Below, in pieces: positions 1-64,000 of a DNA stretch of 64,000 nt (position 1 is the first letter of the stretch; every line of letters begins with the position of its first letter). The position numbers and the translations under genes are program-made. The notes under the pieces are model-generated. The model was not told the DNA's origin, searched no databases, and worked only from the letters and a program-made list of their open reading frames with translations. Source of the stretch: Natronococcus sp. CG52 (GTDB lineage Archaea; Halobacteriota; Halobacteria; Halobacteriales; Natrialbaceae); contig NZ_CP099391.1 of NCBI RefSeq assembly GCF_023913515.1, positions 248,001 to 312,000 of the forward strand, read 5' to 3'.

Positions 1-1
1 C

Positions 2-580
2 GAGGCCTGTTTCGAACTCGCGCTGGGACGTCGCGAGGCCGACGACAAGGACCACTACGCCAACAAGCGGCTGAAGGTCTCGGGTGACCTGATGAAGGAC
101 CTGTTCCGGACCGCGCTGAACAAGCTGGCCCGGGACGTGAAGTACCAGCTCGAGCGTGCGAACATGCGCAACCGCAACCTGTCGGTGAACACCGTCGTCC
201 GCTCCGACGTCCTCACCGAACGCCTCGAGCACCCGATCGCAACGGGGAACTGGGTCGGCGGCCGCTCCGGCGTCTCCCAGCTCGTCGACCGGACGGACTT
301 CATGGGTGTGCTCTCACACCTGCGCCGGCTTCGCAGCCCGCTCTCGCGCTCGCAGCCGCACTTCGAGGCGCGAGACCTGCACGCGACCCAGTGGGGTCGC
401 ATCTGTCCCTCCGAAACGCCGGAGGGTCCGAACTGTGGGCTGGTGAAGAACTTCGCGCAGGCGATGGAGCTCTCCCAGAACGTCGAGGACGAACAGGGAC
501 TCAAACGGGAGCTGGCATCGATGGGGGTCGAGGGCATTCCCGGCCTCGAGGGTATCGAGCGATCGACTGCAGATGACTAA
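2..580 (+). CDS. rpoB2: DNA-directed RNA polymerase subunit B'' (C-terminal part, truncated by window edge)
   Basis: The frame is open from the first bases of the window and ends at a TAA six bases before the next ATG. The translation has the RNA polymerase beta signature: a stretch with GRREADDKDHYANKR, then LVDRTDFMGVLSHLRRLRSPLSR and the conserved GRICPSETPEGPNCGLVKN, which belong to the beta fork and rifampicin-cluster region. In haloarchaea the beta-like subunit is split in two polypeptides and this is the end of the N-terminal half, B''. The natural end at the fork region followed directly by B' confirms the split. The 5' end lies outside the window. Confidence 0.97.
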   Translation, partial: EACFELALGRREADDKDHYANKRLKVSGDLMKDLFRTALNKLARDVKYQLERANMRNRNLSVNTVVRSDVLTERLEHPIATGNWVGGRSGVSQLVDRTDFMGVLSHLRRLRSPLSRSQPHFEARDLHATQWGRICPSETPEGPNCGLVKNFAQAMELSQNVEDEQGLKRELASMGVEGIPGLEGIERSTADD

Positions 581-586
581 TCAACC

Positions 587-2416
587 ATGAGCAGCCAACA
601 ACGAGAAGCCAAGGTGTACGTCAACGGGTCGCTGGTGGGGACCCATCCCGATCCGCACGAACTGGCCGAACAGATACGCGAAGCGCGACGCATCGGCGAC
701 GTCAGCGAGATGGTCAACGTCTCGGTCAAGGACCGGACCCGCGAAGTGATCGTCAACGCCGACGCGGGCCGCGCTCGCCGTCCGCTCCTCGTCGTCGAGG
801 ACGGCGAACCGCGCATTTCAGAGCAGGAGATCGAAGCGCTCCAGGACGACGACCTCGAGTTCGAGGACCTCGTCGATCACGGCTACATCGAGTTCATCGA
901 CGCCGAAGAGGAAGAGGACATCTACGTCGCCGTCGACGAGGACGACTTAGACGAGGACCACACCCACCTCGAGATCGACCCGTCGCTGATCTTCGGGATC
1001 GGTGCGGGGATGATTCCGTACCCCGAACACAACGCCTCGCCGCGTATTACGATGGGAGCAGGGATGATCAAGCAGTCGCTCGGACTGCCGAGCGCGAACT
1101 ACCGGATCCGACCGGACACGCGCCAGCACCTGCTGCACTACCCGCAGCTCTCGATGGTGAAGACCCAGACGACCGAGCAGATCGGCTTCGACGACCGGCC
1201 CGCCGCCCAGAACTTCGTCGTCGCCGTGATGAGCTACGAGGGGTTCAACATCGAGGACGCGCTGGTCATGAACAAGGCCAGCGTCGAACGCGCGCTCGCC
1301 CGCTCGCACTTCTTCCGAACCTACGAGGGCGAGGAGCGTCGGTATCCGGGCGGCCAGGAGGACCGCTTCGAGATTCCGAGCCAGGACGTTCGCGGGGCCC
1401 GCGGAGAAGAAGCCTACACGCACCTGGACGAGGACGGTCTCGTCAACCCCGAGACGACGGTCGACGAGAACTCCGTTCTGCTCGGGAAGACGAGTCCGCC
1501 GCGATTCCTCGAAGAGCCCGACGACATGGGCGGTCTCTCGCCGCAGAAGCGCCGCGAGACCTCCGTCACCATGCGCTCGGGCGAGTCGGGCGTCGTCGAC
1601 ACCGTCACCCTGATGGAGGGCGAGGACGGCTCGAAGCTCTCGAAGGTCTCCGTGCGCGACGAACGGATCCCCGAACTCGGGGACAAGTTCGCGTCCCGAC
1701 ACGGACAGAAGGGTGTCGTCGGCCACCTCGCACCACAGGAGGACATGCCCTTCACCGAGGAGGGGGTCGTTCCCGACCTCGTCCTCAACCCGCACGCGCT
1801 GCCGTCGCGGATGACCGTCGGACACATTCTCGAGATGATCGGCGGCAAACTCGGTGCGATGGAGGGTCGCCGCGTCGACGGAACGCCGTTCCTCGGCGAG
1901 GACGAGTCCGAACTTCGCGGGGGACTCGAGGAGTCCGGCTTCAACTCGGCCGGCAAGGAGACCATGTACTCCGGCATCACCGGCGAGAAGATCGAGGCGG
2001 AGATTTTCGTCGGGATCATCTTCTACCAGAAGCTCTACCACATGGTCTCGAACAAGCTGCACGCCCGCTCGCGCGGACCGGTGCAGGTGCTGACCCGCCA
2101 GCCCACCGAAGGTCGGGCCCGCGAGGGTGGGCTCCGTATCGGTGAGATGGAACGCGACGTCTTCATCGGTCACGGCGCCGCGATGACGCTGAAGGAACGG
2201 CTCCTCGACGAGTCCGACCGCGAGTACATCCACATCTGTGGACAGTGTGGAATGAGCGCGGTCGAGAACGTCGAACAGCGGCGTGTCTACTGTCCGAACT
2301 GCGACGAGGAGACGGACATCCACGAGATCGAGATGAGCTACGCGTTCAAGCTCCTGCTCGACGAGATGAAGGCTCTGGGTATCGCGCCGCGACTGGAACT
2401 GGAGGACGCCGTCTAA
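587..2416 (+). CDS. rpoB1: DNA-directed RNA polymerase subunit B'
   Basis: 609-residue C-terminal half of the split beta-like subunit. It follows B'' by 6 bp and precedes A' by 9 bp, so it is co-transcribed. It carries the catalytic-centre segment with GYNIEDA-like [12 protein letters not shown], the [15 protein letters not shown] motif near the active site, the [17 protein letters not shown] helix region and a C-terminal zinc ribbon with Cys551, Cys554, Cys569 and Cys572. The length fits haloarchaeal B'. It forms one wall of the catalytic cleft with A'. The start ATG is chosen because it follows the B'' stop and opens with a normal [15 protein letters not shown]-terminus. Confidence 0.98.
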
Positions 2417-2425
2417 CCCACCACC

Positions 2426-5353
2426 ATGCAAAACAGCACACCAAAAGATATCGGATCAATCAACTTCGGGCTCATGGAGCCCGAGGAGTACCGGGAGATG
2501 AGCGCGACGAAGATCATCACGGCCGACACCTACGACGACGACGGCTTCCCCATCGACATGGGACTGATGGACCCGCGTCTCGGTGTCATCGACCCCGGCC
2601 TCGAGTGTAAGACCTGCGGAAAGCACTCGGGTTCGTGTAACGGCCACTTCGGCCACATCGAACTGGCCGCACCCGTCATCCACGTCGGCTTCACGAAGCT
2701 CATTCGTCGACTCCTGCGTGGGACCTGTCGCGAGTGCTCGCGGCTCCTGCTGACGGAGGACGAGCGCGGGGAGTTCCACGACCAGATCACGGAATCGCGC
2801 AAGCTGGGTCGCGACCTGAACGACGTCACGAAAGCCGCCATTCGACAGGCCCGGAAGAAGGACCGGTGTCCGTTCTGCGGCGAGGTTCAGTACGACATCG
2901 ACCACGAGAAGCCGACGACCTACTACGAGGTCCAGCAGGTCCTCACGAGCGAGTACTCCCAGCGGATCGCCGGCGCGATGCAGGGCGACGAGGAGGCCGG
3001 CGTCGAGCGAACGACGCCGGACGAACTCGCCGAGAAGACCGAGATCGAACTCTCGCGGGTCAACGAGATCCTCTCGGGCTCGTTCCGACCGCGCGAGAAC
3101 CAGCGCAAGGCCATCGAGAAGGCACTCGACATCGACCTCACCGAGGAGGACACGAACAAGCTGATGCCGAGCGACATCCGGGACTGGTTCGAGAACATCC
3201 CGGACGAGGACATCGAAGTGCTCGGGATCGATCCCGAGCGCTCCCGGCCGGAGTGGATGATTCTGACGGTCCTCCCCGTCCCGCCGGTCACCGCGCGACC
3301 GTCGATCACGCTCGACAACGGTCAGCGGAGTGAGGACGACCTCACCCACAAGCTGGTCGACATCATCCGGATCAACCAGCGGTTCATGGAGAACCGCGAG
3401 GCCGGTGCGCCACAGCTGATCATCGAGGACCTCTGGGAACTGCTGCAGTACCACGTCACGACGTTCATGGACAACGAGATATCGGGAACGCCGCCGGCCC
3501 GTCACCGCTCGGGTCGACCGCTCAAGACCCTCTCCCAGCGCCTGAAGGGCAAGGAGGGGAGGTTCCGAGGTTCGCTGTCCGGGAAGCGCGTGAACTTCTC
3601 TGCGCGTACCGTCATCTCGCCGGACCCGACGCTCTCGCTGAACGAGGTCGGCGTTCCGGACCGCGTCGCGACGGAGATGACCCAGACGATGAACGTCACC
3701 GAACGCAACGTCGAGGAGGCTCGCCGCTACGTCTCGAACGGACCCGAGGGCCACCCCGGCGCGAACTACGTCCGGCGTCCGGACGGCCGCCGGCTGAAGG
3801 TGACCGAGAAGAACTGCGAACAGCTCGCAGAGAAGGTCAAGGCCGGCTGGGAGGTTAACCGACACCTCGTCGACGGCGACATCGTCATCTTCAACCGCCA
3901 GCCGTCGCTGCACCGGATGTCGATCATGGCCCACGAGGTCGTGGTCATGCCGTACAAGACGTTCCGTCTCAACACCGTCGTCTGTCCGCCGTACAACGCC
4001 GACTTCGACGGCGACGAGATGAACATGCACGCCCTTCAGAACGAGGAGGCCCGTGCGGAAGCGCGCGTGCTCATGCGGGTACAGGAACAGATCCTGAGTC
4101 CGCGCTTCGGTGAGAACATCATCGGCGCGATCCAGGACCACATCTCGGGGATGTACCTCCTGACCCACGACAACCCGCGGTTCAACGAGACGCAGGCACT
4201 CGACCTGCTCCGAGCGACCCGGATCGACGAACTGCCCGAGCCGAGCGGCGTCGACGACGAGGGCAAGCCGTTCTGGACCGGCTACGACGTCTTCTCGGAA
4301 CTGCTGCCCGACGACCTGGATCTCGAGTTCATCGGCACCGTCGGCGAGGACGTCGTCGTCGAGGACGGCCAACTCCTCGAAGGGACGATCGCCGAGGACG
4401 AGGTCGGCGAGTTCGGCGGCGAGATCGTCGACACGATTACGAAGGCCTACGGCAACACGCGTGCCCGGATCTTCATCAACGAGGTTTCGACGCTCGCGAT
4501 GCGGGCGATCATGCACTTCGGGTTCTCGATCGGTATCGACGACGAGACTATCCCGGAGGAAGCACAGGCTCGCATCGACGAGACCATTACGGACGCCAAC
4601 GACCGCGTCGAGGAACTCATCGAGGCCTACGAGCGGGGCGAACTCGAATCGCTGCCGGGCCGAACGATCGACGAGACCCTCGAGATGAAGATCATGCAGA
4701 CGCTCTCGCGGGCTCGTGACAACGCCGGGAACATCGCCGAAGAGCACTTCTCGGGAGATAACCCGGCGGTCGTCATGGCCGAGTCGGGTGCCCGTGGTTC
4801 GATGCTGAACCTGACCCAGATGGCCGGCTGTGTCGGCCAGCAGGCAGTTCGCGGAGAGCGGATCAACCGCGGCTACGAGGATCGGACGCTCAGTCACTAC
4901 AAGCCGAACGACCTCTCTGCGGAAGCACACGGCTTCGTCGAGAACTCGTACACCAGCGGCCTCACCCCGCGGGAGTTCTTCTTCCACGCGATGGGTGGCC
5001 GCGAGGGGCTGGTCGACACCGCAGTCCGAACGTCGAAGTCCGGCTATCTCCAGCGCCGCCTGATCAACGCGCTCTCCGAACTGGAAACCCAGTACGACGG
5101 GACCGTCCGGGACACCTCGGACACTATCGTCCAGTTCGAGTTCGGCGAGGACGGTACCTCGCCGGTCAAAGTCTCTTCCAGCGATGACAACGATATCGAC
5201 GTCGAGCATATCGCGGATCGTGTCCTCGACTCCGAGTTCGCCTCCGAAGCGGAGCGAGAGGAGTTCTTCGGAACGAAGGCGGAGCCGACGAACCTCTCCG
5301 AATACGCCGATACTCGACTCACCGAGGGTACGGAGGTGACCTCCGATGACTGA
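2426..5353 (+). CDS. rpoA1: DNA-directed RNA polymerase subunit A'
   Basis: 975-residue N-terminal half of the largest subunit. The N-terminal zinc-binding region is [20 protein letters not shown]; the magnesium-binding catalytic loop NADFDGDEM is at residues 524-532, with all three Asp residues of the DFDGD core present. The trigger/bridge region is represented by [21 protein letters not shown] and [35 protein letters not shown]. It ends with an acidic tail that overlaps the A'' start by 8 bp. No intein is visible around the catalytic loop, a site where inteins are sometimes found in archaea. Confidence 0.98.
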
Positions 5354-6548
5354 GGTCGCCTACGCCGTCGACGACGACACGATTGCTGTCGTCGAGGACA
5401 CCGCCCTCCCTCGGCGGCTCAAAGACGAAGTCTACGAGACACTCGAGGGCCGTGGCGATGCCACCGCCGACGACGCCGACGAACTGGCCAAGGCCGTCGA
5501 GGCTCGGTACCTCGATACGCGGGTCGATCCGCTCGACCCCGTCGGCACCGTCTCGGCGCAGTCGATCGGCGAACCCGGAACGCAGCTGACGATGAACACG
5601 TTCCACTACGCGGGAGTCGCCGAGATCGACGTGACCCAGGGGCTGCCGCGGCTGATCGAACTGGTCGACGCCCGGAAGACTCCGGACACGCCGATGATGA
5701 CGGTCTACCTCGAGGACGAGTACGCCACCGAGCGCGAGAAAGCCCACGAGGTCGTCTGGAAGATCGAGGCGACCAAGATCCTCGCGCTGGGTGACGTCTC
5801 CACGAACGTCGCGGACATGCGGGTCCAGATCTCGCTCAACCAGGACACGCTCGAGGAGCGGATGATCACGCCCGAGGAGGTCGCAGAGATCATCGAGGAC
5901 AACCTCGGTGTGAAGGCCAACCAGCAGGGCGCCCAGATCGAGTTCGGTCCGGAGGAGCCGTCCTACCGGGACCTGCTGCAGCTGGTCGAGGAACTGCGCG
6001 ACATCACGTTCAAGGGTATCGAAGACATCTCCCGCGTCGTCATCCGTCGCGAGGAGATGGACGACGGCAACGAGGAGTTCGTCCTCTACACCGAGGGTTC
6101 GTCCTTCGGTGACGCTCTCGAGATCGAGGGCGTCGACGCCTCCCGATCGACGTGTAACAACATCCACGAGATCCATCGTAACCTCGGGATCGAGGCCGCT
6201 CGCGAAGCGATCATCGAGGAGACGAACAACACGCTGGCCGAGCAGGGTCTCGACGACGTCAACGTCCGCCACCTCATGCTGGTCGCGGACATGATGACGA
6301 ATCGTGGCGAGATCGAGTCGATCGGTCGCCACGGTATCTCGGGCTCGAAGCAGTCCGTCCTCGCCCGCGCAGCGTTCGAGGTGACGGTTAACCACCTGCT
6401 CAACGCGGCTATCCACGGCGAAGTCGACGATCTCGACGGCGTCACGGAGAACGTGATCGTCGGCAAACCGATCAAGCTCGGTACCGGTGACGTCGATCTG
6501 CGGATGGGATCGACGAGTCCGGGCTCCGGCGGCGGTCAGGCCGACTGA
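5346..6548 (+). CDS. rpoA2: DNA-directed RNA polymerase subunit A''
   Basis: 400-residue C-terminal half of the largest subunit. It begins inside the end of A' (8 bp overlap, ATG within the last codons), which suggests translational coupling and near-equal synthesis of the halves. Conserved pieces include [82 protein letters not shown] and the final MGS-rich tail. These complete the jaw and the helices closing the active centre. nusA follows after 3 bp. Confidence 0.98.
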
Positions 6549-6551
6549 TCG

Positions 6552-6989
6552 ATGGCGGTTACCCTCGATGACGACGCCCGTCAGTACCTCGCGCTGTTCG
6601 AGGAGGTAACGGGTGTGGCCGGCCAGGACTGTATCGTCGACGAAGCGGACGGCGATAGCGACGGCCGCCTGATTCTCGTCGTCGCGAGCGATCAGATGGG
6701 GGATGCGATCGGTCCTGGCGGACAGACCGTCCAGCGGTTCGAGGATCAAGTCGAGGCGCCGGTCCGACTCGTCGAAGACGCCGACGACGCCGAGACGTTC
6801 GTCGCGAATGCGCTCGCTCCGGCGGCGGTGTACAACGTCACGATCAGCGAGAACGACGACACCGTCGCTTACGTCGAAGTCGCCGACGAGGACCGCGGCG
6901 TCGCGATCGGGACGAACGGCCGGACGGTCGACGCCGCACGAACGCTCGCCGATCGGCACTTCGACGTCGACGACATCCAGTTAACCTGA
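6552..6989 (+). CDS. nusA: NusA-like transcription termination/antitermination factor
   Basis: 145-residue protein with two KH-type RNA-binding domains. The GxxG loops are visible as GPGGQTVQ near residues 56-63 and GTNGRTVDAA near residues 121-130. Archaeal NusA lacks the N-terminal polymerase-binding and S1 domains of bacterial NusA, and this length is normal for the archaeal form. It begins 3 bp after rpoA2 and is the last gene of the polymerase transcription unit before a 223 bp gap. Role inferred from family: RNA contact during elongation or termination. Confidence 0.95.
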   Translation: MAVTLDDDARQYLALFEEVTGVAGQDCIVDEADGDSDGRLILVVASDQMGDAIGPGGQTVQRFEDQVEAPVRLVEDADDAETFVANALAPAAVYNVTISENDDTVAYVEVADEDRGVAIGTNGRTVDAARTLADRHFDVDDIQLT

Positions 6990-7177
6990 TTTTCGCTGCT
7001 CCCTTCCGTTGCTGAACCGATCGGTACGGGTTCACCGATCTCTCCGGCGTATTCGTCCCTTATCGTCCCAGTAATCGGCACACTCGCCGAGAGGATTCCT
7101 CGAGCGACGAAACGGCCTGAGAATTCTTCATTGTACCTCCTCGAGCGCTCTCGTGGCGTAACGCCCGCTCCAAACAG

Positions 7178-7192
7178 GGACGCTTAAGTGGC
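7178..7192 (+). promoter_or_regulatory. Candidate promoter of rps12-rps7
   Basis: A TATA-like CTTAAG sits about 28-30 nt before the rps12 ATG at 7213, the spacing expected for a leaderless haloarchaeal transcript. The 223 bp gap after nusA contains no open frame of coding character. Confidence 0.45.
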
Positions 7193-7212
7193 TCCGACGG
7201 ATAGCGAGGCAC

Positions 7213-7641
7213 ATGGCAAACGGCAAGTACGCCGCGCGCAAGCTCAAGAAGGACCGCCAGAACCAGCGGTGGTCCGACTCGGACTACGCGCGCCGCGCCC
7301 GTGGACTTCGGGAGAAGTCCGACCCCCTCGAGGGGGCCCCACAGGCTCGAGGTATCGTACTCGAAAAGGTCGGCATCGAAGCGAAGCAGCCCAACTCGGC
7401 AATTCGAAAGTGCGTCCGAGTGCAGCTGATCAAGAACGGGAAGCAGGTCACCGCGTTCTGTCCCGGTGACGGTGCGATCTCGTTCATCGACGAGCACGAC
7501 GAAGTTACCATCGCCGGTATCGGTGGGGCGAAGGGTCGTGCGATGGGTGACCTCTCGGGTGTCAACTACAAGGTCGAGAAGGTCAACGGTGTCTCGCTGA
7601 TCGAACTCGTTCGCGGAAACGCAGAGAAACCGGTGCGATAA
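7213..7641 (+). CDS. rps12: 30S ribosomal protein S12 (uS12)
   Basis: 142 residues, the usual archaeal size. The decoding-site signature is present: [20 protein letters not shown] followed by [10 protein letters not shown]. It has an archaeal/eukaryotic N-terminal extension ([16 protein letters not shown]). It starts after a candidate promoter and is followed by rps7 after 2 bp, the first part of the archaeal str operon. Confidence 0.98.
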
Positions 7642-7643
7642 CG

Positions 7644-8252
7644 ATGGCTGCTGAAGACCAACCAGACCCTGACGCTCCTGCTGGCGGCGCAGACGTCTCC
7701 GCGAAGCTGTTCGGAACGTGGGAGATCGGCGAAATCGAGTACAACGACCCGTCCACCGAACGATACATCACGGTGACTCCGGTCGCACACACCGCTGGCC
7801 GTCACGCCAGCAAGCAGTTCAAGAAGTCCCAGATCTCGATCGTCGAGCGCTTCATCAACCGCCTCATGCAGACCGAGGAGAACACGGGCAAGAAACAGCA
7901 GTCGCTCAATCACGTCCGTGAAGCGTTCGAACTCATCCACGAACGTACCGAGGAGAACCCGGTGCAGGTGCTCGTAACGGCTGTCGAGAACTCCGCACCT
8001 CGAGAGGAGACCGTCCGCCTGAAGTACGGTGGGATTTCGGTCCCGAAGGCCGTCGACGTCGCCCCACAGCGACGAGTCGACCAGGCCCTGAAGTTCCTCG
8101 CGGATGGCGTCCAGAGCGCCTCGTTCAAGACGCCGACGCCCACCGCAGAGGCTATCGCGAACCAGCTCGTCGGCGCGGCAAACTACGACGTTCAGACGTA
8201 CGCGGTCAGCCAGAAGGAAGAGAAAGAGCGCGTCGCGGCTGCTGCACGCTAA
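7644..8252 (+). CDS. rps7: 30S ribosomal protein S7 (uS7)
   Basis: 202 residues with the archaeal S7 features: an acidic N-terminal extension, a KLFGTWEIGEIEYNDPSTERYI beginning, then the helical core KQFKKSQISIVERFINRLMQ and a C-terminal region ending QKEEKERVAAAAR. It organises the head of the 30S subunit. In many haloarchaea EF-2 follows close behind; here the next 6.5 kb hold unrelated genes on the opposite strand. Confidence 0.97.
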   Translation: MAAEDQPDPDAPAGGADVSAKLFGTWEIGEIEYNDPSTERYITVTPVAHTAGRHASKQFKKSQISIVERFINRLMQTEENTGKKQQSLNHVREAFELIHERTEENPVQVLVTAVENSAPREETVRLKYGGISVPKAVDVAPQRRVDQALKFLADGVQSASFKTPTPTAEAIANQLVGAANYDVQTYAVSQKEEKERVAAAAR

Positions 8253-8259
8253 CGCGGTT

Positions 8260-8275
8260 TCGTCTTTTTTCTCTG
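8260..8275 (+). terminator. Oligo-T terminator after rps7
   Basis: A run of six T residues (GTCTTTTTTCTC) 10-20 nt after the rps7 stop, the type of T-rich signal that ends archaeal transcripts. It marks the end of the core operon just before the AT-rich island. Confidence 0.5.
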
Positions 8276-8326
8276 AGTGTAGTAATAGCTCTCTTCGGCA
8301 TCCACACGATCTGCTATTCTATGACC

Positions 8327-10360
8327 TTACAGTTCGCGAAGACTAATGTCATTACTCATTTTAACTGTTCCGTTTAAGAGTACAGGTACTGCACCCATTT
8401 CGAGAAATTCTACGATTTCAGGTTTTGACGCTGTAACTGGACCGATCTCTTTTGGAACCAGACGATGGGAACTGACCGATTCCATATACGGCCGATATAT
8501 ACTTCCTAATTCCATTCCAAATTCGCTATATATGTTGAATTTAACATGATTTAGATTTCCTTCCCGTTCGATAATACAGTATACTGGGCATCCAGATTTG
8601 TATTGCGCTACTGTTGTTTTCCCGTTTCCGACGATCTGATACTGCTCTCCAGCGTTACTTTTTTCTCGCGCAACATCGATTGCACCGTAGAGCGGAAATC
8701 CTTGGTTCAGCAACCGAGCAATCATACTCCCAACGGAAATCGCGTCTCTATTGTCGATATCTTCAAGTGTTACGATCCCACCAGTACTACCGGCCTCCAC
8801 GAGAGCAAGTCCTTGGTTATATGATTGACACGCATTAAGTAGAAACGCCTTCGTTCCTACCGTTTCAAGAGTCCATGCGTTTAGTTCTCCGTTTTCGCAT
8901 TGGAAGCCACCGTCTTCTATATGGCCAATGTAGTGTACGAAGTCGCTTGGGCGACTGAAGACTTCCTTGAGTTCGTTTTTCGTAAGTTCGTGGTAGACTG
9001 TGACCTCAAATGGAAGTTCTTCTCGGTCTCCATAGGTCCCGTATATCGCTACAAGCTCTCCGAACATGTCCCTATCATTACAAATTACCTTTATTTCTAT
9101 TGGTCCCTTTCGTGGCGTTCGAGAGATGCTGTTGTAAAACGCTGATAAGGGGGTTTTAGTTGTGGTCTCTGTCGAGTCTTTGTCTTTCCACAGTTGCTCA
9201 ATTATCGGCGGGTTGGCTGTATTCATATTACTTGTTTCGCGACTACTCTCGCTTCGTGTATATTGTTGAGTTACAGGATTTTCACTATCGTCTGCCAGGT
9301 TCACTTCTGTTTTATCAGTTTTGACGGTCGTCAGATGACCGGAAATAAATGGCAGGAACGGAATCATCTCTTCACTTGACGTTAGCCGTGATTCACGCCA
9401 GTCAGGTAGATATGGTTCCACAACTGCGAACGGAACGTCAAGATAGGCCTGAAGTTGTTTGGCCAACGGTTGTTCGTATACTGTCTTAATGTCGAATTCA
9501 AGCGCTGACTCAACCGAATCCCGTTCTTGAATTGAACTTGGCAACGTTCCTTCGCTTCGAACGACACAATCGAGAAAGAATATTTTCTTGAGTACTCGTT
9601 CAACTGTACTCTCAAGTCCTTCTTTACCATCTAATTCGAAAGAATCGTCCGACTCGAGGAGTAGTTGTGGACTCGAACTCGGCACAATCTTTGCCCCAAG
9701 ATAGTACGCCAGTGGCGTAATGGTGAATATTTGACTCAGTGATGGCGGAATCTCGATATGGATGCCGGTCTCGGATCGTTCGAATTTTGAAGGTATATCT
9801 AGTTCGTTGCCAATTTCAAGAGCAGGTGGATGGCCACGAAGTGTTGGATAGGACCGCTCAGGTTTCATCGTCTTCAACGCTGATCCAAATGTCGAGACGG
9901 CTCTCATTACATCAGTTGGTTCTGACGTCGTTGTGATTGTTCCTGCTGGCCGTGTATGGTGTGAGCGCGCACCGAGAATCGCACTTGTGGGATTGGATAG
10001 ATCGATATATGTTTGTCTGGTGTCTGAATACACGTCTATCGAACTCTTAACATATGCATACACTTTCATCGGACCAGACAAATCAAGAACATACTCATTC
10101 TCTGGCAAGGACATCCGCTCGTTCGGTTCTATTTTTGCTACTAATGATCCGTCGCTATCATAAATGTAGATTGTATTCTTCGTAAAGAACGAAAGTTTAT
10201 TGACCTCTATTTCGACTGCTTCATCAACTGGATATGGAATTTGATCGTCTGCTGTAGCTTCCGGTATCACTTTTTTCTGTGCAGTGAGCGAATATCGGTG
10301 CCGTTCGACTGGATCAATAATCTCTAAGCCGTGCTGTGTTGGCTCGAATATCAACTTCAT
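8327..10360 (-). CDS. CHAT-domain protease-like protein (paralogue 1)
   Basis: 677 residues, AT-rich compared with all flanking core genes. The C-terminal third is a CHAT (caspase-like) domain: catalytic His480 in VHYIGHIEDGG and Cys511 in FLLNACQSYNQG, followed by GGIVTLEDI and LLNQGFPLYGAID, all in the family order. About 100 residues follow the domain. The N-terminal 250 residues (MKLIFEPTQHGLEIIDPVERHR onwards, mostly beta-strand-like) are shared with the paralogue at 10868-12943, while a middle Ser/Thr-rich linker (about 365-400) is divergent. No signal peptide or membrane segment. Known for the family: cysteine proteases activated by partner modules. Its substrate here is not known; defence or cell-death function is an inference. 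Its promoter lies in the 380 bp gap upstream. Confidence 0.85.
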   Translation of the reverse strand: MKLIFEPTQHGLEIIDPVERHRYSLTAQKKVIPEATADDQIPYPVDEAVEIEVNKLSFFTKNTIYIYDSDGSLVAKIEPNERMSLPENEYVLDLSGPMKVYAYVKSSIDVYSDTRQTYIDLSNPTSAILGARSHHTRPAGTITTTSEPTDVMRAVSTFGSALKTMKPERSYPTLRGHPPALEIGNELDIPSKFERSETGIHIEIPPSLSQIFTITPLAYYLGAKIVPSSSPQLLLESDDSFELDGKEGLESTVERVLKKIFFLDCVVRSEGTLPSSIQERDSVESALEFDIKTVYEQPLAKQLQAYLDVPFAVVEPYLPDWRESRLTSSEEMIPFLPFISGHLTTVKTDKTEVNLADDSENPVTQQYTRSESSRETSNMNTANPPIIEQLWKDKDSTETTTKTPLSAFYNSISRTPRKGPIEIKVICNDRDMFGELVAIYGTYGDREELPFEVTVYHELTKNELKEVFSRPSDFVHYIGHIEDGGFQCENGELNAWTLETVGTKAFLLNACQSYNQGLALVEAGSTGGIVTLEDIDNRDAISVGSMIARLLNQGFPLYGAIDVAREKSNAGEQYQIVGNGKTTVAQYKSGCPVYCIIEREGNLNHVKFNIYSEFGMELGSIYRPYMESVSSHRLVPKEIGPVTASKPEIVEFLEMGAVPVLLNGTVKMSNDISLREL

Positions 10361-10740
10361 TTTAGCGATAGTGTCCTTTCCTCTTTAATGTGATTATGAC
10401 TGTTTTTGTGTATCAAACTGGTACAAGTCTGTCTAGTTTAGTGCCTCCGCTGGTGCTTGTCCGTTAAGTGATTGATGTATACTCTGTAGATTTCTCAAAT
10501 TAAATTTACTGTACGCTGCCGTCCATGGTTAATTGTTAGTCGTACTCTCCTCTGATCGACAATCACCGATAGAAATAATGCCCTCCGCTTTATTTCTCAG
10601 TACAACATCTGCCATAAGAAATATCAGTAAATTATATCTGGATGATTTTTCCACTTGGGATATAGTATAGATCTATCTATCCACTCTAAATTATATTAAA
10701 ATAAGTTTATTACAAACCGGAACCATAGTCTGCATGTACC
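10361..10740. other. AT-rich intergenic region of the CHAT island
   Basis: 380 bp, strongly AT-rich. It carries the divergent promoters of the CHAT gene to the left (ATTAAAG-type TATA about 30 nt before its ATG) and of the small peptide gene to the right (AAGTTTATTA about 35 nt before its ATG). It also holds a transposase C-terminal remnant (10433-10528). No other coding frame is evident. Confidence 0.6.
10433..10528 (-). pseudogene. Decayed IS transposase C-terminus (IS6-like)
   Basis: Reading the minus strand from 10528 gives PWTAAYSKFNLRNL then QSIHQSLNGQAPAEALN and a stop. This resembles the RPHQ-x-L-x-G-x-x-PAE-x-L end of DDE transposases of the IS6 type. Only about 30 codons remain, with no start and no catalytic residues, so it is a relic. 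It suggests that an insertion sequence once sat between the two CHAT genes. Alternative: chance similarity of a short frame. Confidence 0.5.
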
Positions 10741-10866
10741 ATGACCGACCTAACGCAGTACCTGAAGAAGCACCCACGAATGATCGGCGTTCTGTTCACA
10801 ATTCTTCTGGCCATTTCACAGGCCGGAACTGTCGCAGCAAATGGTGGTGCCCACGCAGGGCCCTGA
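10741..10866 (+). CDS. 41-residue single-span membrane peptide next to CHAT proteases
   Basis: Short gene starting MTDLTQYLKKHPRM, with a basic N-terminus, a hydrophobic segment at about residues 14-32 (IGVLFTILLAISQAGTVAA) and a small glycine-rich tail ending AHAGP. It could be a membrane peptide or a signal-peptide-like sequence cleaved after AA. From memory it resembles a recurrent family of tiny haloarchaeal proteins (labelled DUF7503 in databases; not verified here). Its base composition is closer to the core genome than that of its neighbours. Its stop lies one base from the convergent stop of the second CHAT gene, and it is divergent from the first. Proposed but untested role: membrane effector or substrate for the CHAT proteases. 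Confidence 0.75.
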   Translation: MTDLTQYLKKHPRMIGVLFTILLAISQAGTVAANGGAHAGP

Positions 10867-10867
10867 A

Positions 10868-12943
10868 TTATATCAGATCATCATTCTCTAAGTTATTGCT
10901 CCAACGCACAGAACCATCAATCACTACAGGGAATCTGCCTTTATCAAAAAACTCCTCGAGATGAGATCTTTGTACAGGTATCTGTTCGGTTTTTCCAGGT
11001 ACTATATAATAGGAATCGATCGGATCTAAATATGGTGTGAATAACGTGCCTCTTTCTGCTCGTATGGAATCGTAGGTTTTAATTTCGGCTAACATCTCCC
11101 CCATTCCCTTTTTTATCAGACAAGCATTTGGTACAGCTGTCTCCGATTGTGCAATAGTTGTTCGTCCATCGCCAACCATTAGATATTGCTGACTTACGAT
11201 GCTTTCATTTTGAGCGATGTCCAATGCACCGTAGAGTGGAAAACCTTGATTCAGTAATTGGGCAATTGTACTCCCAATTCTGACTGCGCCGCTATTAATG
11301 ACATTACCGAGTGTTACGATACCGCCAATACTTCCTGCCTCAATCAGATGTAATCCTTGGTCATGTGACTGGCAAGCATTAAGCAAAAACGCTTTTATAT
11401 TTGACTTTTCCACCGTTGATGCATCTAATCTCCCATCTGAACACTGAAACCCACTTTTGTCAATATGGCCAATATAATGTAAAAAGTCACTCTCATTCGA
11501 TAATATGTCTTTGAATTCACTAGTTGTTATATTGTGGTGGAGTACGACGTCAAATGGAAGTTCCTCACGATTTCCATAGGCATCGTCCACCGATTCAAGT
11601 TCCTCACGCATTTCCAAATCATTACAAATTACCTTGATCTCGATTGGATCTTCTCGCGGATTTCTACCGATACTATTCTGAAAGGCGGAGAGAGGAGTTG
11701 TGCTGATGATTTCTGGTGTATTCTCACCAGTCCATAGTTGTTTGACTGATAGCGATATTGGCTCATCAGTCTGCTCAGGGATTGAATCGTTACTTCGAAC
11801 AGAAGTCATTTCTCTAGTGAAGTCATTCCGCATAAATTCTGAGATTGCTTGTACTTGATCTTCATATTCTGGAAAATTTTTCTTATTATCCTCTTGAATA
11901 TTAATAACTGGGAGATAGTTAGCAAGAAATGGGAGAAATTCAACGTAATCTGATTTTGGTTCGAGTTGTATTTCAAGCCGCCAGTCTGGAAGGTGTGGTT
12001 CTATAGTGGAGAATGGAACTCCAAGATAGATCTCAAGTTGTTCACTAATTGATTTCTCATATGCGGATTCTATATCAAATTCGAGAATTGATTTGATTGT
12101 ACTTCGTTTATGGAGTGGCAGCGGCGAAATCCCTTCTGTACGAACAACACAATCAAGGAAGAATGTGTGTTTAAGGATACGGTTGACGGTGGATTCGAAT
12201 CCATCCTCTCCATCAAGCGCGTAACTATATCCTGTATCGGTTGTAAGTTGGGGTTCGGAACCGGATACAACTTCCGCTCCGAAATAGTATGCAAGTGGCA
12301 TAATGACGAATATGTGCTGAAGAGTGGGTGGAACTTCGAACTGAATACCTGTTTTCGGTTTCTTTAGTCCTTCAGGAATGACGAGTTCATCCCCTTTTTC
12401 GATGGCTGGCGGATGCCCACGGAGAGTAGGAAAGGATCGATCAGGTGTCGTCGTTTTGAGTGCTGATCCAAACATTGAAACCACCTGCATAATGTCCTCA
12501 GGATTGGATGTTGTCGTAATTGTTCGCGCAGGTCGCGTGTGGTAGGACCGGGCACCGATAATCACTGGAGAAGATTTTCCAAATATTATATGAGTTCGTT
12601 GAGGGTCCGAGTATATTTGAACAGAACCATGAACCTGAGCGTATAATTTTAATGGGCCGGAAAGATCAAGAATGTATTCTCCTTTCGGCAAAGACGTTTG
12701 TTGGTCAGGTCTGACCTCCACGATCATCGAACCATCCCTATTACGAACATAAATATAATGGTTTGTCGGAAGTGTGATCCTATTAGTCGTTATCTTGACT
12801 GCCGCGTCGACAGGATACTGAATCTGATCACAGCCGACGGGCTCCGGTGAAACTGGCTCGTGCGTCGTGAGCTGATAGCGATGCCGCTCGATTCGATCGA
12901 TAATCTCCAGACCGTTCTCCGTCGGCTCGAATGTCGGTTTCAT
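10868..12943 (-). CDS. CHAT-domain protease-like protein (paralogue 2)
   Basis: 691 residues, clearly related to the 8327-10360 protein over the N-terminal part (MKPTFEPTENGLEIIDRIERHR, SYHTRPARTITTTSNPEDIM, RSFPTLRGHPPAIE) and the C-terminal CHAT domain. Catalytic His493 (FLHYIGHIDKSG) and Cys524 (FLLNACQSHDQG) are intact, so both paralogues should be active. The linker at about 370-420 and the 110-residue tail after the domain are more divergent. AT-rich codons again. The stop abuts the small peptide gene tail to tail. Cytoplasmic by absence of a signal. The N-terminal domain is not recognised; it could be a sensor or an inhibitory domain. Confidence 0.85.
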   Translation of the reverse strand: MKPTFEPTENGLEIIDRIERHRYQLTTHEPVSPEPVGCDQIQYPVDAAVKITTNRITLPTNHYIYVRNRDGSMIVEVRPDQQTSLPKGEYILDLSGPLKLYAQVHGSVQIYSDPQRTHIIFGKSSPVIIGARSYHTRPARTITTTSNPEDIMQVVSMFGSALKTTTPDRSFPTLRGHPPAIEKGDELVIPEGLKKPKTGIQFEVPPTLQHIFVIMPLAYYFGAEVVSGSEPQLTTDTGYSYALDGEDGFESTVNRILKHTFFLDCVVRTEGISPLPLHKRSTIKSILEFDIESAYEKSISEQLEIYLGVPFSTIEPHLPDWRLEIQLEPKSDYVEFLPFLANYLPVINIQEDNKKNFPEYEDQVQAISEFMRNDFTREMTSVRSNDSIPEQTDEPISLSVKQLWTGENTPEIISTTPLSAFQNSIGRNPREDPIEIKVICNDLEMREELESVDDAYGNREELPFDVVLHHNITTSEFKDILSNESDFLHYIGHIDKSGFQCSDGRLDASTVEKSNIKAFLLNACQSHDQGLHLIEAGSIGGIVTLGNVINSGAVRIGSTIAQLLNQGFPLYGALDIAQNESIVSQQYLMVGDGRTTIAQSETAVPNACLIKKGMGEMLAEIKTYDSIRAERGTLFTPYLDPIDSYYIVPGKTEQIPVQRSHLEEFFDKGRFPVVIDGSVRWSNNLENDDLI

Positions 12944-13029
12944 CTGCTGAGATAGCTCGTCAGTATTCCGCCTCTAGGGGTGTTTGACACCCGTCGCGGA
13001 TCATCATCGGACATACGAACGTAGTCGCT

Positions 13030-13728
13030 TCACACCCGCGTCGTCGAAATCCATCCCGAACACAGCGTGCCGTTCTTGAGTGACCACCGCTCCTGACAGA
13101 CGCCATTTCGCTCCCGTAACTCGACGATGACGTCGAACAGCGGCGAGAGAATCGGAACGATATCCGCGTCTCGCTCGACCGGCAAGTGGTAGTGAATCAT
13201 TCCATCTGCATCCCTCGTTCGGCCGTTGGTCAGGTGGATAAAGCGAAAGACTTGCTCCCGGCCGTACTCCTCGAGCAGCGGGACCAGCGAGTCGACACCG
13301 ATTCGAAGCTCCGAGGGCTCGAATCCGTCGGCGACGGTCTCGAGGCTCTCGATCGCGCTCGAAATCGCGACTCCGAGGTCGACGAGTGAGTCGGTGCTGG
13401 TCGGTGTCTCGGGGATCGACGAGATCGAGGACGAATCGGCTGCGGCGGCACTACGGGTCTGTACGTCGTGGGTGATGACGCTGAGTCTGTCCGGTGTGTG
13501 TTCGCTTACGACGTCAAAGACGTCACGCGTTTTTCCGGTCGTCGACACCAGAACCCGCCGCCGCGGGCGTTCGATAGCGTGTCCGAGAAGACGCCGGCAG
13601 GTTTCCGTCTGCTGGCTGGCTCGAGTGGACCCGACGACGAGGACGCTTGCTCCCTGGCGTTTCAGCCGCGACAGTTCTTCGATGAATGCGTCGTCTGGTC
13701 CGCCTCGACGGCCGGTCTCCGAGAACAT
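13030..13728 (-). CDS. RecA-like/DUF7504-type protein of unknown function
   Basis: 232 residues. The fold pattern looks like a degenerate RecA/KaiC nucleotide-binding domain: a hydrophobic strand GASVLVVGSTRAS near residues 27-40 stands where a Walker A loop would be but lacks the GKT residues, and IHYHLPVERDADIVPILSPLFDVIVELRE near the end resembles KaiC-like terminal strands. From memory this matches the haloarchaeal DUF7504 type, often seen near CHAT genes and tiny membrane peptides; that association is not verified here. It is transcribed in the same direction as the CHAT genes, 86 bp upstream of paralogue 2, but has normal high GC. Binding of nucleotide is uncertain. Confidence 0.6.
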   Translation of the reverse strand: MFSETGRRGGPDDAFIEELSRLKRQGASVLVVGSTRASQQTETCRRLLGHAIERPRRRVLVSTTGKTRDVFDVVSEHTPDRLSVITHDVQTRSAAAADSSSISSIPETPTSTDSLVDLGVAISSAIESLETVADGFEPSELRIGVDSLVPLLEEYGREQVFRFIHLTNGRTRDADGMIHYHLPVERDADIVPILSPLFDVIVELRERNGVCQERWSLKNGTLCSGWISTTRV

Positions 13729-13824
13729 CTCTACTATGTTCCAGAGCTATGTAGTGTAAAACATTAAACGTTCGGGTGGGGACCCGCAGGAGGGACACGG
13801 GACGGAGGATATTCTCTTCGTCGA

Positions 13825-14580
13825 TCAATCCGCTGCGGGGCCGCTTCCGCCGACGTAGGAGCGCGTCGCCTCCACGAGCACCTGTCGGTAACTGCTCGAG
13901 TCGGGGTCGCGAGCGAGTTCCCGAAAGCGGCGTTTGAACCCTTCGAACTCGATATGCGGGGCGTCCATCGCGGCCGCGTGTGCGAGGTCGTACAGTCGGT
14001 GATCGTCGTCGACGAGTTCGTGTCGCTCCGCAAGCGCCAGCGCGAAGGCTGCGTTGACGGCCGTAATCTCGGGATCAGCGCTCGCGGAGAGCCGTTCGAA
14101 CCCCGGTCGGAGTGGACTCTCGGGTCGGTCCGCGACTGCCGCTGCGAGGCTCGACTCGAAAAACGAGAGGAGTTTCTCACCGGGACCGACCGCGAGCGTG
14201 ATGTCGTCGGCGTAGATGTCCTTCATGTGGTTCGCGATCTGGTAGCAGTGCGAGAGCTGTCGCCGCTCGACGCTCTTTCCGGCCAGCGCGAGGTAGAGCA
14301 CCTCCTCGGTGGACTGCGTGTGTGAGGGGTGTTCCTGCTCGTAGCGAGCCATGTGGGCGAGTTCGTGGAGGGCGAGTTCGCGGGCCATCGCGCTCGAGGC
14401 GGCCTGTCGTGAGATGTTCAGGACGTGTCGGTCGTCGTAGTGACCGGCCCAGGTCCGGACGTCAGGGTCGTCGCGCAACTGGACGTAAACCGGCAACGAG
14501 AGGTCGTACTCGGTCTCGAACAGACCACGTGCGCTGAGAAAGGGTGCGGTGGGACCCGATCCGTTCACGCGGAGATCCAT
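13825..14580 (-). CDS. DUF5781-type protein with zincin-like HExxH motif
   Basis: 251 residues from the ATG giving MDLRVNGSGPTAPFL; an upstream in-frame extension is rejected because it is basic and unlike the family. Residues 72-76 read HELAH, an HExxH zinc-protease motif inside ALHELAHMARYEQEH, and a second conserved block is HCYQIANHMKDIYADDITL. This matches, from memory, the conserved haloarchaeal DUF5781 proteins usually found beside EF-2. It is divergent from fusA. A third zinc ligand could be a Glu in QSTEEVLYLAL. Enzymatic activity is not shown. Confidence 0.7.
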   Translation of the reverse strand: MDLRVNGSGPTAPFLSARGLFETEYDLSLPVYVQLRDDPDVRTWAGHYDDRHVLNISRQAASSAMARELALHELAHMARYEQEHPSHTQSTEEVLYLALAGKSVERRQLSHCYQIANHMKDIYADDITLAVGPGEKLLSFFESSLAAAVADRPESPLRPGFERLSASADPEITAVNAAFALALAERHELVDDDHRLYDLAHAAAMDAPHIEFEGFKRRFRELARDPDSSSYRQVLVEATRSYVGGSGPAAD

Positions 14581-14754
14581 GCGTACCAGTCTCACGACTT
14601 GTGACTGTATGGCTCTTACGCTCGGTTTCGCAGGCAGTGATTTTCCCGCCGAACCCTGTGCTCTCACCGCGAATCAGTGTGTGCCATTCACTTACGCAAA
14701 TTGGATATTCACGGCCCAAACCGGGATATACGTCGAATTCTGCCGACGACGAAA

Positions 14755-14770
14755 CACTACCCTTTTGACC
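14755..14770 (+). promoter_or_regulatory. Candidate promoter of fusA
   Basis: A CCTTTTGAC element lies about 30 nt before the EF-2 start at 14794, fitting a leaderless transcript. It shows that EF-2 has its own promoter after separation from rps7. Confidence 0.35.
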
Positions 14771-14793
14771 CCGCTACCGGTATTGGGGGATAT

Positions 14794-16980
14794 ATGGGCC
14801 GACGCAAGAAGATCGTTCAAGAGTGTGAACGGCTGATGGACAAACCGGAGAACATCCGGAACATCGCCATCGCCGCTCACGTCGACCACGGTAAAACGAC
14901 CCTTTCTGACAACCTCCTCGCTGGTGCCGGCATGATCTCCGACGAGACTGCCGGCGAGCAGCTCGCGATGGACACGGAGGAGGACGAACAGGAACGTGGG
15001 ATCACCATCGACGCGGCAAACGTTTCGATGACCCACGAGTACGAGGGAACGAACCACCTCATTAACCTCATCGACACGCCGGGCCACGTCGACTTCGGTG
15101 GCGACGTGACCCGCGCGATGCGTGCCGTCGACGGTGCGCTGGTCGTCGTCGACGCCGTCGAGGGAGCGATGCCCCAGACCGAGACCGTCCTGCGTCAGGC
15201 GCTCCGCGAGGGCGTCAAGCCGACCCTGTTCATCAACAAGGTCGACCGCCTGATCTCCGAACTGCAGGAGGGTCCCGAGGAGATGCAGGAACGCCTGCTC
15301 TCGGTAATCCACGACGTCAACGAACTGATCCGCGGTATGACCGAGGAGATGGACGACATCGAGGACTGGACGGTCTCCGTCGAGGACGGAACCGTCGGTT
15401 TCGGATCCGCACTCTACAAGTGGGGCGTCTCGATGCCGTCGATGCAGCGGACCGGCATGGACTTCGGCGAGATCATGGACCTCGAGCGCAACGACGAGCG
15501 TCAGGAACTCCACGAGCGCACGCCCCTGTCGGACGTCGTCCTCGACATGGTCTGTGAGCACTTCCCGAACCCCGTCGACGCACAGCCTCGTCGTATCCCG
15601 CGCATCTGGCGCGGTGACGACGAGTCCGAACTCGCGGAGTCGATGCGTCTGGTCGACGAGGACGGCGAGGTCGTCCTGATGGTCACCGACATCGGGATGG
15701 ACCCCCACGCGGGCGAAATCGCCAGCGGTCGTGTCTTCTCGGGTACGCTCGAGAAGGGCCAGGAGCTGTACGTCTCCGGCACCGCGGGTAAAAACCGCGT
15801 TCAGTCCGTCGGGATCTACATGGGTGGCGAGCGCGAGGAAGTCGAAAACGTCCCGGCAGGCAACATCGCTGCCGTCACCGGCCTTCGCGACGCCATCGCC
15901 GGCTCGACCGTCTCGAGTACGGAGATGACGCCGTTCGAGTCGATCGAGCACATCTCCGAGCCGGTCATCACCAAGTCCGTCGAGGCCAAGAGCATGGACG
16001 ACCTGCCGAAGCTCATCGAGGCGCTCCGGCAGTTCTCCAAGGAGGACCCGACGATCCAGATCGAGATCAACGAGGACACCGGCGAGCACCTCATCTCCGG
16101 GCAGGGTGAGCTTCACCTCGAGGTCATCACCCAGCGGATGGAGAAGAACCAGGGGATTCCGGTCAACACCGGCGAACCGATCGTCGTCTACCGCGAGCAG
16201 CCCCAGCAAGCGAGCGACGAGATCGAAGGCATCTCACCGAACCGTCACAACCGCTTCTACGTCTCCATCGAGCCGATGTCGAACGAACTCGTCGAGACGA
16301 TCCAGCTCGGCGAGGCCTCGATGGATATGCCCGAACAGGAGCGCCGTGAAGCCCTGCAGAACGCCGGCATGGAGAAAGACGACTCCCAGGAAGTCGAGCA
16401 CATCCACGGGACGAACATCCTCATCGACGACACGAAGGGTATCCAGCACCTGAACGAGACGATGGAACTCGTGATCGAGGGATTCGAGGACGCCCTCAAC
16501 AACGGTCCGCTCGCAAACGAGCCGGTTCAGGGGACGCTCATCCGGCTGCACGACGCCAGGCTCCACGAGGACACCATCCACCGCGGTCCGGCACAGGTCA
16601 TCCCGGCAACTCGAAACGCGCTCCACAAGGCGCTGATCGACGGCCAGATCAAGATGCTCGAGCCGATGCAGGACGTCCGTATCGACGTTCCCAACGACCA
16701 CATGGGCGCCGCCTCCGGCGAGATCCAGGGTCGTCGTGGCCGCGTCGACGACATGTACCAGGAAGGCGACCTCATGGTCGTCGAGGGTATCGCACCCGTC
16801 GGCGAGATGATCGGCTTCGCGAGCGACATCCGCTCCGCGACCGAGGGTCGTGCCTCCTGGAACACGGAGAACGCCGGCTTCGAGGTCATGTCCGATTCGC
16901 TCCAGCGCGAGAAGATCATGGAGATCCGCGAGCGCAAGGGCATGAAGCTCGAGCTGCCGCCGAGCATCGACTACATATAA
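14794..16980 (+). CDS. fusA: Translation elongation factor EF-2
   Basis: 728 residues from the ATG giving [15 protein letters not shown], which is the family N-terminus; the 39-codon upstream extension is not family-like. GTPase motifs: AHVDHGKTT at residues 28-36, [12 protein letters not shown] (G3) and FINKVDRL (G4). The diphthamide-modified residue is His596 in [13 protein letters not shown]. It catalyses ribosomal translocation. It stands alone with its own candidate promoter, whereas the archaeal str operon commonly runs rps12-rps7-fusA. Confidence 0.98.
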
Positions 16981-17377
16981 CCCGGTCGTTTTCTCCCGTT
17001 TCTACCCTCTGTTTGCCGTTCTCCGCTTTCGAGTATCGTAGCGACACCCCCGTCGCGTCGGTCCGGGTCGGTTCGAAGACCGTCCGTCCCGCCGTTCGGA
17101 TCACGAGTCGTACGGATAGCTCTCTACGGATGTGGAGTTCCTACTCACGCCGCGAGTACCGTGAGGAAGAACGGACCATCACGAAGAGCGCGAGTACGCC
17201 GAGCCACCACGGGAAGAGCGACGGGATACGACACCGAATAGCAGTCCCACGATCGATGCGAGCGCTTTTTGTCGAAGTGACGTACGCACAACTGAAACGA
17301 ACGTATAGAGTGGATAACCACTTTGGCGGAGATTTACTCGACCGTGTTCGGACTGCTGAAGTGATAGGCCGAATCCG
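16981..17377. other. Intergenic region between fusA and serS
   Basis: 397 bp between convergent genes. On the minus strand around 17130-17270 there are hydrophobic codons in two frames (LASIVGLLFGVV in one, FPWWLGVLALFVMV in another) that could be a decayed small membrane gene. No intact frame with a start is visible, and the plus-strand frame across it is basic and lacks halophilic composition. Confidence 0.35.
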
Positions 17378-18757
17378 CTACTCGCGCTCGCCGGCGCCGA
17401 GGGCGCTCTCGCCGACCTTCTCGTGACCTTCGACGAGCTCCTGACCGCCCATGTACGGCTGGAGAGCCTCGGGAATCGTCACCGTCCCGTCGTCGTTCTG
17501 GTAGTACTCGAGGATCGCCACCATCACCCGCGGAATCGCGAGCCCGGAGGCGTTCAGCGTGTGGAGGTACTCGGCGGATTCGTGGCGTTCGGGCCGGTAG
17601 CGCAGGCCGGCCCGACGGGCCTGATAGTCCTCGAAGTTCGAGGCCGACGAGACCTCGAGCCATCGGCCGCCCTCGTCGGGTCCACCCTCCATGTCGTCAC
17701 CGGGGGCCCAGACCTCGATGTCGTAGGTCTTCGCCGCGGTGAAGCCGAGGTCGCCGGTACAGAGCTCGAGAATGCGGTAGGGGAGATCGAGTCGCCGAAG
17801 TACTTCCTCTGCCTCGTCGAGCAGTCCCTCGAGACGGTCGTAGCTCTCCTCCGGTTCGACGAAGTTGACGAGTTCGACCTTGTTGAACTGGTGGACGCGG
17901 ACGATCCCCCGCGTTTCGGTACCGTGTTCGCCGGCCTCGCGGCGGAAGTTCGGCGTGTAGGCCTGGTGTTTGAGCGGCAGGTCGTCCTTGAGGAGGATGT
18001 CGCCGGCGTACATGTTGGTGACGGGCACCTCGGCGGTGGGACAGAGCCAGAGGTCCTCGTCGTCGTACTCCTCGTCGTTGCTCCCGCCCAGACGGAAGGC
18101 GTCGTCGGTGAACTTGGGGAACTGCCCGGTGCCGCGCATTGCCTCGCTCTTGACGGGCACCGGCGGGAAGAGGTCGACGTACTCCTGTTCGCGGTGGATA
18201 TCCATCATGAACTGGATCAGCGCGTGCTCGAGACGGGCGCCGTCGCCCTTCAGGAAGTAAAAGCCCGACCCGGTCGTCTTCGCACCGCGGGCCTCGTCGA
18301 TGATGTCCATCTCCTCGCCGAGATCGTAGTGGGGGACGACGTCGGCGGGTATCTCGCGCAGGTCGTCGAATCCCCAGCGACGATCCTCGACGTTGTGGCG
18401 TTCGTCGACCCCTAGCGGGACGCTCTCGTGGGGAATCTGTGGGATCTCGAGCATCCGCTCTCGAAGCTCGTCGCCGAGTTCGGCGGCTTCGGCTTCGACC
18501 TCCTCGATCTCGCTTTTGAGCTCCTTCGAGCGGTCGATCGCCTCGTCCTTCTCCTCCTGTTTTCCCTCGGCGACCAGCTTTCCGATCTGCTCGGTGATCT
18601 GGTTGCGCTCGTGGCGCAGTTCGTCGCCGCGAGCCTTCAGCTCCCGCCACCGTTCGTCGATATCGATCACGTCGTCGAGATCCACGTCGGCACCCCGGTT
18701 CTCGAGGCCGTCGCGCACCTCCTCGGGGTTCTCGCGCAGATACGTCCGGTCGATCAT
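17378..18757 (-). CDS. serS: Seryl-tRNA synthetase
   Basis: 459 residues from MIDRTYLRENPEEVRDGL; an ATG five codons earlier is possible. The first about 110 residues are the long coiled-coil tRNA-binding arm (ERWRELKARGDELRHERNQITEQIGKL and onward). The class II catalytic core follows, with motif 2 in FRREAGEHGTETRGIVRVHQFNKVEL and motif 3 in HTLNASGLAIPRVMVAILEYYQ. It is the bacterial-like SerRS used in haloarchaea, not the rare methanogen type. It charges tRNA-Ser. Confidence 0.96.
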   Translation of the reverse strand: MIDRTYLRENPEEVRDGLENRGADVDLDDVIDIDERWRELKARGDELRHERNQITEQIGKLVAEGKQEEKDEAIDRSKELKSEIEEVEAEAAELGDELRERMLEIPQIPHESVPLGVDERHNVEDRRWGFDDLREIPADVVPHYDLGEEMDIIDEARGAKTTGSGFYFLKGDGARLEHALIQFMMDIHREQEYVDLFPPVPVKSEAMRGTGQFPKFTDDAFRLGGSNDEEYDDEDLWLCPTAEVPVTNMYAGDILLKDDLPLKHQAYTPNFRREAGEHGTETRGIVRVHQFNKVELVNFVEPEESYDRLEGLLDEAEEVLRRLDLPYRILELCTGDLGFTAAKTYDIEVWAPGDDMEGGPDEGGRWLEVSSASNFEDYQARRAGLRYRPERHESAEYLHTLNASGLAIPRVMVAILEYYQNDDGTVTIPEALQPYMGGQELVEGHEKVGESALGAGERE

Positions 18758-18868
18758 TGCTCGTGGGTTCATTGCGGCCGTCCAAAACCGTATCGGAAGG
18801 CGCTGTCTCCCGGATCGGGACGAACAGTGCGGGAAACGTTTTTTTAACGTGGGTGGCTGGGTTACGAC

Positions 18869-20077
18869 ATGGACCCGCTCGAGGACGAGCCGTCACCGGT
18901 GTCGATCGAGTACGAGCCGGTCAGCGTCAAGGACGTGCTCGTCGAGATGAAAGACACCGCCGAGCTGTTGATCGATCTCTCCTACTCTGCAGTGTTGCAC
19001 CGTAACGAGGATCTCGCGAAGGAGGTTCTTCGACTCGAACAGCAGATGGACATCCTCGAGATGCGCGCCCGGATGGGGCTGCTGATGGCAGCCCGGAATC
19101 CATCGGACACGGAACAGCTCGCACCGGTCCTCGGAATCGTCGCTGCGACGGGGACGATCAGCGACGCCGCCGGCGACATCGCGAAGATCGTCCTCGAGGA
19201 GATGGGGCTCCCGGAGGCGATGCGTGCGGCACTACCCGAGGCCGCCGAAGTGCTCGTCCGCGGCGTCGTCGATACGAACTCACCCTACGCCGATCGCACG
19301 CTCCAGGATATCGACCTCGAATCCGAGACGGGTGTCCGCGTGATCGCGCTCCGGCGCGGCGACGACTGGCTGCTCAACCCCGGTCCGACGACGACCGTCG
19401 CCTCCGACGACGTCGCGCTCCTCCGCGGCCCCGACTCTTCGATCGGTGAGGTTTGCGAAACGTTGACCGGATCGACGTACGAGACGCCTGCGGTCGATAC
19501 GCCGGACATCGACGATTTAGAGCGAGCCGTGGACACGATCGTCCACATGAAGAACCTCTCGGAGCTGGCAATCGATCTGGCCTACAGTAGCGTCCTGTTC
19601 GACAGCAAGGGGCTCGCCGAGGAGGTCCGGAACCTGGAGGTCGAGGTCGACGCGATGCAGTCTCGCTTCGAGGCCTGGACGCTCCGGGCGGCCGCCGACG
19701 CGTCCGATCCCGTGGTGCTGCGCGGGCTCATCCGGCTGGGGACCAGCACGGAGGTCATCAGCGATGCCGCCGTCGACTTGAGCGAGGGCGTGCTCCGGCG
19801 CCTCGACGTTCACCCGGTCGTCCAGATGGCCGTCGAGGAGAGCGACGAGATCATCACCCGCGTCGAAGTCGAACCGGGAAGCGCCCTCGACGGCACCGAG
19901 ATCACCACCGGCGTTCCCGACACCGAGTCGACGATGTCGGTGATCGCCATCCGTCGACCCGAGGAAGGATGGCTGCTGGTCGGCGACGCCGACGCCCGGA
20001 TCCACGGTGGCGACGTACTCATATCGAAGGGGACCCGGACGGCCGCCGAAGCGTTCGAAGAGCTATCGCAGGCCTGA
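18869..20077 (+). CDS. Duplicated PhoU-like/TrkA-C protein, putative ion transport regulator
   Basis: 402 residues built as two repeats: a helical PhoU-like segment (residues about 20-115: SVKDVLVEMKDTAELLIDLSYSA), a TrkA-C domain (about 125-195: RTLQDIDLESETGVRVIALRRGDDWLLNPGP), a second PhoU-like segment (about 220-310: VHMKNLSELAIDLAYSSVL) and a second TrkA-C domain (about 320-395). No membrane segment. TrkA-C domains bind ligands and gate cation channels or transporters. It faces away from serS and converges on an MgtE pair, so regulation of magnesium or potassium transport is likely but inferred. Confidence 0.8.
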   Translation: MDPLEDEPSPVSIEYEPVSVKDVLVEMKDTAELLIDLSYSAVLHRNEDLAKEVLRLEQQMDILEMRARMGLLMAARNPSDTEQLAPVLGIVAATGTISDAAGDIAKIVLEEMGLPEAMRAALPEAAEVLVRGVVDTNSPYADRTLQDIDLESETGVRVIALRRGDDWLLNPGPTTTVASDDVALLRGPDSSIGEVCETLTGSTYETPAVDTPDIDDLERAVDTIVHMKNLSELAIDLAYSSVLFDSKGLAEEVRNLEVEVDAMQSRFEAWTLRAAADASDPVVLRGLIRLGTSTEVISDAAVDLSEGVLRRLDVHPVVQMAVEESDEIITRVEVEPGSALDGTEITTGVPDTESTMSVIAIRRPEEGWLLVGDADARIHGGDVLISKGTRTAAEAFEELSQA

Positions 20078-20399
20078 TTTCGAGTCGGTCGTCTCGCCTC
20101 GGCTGCAGTCATCGCCCACTCGTTCTGACGCGTCTTTCGAGCGATCGTACCGGTGCGCGATCGCTCCTATTCGGGCGAATTTGCACCCCATCGAGAGCAC
20201 GTGCGCGACCCCGGCACGTCCGGGGGTTCGCCCGTACGCGGCGTACATCGCGTAGCCGTACAGCGGCGCGCTCACCGTGTTGAGGAGGTTCGGCCAGCCG
20301 AGAGCGAAGCGATGCCTCTTTCCGAACGTCCGTGCCGTTTCGACGACTCCCGTTCGAAAAGGCGTTCGGCTGGGTGATCGAGCGCGAACCGCCGCGGGA
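20078..20399. other. Intergenic region with no supported gene
   Basis: 322 bp between convergent genes. A minus-strand frame of about 100 codons without a good start runs through it (with VSAPLYGYAMYAAYGRTPG); it has few acidic residues and no family that I recognise. Nothing else is seen. Confidence 0.4.
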
Positions 20400-20978
20400 T
20401 TAGAAGCCGAGCACCAGCGCCGAGACGCCGATGAAGATGACCATCCCGAAGACGTCGACGACGTTCGTGACGATCGGGATCGTCGTGTCGTCGGGGTCGA
20501 TACCCAGCCGGTAGGAGGCGTACGTCGCCGCGAAGCTGGAGACGACCGCGATGACGGCCACGGACAGACCGCTGATCAGCGAGATCGTCAGCAGCGTCGT
20601 CAACGGCAGCGTCGACCCGACGAAACCGCCGAGCAGGTAGGCGCCGACCGCGAGCGCCGTGAAGATCGTTACCGCGAGCGCGAAGATCGCACCGACGTTG
20701 GCCCACAGGTCTTGATCGCGTGGGTCGAACTCCGTCGTCCCGAGGTGGAGTCTGGTCGAGAGTCGCGAACTCAGGATCGCGCCGAGGTTCCCGCCTATGC
20801 CGACCATCGTCGGCACCATCACTGCGAGGATCCTGTACTGATCGAGTAGCTCCTCCGCCTCCTCGAGGGTGATGCCGGCCCAGAGGACGATGATCGAGAG
20901 GACCACTAGCAGCGGGAACATGTTTCCGACGATGCTCCGGACCTCCCACGTGCCGAGCGAACCCTGCGGGGCGACCAT
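20400..20978 (-). CDS. MgtE-family magnesium transporter, C-terminal membrane half (pair 1)
   Basis: 192 residues, about five membrane segments. Carries the MgtE/SLC41 transmembrane signature MVGIGGNLGAILSSRLSTRLHLG and a final GIDPDDTTIPIVTNVVDVFGM before the last helix, which in MgtE line the ion pore. There is no cytoplasmic N domain or CBS domain. It overlaps the upstream half by one base (TGATG), so the two halves are translationally coupled and probably form one heterodimeric channel. Mg2+ is the family substrate; regulation could come from the nearby PhoU/TrkA-C protein. Confidence 0.85.
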   Translation of the reverse strand: MVAPQGSLGTWEVRSIVGNMFPLLVVLSIIVLWAGITLEEAEELLDQYRILAVMVPTMVGIGGNLGAILSSRLSTRLHLGTTEFDPRDQDLWANVGAIFALAVTIFTALAVGAYLLGGFVGSTLPLTTLLTISLISGLSVAVIAVVSSFAATYASYRLGIDPDDTTIPIVTNVVDVFGMVIFIGVSALVLGF

Positions 20979-21547
20979 CAGGTGAACCCCTCCACGATCC
21001 CGATCGCGAACAGCATGAACAGCATCCCGAAGATGTCACCGAGGGTGGTGACGATCGGACCGACAAGGTTGTCGGGGTCGTAACCGGACGTGAAGCCGGC
21101 GAAGACCAGCGCCAGTAGCCCGGAGATGAGGACGACCGACGTCAGGACGCCCGCGATGAGCATGATGCCGACCAGTTCGTAGAGTGCGGCGACCTCCCAG
21201 CCCAGTATCAGGAGCGCCAGCCACGTGATGACGCCGATCACGATCGAGATGCCGATCCCGTTGATAAACGAGGCTACGACCGCGTTGACGAGTCGCTCGT
21301 CCCGCTCGAATCGCGGCTCGATCAACCCCTGGTGGAGCCCGCTCGAGATGCGCCCGCCGAGCGCACCGTAGACGTTGCCTCGAGTGGCCAGAAAGACGGG
21401 GATCATCACGAGCAGGCCGGGAAACCGCTCGACGCTCTCGACCATCTCCTCGAGTACCAGCCCGGCAAAGAGTCCGCCACCGAGCGCAATGAGGAGAACG
21501 GGGAGCGCCTCGCGGTAGATCGACCAGAACTCGTCCCGTACGCTCAT
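20978..21547 (-). CDS. MgtE-family magnesium transporter, N-terminal membrane half (pair 1)
   Basis: 189 residues with five membrane segments. The family motif appears as VFLATRGNVYGALGGRISSGLHQGLIEP (GN-x-x-G followed by a helix with a small residue pattern), and GYDPDNLVGPIVTTLGDIFGMLF is the pore helix end. It is the internal-repeat partner of the next gene; the same split arrangement recurs at 28800-29968. The start MSVRDEFWSIYREALPVL has a short cytoplasmic helix as in other split MgtE halves. Confidence 0.85.
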   Translation of the reverse strand: MSVRDEFWSIYREALPVLLIALGGGLFAGLVLEEMVESVERFPGLLVMIPVFLATRGNVYGALGGRISSGLHQGLIEPRFERDERLVNAVVASFINGIGISIVIGVITWLALLILGWEVAALYELVGIMLIAGVLTSVVLISGLLALVFAGFTSGYDPDNLVGPIVTTLGDIFGMLFMLFAIGIVEGFT

Positions 21548-21734
21548 ACCAATATCTTCCTCAGTTCACTGTTAAACCTACCGGGAACTAATCGAAAGTC
21601 ATGAAAACGGAGGATTCGACGGCTAATCGTGATCGATCGACTCGCACCCTCCTGGAACAGAACCCGGTCGTCCCTCGCGATTGCGCGAGCTCCTCTCGTG
21701 TGAGTGCTTGTCGTTTTGGCGTCATCTGTGGCTC

Positions 21735-21858
21735 GTGTACGAGCTCGGCTTCGATCCGGCTGCCGCCTCGGACCCGCTGATCACGACGGCCGAGGGCGTC
21801 ACCGGCCTCCCGATCTACTTCGTGTCGGCAGCGATCCTGCTGGTCGAACTGCTCCGAG
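21735..21858 (+). pseudogene. Remnant of a classical MgtE C-terminus
   Basis: The plus frame reads VYELGFDPAAASDPLITTAEGV then TGLPIYFVSAAILLVELL, close to the family pattern DPA-x-AS-x-P-x-x-TT followed by the last helix of bacterial-type full-length MgtE. Upstream there is no start or remaining body, and downstream the frame runs into the CrcB gene on the other strand. It sits next to the intact split pair, so it may be a relic of a replaced transporter. Confidence 0.4.
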
Positions 21859-21891
21859 CGCGGTCGCTCTTTTCGTTGCGATTCACGGTCG

Positions 21892-22335
21892 CTACGATAG
21901 ATTCACGGTCGCGATTCCCCACGCGAGTCCGATCGCCGCGAGCGAGAGCGCGAGGTTTCCGAGCGCGTTCGCGACCGCCAGTCCCCGATCGCCGCGCTCG
22001 TAGAGCTGAACCGTCTCGACGGAGAACGACGAGAACGTCGTGAACGCACCGCAGATGCCGACTCCGAGCAGCTGAACCGTCGACTCGCTCGCCCCCGCGA
22101 AGATCGCCGCTCCGAAGACGAAACTGCCGACGACGTTCACGACCAGCGTCGGCCACGGGTACCGGTCGCTCGAGAGCCGCTGGTAGACCCCGTGTCGAAG
22201 CACGGCTCCGATCGCACCGCCGGTACCGACGGTGTGGGCCGGCTCCGGATCGAACGTCACGTTCTCGGCGATCGGCTCGAGCGCGAGGAGGAATCCGACG
22301 AGAAGCGGCTCCGGCGCCTGCCAGAGGGCGCTCAT
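21892..22335 (-). CDS. crcB: CrcB/Fluc fluoride channel subunit (second of pair)
   Basis: 147 residues, four membrane segments; slightly longer than the usual 125 because of an N-terminal extension. Motifs: GTGGAIGAVLRHGVYQRL, the pore asparagine region VNVVGSFVFGA, and CGAFTTFSSFSVETV containing the phenylalanine/threonine track of Fluc channels. It overlaps the preceding crcB by 4 bp (ATGA), so the two subunits are co-translated and likely form an antiparallel heterodimer. Role: export of fluoride down its gradient through the cytoplasmic membrane. Confidence 0.9.
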   Translation of the reverse strand: MSALWQAPEPLLVGFLLALEPIAENVTFDPEPAHTVGTGGAIGAVLRHGVYQRLSSDRYPWPTLVVNVVGSFVFGAAIFAGASESTVQLLGVGICGAFTTFSSFSVETVQLYERGDRGLAVANALGNLALSLAAIGLAWGIATVNLS

Positions 22336-22745
22336 GCCGTCTCACCACCGGTCGCCGCCGGTCCCCAGTCGCTGACCTTGCGGGCGAGTTCTCGGCTCGC
22401 GAGCACGCCGACGAAGCCGAGTCCGTAGTTGGCGGCGACGATGGCGACGAGCAACAGCGGTTCGGCCGCGAGCGCGGTCTGGATCGCGAACGCGCTGTAG
22501 GTCGTCAGCGAGGAGAGAAAGCCGGTCGTAAAGACGAGTCTGGACTTTCGCTCGACGAAACCGGCGTACTCGGCCTCGTAGACGATGAAGCCGAGCACGA
22601 AGCTCCCGACGACGTTCACGAGCAACACCGCCGCGATATCCGGGAGTAGCCCGACGGCGAAAAACCGGAGATTCGAACCGGCGAATCCGCCGATACCGAT
22701 CAGTGCGAGCGTCTCGAGTCGGACGAGCAGGTGGTCGTCGGTCAT
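22332..22745 (-). CDS. crcB: CrcB/Fluc fluoride channel subunit (first of pair)
   Basis: 137 residues from the ATG giving MTDDHLLVRLETLAL. Four membrane segments with GIGGFAGSNLRFF, VNVVGSFVLGF and TGFLSSLTTYSAFAIQT, the Fluc signature. The start is fixed by the candidate fluoride riboswitch directly upstream, since a longer frame would translate through the aptamer into a sequence (GRVSRRWGPPDATAG) with no channel similarity. It is the first gene of a two-gene operon. Confidence 0.9.
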   Translation of the reverse strand: MTDDHLLVRLETLALIGIGGFAGSNLRFFAVGLLPDIAAVLLVNVVGSFVLGFIVYEAEYAGFVERKSRLVFTTGFLSSLTTYSAFAIQTALAAEPLLLVAIVAANYGLGFVGVLASRELARKVSDWGPAATGGETA

Positions 22746-22776
22746 GGCTGACTGGTCGGTGCAGGGACCGTCAGCC
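22746..22776 (-). promoter_or_regulatory. Possible translational expression platform of the fluoride riboswitch
   Basis: GGCTGAC of the aptamer 3' element (22776-22770) is perfectly complementary to GTCAGCC (22752-22746), which touches the crcB ATG at 22745. This 7-bp hairpin with a 17-nt loop competes with aptamer folding. Reading: without fluoride the hairpin covers the start region; with fluoride the aptamer takes GGCTGAC and frees it, an ON switch. Seen directly: the complementarity. Inferred: the mechanism. Confidence 0.5.
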
Positions 22777-22870
22777 GGCCGTTTCGGCCGTCCGCACGCG
22801 GGCAGCGATGTCGATCGCGGAACCGGAAACGGGTCGCCGGCGGTTGCGTCAGGCGGGCCCCATCGCCTGG
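22761..22870 (-). promoter_or_regulatory. Candidate fluoride (crcB-type) riboswitch aptamer
   Basis: On the minus strand, 22867-22852 reads GGCGATGGGGCCCGCC, which matches the conserved 5' element of the crcB motif, and 22776-22761 reads GGCTGACGGTCCCTGC, close to the conserved 3' element GGCUGAUGACUCCUAC as I remember it. GGGGCC of the first and GGTCCC of the second can form the expected 6-bp pseudoknot with one G-U pair. The variable stem between them is long (about 75 nt). It lies 16 nt before the first crcB start codon, the right gene and place. Confidence 0.65.
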
Positions 22871-22949
22871 ATACGCGGCCCTTCTCGAAGGCTCCCAATG
22901 AGGGTTGCGAAAAGAGATTGCTCCGCTACCCGGAAGGAAAAGACCCAAG

Positions 22950-22966
22950 TTTAGACTGTCTCTAAA
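22950..22966 (+). promoter_or_regulatory. Inverted repeat at the CDF exporter start, candidate metal operator
   Basis: TTTAGA-CTGTC-TCTAAA, 6-bp perfect arms and a 5-nt spacer, ends 7 nt before the ATG of the cation exporter, where transcription would begin. A position over the initiation site fits repression, perhaps by a DtxR/SirR-type metal regulator; the regulator is not in the window. Confidence 0.4.
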
Positions 22967-22973
22967 TCAGGAC

Positions 22974-23873
22974 ATGGCCGACGAGGCGGGACGCGACGGG
23001 TTCACGCGAGCGTCGTGGGCGAACGTCCTCGGTAACGCCGTGAAGATCGTCGTCGAGGGAGCCGCCGGGCTGGCGTTCGGCAGCGTCGCGCTACTGGCGG
23101 ACGCGGCTCACTCGATCGCGGACCTCGTCGCGAGTATCGTCGTGCTCGTCTGGGGACGCAGTTCGTTCGACGAACCCGATGACACCCATCCGCACGGTCA
23201 CGACCGCATCGAACCCCTGACGGCGCTGTTCGTCGGGAGCGTCATCGCCTTGCTCGGGCTGAACCTGCTGTACGAGTCGGCCCAGGGGATCGTTTTCGGC
23301 GTCGACGTCGATTTCAGTCCGCTCCTGCTCGGCGCGCTCGCCTTTGCGATCGTCGACATGTACCTCGTCTATCGCTACACCGAACTGATCAACGCAGACC
23401 TCGGCTCGACCGCGCTCGAGGCGCTCGCGACGGACTGTCTGAACGACATCTACACCTCCTTCGCGGCGGTCGTCGGGATTATCGGCGTCCTGCTCGGACA
23501 GCCGCTGCTCGATCCCATCGCCGGCGGGCTCGTCAGCCTGCTGGTCATCTACCAGGGCGTCGAGATCGGTCGCGAGAACGTCGACTACCTCATCGGCGCC
23601 TCGCCGGGACCGGCAAAGCGAGCGCGGATCAATGAAATCCTTCGAAATCATCCCGACGTCGAAGGGGTCCACGATCTGACGGTCTTCTACGACGGCCCCG
23701 TCCTCGAGGTCGAGGTTCACGTCGAGGTCGACGGCGACATGCCGTTCCGGCAGGCCCACGACATCGAGTCGGAGCTCGTCGGCAGCCTTCGCGGGCTCGA
23801 GGACGTCGGCGACGCGCACGTCCACCTCGATCCGTCGGGGATCGGCGAGTGGAAGGACCGACACGAACGGTAG
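22974..23873 (+). CDS. Cation diffusion facilitator (CDF) family metal exporter
   Basis: 299 residues. Six membrane segments, with metal ligands ADAAHSIADL in the second (His and Asp) and ALATDCLNDIYTS in the fifth (Asp and Asp), and the HPHGHDRIEPL segment between helices. The C-terminal cytoplasmic domain (residues about 215-290, HPDVEGVHDLTVFYDGPVLEVEVHVEV) is the ferredoxin-like metal-sensing domain of the family. It exports a divalent cation such as Zn2+ or Mn2+ by proton antiport; which one cannot be read. The ATG 7 nt after the inverted repeat is used; a longer frame has no family similarity. Confidence 0.93.
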   Translation: MADEAGRDGFTRASWANVLGNAVKIVVEGAAGLAFGSVALLADAAHSIADLVASIVVLVWGRSSFDEPDDTHPHGHDRIEPLTALFVGSVIALLGLNLLYESAQGIVFGVDVDFSPLLLGALAFAIVDMYLVYRYTELINADLGSTALEALATDCLNDIYTSFAAVVGIIGVLLGQPLLDPIAGGLVSLLVIYQGVEIGRENVDYLIGASPGPAKRARINEILRNHPDVEGVHDLTVFYDGPVLEVEVHVEVDGDMPFRQAHDIESELVGSLRGLEDVGDAHVHLDPSGIGEWKDRHER

Positions 23874-24144
23874 CAGCTGATCCTGACACGAGAGGAACGG
23901 AACGCCGAGCAGGCCGATCGAACCCGGATCTACGCGCCGGCGCCGTTCGCTGCGAGCGGATAGCGCGGACGACAGTACCCTCGTCGCGCGGCTTCGGCGT
24001 CCGGACTCGCCGTAACCGATTCGGTCACACCCGTTGCACTCGAGAGTCTCGTCCGCCGGACGTATCCGAGATTCGACGTCGTTCCTGATAACAATCGGTT
24101 CTCAGTCGGGAGACGATCGTTCTCGGGTATCGTTTCGAGCTTCG
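23874..24144. other. Intergenic region between CDF and MBL genes
   Basis: Part of a 321 bp gap. No frame with halophilic composition or recognisable family. The right end contains the inverted repeat and promoter of the next gene. Confidence 0.4.
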
Positions 24145-24169
24145 AAGCTGGCCGCGACGCCAGCTTTTA
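24145..24169 (+). promoter_or_regulatory. Promoter with inverted-repeat operator before the MBL gene
   Basis: AAGCTGGC-CGCGAC-GCCAGCTT is a perfect 8-bp inverted repeat (24145-24166) that runs into CTTTTAT, the likely TATA element, 26-29 nt before the ATG at 24195. The repeat covers the B-recognition element, where a bound regulator would block TFB. It could also act as a hairpin terminator for upstream transcription. Confidence 0.45.
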
Positions 24170-24194
24170 TCCCGCCTGACGACAGGCTACCGGT

Positions 24195-25115
24195 ATGGAA
24201 ATCGGTGACATTCGTGAGGTGACGGTCGGCGACTGTACGGACCTCTACTACCTCGACACCGGAATGTACGGAACGAGCGGGTACGGCGCCGTCTACATTC
24301 TCGACGACGATCAGCCCGCCGTCGTCGACACCGGGATCGGGACGAACCACGAGCGGATCCTCGAGGCCCTCGACGAGATCGGGATCGACCGCGACGAACT
24401 CGCGGCGATCGCGGTCACGCACATCCACCTCGATCACGCCGGCGGCGCGGGCTTTCTCGCCGATGCGTGCCCGAACGCCGACGTCTACGTTCCCGCGGTC
24501 GGCGCGCGCCACCTGGCCGACCCCTCACAACTCGTCGCGGGGACCAAGGCCGCCGTCGCCGACCAGTGGGAGTACTACGTCGAACCGGAACCGGTCCCCG
24601 AAGACCGAATCGTCGAGATCGAGGACGGCGACGTCATCGACCTCGGGGATCACGAACTGCGCGTCCACGAGGCACCCGGCCACGCGCCCCACCAGGTCGT
24701 CTTCGAGGATCCCGAAAACGACGCGGTCTTTACCGCCGACGCTGCCGGGATCTGGGTCCCCGGAAGCGAGGAGACCGTGGAGACCTCCCCGCCGTCGAAC
24801 TTCCACCTCGAGCGGTGTCTCGAGGACGTCGAGACGCTCAAAGCGATCGATCCGGACGTGCTCCTGTACACGCACTTCGGACCGCGGTACGTCGGTGACG
24901 ACGCCGCGGCGGCGCTCGAGGAGTATGCAACGGTCCTCTCGGAGTGGGTCGAACGGGTCGAGGAGAAACGGGGGGAACTCGAGGACGACGACGCCGTCGT
25001 CGACCACTTCGCCGCGTCGTCCGAACGGGCCGACGCCTGGGGCGAACACAAGGCGAGTGCCGAAGCGGCGATGAACGCCCGGGGCGCCATCGGCTACCTG
25101 GATCACCGCGACTGA
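24195..25115 (+). CDS. Metallo-beta-lactamase fold hydrolase
   Basis: 306 residues. The binuclear metal motif HIHLDH is at residues 76-81 (His76, His78, Asp80, His81); later ligands are His in EAPGHAPHQVVF, Asp in FTADAAGIWV and His in YTHFGPRYVG. The N-terminus (DLYYLDTGMYGTSGYGAVYIL) lacks a signal. Family members hydrolyse thioesters, lactones or glutathione conjugates. The gene lies upstream of an acyl-CoA ligase in the same orientation (138 bp apart), so a thioesterase-like role is possible but not shown. Expression is probably controlled through the promoter inverted repeat. Confidence 0.85.
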   Translation: MEIGDIREVTVGDCTDLYYLDTGMYGTSGYGAVYILDDDQPAVVDTGIGTNHERILEALDEIGIDRDELAAIAVTHIHLDHAGGAGFLADACPNADVYVPAVGARHLADPSQLVAGTKAAVADQWEYYVEPEPVPEDRIVEIEDGDVIDLGDHELRVHEAPGHAPHQVVFEDPENDAVFTADAAGIWVPGSEETVETSPPSNFHLERCLEDVETLKAIDPDVLLYTHFGPRYVGDDAAAALEEYATVLSEWVERVEEKRGELEDDDAVVDHFAASSERADAWGEHKASAEAAMNARGAIGYLDHRD

Positions 25116-25253
25116 GCCCTGTACCGATCTCAAACTCGTTCTCAGTTCGATCGTTACTGCGACTCGGCGGTCGTCGATCACCGGAATAAACCGGATAATA
25201 GATGTGACTAGTTTCATCACGTTTTATCGCTCGGGAGGTACTGTCACGCGTAT

Positions 25254-27209
25254 ATGAACTGGCGGGACGCCGAACGCGAGTACGAGGACGCGGTCATCGG
25301 GGAAACGACGCTCGGTCGGATGTTCGACGACGCCGTCGAGCGACATCCGAACCGGCCGGCACAGCGGTACAAGGGCGGTATCTACAACCGTTCGCTAACC
25401 GATTCGATCCTCGAACCCGCCTCAGCGGGCGAGTTCCGGGCGATATCCTACACCGAGATGCGAAACGTCGTCCGAAATCTCGCAGCGGGCTTTCGCGACC
25501 TCGGCGTCGAACGAGGCGACCGCGTCGGCGTCTTCGCCGACACGCGAATGGAGTGGGCCCAGACGGACTTCGCGTTGCTCTCCGCCGGCGCGGTCATCAC
25601 GACCGTCTACACCAGTTCCTCGCCCGATCAGGCGCAGTACCTGCTCGACGACCCCGACGCGGAGGCCGTCGTCGTCGAGAACGAGGACGTTCTCGAGCGC
25701 GTCCTCGCGGTCGAGGACGAACTGGATCTCGACTTCATCGTCTCGATGGATCGACTCGAGGGCTACGAGGGCCGCAACGATATCCTGACGCTCGCGGACG
25801 TTCACGACCGCGGCGAGGACGTCTTCGATCTCGAGCGCTACGAGGAGTGGCTCGACGCGCCGGCGATGGACGACCTGGCGAGTCTGATCTACACGAGCGG
25901 AACGACGGGGCAGCCGAAGGGCGTCCAGCTCACGCACTGGAACTTCCGGTCGAACGTCAACCAGATCCGGAAGCGGTACGGCCCGCGTCCGGACAAGGAC
26001 GACGACCTCCCGTCCATCGACGAGACCGTCCAGTCCGTCTCGTACCTGCCGCTGGCACACGTCTTCGAACGAACCTCCGGTCACTTCCTGTTGTTCGCGA
26101 GCGGCGCCTGCGTCGCCTACGCGGAGGATACGGAGACGCTCAAGGAGGACTTCGGGACGGTACGGCCGAACACGGCGACGAGCGTCCCTCGCGTCTACGA
26201 GAAGATCTACGACACCATCCGCGAGCAGGCCAGCGAGTCGTCGGTCAAAAGACGGATTTTCGAGTGGGCGACCGACGTCGGCGTCGAGTACCAGCAGGCC
26301 GACGACCCCGGGGCGCTCCTCGAGGCGAAGCAGTCGCTCGCCGATAAGCTGGTCTTCTCGACGGTTCGCGAGGCCCTCGGCGGCGAGATCGAGCTGCTGA
26401 TAAGCGGCGGCGGCAGCCTTTCGGAGGAACTCTGCACGCTGTACCACGCGATGGGGCTGCCGATCTACGAGGGGTACGGGCTCACCGAGACTGCGCCAGT
26501 CGTCACGGTCAACCCACCCGAGGAGCCCAAGATCGGTACTATCGGTCCGACCCTGCCGGGCGTCGAGGTCGACGTCGACGAGTCGGTCGCCGACCAGGAC
26601 GCCTTCGAGGACCCCGGCGAGGTCGGTGAACTGCTCGTGAACGGGCCAAACGTCACCCAGGGCTACTGGAACAAGCCTGGTGCGACCTCGCGCGCGTTCA
26701 CCGAAGACGACGACGGCACTCGATGGTTCCGCACCGGCGACATCGTCCACCTGCGTCCCGACGACTACATCGAGTTCCGGGACCGCGTGAAACAGATCAT
26801 CGTTCTCTCGACGGGGAAGAACGTCGCTCCCGGTCCCATCGAGGACGCCTTCGCGGCCAGCGAGCTCGTCGAACAGTGCATGGTCGTCGGCGACGGCGAG
26901 AAGTTCATCGGTGCCCTGCTCGTCCCCAACACGGATCACGTCCGCGAGTGGGCCGCCGACGAGGGTATCGACCTTCCGGACGATCCCGAGGCTGCGTGTG
27001 ACGACGAGCGCGTCCGGGAGTACGTCCAGCAGGAGGTCGACGGGGTTAACGAGAACTTCGAGAAGCACGAAACGATCAAGCGCTTCGAACTCGTTCCCCG
27101 GGAGTTCACCGAGGAGAACGATATGCTGACACCGACGATGAAGAAGAAACGCCGCGTCATCCTCGACCGGTTCGAAGATCGAGTCGACCGAATTTACGAG
27201 GAAGCGTAG
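25254..27209 (+). CDS. Long-chain acyl-CoA synthetase (AMP-forming)
   Basis: 651 residues. ANL superfamily: the P-loop LIYTSGTTGQPKGVQLTH near residues 213-230, YEGYGLTETAPVVT near 405-418, TGDIVHLRPDDYIEFRDRVKQIIVLSTGKNVAPGPIED near 495-532 and a C-terminal lysine domain (ENDMLTPTMKKKRRVI). The arrangement and length fit FadD15-like fatty acyl-CoA ligases: fatty acid + ATP + CoA to acyl-CoA + AMP + PPi. Cytoplasmic. It is followed by an unrelated lipoprotein gene. Confidence 0.93.
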   Translation: MNWRDAEREYEDAVIGETTLGRMFDDAVERHPNRPAQRYKGGIYNRSLTDSILEPASAGEFRAISYTEMRNVVRNLAAGFRDLGVERGDRVGVFADTRMEWAQTDFALLSAGAVITTVYTSSSPDQAQYLLDDPDAEAVVVENEDVLERVLAVEDELDLDFIVSMDRLEGYEGRNDILTLADVHDRGEDVFDLERYEEWLDAPAMDDLASLIYTSGTTGQPKGVQLTHWNFRSNVNQIRKRYGPRPDKDDDLPSIDETVQSVSYLPLAHVFERTSGHFLLFASGACVAYAEDTETLKEDFGTVRPNTATSVPRVYEKIYDTIREQASESSVKRRIFEWATDVGVEYQQADDPGALLEAKQSLADKLVFSTVREALGGEIELLISGGGSLSEELCTLYHAMGLPIYEGYGLTETAPVVTVNPPEEPKIGTIGPTLPGVEVDVDESVADQDAFEDPGEVGELLVNGPNVTQGYWNKPGATSRAFTEDDDGTRWFRTGDIVHLRPDDYIEFRDRVKQIIVLSTGKNVAPGPIEDAFAASELVEQCMVVGDGEKFIGALLVPNTDHVREWAADEGIDLPDDPEAACDDERVREYVQQEVDGVNENFEKHETIKRFELVPREFTEENDMLTPTMKKKRRVILDRFEDRVDRIYEEA

Positions 27210-27407
27210 TCGGCCGGACCGGCTCGAGTCGCCCGCCGAACCAGTCCGATTTTCTACCTATCAAAACTAGTGAAAATTGGGGATGACACCGTCCTGAGAC
27301 CTTCTACGACGATCCGATGCGCTAAACACGATGGAGTCTAGAACGGTGTATTTAGATTCGATGTACCGGCACGAAATCGGCGGAGAGCGGCCACGAGGAA
27401 TACACAC

Positions 27408-28766
27408 ATGGATCTAAATCGCCGCGAATTCAGCACAGCTGCGGGGGTATCACTTTCAGCGATCCTTGCAGGGTGTGGCGTACTCGAGGACGACGAAGAC
27501 GAAGACGAGGACGAGGAGGATTCCGACCTGGACCTCGACGGTCTCGAGGAGCTGGACGACAACGAGACGGACGACGAGACGGACGCCGAAGACGGAAGCG
27601 ACGAGTCGGGACTGCAGGAAGACGAGTCGGTACCGGGAACGATCCTGCTGTCGGACGAGGCCGAAGCTCACCTCGCGGTCGTGCAACACACCTTCACCTG
27701 GATGGGCGAGCCGCCGAGCGAGCAGTGTTACGTTCACGTGATGCTCGAGAACGCGGGCGATGCGGAACTGACGGTCGACATGGAGGCCCGGATCTACGAC
27801 GAGAGCGGATCCGAACTCTCCTCGAGCATCCGGATCTACGACGAAGACGGGAGCGAACTCGCCTCGGACGGGGACACCACCGTCGAGGGACCCGAACCGG
27901 GCGAGGACGACGCGGTCTACTCGCTCGAACTCGACAACTGCGAGGAAACTGCCGAGTACGAATTCGAGATCAGCAACCTCGAGGTCGTCGGCGGCGAAGA
28001 CGAGGACGAGCAGGACGGTGAGGATTCCGAGGGCGAAGACGAGCCCTACGAGCCCGACGAGAAAGACGACTCCGACGAAGGCGGGGACCACGAGGGCACC
28101 GACGGCGACGGGAACGAGCAGGGCACCGAGTCCAGCGATGAGGACGAAGATGAGGAGGAGCAGGACGATGATCGAGTCGGTGACGAGGACGATAGCGGCG
28201 AGGACGAACAGGACGGCGAGGACGAAGATAGCGATGGAGACGACGGCCAGGACGAGGATGGCGACGATGACGACGAGGCACAGAACGATGAGGAGGGTAG
28301 CGACGAGGACGGCGAGCAGGGCGACGACGATGAAGACGGAGACGAGCAGGATGACGGGAATGATGATGAACAGGACGGCGAGGACAACGACGAACAGGAC
28401 GGCGATGACGAAGATGGCGATGGAGACGACGGCCAGAACGGCCAGGACGGGGATGACGAAGAGGAACAGAACGATGAGGAGGGCGGCGACGAAGACGAAC
28501 AGGACGGCGAGGATGAACAGGACGGTGATGACGAAAGTAGCGACGGAGACGACGACGGTGAGGACGAGGGCGAAGAGGAAGACGAGAACGACGAGCAGGA
28601 CGGAGATAGCGACGACTCCAGTGACGAGGGGGAACTTAGTACCGGAAACGAAAGCGACGAGGACGCGAACGAGTCCGATGATACCGACGAGGATGACGAT
28701 CTGCTCTCGTTCAACGTGTCCGACGGGTCCGGAAACGAAAGCGACGAAGGCAACGAGACCGACTGA
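27408..28766 (+). CDS. Tat lipoprotein with a hyperacidic repeat tail
   Basis: 452 residues. N-terminus MDLNRREFSTAAGVSLSAIL with twin arginine followed by LAGC, a lipobox: probable Tat-exported lipoprotein. Residues about 80-200 form a beta-sandwich-like domain (VVQHTFTWMGEPPSEQCYVHVMLENAGDAELTVDMEARIY) resembling FxLYD-type modules. From about 205 to the end the sequence is almost only Asp, Glu, Gly, Ser, Gln and Asn in loose EQDGED/DEDG repeats. It could bind cations, hold water at the surface or act as a spacer. A TATA-like TGTATTTAGA lies about 55-65 nt upstream of the start. Long low-complexity frames on the other strand are shadows of the repeats. Confidence 0.8.
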   Translation: MDLNRREFSTAAGVSLSAILAGCGVLEDDEDEDEDEEDSDLDLDGLEELDDNETDDETDAEDGSDESGLQEDESVPGTILLSDEAEAHLAVVQHTFTWMGEPPSEQCYVHVMLENAGDAELTVDMEARIYDESGSELSSSIRIYDEDGSELASDGDTTVEGPEPGEDDAVYSLELDNCEETAEYEFEISNLEVVGGEDEDEQDGEDSEGEDEPYEPDEKDDSDEGGDHEGTDGDGNEQGTESSDEDEDEEEQDDDRVGDEDDSGEDEQDGEDEDSDGDDGQDEDGDDDDEAQNDEEGSDEDGEQGDDDEDGDEQDDGNDDEQDGEDNDEQDGDDEDGDGDDGQNGQDGDDEEEQNDEEGGDEDEQDGEDEQDGDDESSDGDDDGEDEGEEEDENDEQDGDSDDSSDEGELSTGNESDEDANESDDTDEDDDLLSFNVSDGSGNESDEGNETD

Positions 28767-28799
28767 CCGATCTCGAGTTCCGCGCCGATCGGACTCCGT

Positions 28800-29399
28800 C
28801 TAGAGGACGACCCAGACCACGCCGAAGAGGATGAGCACGCCCGTGATATCACAGACGTTCGTGACGACGGGAATCGTCGTGTCGTCGGGGTCGTAACCGA
28901 GTCGGTAGGAGGCGTAGACCGAGGCCGTGCTGACGACGACGACCCAGATCGCGAGCAGCATGCCGCTGAGGATCGTGATGAGCAACAGCGTGCCGAGCCC
29001 GAGCGTACCGCCGAGCGCGCGACCGATCCCCCACGATGCGATCCCGAGCAGGACGAACACCGTCGCCGCGAGCCCCATGACGGCGCCGACGTTCGCTCGA
29101 ATATTCGGATTGTCCGGAGAGAACTCGAGCGTACCGAGATGCAACTGGGTCGAGAACCGCGCGCACATAATCGATCCCAGATTGCCGGCGGTACCGATCA
29201 TCACCGGGACGAGGATCAACAGCGAGGGGTTCTCGAGCAACTGCTCCTCGAAGCTCTCGAGGACGGTTCCCGATACCATCTGAAGGATCGAGAGCGCGGC
29301 GAGCAGCGGCACGAGCGTCGTCACGATGTTTCGGACCGTCCAGTCGCCGACGAGATCGGGATCAAGGTCCTCGCCGGCCAGGAGATCACCGCCGCTCAC
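28800..29399 (-). CDS. MgtE-family magnesium transporter, C-terminal membrane half (pair 2)
   Basis: 199 residues, five membrane segments; LVPVMIGTAGNLGSIMCARFSTQLHLG and GYDPDDTTIPVVTNVCDITG are the same pore motifs as in pair 1. A GTG start overlaps the upstream half by 4 bp (GTGA), which couples translation. It is similar to the 20400-20978 protein, showing that the split pair was duplicated within about 8 kb. Confidence 0.85.
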   Translation of the reverse strand: MSGGDLLAGEDLDPDLVGDWTVRNIVTTLVPLLAALSILQMVSGTVLESFEEQLLENPSLLILVPVMIGTAGNLGSIMCARFSTQLHLGTLEFSPDNPNIRANVGAVMGLAATVFVLLGIASWGIGRALGGTLGLGTLLLITILSGMLLAIWVVVVSTASVYASYRLGYDPDDTTIPVVTNVCDITGVLILFGVVWVVL

Positions 29400-29968
29400 A
29401 GCACCACCCCGGTGACGGCGATACCGGTCAGCAGGAAGGCGATACCGAAGACGTCACCCACCGTCGTGACGACCGGGCCGATGACGTTGTCGGGGTCGAG
29501 TCCGCGGCGATACCCCTTGAAGATCACGGTGAGCAGGACGCCGAGCATCGCGAACGCGCTCAACAGGGCGGCGACGAGCAGGATGATCACGAGTTCGAGC
29601 AGGCTCCCGCCGCGACCCAGCACGAGCAGGATGGCCCAGGCGAGCACCGCGATGAACACCGAGACGGCGATGCCGTTCAGAAACGAGGCGACGATCGCGT
29701 TCCGGAGGCGGTCGCTCCACTCGAAGTGTGGGTCGATCAGTCCCTGATGGAGGCCGCTCGAGAGCCGCGCCCCGAGCGAGCCGTAGACACCGCCGCGCGT
29801 GGCGAGAAAGGCGGGCAACAGGAGAAGAATTCCGGGGACGCTCTCGATTCCCTCGCGCATTGTCTCGGTGCCGAGCAGCGTGCCGGCGAACAGTCCCGCG
29901 GCGAGACTGACGAGGATGACTGGCAGCGCCTGCCGATAGACGTCGACGGCTGAATCGTGGCCGACCAT
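29396..29968 (-). CDS. MgtE-family magnesium transporter, N-terminal membrane half (pair 2)
   Basis: 190 residues, five membrane segments; AFLATRGGVYGSLGARLSSGLHQGLIDP and GLDPDNVIGPVVTTVGDVFGIAFLL. The first GN of the motif is GG here. Paired with the downstream gene as one heteromeric transporter. No CBS or N domain, so gating must differ from bacterial MgtE. Confidence 0.85.
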   Translation of the reverse strand: MVGHDSAVDVYRQALPVILVSLAAGLFAGTLLGTETMREGIESVPGILLLLPAFLATRGGVYGSLGARLSSGLHQGLIDPHFEWSDRLRNAIVASFLNGIAVSVFIAVLAWAILLVLGRGGSLLELVIILLVAALLSAFAMLGVLLTVIFKGYRRGLDPDNVIGPVVTTVGDVFGIAFLLTGIAVTGVVL

Positions 29969-30103
29969 TCGTTTCGCAGTTGGCCACCGTCACACTAAGA
30001 CTTCCGCATGGCAGCTTCCGTACTCCGTCGTCAGGCTCCGTTCCTCGCTGCCGACGCGGCTCCCACAAGAGCTATACCGCAACTCCACCGTTGCCGTGGT
30101 ACG

Positions 30104-30361
30104 ATGCCGCACGGAACACTCCCGCTACGCGTTACCGGCGACGCCCTTCACCCCGGAACGACGGTCCGATACCACTACCGAACCGGCAGCGCACTCGCAA
30201 CCGTTATCGAGCGGACGGACCAGCACGTAACGTTCGTCGGCGACGACTGCGACGGACGGTTCACGCACGACCAAATCGAGCAACTGCTCGCGACTGACCG
30301 CCTTCAGGTCGTCCTCGACGACGAACTCCACGCGCCCGAGCGCGGGCTCTCGAAGCGGTGA
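30104..30361 (+). CDS. Small conserved-looking haloarchaeal protein, function unknown
   Basis: 85 residues, from the ATG giving MPHGTLPLRVTGDALHPGTTVRY. It looks like a small beta-barrel (strands GTTVRYHYRTG, ATVIERTDQHVTFVG) with a short helix DQIEQLLATDRLQVV. No cysteines arranged for metal binding and no membrane segment. It is divergent from the MgtE pair 2 and upstream of the aldehyde oxidoreductase (114 bp). I do not recognise the family. Confidence 0.55.
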   Translation: MPHGTLPLRVTGDALHPGTTVRYHYRTGSALATVIERTDQHVTFVGDDCDGRFTHDQIEQLLATDRLQVVLDDELHAPERGLSKR

Positions 30362-30475
30362 CCGGTGACGGCGCTCGGTCTTCGACGCTGGTAGCGACCG
30401 CTCGTTGATCGTCCCCCGCGCTCTGCGCCGTCGAACCAAACGGCTTTTGCGTGAGTGCGTCGCACATCATCGAAT

Positions 30476-32155
30476 ATGAAACACGTTCGTGGTCCGCTCT
30501 GTTCGATCGACCTCGGCGAGCGATCGGCGACGACGGAATCGATCGACGACGAACTCGAGTCGTTCATCGGCGGTCGTGCGCTCGGAACGAAACTGGCCCA
30601 CGACCGCGTTCCGTTCGACGCGGAACCGCTCGAGGCCGACAACCGGCTCTACTTCGCGACGGGGCCGCTCCAGCACTCGCAGATGAGCTTCACCGGACGG
30701 ATGTCGGCGACGGGGCTGTCGCCGCTGACCGACGGGTTGCTCTCCTCGAACGCCGGCGGATTCCTCTCGCGGAACTTCACCGCGACGGGCTACAGCGCCC
30801 TCGAAGTCACCGGCGCGAGCGACGAACTCGTCGTCGTCCACGTTACGGACGAGGGAGTCGAGTTCGAAGCCGTTCCGAACCTCGAGGAGGCGACGGTCTC
30901 GGAGACCTGCGAGTACATCGAGGACGAACACGGTCTCGAGTCGGAGCACACGGTAGTCGTCGGTCCCGCGGGCGAGAACGAGGTCCGGTTCGCCTCGATC
31001 ATGACCTCGAAGGAGCGCGCGTTCGGTCGGGGCGGACTGGGTGCCGTTCTGGGGGCGAAGAACGTCAAGGCGATCACCTTCGACGGCGACTCGACCCGAG
31101 ACGTCGAGATTCCGCCGCTGCAGACGGACGTTCACGGCGAGGCTGCCAAGTCCGACCACATCATGAAACGCCAGGGCACCTCCTCGATGACCGAATTCGC
31201 GAACGAGGTCGAGGCGCTGCCGACGCGGTACTTCTCCGAGACCGCGTTCGAAGGCGCCGAGGGCGTCAGCGGCGATCGCGTCGAGGAGAAGAAGTACAAG
31301 AAGGGCACCTGCTCGGCCTGCGCGTTCGCCTGCAAGCTCCCGACCAGAGACGAGGAGTCGGGCCTCGAGACCGAGGGGCCGGAGTACGAGACGGTCATGG
31401 CGTTCGGCCCGAACTCCGGCGTCGACGACATCGTCGACGTCATGCAGTCGAACAAGCTCTGCGACGAATTCGGGATGGACACCATCTCCTGTGGCGACAC
31501 GGTCGCGGCCTACCTGGCGAGCGAGGACGAGTTCGGCAACGTCGAGTTGATCCACGACCTCGTCGAGAAGATCGCCTACCGCGACGGAATCGGGGACGAC
31601 CTGGCGGAGGGGGTCGACCGCGTCCACGACGACCTCGGCGTCGAGAACTGGTCGGTAAAGGGACTCGAGTTCCCCGCTCACGACGGCCGTACCTTGAACG
31701 GACAGGGACTGGCCTTCGCCACCTCGAACCGCGGCGCCGACCACATGTACGCCGAGTTCTATCCCTACGAGTACCCGCTGGTCGACTCCGAGAAGGCCTT
31801 CGAGAAGTCGGGGCTCGAAGAGAAACCGACGAAGGTCGTCGAACTCGAGAACGCGAACGCGATCAAGGACAGCGCCGTCCTCTGTAAGTTCTCGCGGGAT
31901 TTCGTCGACGAGGACCGGCTGTCGACCCTGCTCGACGCCGACTACGAGGACCTCCTCGAGATCGGCGGCCGGGTCGTCGCGCTCGAGCGCCACTTCAACA
32001 ACCGGCGCGGCTTCGACCGAGACGACGACGCGCTGCCGTACGAACTGCCGGACTTCGAGGCCGCGCTCGAGGAGTACTACGCGGAACGCGACTGGAACGA
32101 CGACGGAACCGTTCCCGAGGGCCACGTCGACGACGCCGCGCCGGCGGACGACTAG
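30476..32155 (+). CDS. aor: Aldehyde ferredoxin oxidoreductase (tungstopterin enzyme)
   Basis: 559 residues from MKHVRGPLCSIDLGE. N-terminal domain with GGRALGTKL and FATGPL, then FTGRMSATGLSPLTDGLLSSNAGG. [4Fe-4S] cluster ligands are Cys279, Cys282, Cys286 (CSACAFAC) and Cys470 (AVLCKFSRD). The pterin-binding segment is near GPEYETVMAFGPNSG. Somewhat shorter than pyrococcal AOR (about 605) but complete in motifs. It oxidises aldehydes to acids with reduction of ferredoxin in the cytoplasm. Its position beside ethanolamine ammonia-lyase genes points to acetaldehyde as a possible substrate (inference). The MFS gene downstream is convergent. Confidence 0.88.
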   Translation: MKHVRGPLCSIDLGERSATTESIDDELESFIGGRALGTKLAHDRVPFDAEPLEADNRLYFATGPLQHSQMSFTGRMSATGLSPLTDGLLSSNAGGFLSRNFTATGYSALEVTGASDELVVVHVTDEGVEFEAVPNLEEATVSETCEYIEDEHGLESEHTVVVGPAGENEVRFASIMTSKERAFGRGGLGAVLGAKNVKAITFDGDSTRDVEIPPLQTDVHGEAAKSDHIMKRQGTSSMTEFANEVEALPTRYFSETAFEGAEGVSGDRVEEKKYKKGTCSACAFACKLPTRDEESGLETEGPEYETVMAFGPNSGVDDIVDVMQSNKLCDEFGMDTISCGDTVAAYLASEDEFGNVELIHDLVEKIAYRDGIGDDLAEGVDRVHDDLGVENWSVKGLEFPAHDGRTLNGQGLAFATSNRGADHMYAEFYPYEYPLVDSEKAFEKSGLEEKPTKVVELENANAIKDSAVLCKFSRDFVDEDRLSTLLDADYEDLLEIGGRVVALERHFNNRRGFDRDDDALPYELPDFEAALEEYYAERDWNDDGTVPEGHVDDAAPADD

Positions 32156-32175
32156 TTCCGGGTTCGACTCCTTCC

Positions 32176-33351
32176 TCAGTCCGCCGTCGTCCCGACCGTC
32201 GGTGCGTTCGCCGTCCCGGTCCACAGCCACGTCGCCGCGATAGTGGCCGAGAGTGCGACGCCGATCACGACCGTGAGCCACAGCGCCCGACCGAGTCCGT
32301 ACGGTTCCGCGAGGACGCCCACGAGCGCGGGCGCGGTTGCGATGCCGGCGTAGGTCGCGCCGGTCGTCACGGCGTTGATCGGGCCGCTGTACTCGGGGGC
32401 CGCCTCGACGGCGTACGCCGACAGGGCCGGAAAGCCGCTCGAGAGGCCGGCGCCGGCGACGAAGACGGCGACGAAGAGTATCGGTCCGGTCACGCCGGAG
32501 AACGCGACCGCCAGTGCGGGGATCGCGAGGGCGGTCGTGCCGAGCAGGAGCACGAGGTAGGGGACCCGGTCGACGACGAGCGTGTAGCCGGCCCGCGCGG
32601 GCACGTACGCCAGCAGGTAGGTCGATAACAGCAGGTTGGCCGTTCCCGTCCCGTAGAAGCCGCCGGCGTAGTAGGCGAGCCAGGTAAAGACGATCCCTTC
32701 GACGGCGCCGGTACACAGGATTCCGACGGACGCGCCGACGACGGCCGGCCGACGGAGGAGTTCTCCGAGCGCGTCGACCGAGATCGATCGCTCGGCCTCC
32801 ATCGACGGGAGGTCGGTCCGAACCGCGACGACCGCGACCGGGACGAAACAGCAGGCGAGCACGAGGAAGACGACCCGCCAGTCGGTAACCACGAGAACGG
32901 CGCTGACGAGCTGGGGTCCGAGCACGGCGCCGACGGCCCACGCGAGCGCGTAGGCGGTGTAGATCCGGCCGCGACGGGCCGCGTGGAGGTGGCTCAGGAC
33001 CGCACGGTCGATGCCGCGAAACACCCCCGCAGCCGTGCCCTGGGCCAGCAGCGCGAGCAGAAAGACGACGTACAGGGGGGCGGCTGCCATCGCGATGAGC
33101 GCACAGACGGCACCGACGACCCCGAGCGCGAGCGCCCGTCGCATTCGGATGCGGCCGGCGAGCAACCCCGTCGCGACGGCTGCGACGGCGAAGCCGACGG
33201 TTCCGGCCGGCGCGACCAGTCCGAGTGCCGCCTCGGACGCGCCGAACGTCGCCTCGAGACTCGAGAGGATCGGCCCTCTCGCCTGCATCGCCATCGCGTC
33301 GCCGAGGATGAACAGGAAAATCGCGACGGTCCACACTCGCGCTCGTTCCAT
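32176..33351 (-). CDS. Major facilitator superfamily transporter
   Basis: 391 residues from MERARVWTVAIFLFILGDAMAM; about 12 membrane segments by hydrophobicity, with the MFS loop GRIRMRRALALG between helices 2 and 3. No close substrate-specific motif is visible. It is divergent from eutBCA, so it may import ethanolamine in place of EutH, but that rests only on position. Confidence 0.85.
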   Translation of the reverse strand: MERARVWTVAIFLFILGDAMAMQARGPILSSLEATFGASEAALGLVAPAGTVGFAVAAVATGLLAGRIRMRRALALGVVGAVCALIAMAAAPLYVVFLLALLAQGTAAGVFRGIDRAVLSHLHAARRGRIYTAYALAWAVGAVLGPQLVSAVLVVTDWRVVFLVLACCFVPVAVVAVRTDLPSMEAERSISVDALGELLRRPAVVGASVGILCTGAVEGIVFTWLAYYAGGFYGTGTANLLLSTYLLAYVPARAGYTLVVDRVPYLVLLLGTTALAIPALAVAFSGVTGPILFVAVFVAGAGLSSGFPALSAYAVEAAPEYSGPINAVTTGATYAGIATAPALVGVLAEPYGLGRALWLTVVIGVALSATIAATWLWTGTANAPTVGTTAD

Positions 33352-33554
33352 ACGTCGGCTGTCGTCTCGGCGGAGAAAACCGTGGCTATCGCGGAAGGTG
33401 TGGGACGACTCCGGCCCGCCGCTCGAGCGGGTTCGACGGCCGCACGCGTCGTCCGTCCCTCGAACGCACCGTGGCTTTCGTCGCAGCAACCGTTCGTTGG
33501 TAACAGCTACCAAACTATGAAGCGTATCCTCGTCATAGTGGCCGGCATCGCACT
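33352..33554. other. Divergent promoter region of the MFS gene and eutBCA
   Basis: 203 bp. No cobalamin-riboswitch-like box was recognised. It should hold both promoters; no clear repeat stands out. Confidence 0.3.
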
Positions 33555-34916
33555 ATGGCAATCCAAACCACTGATTCGGCGGCCGGGGATCGTTTCGATT
33601 CCGTCATCGAGGTTCTCGCCAAGGCGAACGAGCCCAAGACCGGCGACGAACTCGCCGGGATCGCGGCGTCGTCGGACGCCGAGCGGGTCGCCGCCAAACG
33701 GGCCCTGGCCGGAATGCGACTCGAGACGCTCCGCGAGAACCCGGTCGTCCCGGCGACGGACGACGAGGTAACGCGGGTCATCCAGGAGGCCGTCCGGGAG
33801 CCGGTGTACGACGAGATCGAGGAGTGGACCGTCGCCGACCTGCGGGAGTTCCTCGTCGCCAGCGACACGGGAGAGCGCGAGATCGCGGCGATCCGACCCG
33901 GACTCACGAGCGAGATGATCGCCGCGGTGACGAAGCTCATGTCGAACATGGACCTCGTCCTCGTCACCTCGAAGATGGAGGTGACGGCCCGCTGTAACAC
34001 GACGGTCGGCGAGGCGGGAACCCTCTCGTTTCGACTGCAGCCGAACGACCCCGCGGACGACGTCTCGAACATCGTCGACGCCACGCGAGAAGGGCTGGCG
34101 TACGGCGTCGGTGACGCGGTGATCGGCATCAACCCCGTCCAGGACAGCGTCGAGACCACGACGCGCATCCTCGAGGCGACCCACGAGTTCGTGGAGGAGT
34201 GGGGCGTCCCGACCCAGAACTGCTGTCTCGCCCACGTCACCACCCAGATGGACGCCATCCGCGAGGGCGCGCCGGCGGACCTGATCTTCCAGAGCCTCGC
34301 CGGCACCGAGGCCGGGAACGACGAGTTCGGGGTAGACGTCGACCTCCTCGACGAAGCCTACGACCTCGCGCAGCGTCGCTGCGTGTCGTCCGGGCCGAAC
34401 GTGATGTACTTCGAGACGGGGCAGGGTGCGGAACTCTCGGGCGACGCCCACCGCGGCGTCGACCAGCTCACTCTCGAGGCGCGCTGTTACGGCCTCGCGA
34501 AGCGCTACGACCCGTTCCTCGTCAACACCGTCGTCGGCTTCATCGGCCCGGAGTACCTCTACGACGGCCAGCAGGTCATCCGGGCGGGGCTCGAGGACGT
34601 GTTCATGGGCCAGCTACACGGCATCTCGATGGGGATCGACGCCTGCTACACGAACCACATCCAGGCCGACCAGAACGACATCGAGAACCTCGCCGTCCTG
34701 CTCGCCGCCGCGGGAACGAACTACTTCATCACGGTCCCGATGGGCGACGACGTGATGCTGAACTACCAGTCGAACAGCTACCACGACGCCGCCGCCCTCT
34801 GGGAGATATTCGACCTCGGCCCGACCCCCGCGTTCCGCGAGTGGCTCGCCGAGATGGATATCTGGCGCGACGGCCACCTCACCGACCGCGCGGGCGATCC
34901 GACCATCTTCACGTAA
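33555..34916 (+). CDS. eutB: Ethanolamine ammonia-lyase large subunit
   Basis: 453 residues, the usual EutB length. Conserved blocks: IRPGLTSEMIAAVTKLMSNMDL, GTLSFRLQPNDPADDVSNI, VGDAVIGINPVQDSVE, HVTTQMDAIREGAPADLIFQSLAGTE, YFETGQGAELS and NHIQADQNDIENLAVLLAAAGTNYF. These form the TIM barrel that binds ethanolamine and adenosylcobalamin. It converts ethanolamine to acetaldehyde and ammonia. The stop is 2 bp before eutC. Residue identities in the active-site Glu and Arg region (QGAELS, SFRLQPND) are retained, so it should be active. Confidence 0.95.
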   Translation: MAIQTTDSAAGDRFDSVIEVLAKANEPKTGDELAGIAASSDAERVAAKRALAGMRLETLRENPVVPATDDEVTRVIQEAVREPVYDEIEEWTVADLREFLVASDTGEREIAAIRPGLTSEMIAAVTKLMSNMDLVLVTSKMEVTARCNTTVGEAGTLSFRLQPNDPADDVSNIVDATREGLAYGVGDAVIGINPVQDSVETTTRILEATHEFVEEWGVPTQNCCLAHVTTQMDAIREGAPADLIFQSLAGTEAGNDEFGVDVDLLDEAYDLAQRRCVSSGPNVMYFETGQGAELSGDAHRGVDQLTLEARCYGLAKRYDPFLVNTVVGFIGPEYLYDGQQVIRAGLEDVFMGQLHGISMGIDACYTNHIQADQNDIENLAVLLAAAGTNYFITVPMGDDVMLNYQSNSYHDAAALWEIFDLGPTPAFREWLAEMDIWRDGHLTDRAGDPTIFT

Positions 34917-34918
34917 CC

Positions 34919-35719
34919 ATGGCATCCAACACCGATTCCGACTCCGACGCGCTCGAATCGACTCCCGATCACGACTCCAACCGCGATCACGCGGACGAGG
35001 AATCGCTCCGGCGAATCGTCGACCGCACGCCGACGCGCCTCGGCGTCGGTCGCGCCGGCCCGCGACCGACCACCGAGTCGCTGCTCGAGTTCCGGGCGGA
35101 CCACGGCGTCGCCCGCGACGCGGTGCGCTCGCAGGTGAGAGACGAACTGATCGAGGACCTCGACCTCGTCAGGCTGCGGACGCGAGTCGCGGACAAGGAT
35201 CAGTACCTCGCCCGGCCCGACCTCGGTCAAGAGCTCGACGACGGGAGCCTCGAGCGACTCGAGCGCGAGTGCCAATCCGACCCCGAAGTCCAGATCGTCG
35301 TCAGCGACGGGCTCTCGTCGACCGCCGTCGAGGCGAACGTCCCGGAACTACTGGCGGTCCTCCGGGACGGGCTCGAGAATCGCGGTATCTCCGTCGGAAC
35401 GCCGGTCTTCGTCGAGTTCGGCCGCGTGGACGTGATGGACGCCGTCGGCGAGGAACTCGGCGCCGACTGCTGCGTGAACCTCATCGGCGAACGACCCGGT
35501 CTTCGGACCGCCGAGAGCCTGAGCGCGTACCTGGTGTACGGCCCGGAGCGGGGGATGGCGACCGCCAAGAAGTCGGTCGTCTCGAACGTCCACGGCGGCG
35601 GCCTCCCGCCGGTCGAGGCCGGCGCCGAACTCGTCGACCTGCTCGCCGAGATGCTTGAGGAGAAAGCCAGCGGTATCGACCTCCGCGAGGACGACCGCGA
35701 GTTCCGGACGGAGTCCTGA
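34919..35719 (+). CDS. eutC: Ethanolamine ammonia-lyase small subunit
   Basis: 266 residues. After an acidic variable N-terminus (about 35 residues) comes TPTRLGVGRAGPRPTTESLLEFRADHGVARDAV, then VQIVVSDGLSSTAVEAN, CCVNLIGERPGL and KKSVVSNVHGGGLPPVEAG, the EutC signature. It supplies part of the cobalamin site. It is coupled to eutB and followed by eutA after 6 bp. Confidence 0.95.
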   Translation: MASNTDSDSDALESTPDHDSNRDHADEESLRRIVDRTPTRLGVGRAGPRPTTESLLEFRADHGVARDAVRSQVRDELIEDLDLVRLRTRVADKDQYLARPDLGQELDDGSLERLERECQSDPEVQIVVSDGLSSTAVEANVPELLAVLRDGLENRGISVGTPVFVEFGRVDVMDAVGEELGADCCVNLIGERPGLRTAESLSAYLVYGPERGMATAKKSVVSNVHGGGLPPVEAGAELVDLLAEMLEEKASGIDLREDDREFRTES

Positions 35720-35725
35720 CCGGCC

Positions 35726-37183
35726 GTGACCGAACGTCCGGAGCGGCTGACGAGCGTCGGCGTCGACGTCGGCACGACCACGACCCACGTAATCGTCAGC
35801 CGCCTGCGAGTCGAGACGCCGCCGGGAGGCGCCGCGAGCCCCGAGATCACCGACCGCGAGGTCGTCCACCGCGGGACGGTCCGCGAGACGCCGCTGCTCG
35901 ACGCCGAGACGATCGACGTCGACCGCGTCGCGGCGTTCGTCGACCGCGAACTCGAGGCGGCCGGCGTCGAACCCGCGAACGTCGACACCGGTGCGGTGAT
36001 CGTCACCGGCGAGACCGCGCGCCGGGAGAACGCCGAACCGCTCGTCCACCGGATCGCGGCGGACGCGGGCCAGTTCGTCGCGGCGACGGCCGGCGCCGAC
36101 CTCGAGGCGGTGCTCGCCGGCCGCGGCTCCGGGGCGGCGACCCGCGCCGCCGAGACGGGCGGTACCGTCGCCAACGTCGACGTCGGCGGAGGCACGACCA
36201 ACATCGCTATCTTCGAGGGTCGACCGAGTGCGGGTCGCGGGCGGAGCGGAGCGCGCGTCGGAGAGACGCGCTGTCTGGACGTCGGCGGTCGGCTCGTCGG
36301 GTTCGACGACGGAGGCCGGATCAGCTCGATCTCTCCGCCGGCACAGTTGCTCGCGGACGCGCTCGAGCTTCCGATCGCGGTCGGCGAACGGCCCGACGAC
36401 GAAACGCTCGCCGCGCTCGCGGGGGCGATGGCGGATCGAATCGTCGCTCTGCTCGAAGGGCCGCCGTTCGACCCCCTCACGCGCGACCTGGTGATCGGCG
36501 ACCCTCCGGAGGAACCGGTCGACCTGGACGGCGTCGTCTTCAGCGGCGGCGTCGGCCGACTCGTCGACGCGCCGCCGTCCGACCCGTTCGAGTACGGCGA
36601 TCTCGGCGGGCTCCTCGCGGCGAGCCTCTCGAGCCACGAGACGGTCCGGTCGTGGCCGATGCTCGAGTCCGCGGAGGACATCCGGGCGACCGTCGTCGGC
36701 GCCGGGACCGAGACGACCGCCCTCAGCGGCCGCACGATCTCGCTCGAGGCCGACGCGCTTCCGCTGCGAAACGTTCCGGTCGCCGCGGTCGCGGGCGTCG
36801 CCGACCGTGAGGGCGACGCGCTCGTCTCGCGGTTCGAAGCGACGGTCTCCCGGATCGAGGAACTGCACGATCCCGCGGACCTCGACGCCGTCGCGCTCGC
36901 GATCAACGACGTCGGTTCCCTGGAGTACGAGCGGCTACAGGCGGTCGCCGATGCGCTCGAGGAGGCACTCGAGGCGCTCTCACGATCGGTATCCGTCGTC
37001 GTCGTCACTCGTCAGAACTGCGCGAAGGTCCTCGGACAGACGCTCCGGAGCCGAACGGACCGGCGGCTGCTCGTGCTCGACGAAGTACGAATCGCGGACG
37101 GGGACTACCTCGATATGGGGGCGCCGATGGCGGGCCACGAGAGCGTTCCCGTGGTGGTGAAAACGCTCGCCTTCGGGGAGTAA
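35726..37183 (+). CDS. eutA: Ethanolamine ammonia-lyase reactivating factor EutA
   Basis: 485 residues from a GTG 6 bp after eutC. ASKHA/actin-like ATPase fold: phosphate-1 loop VGVDVGTTTTHVIVSRL near residues 10-26, phosphate-2 loop NVDVGGGTTNIAIFEG near 150-165, and GVVFSGGVGRL near 272. It exchanges damaged cobalamin on EutBC using ATP. Its presence shows that the lyase is meant to work through many turnovers. Bacterial operons with EutA usually also have shell proteins; none is present here. Confidence 0.92.
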   Translation: MTERPERLTSVGVDVGTTTTHVIVSRLRVETPPGGAASPEITDREVVHRGTVRETPLLDAETIDVDRVAAFVDRELEAAGVEPANVDTGAVIVTGETARRENAEPLVHRIAADAGQFVAATAGADLEAVLAGRGSGAATRAAETGGTVANVDVGGGTTNIAIFEGRPSAGRGRSGARVGETRCLDVGGRLVGFDDGGRISSISPPAQLLADALELPIAVGERPDDETLAALAGAMADRIVALLEGPPFDPLTRDLVIGDPPEEPVDLDGVVFSGGVGRLVDAPPSDPFEYGDLGGLLAASLSSHETVRSWPMLESAEDIRATVVGAGTETTALSGRTISLEADALPLRNVPVAAVAGVADREGDALVSRFEATVSRIEELHDPADLDAVALAINDVGSLEYERLQAVADALEEALEALSRSVSVVVVTRQNCAKVLGQTLRSRTDRRLLVLDEVRIADGDYLDMGAPMAGHESVPVVVKTLAFGE

Positions 37184-37186
37184 CGG

Positions 37187-37507
37187 CTAGCTCTCTCGCT
37201 CGGACTGCCGTTCGTCCGCCGGCTCCCGATCGTCGCCTCTGGACGGCAGCGGCGCGTCGTCGGCCCTCGAGGGATGAATGTTGTAGTTGTTCCCTCTGTA
37301 GGGATCGCTCTCCGGATCGTAATCCAGCTCGCTGCGCTCGAAGAGGTAGACGAAGAAGCCAAAGAGCGGGACGAAGAAGGTGATCGCGGCCCACTTCCGC
37401 GGCGGCTCGAGGCCGACCCGCCCCGCGTCGTAGTAGACGAACGCGGTGATCCCGAGGTGCCAGGCGAGCGGAATCCCGATGATCGCCGCCAACAGGATGT
37501 TGCTCAT
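37187..37507 (-). CDS. Small membrane protein with acidic tail
   Basis: 106 residues: two membrane segments (LLAAIIGIPLAWHLGITAFVYY and AAITFFVPLFGFFVYLF), then a hydrophilic tail SELDYDPESDPYRGNNY. The start is the ATG giving MSNILLAAIIG. The pattern resembles small haloarchaeal PLDc-N-like membrane proteins; function unknown. It converges on eutA with 3 bp between stops. Confidence 0.7.
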   Translation of the reverse strand: MSNILLAAIIGIPLAWHLGITAFVYYDAGRVGLEPPRKWAAITFFVPLFGFFVYLFERSELDYDPESDPYRGNNYNIHPSRADDAPLPSRGDDREPADERQSERES

Positions 37508-37586
37508 ACGCGCCCTACGACTCGAGACTACTAAATCGCCGGCCAAAAACGGACTCGAGAAACCCGAAGGGTCGAAATCGATCGCC

Positions 37587-38723
37587 TCAGTCGACTTCGA
37601 ACTCGATCGCCGCACCCTGACCGAAGCCGACACAGAGCGTCGCCAGACCGAGACCGCCGCCGCGCTTTTGCAGTTCGTGGATCAGCGTTACCGGCAGGCG
37701 TGCACCGGAGGCGCCGAGCGGATGTCCGATAGCGATTGCGCCGCCGTTGACGTTGAAGATGTCGGGATCAATTCCGAGCTGATCGCGCGAGTAGAGACTC
37801 TGACTGGCGAAGGCCTCGTTGAGCTCGACGAGGTCGTACTCCTCGATGTCGCGGCCGTTGCGCTCGAGCAGGCCCTCGGTCGCGGGCACCGGGCCGATTC
37901 CCATAACGGTGGGGTCGACGCCGGCGACGTTGTTCCGGCCGACTTCGGCCAGGATCTCGAGGTCGTGCTCCTCGGCGAAGGCCTCGCTCGTCACGAGCAG
38001 GGCGGAGGCGCCGTCGGAGATCTGGGAGGCGTTGCCGGGGGTGACGGTGCCGTCGGACTTGAAGACGGTCGGCAGTTCGGCGAGCTTCTCGGCGGTCGTT
38101 CCGGGGCGGATCCCCTCGTCCTCGTCGACGGTGCCGTCCTCGGTTTCGATCGGGACGATCTCGTCGTCGAAGCGGCCTTCCTCGGTCGCCTCGGCGGCGC
38201 GCTGCTGGCTCTGTGCGGCGTACTCGTCCTGTTCCTCGCGGCTGACGCCGTACTCCTCGGCGACCTTCTCGGCGGTCATCCCCATCTGCAGTTCGCCGAT
38301 GTTGTAGTACTCGGCCATCTTCGGGTGGACGTTCGAGTGATTCTCGCCCATCGGGACGCGGGACATGTTCTCGACGCCGCCGGCGATGATCGCGTCGCGG
38401 TTGCCCGCGGCGATCGCGTCCGAGGCGGAGATGACCGCCTGCATCGACGAGGCACACCAGCGGTTGATCGTCGTCCCGGGAACGTCCTCGCCCAGTTCCG
38501 ACAGGAGCGCGATGACGCGAGCCATGTTGTTCCCCTGCTCGCCGCGTTGCTGGGCACAGCCCCACATCAGGTCGTCCACCTCCGCACCGGTGAGGCCGGT
38601 TTCGGCGAGGATATCGTCGATCAGCGCCACCGACAGGTCCTCGCTGCGGAGGTCCGCGAAGACGCCGTCTTCTTTCCCCTGCGGAGTTCGTACTGCCTCG
38701 ACAACGACCGGTGTCTGTGTCAT
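37587..38723 (-). CDS. Thiolase family acetyl-CoA acyltransferase
   Basis: 378 residues. Catalytic residues of a biosynthetic/degradative thiolase are visible: acyl-accepting Cys90 in [11 protein letters not shown], His334 in [16 protein letters not shown] and Cys364 in [10 protein letters not shown]. It condenses or cleaves acyl-CoA and acetyl-CoA in fatty acid breakdown or polyhydroxyalkanoate and mevalonate entry. It lies near an acyl-CoA ligase and the ethanolamine genes but is a separate transcription unit. Confidence 0.95.
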
Positions 38724-38904
38724 ACTCTACCGAATGTCCTTCATGAACTTAAATCCGCGACAACTCTTACGGACGCAAGAGCCGTTTACGGCGCCGTTCG
38801 GTACGCATTCGTCGTCTGTCGCTCGAGACGCGTTCGTCCGCGAGAGGAGCCGCGTTCGCCTACGGGAGACAATCCTTATTTCGGGCGTGTGGGTATAGGC
38901 GGCC

Positions 38905-39546
38905 ATGGACGAGGACGGACCGAGTGCAGGAGGGACGACGGACGAGAGCCGTGACGCCGACGTAGCCGAAACGACGGCCACCCGTGATGATAGCGAACAG
39001 CAGCGCGACGACGCGATGCCGGGCGTTCCGGATCCCGAACCCGAGGGGAGCGACGTGCCGGAAGACGTTCGAAAGTACGCCCGCTTCAAGAAGATGGACG
39101 GCGCCCAGTACGAGCGGGTCAACGAGTTCCTTCGCGACCGGACCTACATCACGGCCAGGGAGTGGGCTATCGCGCGGCTCTGTTCTGACTTCCGGACCGA
39201 GACCGGCGTCGAGATGACCAAGATCGGCGAGAACCTCCCCGAACTCGTCCCCTTCATGACCGACACCTACACGCCGCAGGCGGTCAACCAGGCTCGCTCG
39301 TCGTTCGAGGAGAAGGTGCGCATGGCGGGCGCGACCTTCCTCTACGGGGCGATGTGCGACTTCTTCACCGCCGAAGAGCTCGACGACGTGATGTACGAGT
39401 CGACCGAGGTCGCCAAGTTTCTGCTCGAGGTCGAAGGCGTCGACCTCTCCGTCGAGGACGAACTCGAGGCCGAGGAGCGCATCTCGAGCGTGATGCGGGA
39501 GGTGCGCGACGCGAGCGCGGAGCTTCGGGAGCGGGACGAGGAGTGA
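38905..39546 (+). CDS. DUF5806-type conserved haloarchaeal protein
   Basis: 213 residues: an acidic, disordered N-terminus (to about residue 50), then a helical domain with VRKYARFKKMDGAQYERVNEFLRDRTYITAREWAIARLCSDFRTETGVEMTKIGENLPELVPFMTDTYTPQAVNQAR. This matches from memory the haloarchaeal DUF5806 proteins. The helix-turn-helix-like ending of the middle block could bind DNA, but no function is known to me. Single gene, convergent with the next. Confidence 0.6.
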   Translation: MDEDGPSAGGTTDESRDADVAETTATRDDSEQQRDDAMPGVPDPEPEGSDVPEDVRKYARFKKMDGAQYERVNEFLRDRTYITAREWAIARLCSDFRTETGVEMTKIGENLPELVPFMTDTYTPQAVNQARSSFEEKVRMAGATFLYGAMCDFFTAEELDDVMYESTEVAKFLLEVEGVDLSVEDELEAEERISSVMREVRDASAELRERDEE

Positions 39547-39549
39547 GGG

Positions 39550-40053
39550 CTACCCGTCGCCCCACTTCCGGACGTCCGACTCCTCGAGGAACAGCGACGG
39601 ATCCTCGTGAGAGAAGACGATCCACTGCTCGGCCGCTTCCGGCCGGACGTGGATCTGGAGGTCCGCCTCGCGAAGCGCGCGCTCGAAGACGCCGTGGGAC
39701 TCCGAGAGCGCGTACGTGAGCGGGACGAAGACGGCCGTCTCGGTCGCCTCGTCGCGCTCGACCGCAAGGGCGAATCGACGGTCGTCGCCCTCTGACGGCC
39801 GGTAGTACACCTCGGCGCCACCGAAGGTGACGTCCTCGCGGTCGACGAGTTTCGCGACGAGGTCGTACTCGTCCTCGGTCACTTCGACGTCGAGTCCGAA
39901 CCGCTCCTCGTCGTCGACCGGCGTCACCTCGATCGGATCGAGCACGACGCCGTCCCAGCCGTCGTCGCGGTAGTTCGCGGCGATTCCGCCCGCGTCCGCG
40001 ACCAGTTCCCCCCACTCCGGCGTCGTGACGGGGGCTCTGTCGTCGTCGCTCAT
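39550..40053 (-). CDS. Conserved haloarchaeal protein, function unknown
   Basis: 167 acidic residues, alpha/beta: EWGELVADAGGIAANYRDDGWDGVVLDPIEVTPV, ETAVFVPLTYALSESHGVFERALREADLQIHVRPEAAEQWIVFSHEDPSLF. No membrane segment, no obvious catalytic motif. Resembles short haloarchaeal proteins labelled DUF7529, from memory. Its stop is 3 bp from that of the preceding gene (convergent). Confidence 0.6.
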   Translation of the reverse strand: MSDDDRAPVTTPEWGELVADAGGIAANYRDDGWDGVVLDPIEVTPVDDEERFGLDVEVTEDEYDLVAKLVDREDVTFGGAEVYYRPSEGDDRRFALAVERDEATETAVFVPLTYALSESHGVFERALREADLQIHVRPEAAEQWIVFSHEDPSLFLEESDVRKWGDG

Positions 40054-40150
40054 CGCGACTCCTCCGAGGCTCGTCTGACCATACTCGAGACCACACCGTC
40101 CAGAGGAAAAACGTTGCCGCGACTCGAGCCGACCGGGATGGCTGTCGTCG

Positions 40151-40873
40151 CTATCGAGCGTCTTCGCTGACGCCCGCGGAGACGCCCTCGACCGCCGCCG
40201 AGTCGCGACCGTCGCCGACGAGCGCCTCCTCGAGCACCTGGCGGACCCGATCCGGATCCGACGGACCGCCCGCGTCGACCACGCTGCCGACGCTCGCCGG
40301 ATCGAACGGCACCGCGAGTTCGCCGTAGACCGCCTCGAGCACCGCTGCGAGTTCCTCCCGCCGATCGACGAGGAGGATTCCCGAGACGAGCGCCGCGTCC
40401 TGTCGGATCCGCTGGGCGATGCCGACGATCTTTCGCGGTCCGTTCGCGCCTCCGGTCGACAGCGAGTGAGCGCCGGGACAGAACGAGTCCGCGGGCTCGC
40501 CGCGCTCGAGGTCGAGTCCCAGCTCTCCGAGTGCGCCCTCCACGGCCGCAGTAAGTCGCTCGTAGCGTTCGTCGGTCCCGCGGCGGAAGTCGGCGATCGG
40601 CTCGGCGCGAGCGAACGCGAGCGTCGTCTCGCCGTCGTAGGCGACGGCCCGCCCGCCGACGCTCCGTTCGACCGGCGGGAACCCTCGCTCGCGTACAGCC
40701 TTGCGGGCCCGGTCGTACCCGTCGAGTCGGCTGTCCCGTCGCCCGAACGCGACCTGGCGGTGGGGGATCCAGACGCGAACGGCGGGCTCGCCGTCCGCGG
40801 CGACCTCGAGCAGGCGGGCGCTCACCTCACGGTCGGTTTCGATCGTCCCCGCACGGCCCCGGAATACGCGCAT
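40151..40873 (-). CDS. Lipoate-protein ligase A-like protein
   Basis: 240 residues from MRVFRGRAGTIETDREVSARLLE. BPL/LplA fold: VWIPHRQVAFGRRDSRLDGYDRARKAVRERGFPPVERSVGGRAVAYDGETTLAFA contains the RxxGG (SVGGRAV) loop of the family, and GANGPRKIVGIAQRIRQDAALVSGILLV contains the acceptor lysine (RKIVGIAQ). It attaches lipoate or octanoate to 2-oxoacid dehydrogenase or glycine cleavage proteins. The C-terminal part (DPASVGSVVDAGGPSDPDRVRQVLEEAL) is short, as in the archaeal LplA form. Confidence 0.85.
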   Translation of the reverse strand: MRVFRGRAGTIETDREVSARLLEVAADGEPAVRVWIPHRQVAFGRRDSRLDGYDRARKAVRERGFPPVERSVGGRAVAYDGETTLAFARAEPIADFRRGTDERYERLTAAVEGALGELGLDLERGEPADSFCPGAHSLSTGGANGPRKIVGIAQRIRQDAALVSGILLVDRREELAAVLEAVYGELAVPFDPASVGSVVDAGGPSDPDRVRQVLEEALVGDGRDSAAVEGVSAGVSEDAR

Positions 40874-40938
40874 ACGCGGAGCGTTCGGGTCGATGCACCT
40901 AAACGCTCTCGCTGCGGAGTCGAACGCGAAACGTATCG

Positions 40939-41817
40939 ATGGCCGTCTCCCTGCCCGAATCACTGCTCGTCCGGTACGAACGGTTCTCGCTGTACAACTC
41001 GCCCTACCGCGCCCACGACGGCGGCTGTGCGATCGACCTCTATCCGGGAACCCTGACGGACGGTCGAACGACCGCCGCACCCAGTCCCGTCTCCGGCACC
41101 GTTCGCGAGACGAAGACCGTCCGGGCGCCGCCGAAATCCTACGCGCCCGAGCACGACTACCTGATTCTCGTCGACTGCGAGGGCCCGGCAGGACTCGAGG
41201 GACTGACGGCCCGCGTGTTGCACGTCGATCCGGACGTCGAGGCCGGCGACCGGGTCGAAGCCGGTGACTCGCTCGGCACGCTCGTCCGTGCAGGCTTTTT
41301 CGCCCCGTGGGTCGACAACCACCTCCACGTCGGCTTTCGCGAACCCGGCCAAAATCCGCACCGGGCGTCGGGGTCGTTACCGGTCGATCCGGGCGTCGAG
41401 ATCGAACCGCTCGCGTGGGACGGCGCCGGCACGGTCGTCGCGACGGGCGACACGTACGCCGTGCTCGACGCGCCGGCGCATCCCGACCCCGGCAAGACGT
41501 TCGTCGGCGTCGAGGCCGACGGCGGTGGAATCCTCGACGGCGGATTGCCACACTACGACGGCGGCGGCCTGCTCGGACCTGACGGGGCGATCGAGGGACC
41601 CGTCTCCCTGAACGGAGACCGACTCGGCGTCGTCGACGGTCGGACGATCACCTGGGGCGCCGTGACCGTTACCGCGAACGACGAGCCGATAACCGGGCTG
41701 TCGCTGTTCTGCGCTCGCGACGCCGACTTCGGGGCGAAGCTGATCTGTCCGGATCGGGCGTTCTCGGTCGGCGATCGAGTCGACGTATCGATTTACACTG
41801 ATACGACGATTGCGTAG
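40939..41817 (+). CDS. M23/LytM-like domain protein
   Basis: 292 residues. The first 160 residues have the M23 endopeptidase/lipoyl-barrel layout: HDGGCAIDLYPG (the H...D zinc ligand pair position), SPVSGTVRETKTV, LHVDPDVEAGDRVEAGDSLGTLVRAGFFAPWVDNHLHVGFREPG with HLHVG matching the HxH ligand motif. No signal peptide, so cytoplasmic by sequence. Archaea have no peptidoglycan, so the substrate is not murein; it may be non-peptidase. Divergent from the lipoate ligase (65 bp). Confidence 0.7.
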   Translation: MAVSLPESLLVRYERFSLYNSPYRAHDGGCAIDLYPGTLTDGRTTAAPSPVSGTVRETKTVRAPPKSYAPEHDYLILVDCEGPAGLEGLTARVLHVDPDVEAGDRVEAGDSLGTLVRAGFFAPWVDNHLHVGFREPGQNPHRASGSLPVDPGVEIEPLAWDGAGTVVATGDTYAVLDAPAHPDPGKTFVGVEADGGGILDGGLPHYDGGGLLGPDGAIEGPVSLNGDRLGVVDGRTITWGAVTVTANDEPITGLSLFCARDADFGAKLICPDRAFSVGDRVDVSIYTDTTIA

Positions 41818-41923
41818 CGCGCAAATGCTCGTCAGAACTGGCGTACCTTCGTGAGTCGATGATTGTCTATCTGTCGTTAGCACGATATTATTATCGAGGG
41901 AGACGTAGTCGGGAGCCACGCGG

Positions 41924-42586
41924 ATGGTCGTTATCCTCCGGTTCCAAACCCCCGTCGGAAACTCCGAACTCGGCAGTGCGCTTCGAGTGGAGAGCGGGAG
42001 CGCCGTCGAACTCGAGACGCTCGTACCGAGCAGGAAGCGGTCGATTCCGTTTTTCTGGATCCACGCTGCACCACCGGAGTCGATCGTCGACTCGCTCCGG
42101 GATCACGAGTCGGTCGAGAGCGTCGAGATCGTCGATCGAATCGACGACGCGACGCTCGTCGCGGTAGAGTGGGTTCCCGAATCGGATACCGTGTTTCGGG
42201 ATATCGAGGTGTGTGACGGGCAGATCCTGCGAGCAGTCTGCCAGAAGGGGTACTGGGAGTTCGACGTTCGATTCGCCGAACACGATAACCTCTCGGCGTT
42301 CAGAGACCGTTGTGAACGTGACGACGTCGCTATTCACGTCCAGCGAATCTACCACGGCACCGACCCGGGCGAAGATCCGCGGTTCGGCCTGACGACCCCC
42401 CAGCGGGAGGCGCTGGCGCTCGCGGTCGAACGGGGCTATTACGATATCCCGCGACGGTGTTCGACGGCCGAGTTGGCCGCGGAACTCGGCATCTCGGGCC
42501 AGGCGATGACCGAACGCCTTCGACGGGCGATTGCGAACCTCTCTCGATATACGGTGCTCGCCTCGCGGTCGACGACCGACCGGTGA
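41924..42586 (+). CDS. Bacterio-opsin activator-like HTH transcription regulator
   Basis: 220 residues. The C-terminal HTH_10 domain is clear: LTTPQREALALAVERGYYDIPRRCSTAELAAELGISGQAMTERLRRAIANL. The N-terminal about 150 residues are the GAF/HTH-associated sensor region of the Bat family (TLVPSRKRSIPFFWIHAAPPESIVDSLRDHESVESVEI). A DNA-binding regulator of unknown target; followed by a small gene after 58 bp. Confidence 0.88.
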   Translation: MVVILRFQTPVGNSELGSALRVESGSAVELETLVPSRKRSIPFFWIHAAPPESIVDSLRDHESVESVEIVDRIDDATLVAVEWVPESDTVFRDIEVCDGQILRAVCQKGYWEFDVRFAEHDNLSAFRDRCERDDVAIHVQRIYHGTDPGEDPRFGLTTPQREALALAVERGYYDIPRRCSTAELAAELGISGQAMTERLRRAIANLSRYTVLASRSTTDR

Positions 42587-42644
42587 GACCCATGGTCTAT
42601 CAGGTCCTCGGATTACCTGAATAGCCGCCGTACTTTCGACTGAG

Positions 42645-42827
42645 ATGAGCACCGGAAGCATCGACAATGACCCTGATGAACCCGGCAGGGAGGACGATCG
42701 TGATCGCTCTCACGGCAACGAACTCTACATGATGACCGGTGGAACGTACGTCCTCTGTAGCGTCGACTCGTCCTCGACGCAGTGGATCGAAGTTAATTCG
42801 GTCGTCGACCTCGACGAATGGCGATGA
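42645..42827 (+). CDS. Small haloarchaeal protein (DUF7511-like)
   Basis: 60 residues with a hydrophilic N-terminal half and a C-terminal ELYMMTGGTYVLCSVDSS followed by TQWIEVNSVVDLDEWR. The ending resembles the W-I-x(n)-S-V-x-L-x-E-x-R tail of the many small haloarchaeal proteins labelled DUF7511. Function unknown; lies after a regulator gene in the same direction. Confidence 0.5.
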   Translation: MSTGSIDNDPDEPGREDDRDRSHGNELYMMTGGTYVLCSVDSSSTQWIEVNSVVDLDEWR

Positions 42828-42902
42828 ACGGTCAGTGGCTGACGTAGCACGCCAATCGATGGGCGTCGCTTCCCGTTCGTGAGCCGCCCTCGAAAAACGG
42901 CG

Positions 42903-43154
42903 TCAGTCTGCGGCCCGCTCCGCTTCGGGTTCTGTCTCGGGATCGGGATCGCTGTCCAACTTCGAGGCGGTTCGCATCTCGTCGAGTTCTCGTTCGACCT
43001 GGACGCGTCCTTTCTGGAATTCACCCATGGACTCGCCGGCAGCGCGGGCGAGTCCGGGGAGCTTCGCCGAACCGAACAGCAGGACGGCGATGAAGAAGAT
43101 GATGAGCAGTTCGGGCCCACCAGGCATCATGAATAGCGGTACTGTGGAACTCAT
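42903..43154 (-). CDS. tatA: Twin-arginine translocase subunit TatA/E
   Basis: 83 residues: short N-terminus, membrane helix (GPELLIIFFIAVLLFGSAKL), hinge LPGLARAAGESMGEFQKG amphipathic helix and an acidic tail. FGSAKLP(G/E)LAR is the TatA signature. It forms the pore with TatC for export of folded proteins, the main secretion route in haloarchaea, used by several proteins here (27408, 43322, 53456). Confidence 0.93.
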   Translation of the reverse strand: MSSTVPLFMMPGGPELLIIFFIAVLLFGSAKLPGLARAAGESMGEFQKGRVQVERELDEMRTASKLDSDPDPETEPEAERAAD

Positions 43155-43321
43155 CGCGAGCGAGAGTACGCCTTGGGAGGAGTTAAACTAGAAACCTGAG
43201 GCGGCCAGTACCGGACGGTGAACCGACCGCGCGGCGATTTCTCGGCGCTCTGTACAGCAACGCTCGAGCGGCCAACGAATACGAGCCGCGTCCAGACCGT
43301 GTGCTGAAACGTGTACGCTGA

Positions 43322-44707
43322 TCACTCCCGCAGCGTCTCGCCGTCGACCACTCGACCGAAAAACAACGGCGTCTCCGTCGGTCGATCCCGAATATAAAAC
43401 AGGAACGGTCGATCGACGGCCAGCTCGACCTGCTCCGCCGGCGCGCTCTCGTCCATCGCGACGGCCGTCGCGGCGGCGGCTTCGGTCCCTTCTTCGTCGA
43501 CCTCGAGGAAGCTCTCGTGGACGATGTCGCTGATGAACAGGCCGCTCGAATCCCCTTCAACCATCCCGCTGAAGTCCGCGCCGCCTCCGAAGGCTCGCTC
43601 CATGCCGAGTTTCTGCATGACTTCGACGAGGCTGACCGTCGACTCGATGCCGAACTTCGGAAGCGCGAGGTCGACCTCCGGACGGGTGGTCTCCTCGAGC
43701 ATGGTCGCCAGCCGATCGACCGAGAACGACTCCTCGAACGACTCGAACTCGCCCTCAGCCGGGAGAACGACGACCATGCTCGTGTCGTCGTTGGCGTACG
43801 GGAGCTCGACGAGCTGGTGGTCGTCGACGTCGGCGTAGCGCAACTCCTCGCGCTGGTGCATCATCTCGACTTCGGTCTCGCTCCCGTCGAGGCTCGCGAA
43901 CGGCTCCGGCGTGGTATCGGCCGAGTCGAAGTCGTGTTTCCAGGCGGCGAGGAAGTACACCGCGTTCGTCAGGACGAGTCTGGTCGACTCGCTGATCGTG
44001 CTCTCGGGTAGCAGGTCCTCGATACGGTCGTCGGTCCGCTCCTCGACCCACGCGTTAATCTCCTGGCGTGCCGCTTCCGGACTGCCCGAGAAGTCGACGA
44101 GGCGTTCGCCGGCTTCGTAATAGAGTTCGAGCAACTCGAGGTACTCCTCCTCGAGCGCGAACCCGTCGTCGACCCAGACCGCGTTCGCACTCGAGAGTTC
44201 GAAGCCGAGTTCGTCCTCGTCGGTCTCGTTGTCGTCCGTACCGTACGGGTCGTCCACCTCCGCACCGTCTTCGTTTCGGCGCTCGAACTCCGCCTCGAGC
44301 GCGCCGAACGCCCCGTGAATCTCGTCGTCCTCGAGTTCGTATCGTAGGGCGTCGGCCATCTCCGTCGCCGTCTCGCCGCGGGCGCCGGCGTAGGTCATCG
44401 CCAGCGCGACGGAGACGCTGTACGGCGAGAAGAACAGGTTCTCGTCGGGCCCCTCGGCCCGAAGCTGCTCGAGGAGGTCGAGCGAGAAGGCGACGTTCTC
44501 GCGGATCTGTTCGGCGAGCAGGGCGTCCTCGAGGTCGGGATCGGTCACGAACCCGAGTTCCGGAAAGTCGCCGTCGTACTCGTCGGTCGGTTCGGTTCCG
44601 TTCGAATCGCCGTTCGACGTCGGGTCGTCGTCCGTGCCGGTACAGCCGGCCATCCCCGCGAGGAGGGCGCCGGAGAGCGCGAGAACAGTTCGTCGATCGG
44701 TCGACAT
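43322..44707 (-). CDS. Serpin, probable surface lipoprotein
   Basis: 461 residues. N-terminus MSTDRRTVLALSGALLAG followed by MAGC: a lipobox, with RR upstream indicating Tat export. The body is a complete serpin: NLFFSPYSVSVALAMTYAGARGETATEMADAL, NAVYFLAAWKHDFD, and the reactive loop hinge VDEEGTEAAAATAVAM leading to DESAPAEQVELAVDRPFLFYIRD. The hinge has the small residues of inhibitory serpins; the P1 residue is probably near Met-Asp. It would trap serine or cysteine proteases outside the cell. Serpins are rare in archaea. Confidence 0.92.
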   Translation of the reverse strand: MSTDRRTVLALSGALLAGMAGCTGTDDDPTSNGDSNGTEPTDEYDGDFPELGFVTDPDLEDALLAEQIRENVAFSLDLLEQLRAEGPDENLFFSPYSVSVALAMTYAGARGETATEMADALRYELEDDEIHGAFGALEAEFERRNEDGAEVDDPYGTDDNETDEDELGFELSSANAVWVDDGFALEEEYLELLELYYEAGERLVDFSGSPEAARQEINAWVEERTDDRIEDLLPESTISESTRLVLTNAVYFLAAWKHDFDSADTTPEPFASLDGSETEVEMMHQREELRYADVDDHQLVELPYANDDTSMVVVLPAEGEFESFEESFSVDRLATMLEETTRPEVDLALPKFGIESTVSLVEVMQKLGMERAFGGGADFSGMVEGDSSGLFISDIVHESFLEVDEEGTEAAAATAVAMDESAPAEQVELAVDRPFLFYIRDRPTETPLFFGRVVDGETLRE

Positions 44708-44814
44708 GTGACTATCTCCCTCGAGCGCCTGTAAACGCTTTCTGGAGACTGAAACGCCGCTTTGAGCTTGATCGATCGTCGTACTCGATCGGCCGTCGCA
44801 CTCGAACGGCCGTA

Positions 44815-45324
44815 CTATCCGTGACGGTCGCGGTGTCGCTCCTTCGCGTTCTGATAGGCCTGGTCTTCACGGACTCGCTCCCAGTAGGACTCGAAGACCA
44901 GCGCCGCCGCACGCTTTTCGTCGTCGGCCCACTGCTTCGCCTCGCGTTCGCTCCCGTCGCTCGCGGACGCCGTCCGCTCGCCATCCGAGGCGCTGTGCGC
45001 CTCGCTCTCGTCGTACTTTCGCCCGCCAGGATACTTCGCGTAGCGCATGGCTCGAGTGTACCCCATCTGAAGGTACTTCCGGGCCATATCCATCCCCGGG
45101 AACTCGTCGTTCTCGCGGTACCGTTCGTACCGCTCGTAGATCGCTTCGGCCGACTCCTCGGCGCTCCCCTCGTCCGCGTACGACCACAGCGGCAGCAGTT
45201 CGCTCTTGTACGGTTCGACTTTGAACACGCCTTCCTCGCCGCGGCCGATCTCGTACTCGTCGGGGTTCTCGCGGAAGTCGGTGTCGTACTCTGGCCCCTC
45301 GGAGCCCTCAGACACGGCGATCAC
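44815..45324 (-). CDS. DUF4385 family protein
   Basis: 169 residues with a block FRENPDEYEIGRGEEGVF then KVEPYKSELLPLWSY, and PGMDMARKYLQMGYTRAMRYAKYPGG, the DUF4385 pattern as I remember it. The start is a GTG at 45324 (a second in-frame GTG 9 bp later gives VSEGSEG). Function unknown; soluble. Confidence 0.7.
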   Translation of the reverse strand: MIAVSEGSEGPEYDTDFRENPDEYEIGRGEEGVFKVEPYKSELLPLWSYADEGSAEESAEAIYERYERYRENDEFPGMDMARKYLQMGYTRAMRYAKYPGGRKYDESEAHSASDGERTASASDGSEREAKQWADDEKRAAALVFESYWERVREDQAYQNAKERHRDRHG

Positions 45325-45450
45325 CGGACTTCTCGCGCGTGGTCGAACGCTGGTCCATACGAAACGGACGCCCTCGAGGCGAATGAACCTTCGACAACGG
45401 GTAACTCGTGAAACACAGCGATAAAGAGCGTCGCTGGTGGACGAGTGAGC

Positions 45451-45936
45451 ATGAGCGACGATTCACCGGCCTCGGTCGAGGACGTCGACGACATCGCGCA
45501 GTTCCTCCAGAACTACATCGACGAGTACCACGAGTTCCTCTCGTGGATCGGGACGAGCGTCGACGACGTCGACAACGGGACGATGACGCTGTCGATCCCC
45601 TACGACGAGAAACTGACGAACATTCGGCCCCACGCCGGCGAGGATCAGCGACCCGACATCCACGGCGGGATCGCCGCCACCCTCATCGACACCGTCGGCG
45701 GATTCGCCATCCAGACGGATCTCGAGGATCCGCTCTCGACGGGCGTTGCGACGATCAACCTCAACGTCAACTACCTCCGGCCGGCGACGGGCGACCTCGA
45801 GGCGACGGCGGAGGTCGTCCGCGTGGGCTCGACCGTCGGCGTCAGCGAGGTCACCGTCGAGAGCACGACGCCGGACGGCGAGACGAAGGCGGTCGCGACC
45901 GGACAGGGATCGTATCGGATCTTCCGCACCGACTGA
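45451..45936 (+). CDS. PaaI-family hotdog thioesterase
   Basis: 161 residues from MSDDSPASVEDVDDIA. The hotdog fold signature HGGIAATLIDTVGGFAIQT follows LTNIRPHAGEDQRPDIHGG, and VATINLNVNYLRPATG and VGVSEVTVES are the next strands. These enzymes hydrolyse acyl-CoA thioesters such as phenylacetyl or short aromatic acyl-CoA. The GTG 6 bp earlier is a less likely start. Confidence 0.88.
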   Translation: MSDDSPASVEDVDDIAQFLQNYIDEYHEFLSWIGTSVDDVDNGTMTLSIPYDEKLTNIRPHAGEDQRPDIHGGIAATLIDTVGGFAIQTDLEDPLSTGVATINLNVNYLRPATGDLEATAEVVRVGSTVGVSEVTVESTTPDGETKAVATGQGSYRIFRTD

Positions 45937-45963
45937 GGAGCGTCCGCTTCCGAGCGGGCACCC

Positions 45964-46137
45964 TCAGTCGAACGGTCGTTCGGAATCGGTTCGCGGTGGC
46001 TCGTCGTCCGGAACGGCATCCTCGCTGGCTCGAGACGCGCGGCGAAGCCGCCAGTGAAGATAGAGTCCGACTGCTCCAACGACGAGGAAGTAGAGGTAGA
46101 TCGCCGTTTCCACGGAGGCGGGGACCGGGTCGAGCAT
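45964..46137 (-). CDS. Small one-helix membrane protein
   Basis: 57 residues: MLDPVPASVETAIYLYF then a membrane helix LVVGAVGLYLHW and a charged tail RRASRASEDAVPDDEP. Acidic composition and normal codon use support a gene. It is a short frame between a thioesterase gene (convergent) and a second small membrane protein. Function unknown. Confidence 0.55.
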   Translation of the reverse strand: MLDPVPASVETAIYLYFLVVGAVGLYLHWRLRRASRASEDAVPDDEPPRTDSERPFD

Positions 46138-46243
46138 CAGTGGAAACCTTGGTCCTGTTGCTCATACGGGTCCGCCTTCACAGTGACACGCTCTTTATAT
46201 CGGGACGCCGGCTGTGACGAACCGATCGTGGTCTCGACTGTCG

Positions 46244-46420
46244 CTACCGTCCCGTGTCGTCGCTGGAGGAGAGCATCCAGTACCGGACGCCGAGATACGC
46301 GATGACGAGGCCGAACGTGACGGCGAACAGGAGCGCGCCGTCGGACACCGCGTACACCAGGGCGAGCGCGTTCAGTCCCACGCCGAGAAGGTATATCGAG
46401 CGGAGTCGGCGGTCGTTCAC
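46244..46420 (-). CDS. Small two-helix membrane protein
   Basis: 58 residues from a GTG giving MNDRRLRSIYLLGVGLNAL. Two membrane segments (SIYLLGVGLNALALVYAV and LLFAVTFGLVIAYLGVRYWML) and a short hydrophilic end. No ATG is available in frame nearby. Compositional support is moderate. No family recognised. Confidence 0.5.
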   Translation of the reverse strand: MNDRRLRSIYLLGVGLNALALVYAVSDGALLFAVTFGLVIAYLGVRYWMLSSSDDTGR

Positions 46421-46675
46421 GGGTGTCCACGCTCCTCGGACCGATCGCGACCGGCGGCCGTTCGCGTTCGTCGACCGGTCGGACTCCGGCCGGTCGTCTG
46501 CGCTCGTTCGAGTTCCCGTTCCCGCCGTCTCGTTTGGACCATCACGGTGGAGCGTTGGGGGCCGTTCCCGAAAAACGCGTTCGGTTCGCGACCACGTTCC
46601 CGGCCGATGACGCGACCGACGACTGCCCGAGTCCACTCCCGTCGTGGTGCCGGGCGAATCCGCGCCGACCCGACG

Positions 46676-47254
46676 TTACTCGGACTCGAACGTGAGGTCG
46701 TCGCCATCGACGACTTCGCCGAACAGCCACTCGGCGTGCTCCAGGGCGTACTCGCGGTGTTCGTCTTCGATCGCGCCGATGTGGTCCTCGACCAGGATCG
46801 GCCGGAAGTCCCGAAGCCCGGCGCTGCCGCCGGTGTGGAGCACGCAGACGTTCGCGAGGGTGCCGCAGATGACCAGATCGCGGATGCCGCGGGCGTTCAA
46901 CCACCCTTCGAGTTCGGTGTTGTAGAACGCGTCGTAGGTGTGTTTCTCGACGACGTGGTCTTCCTCCCGGACGTCGAGTTCCTCGACGATCTCGGCCTCC
47001 CAGGAGCCCTCGAGGACGTGTTCGCCCCACTGCTCGAACTCGTCGTAGTAGTAGGCCTCGTCGAACTGCTCGGGCGGGTGGACGTCCCGCGTGAAGATCA
47101 CCTGCGTGTCGGTCTCGCGAGCCCGATCGACGAGGTTGGCGACCGGCTCGATCGCCTCCTCGCTGCCCGGCGCGTACAGCGTGCCGTCGGAGTGGCAGAA
47201 GCCGTTCTGCATGTCGACGACCATGAGGGCCGTGTTCGATGGCTCGAGGTGCAT
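46676..47254 (-). CDS. Nicotinamidase (isochorismatase-like cysteine hydrolase)
   Basis: 192 residues. Catalytic triad Asp14 (ALMVVDMQNGFC), Lys104 (VVEKHTYDAF) and Cys137 (LANVCVLHTGGS); the cis-peptide region precedes Cys137. It is more likely nicotinamidase than isochorismatase because of the metal-site HxxD-like segment HPPEQFDEAYYY and the nearby nicotinate phosphoribosyltransferase at 50607. It turns nicotinamide into nicotinate for NAD salvage. Confidence 0.85.
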   Translation of the reverse strand: MHLEPSNTALMVVDMQNGFCHSDGTLYAPGSEEAIEPVANLVDRARETDTQVIFTRDVHPPEQFDEAYYYDEFEQWGEHVLEGSWEAEIVEELDVREEDHVVEKHTYDAFYNTELEGWLNARGIRDLVICGTLANVCVLHTGGSAGLRDFRPILVEDHIGAIEDEHREYALEHAEWLFGEVVDGDDLTFESE

Positions 47255-47354
47255 GTGTACCCGTAGGAACTCCGTCGCAAAAACGTTCTTGCGGTCGCTA
47301 CCCGACCGGCGTCCTTTTTGTCCTCGCTTTCTTACTGGTAGTTATCACGGACAA

Positions 47355-49007
47355 ATGAACGTAACGCGAACACGCCTGCTCGTCGTCCTCGTCGCGGTGG
47401 CGGCGATGCTGTCCCTCGTGGCGGTCGGCGGTGCCGTTCCGGGAGTCCTCTCGGACGGGTCGACCGGTGTCGAGGGCGGCGAGATGGCCGCTGCCGATCG
47501 TCCGAGCGATCCCACTACCGAGGACACCGTCGGCTACGTCGAAGGGTACTGGCACGACGACGAACTCGACGTCGACGACCGCGACGACGCCGTCGTCGAG
47601 GACGACGAACTCGAGGCGGTCGTCTACCGCTCGATGGCCCGCGTCGAGGAAATTCGCGGGCTGACGTTCGACGACGAGGTCTCGGTCGAGGTCATCTCGC
47701 GCGAGGAGTTCCAGGAGCAAAACGACGGCCTCTTCACCGACGCCGACGACCGACTGCAGTTAAACGTCAACAAGGAGGCGCTGTTCGCGGTCGATCGGAG
47801 CACCGACGCCACCGACGAACGGAGGGAACTCTACGGCGGCTCCGTCGCCGGCTACTACGAGCCGGGACCCGGTCAGATCGTTATCGTCTCCGACAGCCCG
47901 GAGACTCCCGAATTGGACGAGGTCATCCTCGGTCACGAACTGCTCCACGCCCTCCAGGACCAGCAGTTCGACCTGACGAGTTACGATCGGGAGACGGTCG
48001 ACCAGAACAACGCCAAGAACGGTCTCATCGAGGGTGACGCCGTCCGGGTCGAGACCGAGTACGAGGAGCGCTGCGCCGGCGAGTGGGACTGCGCCCTCCC
48101 CGACGACGCGACGACGGCGCTGCCGGAACTCAACTGGGTCCTCTACACGATCATCTTCCAGCCGTACAACGACGGTCCCGACTACGTCGACCACCTGCGC
48201 GAAGGGGACGACTGGGACGCCGTCGACGCGGCCTACGACGACCCGCCGGACAGTAGCTCCGAGGTGATTCGGCCCGGCGAGGATCGCGACCCCGTCACCA
48301 TCGAGGTCGAGGATCGCTCGAACGACGAGTGGCGCCAGTTCGAGGTCGGTGGCGAGGTCGCGAGCGAGACGTACGGCGAGGCGGGGATGGTCGCGATGTT
48401 CGCCGGGGACGCACACGACCGGAACCAGCCCTCGGTGATCGACAGGGACGAGTTCTTCGCCGAGGACCTGCAGGGGTACGACTACGACCAGCCGTACACC
48501 GACGGCTGGGCCGGCGACGAACTGGTCACGTACGTCACCGACGAGGCGACCGAGACCGACGATCCGGCGGCAGCGGCCGAACACGCCGGCTACGTCTGGC
48601 AGACCGAGTGGACCTCGAGCGAGGATAGCCAGCAGTTCGTCGACGGCTACCTGCAGTTGCTCGACCTCCACGACGCCGAGGCCGTCGACGGTCACCGGGA
48701 CACGTACGTGATCGACGACGAGTACCCCGGCGCCTACCACGTCGACCGTGACGGCGAGACGGTGACGATCGTTCGCGCGCCGTCGGTCGACGAACTCCCG
48801 AACGTCGACTCCGGCGCCGCACCCGAGGGCGAAGACACGCTCGAGATCGAAGAGACCGATCCGAAGGCGTCCGACGACGGCGCCGGGGACGAGTCCGATG
48901 GCGGGAGCGACACGATCCCCGGCTTCGGCGTTCCCGCAGCGGTCGCGGCGGTTTCGATCGCAGTTCTCGCGATCGGCGTTCGGAACGCTGGTCGGAAGCG
49001 GCCCTGA
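47355..49007 (+). CDS. Hvo_1808-type surface zincin with PGF-CTERM-like tail
   Basis: 550 residues. N-terminal signal MNVTRTRLLVVLVAVAAMLSL followed by a Ser/Thr-rich spacer. The HExxH motif is at residues 194-198 (HELLH in VILGHELLHALQDQQFDL). The protein ends with IPGFGVPAAVAAVSI, a membrane helix, and a basic RNAGRKRP, a PGF-CTERM-like sorting signal (archaeosortase, membrane anchoring). From memory this is the haloarchaeal Hvo_1808 surface protein family. Zinc protease activity is inferred from HExxH. A homologue follows after about 50 bp. Confidence 0.75.
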   Translation: MNVTRTRLLVVLVAVAAMLSLVAVGGAVPGVLSDGSTGVEGGEMAAADRPSDPTTEDTVGYVEGYWHDDELDVDDRDDAVVEDDELEAVVYRSMARVEEIRGLTFDDEVSVEVISREEFQEQNDGLFTDADDRLQLNVNKEALFAVDRSTDATDERRELYGGSVAGYYEPGPGQIVIVSDSPETPELDEVILGHELLHALQDQQFDLTSYDRETVDQNNAKNGLIEGDAVRVETEYEERCAGEWDCALPDDATTALPELNWVLYTIIFQPYNDGPDYVDHLREGDDWDAVDAAYDDPPDSSSEVIRPGEDRDPVTIEVEDRSNDEWRQFEVGGEVASETYGEAGMVAMFAGDAHDRNQPSVIDRDEFFAEDLQGYDYDQPYTDGWAGDELVTYVTDEATETDDPAAAAEHAGYVWQTEWTSSEDSQQFVDGYLQLLDLHDAEAVDGHRDTYVIDDEYPGAYHVDRDGETVTIVRAPSVDELPNVDSGAAPEGEDTLEIEETDPKASDDGAGDESDGGSDTIPGFGVPAAVAAVSIAVLAIGVRNAGRKRP

Positions 49008-49058
49008 CCGTCACCCGGTCGACGAACCTTTGCTTCTCCCCTCGAATGCGTGCCACTG

Positions 49059-50576
49059 ATGCGTCGAGTCACGCTGTTCGCGGTCGTCTTCATCGTCGTG
49101 CTGTCGGGGTGTACGCTGCCTGCCTCACCCGATCGATTCGATACCGACCGTGATCTCGGACACGTCGGCGACTACACCGCTGACGACACCTTCGAGTTCG
49201 ACGACCGGACACATCTCACCGAGTCGCAACTCGAGGCCGTCGCGTACCGATCGATGGCCCGTATCGAGGTTCTCCGCGGGCTGAAGTTCGAACACGACGT
49301 CGAGGTCGAGGTGATCAGTCGGGCGGAGTACCGCGAGCAGCGTGGCGGCCGCTCGAACGCGTCCGCGTTCAGGAACGAACTCTGGCGCGGTGCGTTCGTC
49401 GTCGACGGCGAGACGGACGTCAACAGTGCACTCGACGACCTCTACGGCGAATCCGTCCGAGGTTACTACGCTAACGATCGGATCGTCCTCGTCGCCGACG
49501 ACACCAGCGAGATCCGGATCGATCGCGGGACCCTGGTCCACGAACTGGTCCACGCCCTCCAGGACCAGCACTTCGGCCTCGAGCGACGCGGAAGCACGAT
49601 CGACGAACGACGGGCCGAACTCGGCGTGCTCGAGGGCGAGGCGAACTACGTCCCACACCTGTACGAACAGCGCTGCGGCGAGGCGTGGCAGTGTATTCCC
49701 GATTACGAGCAGCCGGTCCCCGAACCCGACGATCGACCGTTCAACCCCGCGCTCTTCCTCTCGATCTACGCGCCGTACGCCGAGGGGCCGTCGTTCGTCG
49801 CCCACCTTCACGAGACCGGCGACTGGGACGCCGTCGACCGCGCCCACGACGACCGTCCGGCGAGCACCTCGCAGTTGATCCATCCAGAACGGTATCCCGA
49901 CGCCGAACCGGTCGCCGTCGACGTCGCCGACCGCTCGAGCGACGACTGGGAACCGTACGCGGGTGGCGACGGCGAGCCGCGGACGGAGACGGTCGGCGAG
50001 GCGACGCTGTTCGCGACCCTCTGGGCGAACGGTGTGCTCGACCGGTCGCTCACGGAGGGCGGGACCGAGCTGGCGCCGTACAACTACTCGCATTCCACGA
50101 CCGAGGGATGGGCCGGCGACACGTTCCGGGCGTATCACGACGAGGACGACCGGACGGCCCACGTCTGGGCGCTCGCCTGGGAGAGCGAGGAGGACGCCGA
50201 GACCTTCGCCGACGCCTATCGGGAGCTACTCGAGGCGAACGGCGCCGAGCCGGTCGACGACGATTCCGACCGTGTCGAGACCGACGCGGAGACGGTCGAC
50301 AACGGTACCGACGTCTACCGGATCGGTGACGACGATCCCTTCGCCGGTGCCTATCGCATCACCGTGACGAACGAGAGGGTCGAGATCGTCGGTGCTCCGG
50401 CTGTCGACGAACTCGAGGCGGTACACGCCGCCGCGGACGATATCGAGACCGTGCACGGAACCGAGCCGGCCGTACTCGGGTCCGCCGACACCGCCGAACC
50501 ATCGTCGCCAGCGGCGCCGATCCGACCCTCGACCAGTTCCGCGCTGTGGGCCGAGAGCGCGCCGGCAGACGGGTAG
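49059..50576 (+). CDS. Hvo_1808-type lipoprotein zincin (paralogue)
   Basis: 505 residues from MRRVTLFAVVFIVVLSGC with a lipobox (LSGC), so the mature protein is lipid anchored rather than PGF-CTERM anchored. HExxH at residues 161-165 (LVHELVHALQDQHFGLE). It shares the blocks DDLYGESVRGYYANDRIVLVADD, CGEAWQCIPDYEQP, AEGPSFVAHLHETGDWDAVDRAH and PYNYSHSTTEGWAGDTFRAY with the preceding protein. Tandem paralogues with different anchors. A GTG 9 bp earlier is possible. Confidence 0.75.
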   Translation: MRRVTLFAVVFIVVLSGCTLPASPDRFDTDRDLGHVGDYTADDTFEFDDRTHLTESQLEAVAYRSMARIEVLRGLKFEHDVEVEVISRAEYREQRGGRSNASAFRNELWRGAFVVDGETDVNSALDDLYGESVRGYYANDRIVLVADDTSEIRIDRGTLVHELVHALQDQHFGLERRGSTIDERRAELGVLEGEANYVPHLYEQRCGEAWQCIPDYEQPVPEPDDRPFNPALFLSIYAPYAEGPSFVAHLHETGDWDAVDRAHDDRPASTSQLIHPERYPDAEPVAVDVADRSSDDWEPYAGGDGEPRTETVGEATLFATLWANGVLDRSLTEGGTELAPYNYSHSTTEGWAGDTFRAYHDEDDRTAHVWALAWESEEDAETFADAYRELLEANGAEPVDDDSDRVETDAETVDNGTDVYRIGDDDPFAGAYRITVTNERVEIVGAPAVDELEAVHAAADDIETVHGTEPAVLGSADTAEPSSPAAPIRPSTSSALWAESAPADG

Positions 50577-50606
50577 CTTATTTGGTCCCCGACTGAAACC
50601 GACGGT

Positions 50607-51809
50607 ATGACGAACCCGTTCGGAACCGTCTCGTCCGAGGCGATCCTCGAGGGGACCGCGACGGACGCGTACTTCGAGCGCACGCACACGACGCTCGAGC
50701 ACGCGGGCAAGGATCCCCACGTGGTCGCCGAGGTGACCGCCGATCAGTTTCCCACCGGCTCCTTCGACGTCTTCACCGGCGTCGAGGACGTCGCGACGCT
50801 GTTCGAGGGTCGCGACGTCGACGTCGACGCGCTTCCCGACGGCCAACTGTTCGACGGCGGCCCCGTCCTTCGGATCGAGGGGTCGTACCTCGAGTTCGCC
50901 GAACTCGAAACCTCGCTGCTCGGCTTCCTCTCGCAGCCGAGCGGCTTCGCGACGGCCGCACTCGAGGCGCGACTCGCGGCGCCCGACGCGACGGTTCTCT
51001 CGTTCGGAGCGCGCCACGTCCACCCCGCGATCACGGCGACGGTCGAGCGCGCCGCGCTGCTCGCGGGTCTCGACGGTTTCTCGCACGTCGCCGCGGGCGA
51101 GATTCTGGGCCGGGAGCCCGGCGGCACGATGCCCCACGCGCTCATGTTCTGCTTCGGCGAGGGGAATCAGTCCGAGGCCTGGCGGGCGTTCGACGAGGCC
51201 GTCCCCGAAGATGTCCCGCGGATCGCGCTCGTCGACACCTTCTGGGACGAGAAAAGTGAGAGTCTGCTGGCCGCCGAGACGCTCGGCGAGGACCTCGATG
51301 GCGTTCGCATCGACACCACGAGCTCCCGTCGCGGCGACTTCCGTCACATCATCCGCGAGGTGCGCTGGGAACTCGACGCCCGCGGCTACGAGGACGTCGA
51401 CATCTTCTGTAGCGGCGGTCTCGGTCCCGACAACATTCGGCGCTTGCGGGACGTCGCGGACGGCTTCGGCGTCGGCAGCCACATCACCGAGGCCGATTCG
51501 ATCGACTTCAGTCTCGACATCGTCGAGATCGGCGAGGGATCGGAAGAGTCCTCGAGCAGCCGGACGCAGTCCGGCGACGAGGGCGAACCGATCTCCAAGC
51601 GCGGCAAACTCTCCGGCGTGAAGGAGGTGTACCGCACCCCCGACGGCGGCCACCACGTCGCGCTCGCCGATCGAGCGGGTCCGGACGACGGCGAGGCGCT
51701 GCTCGAGCCGCTGGTGCGGGACGGCGAGATCGTTCGAGAGTCCGACCTCGAGGCCGCGAGCGAGCGCTGTCTGGCGGACGCCGAGGCGGTCGAGTTCGGC
51801 ATCGAGTAG
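50607..51809 (+). CDS. Nicotinate phosphoribosyltransferase
   Basis: 400 residues. NAPRTase type: FGTVSSEAILEGTATDAYFERTHTTL, EVTADQFPTGSFDVFTG, FLSQPSGFATAALEARLAAP, SFGARHVHPAI (catalytic His), and DTFWDEKSESLLAAE plus FCSGGLGPDNIRRLRDVADGFGVGSHI, the PRPP loop and substrate region. It makes nicotinate mononucleotide from nicotinate and PRPP with ATP; works with the nicotinamidase at 46676 in the NAD salvage pathway. Confidence 0.93.
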   Translation: MTNPFGTVSSEAILEGTATDAYFERTHTTLEHAGKDPHVVAEVTADQFPTGSFDVFTGVEDVATLFEGRDVDVDALPDGQLFDGGPVLRIEGSYLEFAELETSLLGFLSQPSGFATAALEARLAAPDATVLSFGARHVHPAITATVERAALLAGLDGFSHVAAGEILGREPGGTMPHALMFCFGEGNQSEAWRAFDEAVPEDVPRIALVDTFWDEKSESLLAAETLGEDLDGVRIDTTSSRRGDFRHIIREVRWELDARGYEDVDIFCSGGLGPDNIRRLRDVADGFGVGSHITEADSIDFSLDIVEIGEGSEESSSSRTQSGDEGEPISKRGKLSGVKEVYRTPDGGHHVALADRAGPDDGEALLEPLVRDGEIVRESDLEAASERCLADAEAVEFGIE

Positions 51810-51916
51810 TCCGGAGACCGGATACTCGAAACGGTTCGACCCCGGAACTGGTCAGCACGGCTCCGTTTCGTCCGGAGGCGACTGACTCTCCGACCGAACT
51901 CGCGAACTGCCCGTTT

Positions 51917-52168
51917 TTGAGAATTGTCGCGTTACTCGTCCCGGCAACGTACGGTGGTGCCGTCGCTACGAGCGCTCTGTTCGCGTTCGGACCGGCCTGG
52001 CGGTTCGCTGTACACGTGGTTGTCTCGCTCACCGCGCTCTGGATCGCACGTCAGTTACTGTTCGAGGCGCTCGACGTCTTCCAGCCGGCTCGAAGAAAAC
52101 GACTGACCAATCCGGGTATCCGTGGGTACAACCGGTACTGCTCGTCTGGTCCGCGATCGACAGCCTGA
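51917..52168 (+). CDS. Possible small membrane protein with TTG start, or decayed gene
   Basis: 83 residues. Two hydrophobic segments (IVALLVPATYGGAVATSALFAF and FAVHVVVSLTALWIARQLLF) and a basic tail; no ATG or GTG in frame before it, only TTG. The hydrophobic pattern is real-looking but low in acidic residues. It could be a relic of a longer membrane gene. The rest of the 397 bp gap (51810-52206) shows no gene. Confidence 0.3.
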   Translation: MRIVALLVPATYGGAVATSALFAFGPAWRFAVHVVVSLTALWIARQLLFEALDVFQPARRKRLTNPGIRGYNRYCSSGPRSTA

Positions 52169-52206
52169 CGCCGGTGAGCGACGAATAGGTGTGACGAACC
52201 CCGAGG

Positions 52207-52806
52207 TCAGAGCTCTTCGATGCTGCCGTCGGCTTCTCGCTCGCGGAAGACCTGTCCTTCGAAGAGCGTGACGACGACGTCGTCGTTCTGCCAGGCTCCC
52301 GGGGCGAGCTTCGCCTTCCGGCAGGTTCGATCGAGATACTCGCGGGCGCTCCAGCCGTTCTGGACGGGGACGGTCGGGTAGAGCCATCCACCCTCGCCGC
52401 CGTCGATGGCGACGCCGTGGGTACCGAGTTCGAGATCCGCCAGCGGATCGTCGGTGAGCACGACGCTCTTGACACCACAAACGGAGACGGTGAGGTTCTG
52501 TAGCTCCGAGGGACTGACTTCGGATCCGCAGGAGTCCTCGCTCGCTGCCTCGATCGCTGCGTCGACGATAACGTGTCCGAACTGGTCGTCCGAGCGGTAG
52601 CCGCCGGCACAGCCGCGCAGGCTGCCGCGGCCGCGGGTGGACTCGAGGCGAACGAACGCGCCGGTCCGCTCGTAGAACGCTTCTCGCATGCTGCCCGGTT
52701 GTTCTCGCTGTCCGTGTTGCACGTAGGATTCGACGGATTCGCGCGCGAGTTCGACGGCGCGCACTCCGTCTTCGTAGGAAAGGTCGACGCCGTGTCGCTG
52801 GGACAT
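52207..52806 (-). CDS. AMMECR1/TIGR00296 family protein
   Basis: 199 residues from MSQRHGVDLSYEDGVRA. Signature GSLRGCAGGYRSDD (GCxG near residue 65) and SVCGVKSVVLTDDPLADLELGTHGVAIDGGEGGWLYPTVP, the AMMECR1 domain. The family is conserved across archaea and eukaryotes with no firm biochemical role; sometimes linked to radical-SAM or MEMO partners. An ATG 12 bp earlier exists but is less family-like. Confidence 0.9.
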   Translation of the reverse strand: MSQRHGVDLSYEDGVRAVELARESVESYVQHGQREQPGSMREAFYERTGAFVRLESTRGRGSLRGCAGGYRSDDQFGHVIVDAAIEAASEDSCGSEVSPSELQNLTVSVCGVKSVVLTDDPLADLELGTHGVAIDGGEGGWLYPTVPVQNGWSAREYLDRTCRKAKLAPGAWQNDDVVVTLFEGQVFREREADGSIEEL

Positions 52807-52911
52807 ACAGATACACATGGTGATTCTCGTCCTAAAGCGCTTCCATTCGATCCGATCGGTGAACAGTCGCGCGACCGCGGGACTTATTCGGCTTCCACTC
52901 GTACAGTAAAC

Positions 52912-53396
52912 TGGGAGAGAGAGCCTGGCTGCCGCGATGGTTGCGCCGGCGACGGCGGAACCACTCCACGTTGGTCACCCCTCCGGGTTGCCAACGCTCC
53001 TAACGTGGCCCACCTCTTCGAGATGTGCCACGCTCGCGAGGAAAGTCCCCCCACCTGTTCGGGCAGGTGACCGGACGCAAGTCCGGAGCGGGAGACCGCT
53101 GGCTCTGGAACAGAAACGACACGTCTCGGCCCGACCGATGATGCGCGCGAACCCGACCGAGAGGAAGGGGAGATAACCCGCAGAGGACGTGCGGTCGAAG
53201 AAACGTGGTTCAAACCCGCGGGTCACGCGTGGCGTGACCGACCGCACACAGACGGCCGAGGATCGATGGAACGGCGAACCCTCACCGGTGCAAGTCCGCG
53301 CCGTGGTAGCCCGAACGCCCCGCGGCCTCGCCGCGGACGGCGCGGACGCTCAGCCGAATGCCGGGACGAACAGAAGGGGGCTTACTCCTCTCACCC
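52912..53396 (+). ncRNA. rnpB: RNase P RNA (archaeal type A)
   Basis: Conserved P4 strand GAGGAAAGTCC (53038-53048) and the matching CR-V strand ACAGAAGGGGGCTTAC (about 53369-53384) are present, with GAACCCGACCGAGAGGAAGGGG-like specificity-domain elements between. The ends pair as P1: GGGAGAGAG (52913-52921) with CTCTCACCC (53388-53396), one mismatch. CTTATT about 28 nt before the 5' end can be the TATA element. It is the catalytic RNA of the tRNA 5' processing enzyme. Confidence 0.92.
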
Positions 53397-53455
53397 AGTT
53401 TTCGTACTCGAGTACCAACTACTGACGGCGTTCTCCGTCTCGACTCCACCGCCTC

Positions 53456-54331
53456 TCAGGAGTCGAAATCGTCGACGACTCGGTCCGCACAGCCGGCCGG
53501 CCGGTCGTGACGGAAGTACTCGCAGTGGCCCGGGACGGAGTCGGTGACGTCGACGTCCGCGTAGTCGTCCGGCGTCGGGCCATCCGAGAACCAGCCGCCG
53601 CAGTCGGCGCCCGCACAACCCAATCCGCTCTCGATGGTACTGAACTCGTAGAGAACGCAGACGGTGTCGTCGTCGCGGGAGTGATAGCTGTAAACGTCCG
53701 CGGCCGAGTCGCGGATTCCGTCCGCGAAGCGACCGTCCTCGCAGACGGAGTCGTCCTCGACTGCAGCGCCGAGCAGCGACGCGGTGTCGACGACGACGTC
53801 GCCCGCGAGTTCGTCGAGCGTCTTCAGTAGCAGTCGGCCACCGAGCGAGTGGCCGACGAGGCGAATCGTCGTGCTCGAGTCGTTACCGTACTCCTCGCGG
53901 AGCCAGCGACCCAGGCGAACGCCAGCCTCGTCGGCGTTGCTCTCTGCCTCCCAGAAGTTCGGCGAGTCGGAGTCCCACCGCGCCGCGACCATCGTTTCGC
54001 GGTAGTCCTCCTCCCGGAGGGCTAACTCGAGCGCGTACGTCTGGTCGTGGCTCGCTTCGTTCCCGTTCCAGCCGTGCGCGTAGACGCAGATTTCGTCGGC
54101 CTCGAGTCCCAGGGGGTCGGGACGCTCCTGCGTCAGGTCGACCGTCGGGTACTCGCGAGGCGAGTCGGGCCAGTCGCCGCAGTCTTTGACCTCTCCTGCG
54201 GACGCGACACCGCTGACGCCGGTTACGCCGACCGCACCGACCGTCACGGCCGACGTCGCCTTTAGAAGCCGTCGGCGCGTCGTTCCGTTATTCTCTCCGG
54301 GTCCACTGTCAGCATTGTTTTTAATAACCAC
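53456..54331 (-). CDS. Tat-exported alpha/beta-hydrolase (lipase-like)
   Basis: 291 residues from a GTG giving MVIKNNADSGPGENN; a TTG 30 bp earlier is less likely. Tat signal: TRRRLLKATSAVTVGAVGVTG. The nucleophile elbow is GHSLGG (LVGHSLGGRLLLKTL), the oxyanion region is ICVYAHGWNGNEAS, and the catalytic Asp/His are probably in RDDDTVC and DSVPGHCEYFRHD. Several cysteines in the mature part suggest disulphides. Secreted esterase or lipase; substrate unknown. Confidence 0.85.
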   Translation of the reverse strand: MVIKNNADSGPGENNGTTRRRLLKATSAVTVGAVGVTGVSGVASAGEVKDCGDWPDSPREYPTVDLTQERPDPLGLEADEICVYAHGWNGNEASHDQTYALELALREEDYRETMVAARWDSDSPNFWEAESNADEAGVRLGRWLREEYGNDSSTTIRLVGHSLGGRLLLKTLDELAGDVVVDTASLLGAAVEDDSVCEDGRFADGIRDSAADVYSYHSRDDDTVCVLYEFSTIESGLGCAGADCGGWFSDGPTPDDYADVDVTDSVPGHCEYFRHDRPAGCADRVVDDFDS

Positions 54332-54418
54332 GGTGAAGGTTACCAACGAATCTAGAAGCAAAAACCCTCTCCCGGTTATCCGTGAGCCTCTTTCGTCGCT
54401 CGACTCTCCTCGAGTCCG
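54332..54418. other. Short gap before the repeat array, lipase promoter region
   Basis: 87 bp between the lipase start and the first hairpin of the array. It should hold the lipase promoter, reading left; AT-rich at 54341-54370. Confidence 0.3.
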
Positions 54419-54840
54419 ATTTCACTCAACAGATACTCACACCGCTACGCGGTGCTCGCGGGTTAGTTTCGTGAAAAGCGTCCTGACGGAGATTTGAACA
54501 GATGGCAGACGGTCGCTCACTTCGTTCGCGCTGCGACTGCCGTGTTCAAATCTCCGCATGGGAGCCACTTCCACGACGAATACTCGCACCGCTACGCGGT
54601 GCTCGTGAGTTTGTCGCGGAAGAATGACGTCCTGACGGAGTCTCACACGAACGGAGTGAGTGTGAGGCACGTCAGGTCGCGAATGAAATGAGCGTCCTGA
54701 CGGAGATTTGAACTCGCCCAGAGGGTCCTGCTCACCTCGCTTCGCTCGGTTGCGCGGGCCGCCGCTGGTCTGCTCAAATCTCCGGGGAGTTTCGTCGACA
54801 CCAGCCGCTCGCTTCGCTCGCGGTTTGGTGTCGACAGAAA
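54419..54840. repeat. Tandem array of palindromic units carrying copies of the tRNA-Arg 3' end
   Basis: CCTGACGGAGATTTGAAC is found at 54482-54499, 54696-54713 and in the true tRNA (from 54844); a shorter copy (CGTCCTGACGGAG) is at 54628-54640. Units of 149, 65 and 148 bp run from copy to copy. Each long unit holds two hairpins: arms 54487-54500/54543-54556 (14 bp, perfect) and a second around 54569-54622 in the first unit; arms 54701-54711/54774-54784 and 54789-54839 in the last. A further hairpin (54419-54477) precedes the first unit. No coding frame. Confidence 0.8.
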
Positions 54841-54913
54841 CGTCCTGACGGAGATTTGAACTCCGGTCCCTGGCTCCGCAAGCCAAGAGGATAGTCCACT
54901 ACCCTACCAGGAC
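54841..54913 (-). tRNA. tRNA-Arg (anticodon GCG)
   Basis: 73 nt on the minus strand. Acceptor GTCCTGG pairs with TCAGGAC (one G-U), discriminator G; D arm GGGT/ATCC; anticodon stem TTGGC/GCCAG around loop TTGCGGA (GCG reads CGC and CGU arginine codons); T arm CGGAG-TTCAAAT-CTCCG. CCA is not encoded, so the CCA-adding enzyme at 58151 is needed. A TTTAA element lies about 30 nt upstream (54940-54950). No intron. Confidence 0.95.
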
Positions 54914-55165
54914 TCATCTCTTCGTACCGCCGTCGGCATTAAAGCCCTTTCGAAAGCATCCGGCCGCTGGCCGCCGGTTCTGGGGTGTGATTGTCACTCG
55001 AGCCGCCCGCGAGTTTATATACGGAGGCGAGGCCAGCGATAGCATGATCGCCGACGAACAGGGTACCGGCGGCCCCTCGCAACGCCACGGTCCCCGTTCG
55101 GACCCCGTCCCGAAGATAGCGAATGAACAACGCTTATGCGCGGGCTACTCATGCACGAACATAGA

Positions 55166-56617
55166 ATGAGCGACATCGAGGGCGTATACGAAGACCTCGA
55201 GGCCGACGTCTCTCTCGAGGAGTTTCGCGAGGCCGTCGAGGCGAAAGTCGAGCAGATGGGGGGACTCGCAGACGAAGAGACGGCGGCGATGCTCATCGCT
55301 CACGAGGTTGGCGAGAGCGAGGTCGGCGGCGTCGCCGACGTCGAACCCGGCATGGAGGAGGCGAAGTTCGTCGCCAAGGTGATCGACATCGGGGAGATGC
55401 GAACCTTCGAGCGCGACGGCGAGGACGCGGACGGCCGCGTCGTCAACGTCGAGGTCGCCGACGAGACGGGAGCGGTCCGCGCGGCGTTCTGGGACGAGCA
55501 CGCCGAGGCAGCCATCGGCGAACTCGAGGAGGGCCAGGTGCTGCGGATCAAGGGCCGTCCGAAGGAGGGGTTCAGCGGCGTCGAGGTGAGCGTCGACGAC
55601 GTCGAGCCCGATCCGGACACCGAAATCGACGTCCAGGTCTCGGATACGCACACCGTCGAGGCGCTCTCGCTGGGGCTCTCGAACGTCAACCTCGTCGGCG
55701 TCGTTCTCGACACCGACAGCGTGCGCACGTTCGACCGCGACGACGGCTCCGAGGGGAAGGTCTCGAACCTCACGGTCGGCGACTCGACCGGGCGCGTGCG
55801 AGTCACGCTGTGGGACGAACGGGCCGACCGATCGCAGGAGCTCGCGGCCGGCGACACCGTCGAGGTCGTCGACGGCTACGTCCGCGAGCGCGACGGCACG
55901 CTCGAACTGCACGTCGGCAACCGCGGCGCGGTCGAGGAGGTCGACGCGGAGGTCGAGTACGTTCCGGAGAGCACGCCCATCGAGAACCTCGAGATCGGAC
56001 AGACCGTCGACATCGCGGGCGTCGTCCGCTCGGCCGACCCGAAGCGGACGTTCGACCGCGACGACGGCTCCGAAGGACAGGTTCGGAACATTCGCGTCCA
56101 GGACGCGACCGGTGACATCCGCGTCGCGCTCTGGGGCGAGAAGGCCGACGTCGACGTCGGACCGGGCGACGAGGTCGCGCTGGGCGACGTCGATATCCAG
56201 GACGGCTGGCAGGACGACCTCGAGGCTTCTGCGGGCTGGCAGTCGACGATCACGGTCCTCGAGTCCGACTCCGCGGCCTCGAACGAGAGCGATGGAGATC
56301 GGTCCGAAGACGGGAACGCGGGTCTGTCCGCGTTCGCCGAGGGGAACGACGGGTCGAGTACGAAGGCGGAAACCGACGCCGGATCGGCGGCCGATGGTGA
56401 TGACGACACCGCATCGGCAGATGCGACGGACGATCCGAGCGACGGTGAGGAGATCGAGTTCACCGGGGTCGTCGTCCAGGCGGGTAGCCCGGTCGTTCTC
56501 GACGACGGCGAGACGACGATGAGTGTCGTCACCGACGCCGACGTCGGACTCGGCGAGGAGCTAACCGCCCGAGGGGTCGTCCGCGACGGCCGACTCGAGG
56601 CAAACGACGTGTTCTGA
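55166..56617 (+). CDS. RPA-like single-stranded DNA-binding protein
   Basis: 483 residues from MSDIEGVYEDLEADVSLEEF (two upstream ATGs in frame at 55136 and 55151 are less likely). Three OB-fold repeats, each with the same core (AKFVAKVIDIGEMRTFERDGEDADGRVVNVEVADETGAVRAAFWDEHA; LVGVVLDTDSVRTFDRDDGSEGKVSNLTVGDSTGRVRVTLWDERA; IAGVVRSADPKRTFDRDDGSEGQVRNIRVQDATGDIRVALWGEKA), then an acidic Ser/Asp linker and a C-terminal partial OB strand set (EEIEFTGVVVQAGSPVVLDDG). It coats ssDNA in replication and repair. It lies upstream of the histone gene. Confidence 0.92.
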   Translation: MSDIEGVYEDLEADVSLEEFREAVEAKVEQMGGLADEETAAMLIAHEVGESEVGGVADVEPGMEEAKFVAKVIDIGEMRTFERDGEDADGRVVNVEVADETGAVRAAFWDEHAEAAIGELEEGQVLRIKGRPKEGFSGVEVSVDDVEPDPDTEIDVQVSDTHTVEALSLGLSNVNLVGVVLDTDSVRTFDRDDGSEGKVSNLTVGDSTGRVRVTLWDERADRSQELAAGDTVEVVDGYVRERDGTLELHVGNRGAVEEVDAEVEYVPESTPIENLEIGQTVDIAGVVRSADPKRTFDRDDGSEGQVRNIRVQDATGDIRVALWGEKADVDVGPGDEVALGDVDIQDGWQDDLEASAGWQSTITVLESDSAASNESDGDRSEDGNAGLSAFAEGNDGSSTKAETDAGSAADGDDDTASADATDDPSDGEEIEFTGVVVQAGSPVVLDDGETTMSVVTDADVGLGEELTARGVVRDGRLEANDVF

Positions 56618-56680
56618 GGCGGTAAGCAGCGCCGAATTCGGAGGAAAAGCGTTAAGGGAGTTAGCTCCGGCTATGATGAT

Positions 56681-57112
56681 ATGAACGTCGAACTCCCGTT
56701 CGCCCCGGTAGATACGATTATTCGGCGGAACGCGGGCGAACTTCGGGTGAGTGCCGACGCATCGGAGGAACTCGCAAAGCGCATCCAGGAGCACGGAAGC
56801 GAGCTCGCGATCGACGCCGCCGAGCGAGCGACCGCTGACGGCCGGAAGACGCTCATGGCCGAAGACTTCGAGGTCGGTGTCGTCGTCGAGAAGGACGACC
56901 TCGAGCTACCGGTCGCTCCCGTCGACCGCATCGCGCGTCTCGAGATCGACGACCGGTACCGCGTGGCGATGGATGCCCGGATCGCGCTCGCGGACATCCT
57001 CGAGGACTACGCCGACAACGTCGCTCGAGCGTCGGCGATCCTCGCTCGACACGCCGACCGTCGAACGATCACCGACGACGACATCGAGACGTACTTCTCG
57101 TTGTTCGAGTGA
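56681..57112 (+). CDS. hstA: Doublet archaeal histone
   Basis: 143 residues made of two fused histone folds: residues about 1-68 (ELPFAPVDTIIRRNAGELRVSADASEELAKRIQEHGSELAIDAAERA) and 74-143 (ELPVAPVDRIARLEIDDRYRVAMDARIALADILEDYADNVARASAILARHADRRTITDDDIETYF). Such doublets are the haloarchaeal form and fold as one dimer. Few lysines and many acidic residues, as in haloarchaea. The stop is 1 bp before a histone-deacetylase-family gene. Confidence 0.95.
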   Translation: MNVELPFAPVDTIIRRNAGELRVSADASEELAKRIQEHGSELAIDAAERATADGRKTLMAEDFEVGVVVEKDDLELPVAPVDRIARLEIDDRYRVAMDARIALADILEDYADNVARASAILARHADRRTITDDDIETYFSLFE

Positions 57113-57113
57113 G

Positions 57114-58133
57114 ATGCAGTTTGGCTACAGCGAGGTCTGTCTCGCACACGATCCCGGGTCACGCCATCCGGAGGCCCCGGACCGACTGCGCGCGATCCGC
57201 GAACGACTGAAGAAGAAACACGGCGTCGAGTACGTCGAGAGCGATCCGCTCGGCATCGACGTGATGGAGGGCGTCCACGAGCGTGCGTACCTCGAGTCGG
57301 TCGAGGAGTTCTGCGCCGACGGCGGCGGCAGCTGGGACCCCGACACCACCGCCGTCGAGGAGACGTGGGACGCGATTCGACACAGCGTCGGGCTCGTCTG
57401 CTGGGCCGCGGAAGCGGCACTCGACGGCGCAGATGGTCGCAAGACGCCGTTCTCGCTCGGACGTCCGCCGGGCCATCACGCGGTCTACGACGACGCGATG
57501 GGCTTTTGCTTCGTCAACAACGCCGCGGTTGCCGCCCAGCACGTCCTCGATACCCGCGACGTCGATCGGGTCGCGATCGTCGACTGGGACGTCCATCACG
57601 GCAACGGAACGCAGGACATCTTCTACGAGCGCGACGACGTGTTCTTCGTCTCGCTTCACGAGCAAGGGCTATACCCCGGTACCGGTGACGTCGACGAGAT
57701 CGGTGACGGAGACGGCGAGGGAACGACGATGAACGTCCCGATGCCGGCCGGAACGGACGACATCGGCTATCTCGACGCGCTCGAGGGACCGATTTCGACG
57801 GCCCTCGAGGATTACGATCCCGACCTGCTGCTCGTCAGTGCGGGGTTCGACGCGCACCGTCACGATCCGATCTCGCGGATCCGCCTCTCGACGGAGGCGT
57901 ACGCGCTGATGACCGACCGGCTCCGGACGCTGTCCGAAACCACGGATGCGGCGCTCGCGTTCGTCCTCGAAGGGGGCTACGGACTGGACGTGCTCGCCGA
58001 CAGCGTCGCTCTCGTTCACGAGACGTTCGACGGACGAGAGCCGATCGAGCCGGACGGAGAACGCGGTGCGGAGACGACCGAGGTGCTCGGGGAGGTCGCC
58101 GACGCGCACGACCTCGAACTGGATCTCGACTGA
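57114..58133 (+). CDS. Histone deacetylase family (AcuC-like) protein
   Basis: 339 residues. Metal and catalytic site: RPPGHHAVYDDAMGFCFVNNAAVAA (tandem His), VAIVDWDVHHGNGTQDIFYERDDVFF (Asp and His metal ligands) and LLLVSAGFDAHRHDPISRI (second Asp). Class II-like HDAC/AcuC/polyamine deacetylase. It starts 1 bp after the histone stop, strongly suggesting one transcript. Substrates could be the histone, acetyl-CoA synthetase or other proteins; histone is attractive but unproven. Confidence 0.92.
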   Translation: MQFGYSEVCLAHDPGSRHPEAPDRLRAIRERLKKKHGVEYVESDPLGIDVMEGVHERAYLESVEEFCADGGGSWDPDTTAVEETWDAIRHSVGLVCWAAEAALDGADGRKTPFSLGRPPGHHAVYDDAMGFCFVNNAAVAAQHVLDTRDVDRVAIVDWDVHHGNGTQDIFYERDDVFFVSLHEQGLYPGTGDVDEIGDGDGEGTTMNVPMPAGTDDIGYLDALEGPISTALEDYDPDLLLVSAGFDAHRHDPISRIRLSTEAYALMTDRLRTLSETTDAALAFVLEGGYGLDVLADSVALVHETFDGREPIEPDGERGAETTEVLGEVADAHDLELDLD

Positions 58134-58150
58134 GTCGACGGCGGTCGAAC

Positions 58151-59563
58151 TCAGGGGCGCGGATCGAAGTATTCTGCGAGCGCGGTTTCGAACTCGGGGA
58201 GCAGGGCCGACGTTTCGGTACCGACCAGTACCTCGTAGCCGTCATTGAGCGCCGTCTCCACGTGAGCGCCGAGTCCGACGTCGAAGAGCCGACCGCTCTC
58301 GAGGAAGGCACGGGCGGTAGTGAACTCGCGCTCGCGCTCCGTGACGTAGCGGCCCCCCTCGATGAACGGGCCGTAGGCGTCGGGGTCGTCCGCATACGAC
58401 CCGTAGAAGCCTTCAGCGTGGTCGCGGACGTGGACGGGCGGGCCAACGTGTTGTTCGACCGCCGGTCGCTCGCTGACGGCGAGTTCGACGAAGACGACGG
58501 CGGCATCGTCGGCGAACGTCGTCGCTCGGAGGACGTCGAAGCCGCGATCGTCGAGACCGTTCGTGATCCCCTCAAGGGACTTCTGAAGCTGAGGGTAGAG
58601 CTGGTCGTCGACGAGATCCGGACTGTCGAATCGGATAGCGATGGGCGTCGTGGCACGGCGCTCGAGGTGGTCGCGGAGCGCCGTGGCGGTCAGGATATCC
58701 GGATCACGGGGATCGAAGTGATCGACGGAGGGCTCCTCGAGGAACTTCCGGGCGTAGTGCTGGAACCGGGCGACGTTCGCGGCCGAGCAGACGGCGGCGA
58801 CGTTGCGCTCCGGATCGGTCGGATCGATGACGACGAGCGGATCTGTGAACGTCGCCTGGCCATGATTCTCGGGGTCGAGTTCGACCGGCGGCTGCCAGTC
58901 GGCCGTGGCCTCGAGCAGCGGGCGAAAGCCGCCGTACTCGACGACCAGCAGTTCGGTGAGGTAGCCGCTGAATCCGCGCGTCCGGAGGTCGCTGCCGTAG
59001 ACGCCGATTCCCTTCAGGAACTGCTTGGTGAGTCGGACGTCGTCCGCGAGTTCGTCGTCGAGCCGTTTCTCGAGATACCGGGTGTGGAAGGGCGTGCGGT
59101 CGACGGCCGACCGGATTTCGGTCGCCGACTCGAGCCGAAAACACGGAACGACGTCGACGTCGAACCCCTCCCGCTCGCCCTTGACGTAGGGATGCTCGGC
59201 GTACTCCTCGTGGCCGTCGGGGAGCGTCGCGTGGCCGACCTCGAGTCCGTACTGCTCGAGCGTGTCTCGCTCGAGTTTGGGCGGGAAGCGGACGAAGACG
59301 TCGATGTCGCGGTCGCCGCTGATCCAAGTGTTGCGCGCGGTCGAGCCGACCTGTATCACGTCGGCGTCGGCGCACAGTTCGGTCGCCGCAGCTTCGGCTC
59401 GCTCGGTGAGCGTCGCCGCGACCTCGCGCAATCGCGCCCGTTCCTCCTCGTCGGGATCGACGCGGTCGTGAATCCGGGCAACGACGCTCTCGAACTCGGT
59501 CTCGTCGTCGTCGCTCGGCTCGTCCGGCTCGCTATCGTCGCGGTCGGCGTCCTCCTCGCTCAT
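58151..59563 (-). CDS. cca: CCA-adding enzyme (class I tRNA nucleotidyltransferase)
   Basis: 470 residues from MSEEDADRDDSEPDEPSDD. The nucleotidyltransferase core GSTARNTWISGDRDIDVFVRFP has the DxD pair, followed by EYAEHPYVKGEREGFDVDVVPCFR, FLKGIGVYGSDLRTRGFSGYLTELLVV, and NVAAVCSAANVARFQHYARKFLEEPS. Archaeal class I type. It adds CCA to tRNAs, none of which here encode it. Adjacent and divergent to tRNA-Asn. Confidence 0.95.
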   Translation of the reverse strand: MSEEDADRDDSEPDEPSDDDETEFESVVARIHDRVDPDEEERARLREVAATLTERAEAAATELCADADVIQVGSTARNTWISGDRDIDVFVRFPPKLERDTLEQYGLEVGHATLPDGHEEYAEHPYVKGEREGFDVDVVPCFRLESATEIRSAVDRTPFHTRYLEKRLDDELADDVRLTKQFLKGIGVYGSDLRTRGFSGYLTELLVVEYGGFRPLLEATADWQPPVELDPENHGQATFTDPLVVIDPTDPERNVAAVCSAANVARFQHYARKFLEEPSVDHFDPRDPDILTATALRDHLERRATTPIAIRFDSPDLVDDQLYPQLQKSLEGITNGLDDRGFDVLRATTFADDAAVVFVELAVSERPAVEQHVGPPVHVRDHAEGFYGSYADDPDAYGPFIEGGRYVTEREREFTTARAFLESGRLFDVGLGAHVETALNDGYEVLVGTETSALLPEFETALAEYFDPRP

Positions 59564-59658
59564 CGCCACCGAGTACTCGAGCGGTGCGTGAAAGGGTGTC
59601 GAACTCGCAGGAGGAAAAGCGAAAGCCCTATCAAATACCCACGACAACGTGGAAGTAA

Positions 59659-59731
59659 GCCGAAGTAGCTCAGATGGTAGAGCACCTCGCTGTTAACGAG
59701 GTTGTCCCAGGTTCGAGTCCTGGCTTTGGCG
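59659..59731 (+). tRNA. tRNA-Asn (anticodon GTT)
   Basis: 73 nt. Acceptor GCCGAAG with CTTTGGC (one G-U); D arm GCTC...GAGC; anticodon loop CTGTTAA (GTT) on stem CCTCG/CGAGG; T arm CCAGG-TTCGAGT-CCTGG; discriminator G. No intron and no encoded CCA. Followed by CTGTTTTTC, an oligo-T terminator at 59733-59739. Confidence 0.96.
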
Positions 59732-59740
59732 CTGTTTTTC
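59732..59740 (+). terminator. Oligo-T terminator of tRNA-Asn
   Basis: CTGTTTTTC directly after the tRNA discriminator base. Confidence 0.5.
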
Positions 59741-59902
59741 ACCGTTCCTCGTGAGAGAGCGTTCGCTCCGATCGAACTCGGGAGTGAAATCATCGAAACA
59801 GGCGGGTTCGATCCTGGCCCGGTCTTTTCCGGCCCCCTTTCGTCGCGAAGACGCCTTCCACTCTTGCTACCGGGACAACCCGTCAGTTGGGAGTCCGGTA
59901 GT

Positions 59903-60415
59903 TTATACCGGAAGAGGTGGCGAATCGGCGTCTGTCCGATCGACCGGCGTGCTACGAGGAACTCGAGGAGCCACAGAAGCGCAGCCGGGCGACGGAAGCG
60001 ATCATGCAAGTGACGTTCGTGGTGCGCGACGTTCCCGTTCTCGTCCCGGCGTACGACAACGAGCCGTACGATCTGGTCATCGAGGTTGGCTGACGGATTC
60101 CACAGAATCCAGTCCAAGACTGCGTGTCGGAAGGGTGACGGGACGGTCGCGTTCGAGACGGTCAGTACGCGCCGACGGCGAGACGGCTACGATCGACGAG
60201 GGTACGACGATCGCGCCGAGTACTTCGGCGTTTGCGATCCGGTCAACGACAACCGCTATCTGATCTTCGTCTCCGAGGCCGCAACCGGAACAATGGAGAT
60301 TCGGTTCCGCGAGCCGAAGCACGGACAGCGCGTCGGTACCAACTGGTGTGAAGACTACCTACTCGATGAGCGACTCGAGACGCTTCGAACTCCGGATCGG
60401 TTTTCCGGCAACTGA
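59903..60415 (+). pseudogene. Frameshifted PD-(D/E)XK-type endonuclease-like gene
   Basis: Frame one (59903-60093) reads EEVANRRLSDRPACYEELEE, then TEAIMQVTFVVRDVPVLVPAYDNEPYDLVIEVG and a stop. A different frame (from 60088) continues without gap as ADGFHRIQSKTACRKGDGT then GYDDRAEYFGVCDPVNDNRYLIFVSEAATGTMEIRF. The D (in YDLVIEV) and Q-x-K (IQSK) positions match PD-(D/E)XK nuclease catalytic motifs. A single-base shift inside the active site separates them, so the enzyme is dead. No start codon remains upstream. It resembles haloarchaeal intron/phage-associated endonuclease-like proteins. Confidence 0.6.
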
Positions 60416-60819
60416 CCGACGGCGTCGAGCGAAACGAGCGAGTAGTCGACGCTCTCGACGCCGCCGACGGCCCACAGCTTGCCGACGAACGACGAGATTT
60501 CCTCGAGTTCGGCCTCGAGAACGAACAGATCCAGACAGTAGTCGTCGACGTGGCTGTGATCGTTCGCTGCGACGGCAGCGTCGAACTCGTGGCGAAGCTC
60601 CGTGACGCGACGTTCGATACACGGCGTTCCGAAATCGTAGAGCACGCTGACGGTTCCGGCGAGGTAGGCGTCCTTGAGGCGGTCGTCCTCGAATCCGGGA
60701 GCAGCGATCCGGCGCTCTCGCGGACGACTTCGCTGCGGCCCGTATACTCGCGGGCGCCGCGTGGGCGCCGAGTCGCTCGAGTAGTTCCTCCGGCATCGAG
60801 ACGCTAACGACGGGCGCAT
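60400..60819 (-). pseudogene. NikR/CopG-like metal regulator, frameshifted
   Basis: On the minus strand three frames give one CopG/NikR-like protein: VVSVSMPEELLERLGAHA (ribbon-helix-helix), then TGRSEVVRESAGSLL one base out, then FEDDRLKDAYLAGTVSVLYDFG with CIERRVTELRHEFDAAVAANDHSHVDDYCLDLFVLEAELEEISSFVGKLWAVGGVESVDYSL (ACT-like metal-binding domain with HxH and Cys ligands). Two or three single-base losses have destroyed it. It is next to the CobW pair, which such regulators may control. Confidence 0.75.
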
Positions 60820-60849
60820 ACCAAGACCTATACACGAATTAATAAATTT

Positions 60850-60868
60850 CGTCATTAAGTCTTATAGT
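60850..60868 (+). promoter_or_regulatory. AT-rich promoter of the cobW pair
   Basis: TTAAGTCTTATAG at 60855-60867, in an AT-rich stretch that is exceptional in this window, about 55 nt before the first cobW start. Shared in the divergent gap with the dead regulator. Confidence 0.4.
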
Positions 60869-60920
60869 GGTAGAAATAACTAACATTAACAAGAGGTGGG
60901 TTCGTATTCACAATCGGTCT

Positions 60921-62129
60921 ATGACTGACGAGCGCATTCCGGTGACCGTTCTGAGCGGGAGTCTCGGTGCGGGGAAGACGACCGTACTCAACCGCGTGCT
61001 GACCGCCGACCACGGCCTCGACGTCGCCGTCGTCGTCAACGATATGGGCGAGGTCAACGTCGACGCCGAACAGGTTACCCAGCAGTCCGACCTGGGCGGC
61101 GAGGAAGAGATCATCGAGATGTCGAACGGTTGTATCTGCTGTCGCCTCCGCGGCGACATGCTCGAGGAGGTCGGTCGGCTCGCCGACCGCCGCGAGTTCG
61201 ACTACCTGCTGGTCGAGTCCTCGGGGATCTCGGAGCCGATTCCGGTCGCCCAGACGTTCGCGATGGGCTTCGAGGACGCCGACTTCGATCCGACCGGCAC
61301 CTACGACCTCGATACGATGGTGACGGTGGTCAACGCCCACAGCTTCTGGGAGTCGTTCGATTCGGGCGAGGCGCTCGCGAGCGAAGAACTCTCCGGCGAT
61401 TCGGGCCGCGTTCCCGAGGAGGTCCTCCTCGATCAGATCGAGTTCTGCGACGTCCTCCTGTTGAACAAGTCCGATCTCGTCCCCGACGAGGCGCTCGAGG
61501 AGATCGAAACCGTCCTCGAGCGCCTTCAGCCGCGTGCGAAACTCGTTCGGACCGAGTTCGGCGACGTCGACCCGGCCGAGATACTCGGCACCGGCCGGTT
61601 CGATTTCCGGGAGGCGTCGAACTCGGCGGGCTGGAAGCACGAACTGCAGCACGAACACCACCACGATCCGCAGGAGGAGCACGGCGTTACCTCGTTCGTC
61701 TACGAGCACGACCGGCCGTTTCGTCCCGAGCGGATCGCCGGCCTGCTCGCCGACCTGCCGGACGAGCTGATCCGCGCGAAGGGGTTCTTCTGGAGCGCCG
61801 GCCGCGAAGACGTCGCGATGGGAGTCGACAAAGCGGGGACGTCCGTCCGCGCCGGTCCGTCCGGCCAGTGGCTGGCGACCCTCCCCGAAGCCGAACGCGA
61901 GCAGTACTTCGCCGCCCGACCCGGCCTCGAGGAGGACTGGGACGAGGAGTGGGGCGACCGGATGACCCGACTCGTCTTCATCGGCCGGGAGTTCGACGAA
62001 GAGCCCCTGATCGATCGACTCGACGAGTGCGTGCTGACCGACGCGGAGTTCGAGGACGAGGACTGGTCGACCTTCGACGATCCGTTCGAACCGGAAGACC
62101 GACGTGAACTCGCGCTCGCGAACGAGTAG
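60921..62129 (+). CDS. COG0523/CobW-type GTPase metallochaperone (first of pair)
   Basis: 402 residues from MTDERIPVTVLSGSLGAGKTT. Walker A GSLGAGKT at residues 13-20, the metal-binding CxCC motif in MSNGCICCRLR, Walker B-like LLVESSGISEP and NKSD (LLLNKSDLV). A short histidine segment HELQHEHHHD near residue 240. C-terminal domain with FFWSAGREDVAMGVDKAG. Members move Zn2+, Co2+ or other metals to target enzymes using GTP. Its end is followed without a gap by the second paralogue. Confidence 0.9.
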   Translation: MTDERIPVTVLSGSLGAGKTTVLNRVLTADHGLDVAVVVNDMGEVNVDAEQVTQQSDLGGEEEIIEMSNGCICCRLRGDMLEEVGRLADRREFDYLLVESSGISEPIPVAQTFAMGFEDADFDPTGTYDLDTMVTVVNAHSFWESFDSGEALASEELSGDSGRVPEEVLLDQIEFCDVLLLNKSDLVPDEALEEIETVLERLQPRAKLVRTEFGDVDPAEILGTGRFDFREASNSAGWKHELQHEHHHDPQEEHGVTSFVYEHDRPFRPERIAGLLADLPDELIRAKGFFWSAGREDVAMGVDKAGTSVRAGPSGQWLATLPEAEREQYFAARPGLEEDWDEEWGDRMTRLVFIGREFDEEPLIDRLDECVLTDAEFEDEDWSTFDDPFEPEDRRELALANE

Positions 62130-63449
62130 ATGTCCGTTCCGGTAACCATCCTCTGTGGCGAACTCGGCGCCGGGAAGACGACGCTGCTCTCGGGCCTGCT
62201 CGAGTCCGCAGACCGTGAGATCGCCGTCCTGGTCAACGACGTCGGCGAGGTCAACGTCGACGCGGACCTCGTGGAAGCGCGCACCGATCTCGAGACCGGC
62301 GACGAGGTCGTCGCCCTCGAGAACGGCTGTATCTGCTGTAGCCTCGGCGGCGAACTGTCGCGAGCCGTGATCCAGCTCTGGAAGGAACACGAGTTCGACC
62401 ACCTCGTGATCGAGGCGTCGGGCGTCGGCGAACCCGAGCCGATCGCCCAGCAGTTCGTTCGCGGCCCCGCGGGCGGACCGTACGATCTCGACGCCGTCGT
62501 GACCGTCGTCGACGCTCGGCGGTTCTACGATCGATTCGCCGACGCCGACGGGACGCCGGTTCGTCAGGGTCCCGACGAAACCGGGACGCGACCCCTCGCG
62601 GACCTGCTGCTCGAGCAGGTGGAGTTCTGCGATCTGCTCGTCGTCAACAAGTGCGACCTGGTCGACGAAATGGAACGCGAGCGAGTCGTAGCGCTGCTCG
62701 AGGCGCTTCAACCCGACGCGGAGATCGTGACGACCGAGCACGGGGCCGTCGACCTCGAGCTCCTCCTCGGCGGCGACCACTTCGATTTCAGTGCCGCCCG
62801 CGAGTCGGCGGGCTGGAAGCGGGCGATCGAGACCGACGCGGACGATCGCGACGAGGCTGACGAACACAGCCACGACGGGGAGCAAGGCCACGATCACCAC
62901 CGTGAACGCGGCGACGATCACAGCCACGAACACGGTGACGACCACGATCACGAACCCGATCACGCACACCCACCCGAGCGGTACGGTATCGACGTCGAGA
63001 CGTATCACCGCCGCCGACCGTTTCATCCCGGCCGCTTCGCGTCGCTCTTGCGATCACTCCCCGACGGCCTCGTGCGCGCAAAGGGACTCGCGTGGATCGC
63101 CGGCCGCGAGAAGCAGGCCATCACGATGAGCTTCGCTGGGACGGAGACGACGCTCGAGGTCACCGGCCGTTGGATCGCCAGCTTCTCCGAGGAACGCCAG
63201 GAGACCTTCCGCCAGGGCCAGCCCGATCTCTCGTGGGGCGTGGAGTGGGGTGACCGCGAGAATCGACTGGCGCTCATCGGTCGCAACCTCGAGTGGGACG
63301 ATCTCGAATCCCGACTCGACGACTGTCTCCTGACCGATTCGGAGATGGACGACGACTGGGCCGGTTACGAGAACCCCGCGCCGACGAGTATGGGCGAGAC
63401 GGTGACGATCTCAGGGACCGAGCAGACGGAAGGAGCGTCCCGTGAATGA
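62130..63449 (+). CDS. COG0523/CobW-type GTPase with His-rich loop (second of pair)
   Basis: 439 residues, ATG directly at the base after the stop of the first. Walker A CGELGAGKTT, CxCC in ENGCICCSLGG, NKCD (LLVVNKCDLV). The difference is a histidine/aspartate-rich insertion at about residues 243-290 (DEHSHDGEQGHDHHRER and following HDHE-type repeats), a likely metal-loading or storage loop. The C-terminal domain is similar (AKGLAWIAGREKQAITMSFAG). Coupled expression and different loops suggest division of labour. Confidence 0.9.
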   Translation: MSVPVTILCGELGAGKTTLLSGLLESADREIAVLVNDVGEVNVDADLVEARTDLETGDEVVALENGCICCSLGGELSRAVIQLWKEHEFDHLVIEASGVGEPEPIAQQFVRGPAGGPYDLDAVVTVVDARRFYDRFADADGTPVRQGPDETGTRPLADLLLEQVEFCDLLVVNKCDLVDEMERERVVALLEALQPDAEIVTTEHGAVDLELLLGGDHFDFSAARESAGWKRAIETDADDRDEADEHSHDGEQGHDHHRERGDDHSHEHGDDHDHEPDHAHPPERYGIDVETYHRRRPFHPGRFASLLRSLPDGLVRAKGLAWIAGREKQAITMSFAGTETTLEVTGRWIASFSEERQETFRQGQPDLSWGVEWGDRENRLALIGRNLEWDDLESRLDDCLLTDSEMDDDWAGYENPAPTSMGETVTISGTEQTEGASRE

Positions 63450-63503
63450 TCGCGCTGCGCATCCGGGGAAGCGCTTATCGCCCCCCAGTATGGAGATACG
63501 CAC

Positions 63504-64000
63504 ATGACTGCTGATAGAGCGGATCGACGGAGCACGGACGACCACGGCCACGACGTTATCGACCCGCTGTACGTCGGGATCGTCACCGTCTCGAGTTCGC
63601 GCGCCGCGGAATCCAACCCGGACGATCCGGGCGGCGATACGATTCGGGACTGTTTCGAATCGGCGGGCCACGAGGTACAGGAGCGCGTACTGGTGCGCGA
63701 CGACTACTCTTCGATCCGGACGGCAGTTCGCGGACTCGTCGCCCGCCAGGACATCGACGTCGTCTGTACGACGGGCGGGACCGGTGTCACGGCCGACGAC
63801 GTCTCTCCCGAGGCAACCGCGTCACTGTTCGAGCGCGAACTGCCGGGCTTCGGCGAACTGTTCCGCTCGCTCTCGTGGGACGAGGTCGGCACCCGCGCGA
63901 TGGCCTCGAGGGCGACAGCCGGGATCGCGGTCGATACGCCGGTGTTCTGCCTCCCGGGGAGTACGAGCGCCTGCCGGACCGCCTGCGAGGAGCTGATCGT
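63504..64000 (+). CDS. moaB: MoaB/MogA-type molybdenum cofactor protein (truncated by window edge)
   Basis: 165 residues visible from MTADRADRRSTDDHG. Contains VGIVTVSSSRAAESNPDDPGGDTI, DIDVVCTTGGTGVTADDVSPEAT (molybdopterin-binding TTGGTG) and ELPGFGELFRSLSWDEVG, then VFCLPGSTSACRTACEEL. Adenylates molybdopterin or inserts metal. The C-terminus lies beyond the window. It fits the need of the tungsten enzyme at 30476, although not linked directly. Confidence 0.92.
   Translation, partial: MTADRADRRSTDDHGHDVIDPLYVGIVTVSSSRAAESNPDDPGGDTIRDCFESAGHEVQERVLVRDDYSSIRTAVRGLVARQDIDVVCTTGGTGVTADDVSPEATASLFERELPGFGELFRSLSWDEVGTRAMASRATAGIAVDTPVFCLPGSTSACRTACEELI

Follow-up and report, generated by a model that had tools for sequence, protein, structure and literature searches.

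Hairpin units behind haloarchaeal tRNA genes that duplicate the tRNA 3' end and carry arms matched to it

The tRNA-Arg(GCG) array of Natronococcus sp. CG52

The window analysed here is a stretch of 64,000 nucleotides from the 4.74 Mb genome of Natronococcus sp. CG52. On its minus strand, a gene for tRNA-Arg(GCG) is followed downstream by three extra copies of its 3' end, two long and one short, at spacings of 149, 65 and 148 bp, an arrangement described in a first-pass annotation and confirmed by the sequence. The features of the array are as follows, in order along the tRNA strand and in window positions:

54841..54913, minus strand: tRNA-Arg(GCG), the target gene (ARAGORN and Rfam RF00005)
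54841..54861, minus strand: tRNA-Arg positions 53-73, the 21-nt segment that gets copied (sequence comparison)
54790..54840, minus strand: unit A (type 1), first hairpin, H1 (sequence and fold)
54772..54784, minus strand: unit A, inverted T-arm copy, the complement of tRNA 53-65 (sequence and arm statistics)
54714..54771, minus strand: unit A, core hairpin (sequence)
54693..54713, minus strand: long copy 1, direct, tRNA 53-73, 21 nt (sequence)
54677..54692, minus strand: unit B (type 2, short form), leading part (sequence)
54670..54676, minus strand: unit B, inverted acceptor-end copy CCTGACG (sequence)
54641..54669, minus strand: unit B, core hairpin (sequence)
54628..54640, minus strand: short direct copy, tRNA 61-73, 13 nt (sequence)
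54569..54627, minus strand: unit C (type 1), first hairpin (sequence)
54544..54556, minus strand: unit C, T-arm copy in inverted orientation, without mismatch over 13 nt (sequence)
54500..54543, minus strand: unit C, core hairpin, with a relative behind tRNA-Pro(GGG) (sequence)
54479..54499, minus strand: long copy 2, direct, tRNA 53-73, 21 nt (sequence)
54420..54478, minus strand: residual fourth unit, an H1-like hairpin alone with no copy behind it (sequence)

The order of a type 1 unit on the tRNA strand is tRNA 53-73, H1, inverted T-arm copy, core hairpin, and direct copy of 53-73; in a type 2 unit, the inverted arm corresponds to the acceptor end (CCTGACG in unit B), and the direct copy of unit B covers 61-73. 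Longer forms of unit B are present at orthologous sites. In all three units, the tRNA piece forms one arm of a hairpin; this had been noticed for the two long units, for which it holds, but had been missed for the short one (CCTGACG ... CGTCAGG). The residual fourth unit had likewise gone unremarked. The array folds far more stably than its shuffles (z -6.6, 0/100 shuffles as stable). The RPA-like protein adjoining it is 95% identical to that of Natronococcus pandeyae, the nearest named relative, and an archaeal RNase P RNA lies at 53020-53392 (+), about 1.4 kb from the array.

Hairpin units at other tRNA genes

A search of the genome with the array located a second such place directly behind tRNA-Pro(GGG), where the core resembles that of unit C and both arms have tRNA-Pro sequence. 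Across the 46 tRNA loci of the genome, 19 carry a copy of their own 3' end (at least 11/13 matches to it within 160 nt downstream), versus 0.13 expected from shuffles, which excludes chance for these copies; loci with units include tRNA-Gly, Thr, Phe, Ser, Leu, His, Pro, and Arg. The inverted arm likewise tracks the tRNA of its own locus (permutation P 5e-5), and this specificity for the own tRNA rules out chance or generic haloarchaeal palindromes as the source of the pattern.

The model for the first hairpin was built from 18 H1 sequences and describes a stem of variable sequence around GCGARCAA..CGYGAGC. Its pairing has strong covariation support, with 94% of cells paired, double changes numbering 42, and a score of 0.564 compared to at most 0.194 when slid, and its conserved tandem G-A pairs (GCGA/GAGC) resemble a kink-loop, a known L7Ae-type motif. 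In this genome, each of the 15 matches with E<0.01 is located behind a tRNA or forms part of a later unit of an array, the intron-containing tRNA-Trp being among the loci that carry H1. That the same units might be found beside other tRNAs, as the first-pass annotation had suggested looking for, holds in related genomes as well: H1 matches occur in 86/116 halobacterial genomes and 38/46 genera. Genomes other than this one were sampled by region. A search across the phylum returned H1 in 24/33 halobacterial genomes and in 0/164 genomes of other classes. Units occur behind at least 34 tRNA isoacceptors; they are about 80-190 bp long (median 103 nt) and have no conserved gene, in keeping with the earlier description of a short element without a coding frame.

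Among 80 further H1 matches, 60 follow an intact tRNA at a distance of 0-8 nt and another 12 form part of an array as its later units; of the remaining eight, for which the fetched piece contains no intact tRNA, seven follow a tRNA 3' fragment, as at the distal boundary of an integrated island. The only match without a recognised upstream tRNA fragment is L232, where a copy of the tRNA-Phe end comes after the unit. At L229 and L294, partial 3' halves of tRNA-Gly(TCC) that start near the anticodon precede the units, the arrangement that an island integrated at the anticodon loop should leave at its far end. The array behind tRNA-Phe at L020 includes a longer partial copy of tRNA-Phe, from the anticodon arm to the T-loop, with hairpins interrupting the T-loop; a similar hairpin-interrupted partial copy lies behind tRNA-Phe at L301.

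Curated Rfam families had no match in the units, the tRNA itself being the sole match, and neither the Arg att segment nor the unit pattern turned up when viral contigs were scanned for exact matches. The short H1 motif does match in viral contigs, where a stem of at least 5 bp is present in 3/243 matches and a unit behind in 0, versus 151/177 in tRNA loci on the same stem/unit comparison; the viral stretches are chance matches, their stems being rare and none having a unit behind.

The H1 motif and three classes of core recur behind dozens of tRNAs and genera. Cores can be alike at different isoacceptors with both arms different, as between tRNA-His and tRNA-Ser of this genome (95% identity) or between a Leu and a Val locus (97%); over 63 cross-isoacceptor pairs, mean identity is 0.87 for cores, 0.67 for inverted arms, and 0.41 for direct copies at positions 66-72. 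The similarity of H1 is independent of that of the core, and the two hairpins thus behave as modules; units may arise by the joining of two pieces or through recombinational reshuffling. Pairs of similar cores at different isoacceptors show no clear excess within this genome over those between genomes. Units may therefore seldom move from one tRNA type to another, with the arms adapted later, and part of the core similarity may reflect conservation of the class rather than recent movement.

Match to the resident tRNA and growth of the arrays

The arms were compared to their tRNAs in 198 units from 34 isoacceptors by a permutation test (2000 permutations). At positions 57, 59, 60, 62, 63, 64, and 65, the inverted arm agrees with the complement of the resident tRNA, 0/2000 permutations reaching the observed match at each (P<1/2000); from 66 on (66-70 tested) it is at chance, the edge coinciding with the end of the T-stem; in the family, the arm corresponds to tRNA 54-65, comprising T-loop and T-stem. 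With distance from the core the match declines (0.81, 0.74, 0.58, and 0.44 at positions 62-65). It does so also in units with a perfect direct copy, and the fade is therefore not simply an effect of age.

Direct copies span 53-73 with sharp edges on both sides and also follow the tRNA at 66-72, a stretch that has no pairing partner within the unit. The specificity of both arms for the resident tRNA across the 34 isoacceptors, which the first-pass annotation had not noticed, is the most unusual feature of the units. The arrays contain no foreign tRNA ends: versus 211 own copies there are 13 candidates, and all of these belong to an adjacent tRNA-Met or tRNA-Phe gene or to the units of that gene (L301, considered as a foreign-end case, is the neighbouring tRNA-Phe gene). 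In tRNA-Arg(GCG) orthologues that differ in their 3' end, the copies have the species' own variant at 46/46 informative sites, a count that is somewhat favourable to own-like copies, as these were sought with at most two mismatches to the own sequence.

The difference between an occupied orthologous site and its empty counterpart is a single unit plus one 3'-end copy, exact to the base; such pairs, another comparison that the first-pass annotation had recommended, are found at tRNA-Ala(CGC) and tRNA-Asn. In the window's genome the tRNA-Ala(CGC) site has no insertion (L012), and in a congener (L153) it holds one unit and one copy, the identical flank beginning right after position 73 in both. 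For tRNA-Asn, two records of Natrinema hispanicum are occupied (L053) and empty (L079), and in Natronococcus two sites are occupied (L059 and L139) and one is empty (L140). The tRNA-Asn gene within the window, at 59659-59732 (+), has no 3'-end copy behind it; its orthologues in relatives (L053, L059, L139) carry units. Behind tRNA-Arg(GCG), the array differs in most of the species examined, in each case with units of types 1 and 2.

In 55 arrays with at least two units, the copy nearest to the tRNA has 0.89 mismatches to it and the farthest 2.2 (P=8.6e-5). The nearest copy is the best preserved: new units enter directly beside the tRNA, and the arrays grow from there. The earlier proposal of repeated insertion at one tRNA site that leaves the tRNA intact is upheld.

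An autonomous, gene-bearing copy was sought at two weak H1 matches 1.5 and 2.3 kb behind tRNA-Ile and tRNA-Leu, and neither unit encloses a gene; one of these far matches follows an integrated-element remnant, and the other lies past a histidine kinase gene. Behind tRNA-Ile, a remnant at L227:230-1745 (G000:C1:395129-396644) separates the tRNA from an older hairpin unit with a partial tRNA-Ile 3' end in front; the remnant's ORF 997-1542 (-) resembles the N-terminal part of a phage-type integrase, as judged by eye.

Origin of the units and their relation to known elements

The units are specific for tRNA genes, insert precisely and with duplication, show polarity, and have arms that track the resident tRNA; a non-autonomous tRNA-targeting element, as originally proposed for the tRNA-Arg array, is supported. 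In the reading preferred here, to which we assign a probability of roughly 0.6, the units are copies of a short, non-coding mobile element specific to Halobacteria, composed of two hairpin modules, with arms written or rewritten from the target. For the copying itself, we infer the following scheme. A putative trans-acting enzyme would make a staggered cut, after position 73 on one strand and at 53/54 on the other; the core hairpin, joined at 53/54, would serve as primer for fold-back copying of the overhang over about 12 nt, and the copied strand would then be joined to H1. In this way T-loop and T-stem (54-65) would, at or after insertion, supply the template from which the internal arm is (re)written in inverted complementary form; in type 2 units, where the arm is the inverted acceptor end, the same scheme could operate with a shorter stagger. 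Core-primed copying would leave the arm most faithful beside the core and fading towards 65, and together with the staggered break it would account for the duplication, the inversion, the start at 54, and the outward fade; the gradient could instead result from a constraint on pairing. More tentatively, and at clearly less than even odds, the units may embody a new transposition chemistry, in which hairpin modules of DNA (or RNA) join a staggered break at the tRNA 3' end and core-primed copying rewrites the arm to match any of about 40 tRNA genes, without reverse transcriptase, IS200-type transposase, or Cas1.

Of these three enzymes, reverse transcriptase (PF00078) is found in 1/116 halobacterial genomes and not in this one, the IS200-type Y1 transposase (PF01797) has no match in this genome or in several genomes with 8 to 15 H1 matches, and Cas1 (PF01867) has none in this genome; enzymes absent today may have played a role in the past. 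An RNA template ending in CCA was considered and rejected, as the triplets commonly found behind the direct copy do not include CCA. The units contain no integrase gene and, at about 80-190 bp, are too short for one.

An integrase acting in trans, which the first-pass annotation had suggested, is nevertheless an option: the units could be satellites of tyrosine integrases, carrying their own att segment (53-73) and replacing the tRNA 3' end by recombination at G53/T54, with the inverted arm folding the att site like an integron attC. Seven tyrosine recombinases are encoded in this genome, tRNA 3' ends, with the T-loop region among them, serve as sites for archaeal integrases (PMC8371274), direct copies from the T-loop to the 3' terminus are as seen at such sites, and several unit types of tRNA-Arg(GCG) recur at that tRNA across families. 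An att segment borne by the element, however, predicts foreign tRNA ends, and with all 13 candidates being neighbouring genes there are none beside the 211 own copies, nor any departure from the host variant at the informative Arg sites; moreover, similar core classes occur at many isoacceptors with both arms different, and the Arg att segment is exact in no viral contig scanned. Integrase satellites are thus unlikely, and the earlier suggestion, as it stood, finds no support. The direct tRNA-end repeats, typical of islands, could also be remains of one large integrated element. Such an origin is almost certainly wrong: it is ruled out by empty and occupied sites that differ by a single unit, complete units of about 100 bp with the same boundaries occur at dozens of tRNAs, and the genuine island remnant at tRNA-Ile has another appearance and has displaced an older unit from the tRNA. 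The circumstances named at the outset as speaking against an insertion element, namely units confined to this place, the lack of an empty counterpart, or the remains of one large element, are not what is found.

Two further explanations dispense with mobility. Template switching at a palindromic tRNA 3' end, followed by gene conversion, would be in line with stems that are perfect yet variable in sequence, and with the small microhomology deletions present among the units (L168). Local slippage, however, imports no conserved H1 and core families that recur across tRNAs and genera, and the decay of the copies with distance from the tRNA argues against strong homogenisation, making this origin improbable. 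It is a shade less probable still that the units are functional RNAs, structured trailers that regulate tRNA maturation or yield small RNAs and whose pairing is kept by selection. The strong covariation of H1, its kink-loop-like tandem G-A pairs, and the ability of the arms to pair with the tRNA T-arm would fit such a role, but the presence, number, and type of units vary between close relatives, with empty sites being common, the direct copy tracks the tRNA at 66-72 though unpaired within the unit, and curated RNA families have no match.

The closest published relative found is SMR-A of Haloquadratum walsbyi, about 110 bp long, without a gene, with a preference for palindromes, and with a moving enzyme that is not known (PMC3119063); size, absence of a gene, haloarchaeal host, and strong target preference are common to both. 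SMR-A, however, has terminal inverted repeats, makes no target duplication, and inserts into PATE or IS605-end targets rather than into tRNA genes, target-matched arms being unreported (PMC3119063). The units, unlike SMR-A and MITEs, have no terminal inverted repeats, their ends being TTT.. and ..GTGG, and they differ from both SMR-A and PATE/IS200-IS605 derivatives by the 21-nt target duplication, and from the latter also by the absence of Y1 transposase from the genome. tRNA-integrating elements also form direct 3'-end copies and restore the tRNA (PMC8371274), but the units have no integrase gene, are about 100 bp long, form serial arrays, contain an internal inverted copy of the target, and carry no foreign att. 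REPINs and REP sequences, moved by RAYT (Y1) (PMC3116915), share the two hairpins, the length of about 100 bp, and mobilisation in trans. The Y1 family, however, is absent from this genome. REPINs, in addition, are not known to be tRNA-specific or to have a target-derived arm.

Growth at one end with duplication of a target segment is known from CRISPR adaptation and casposons; the units differ by the absence of Cas1 from the genome and by having neither terminal inverted repeats nor a spacer-like variable insert. The geometry of integron attC sites, with paired arms and G/TT at the inner edge, has a counterpart in the units, whose arms are paired and whose copy starts at an inner-edge G/TT, but the arms of the units match the tRNA. 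Mitochondrial repetitive and double-hairpin elements are likewise short double hairpins of divergent sequence with a mobility enzyme that is not known, but they occupy scattered sites, and no tRNA-end duplication or target copy is reported in the description consulted (PMC2800124). No description of the units themselves was found in the literature searched, subscription journals and preprints lying outside its scope. To our knowledge, no other family has arms matched to a resident target across dozens of targets.

In haloarchaea, the units make up a widespread class of mobile DNA, with most tRNA isoacceptors among its targets and with the target's sequence built into the insert, and they account for the hypervariable spacers behind haloarchaeal tRNA genes. 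They pose a problem of enzymology, namely what cuts, what copies, and what joins, and offer for it a large natural series of insertions of differing ages. They also bear on tRNA genes as insertion hotspots and on the one-ended growth of arrays without Cas1.
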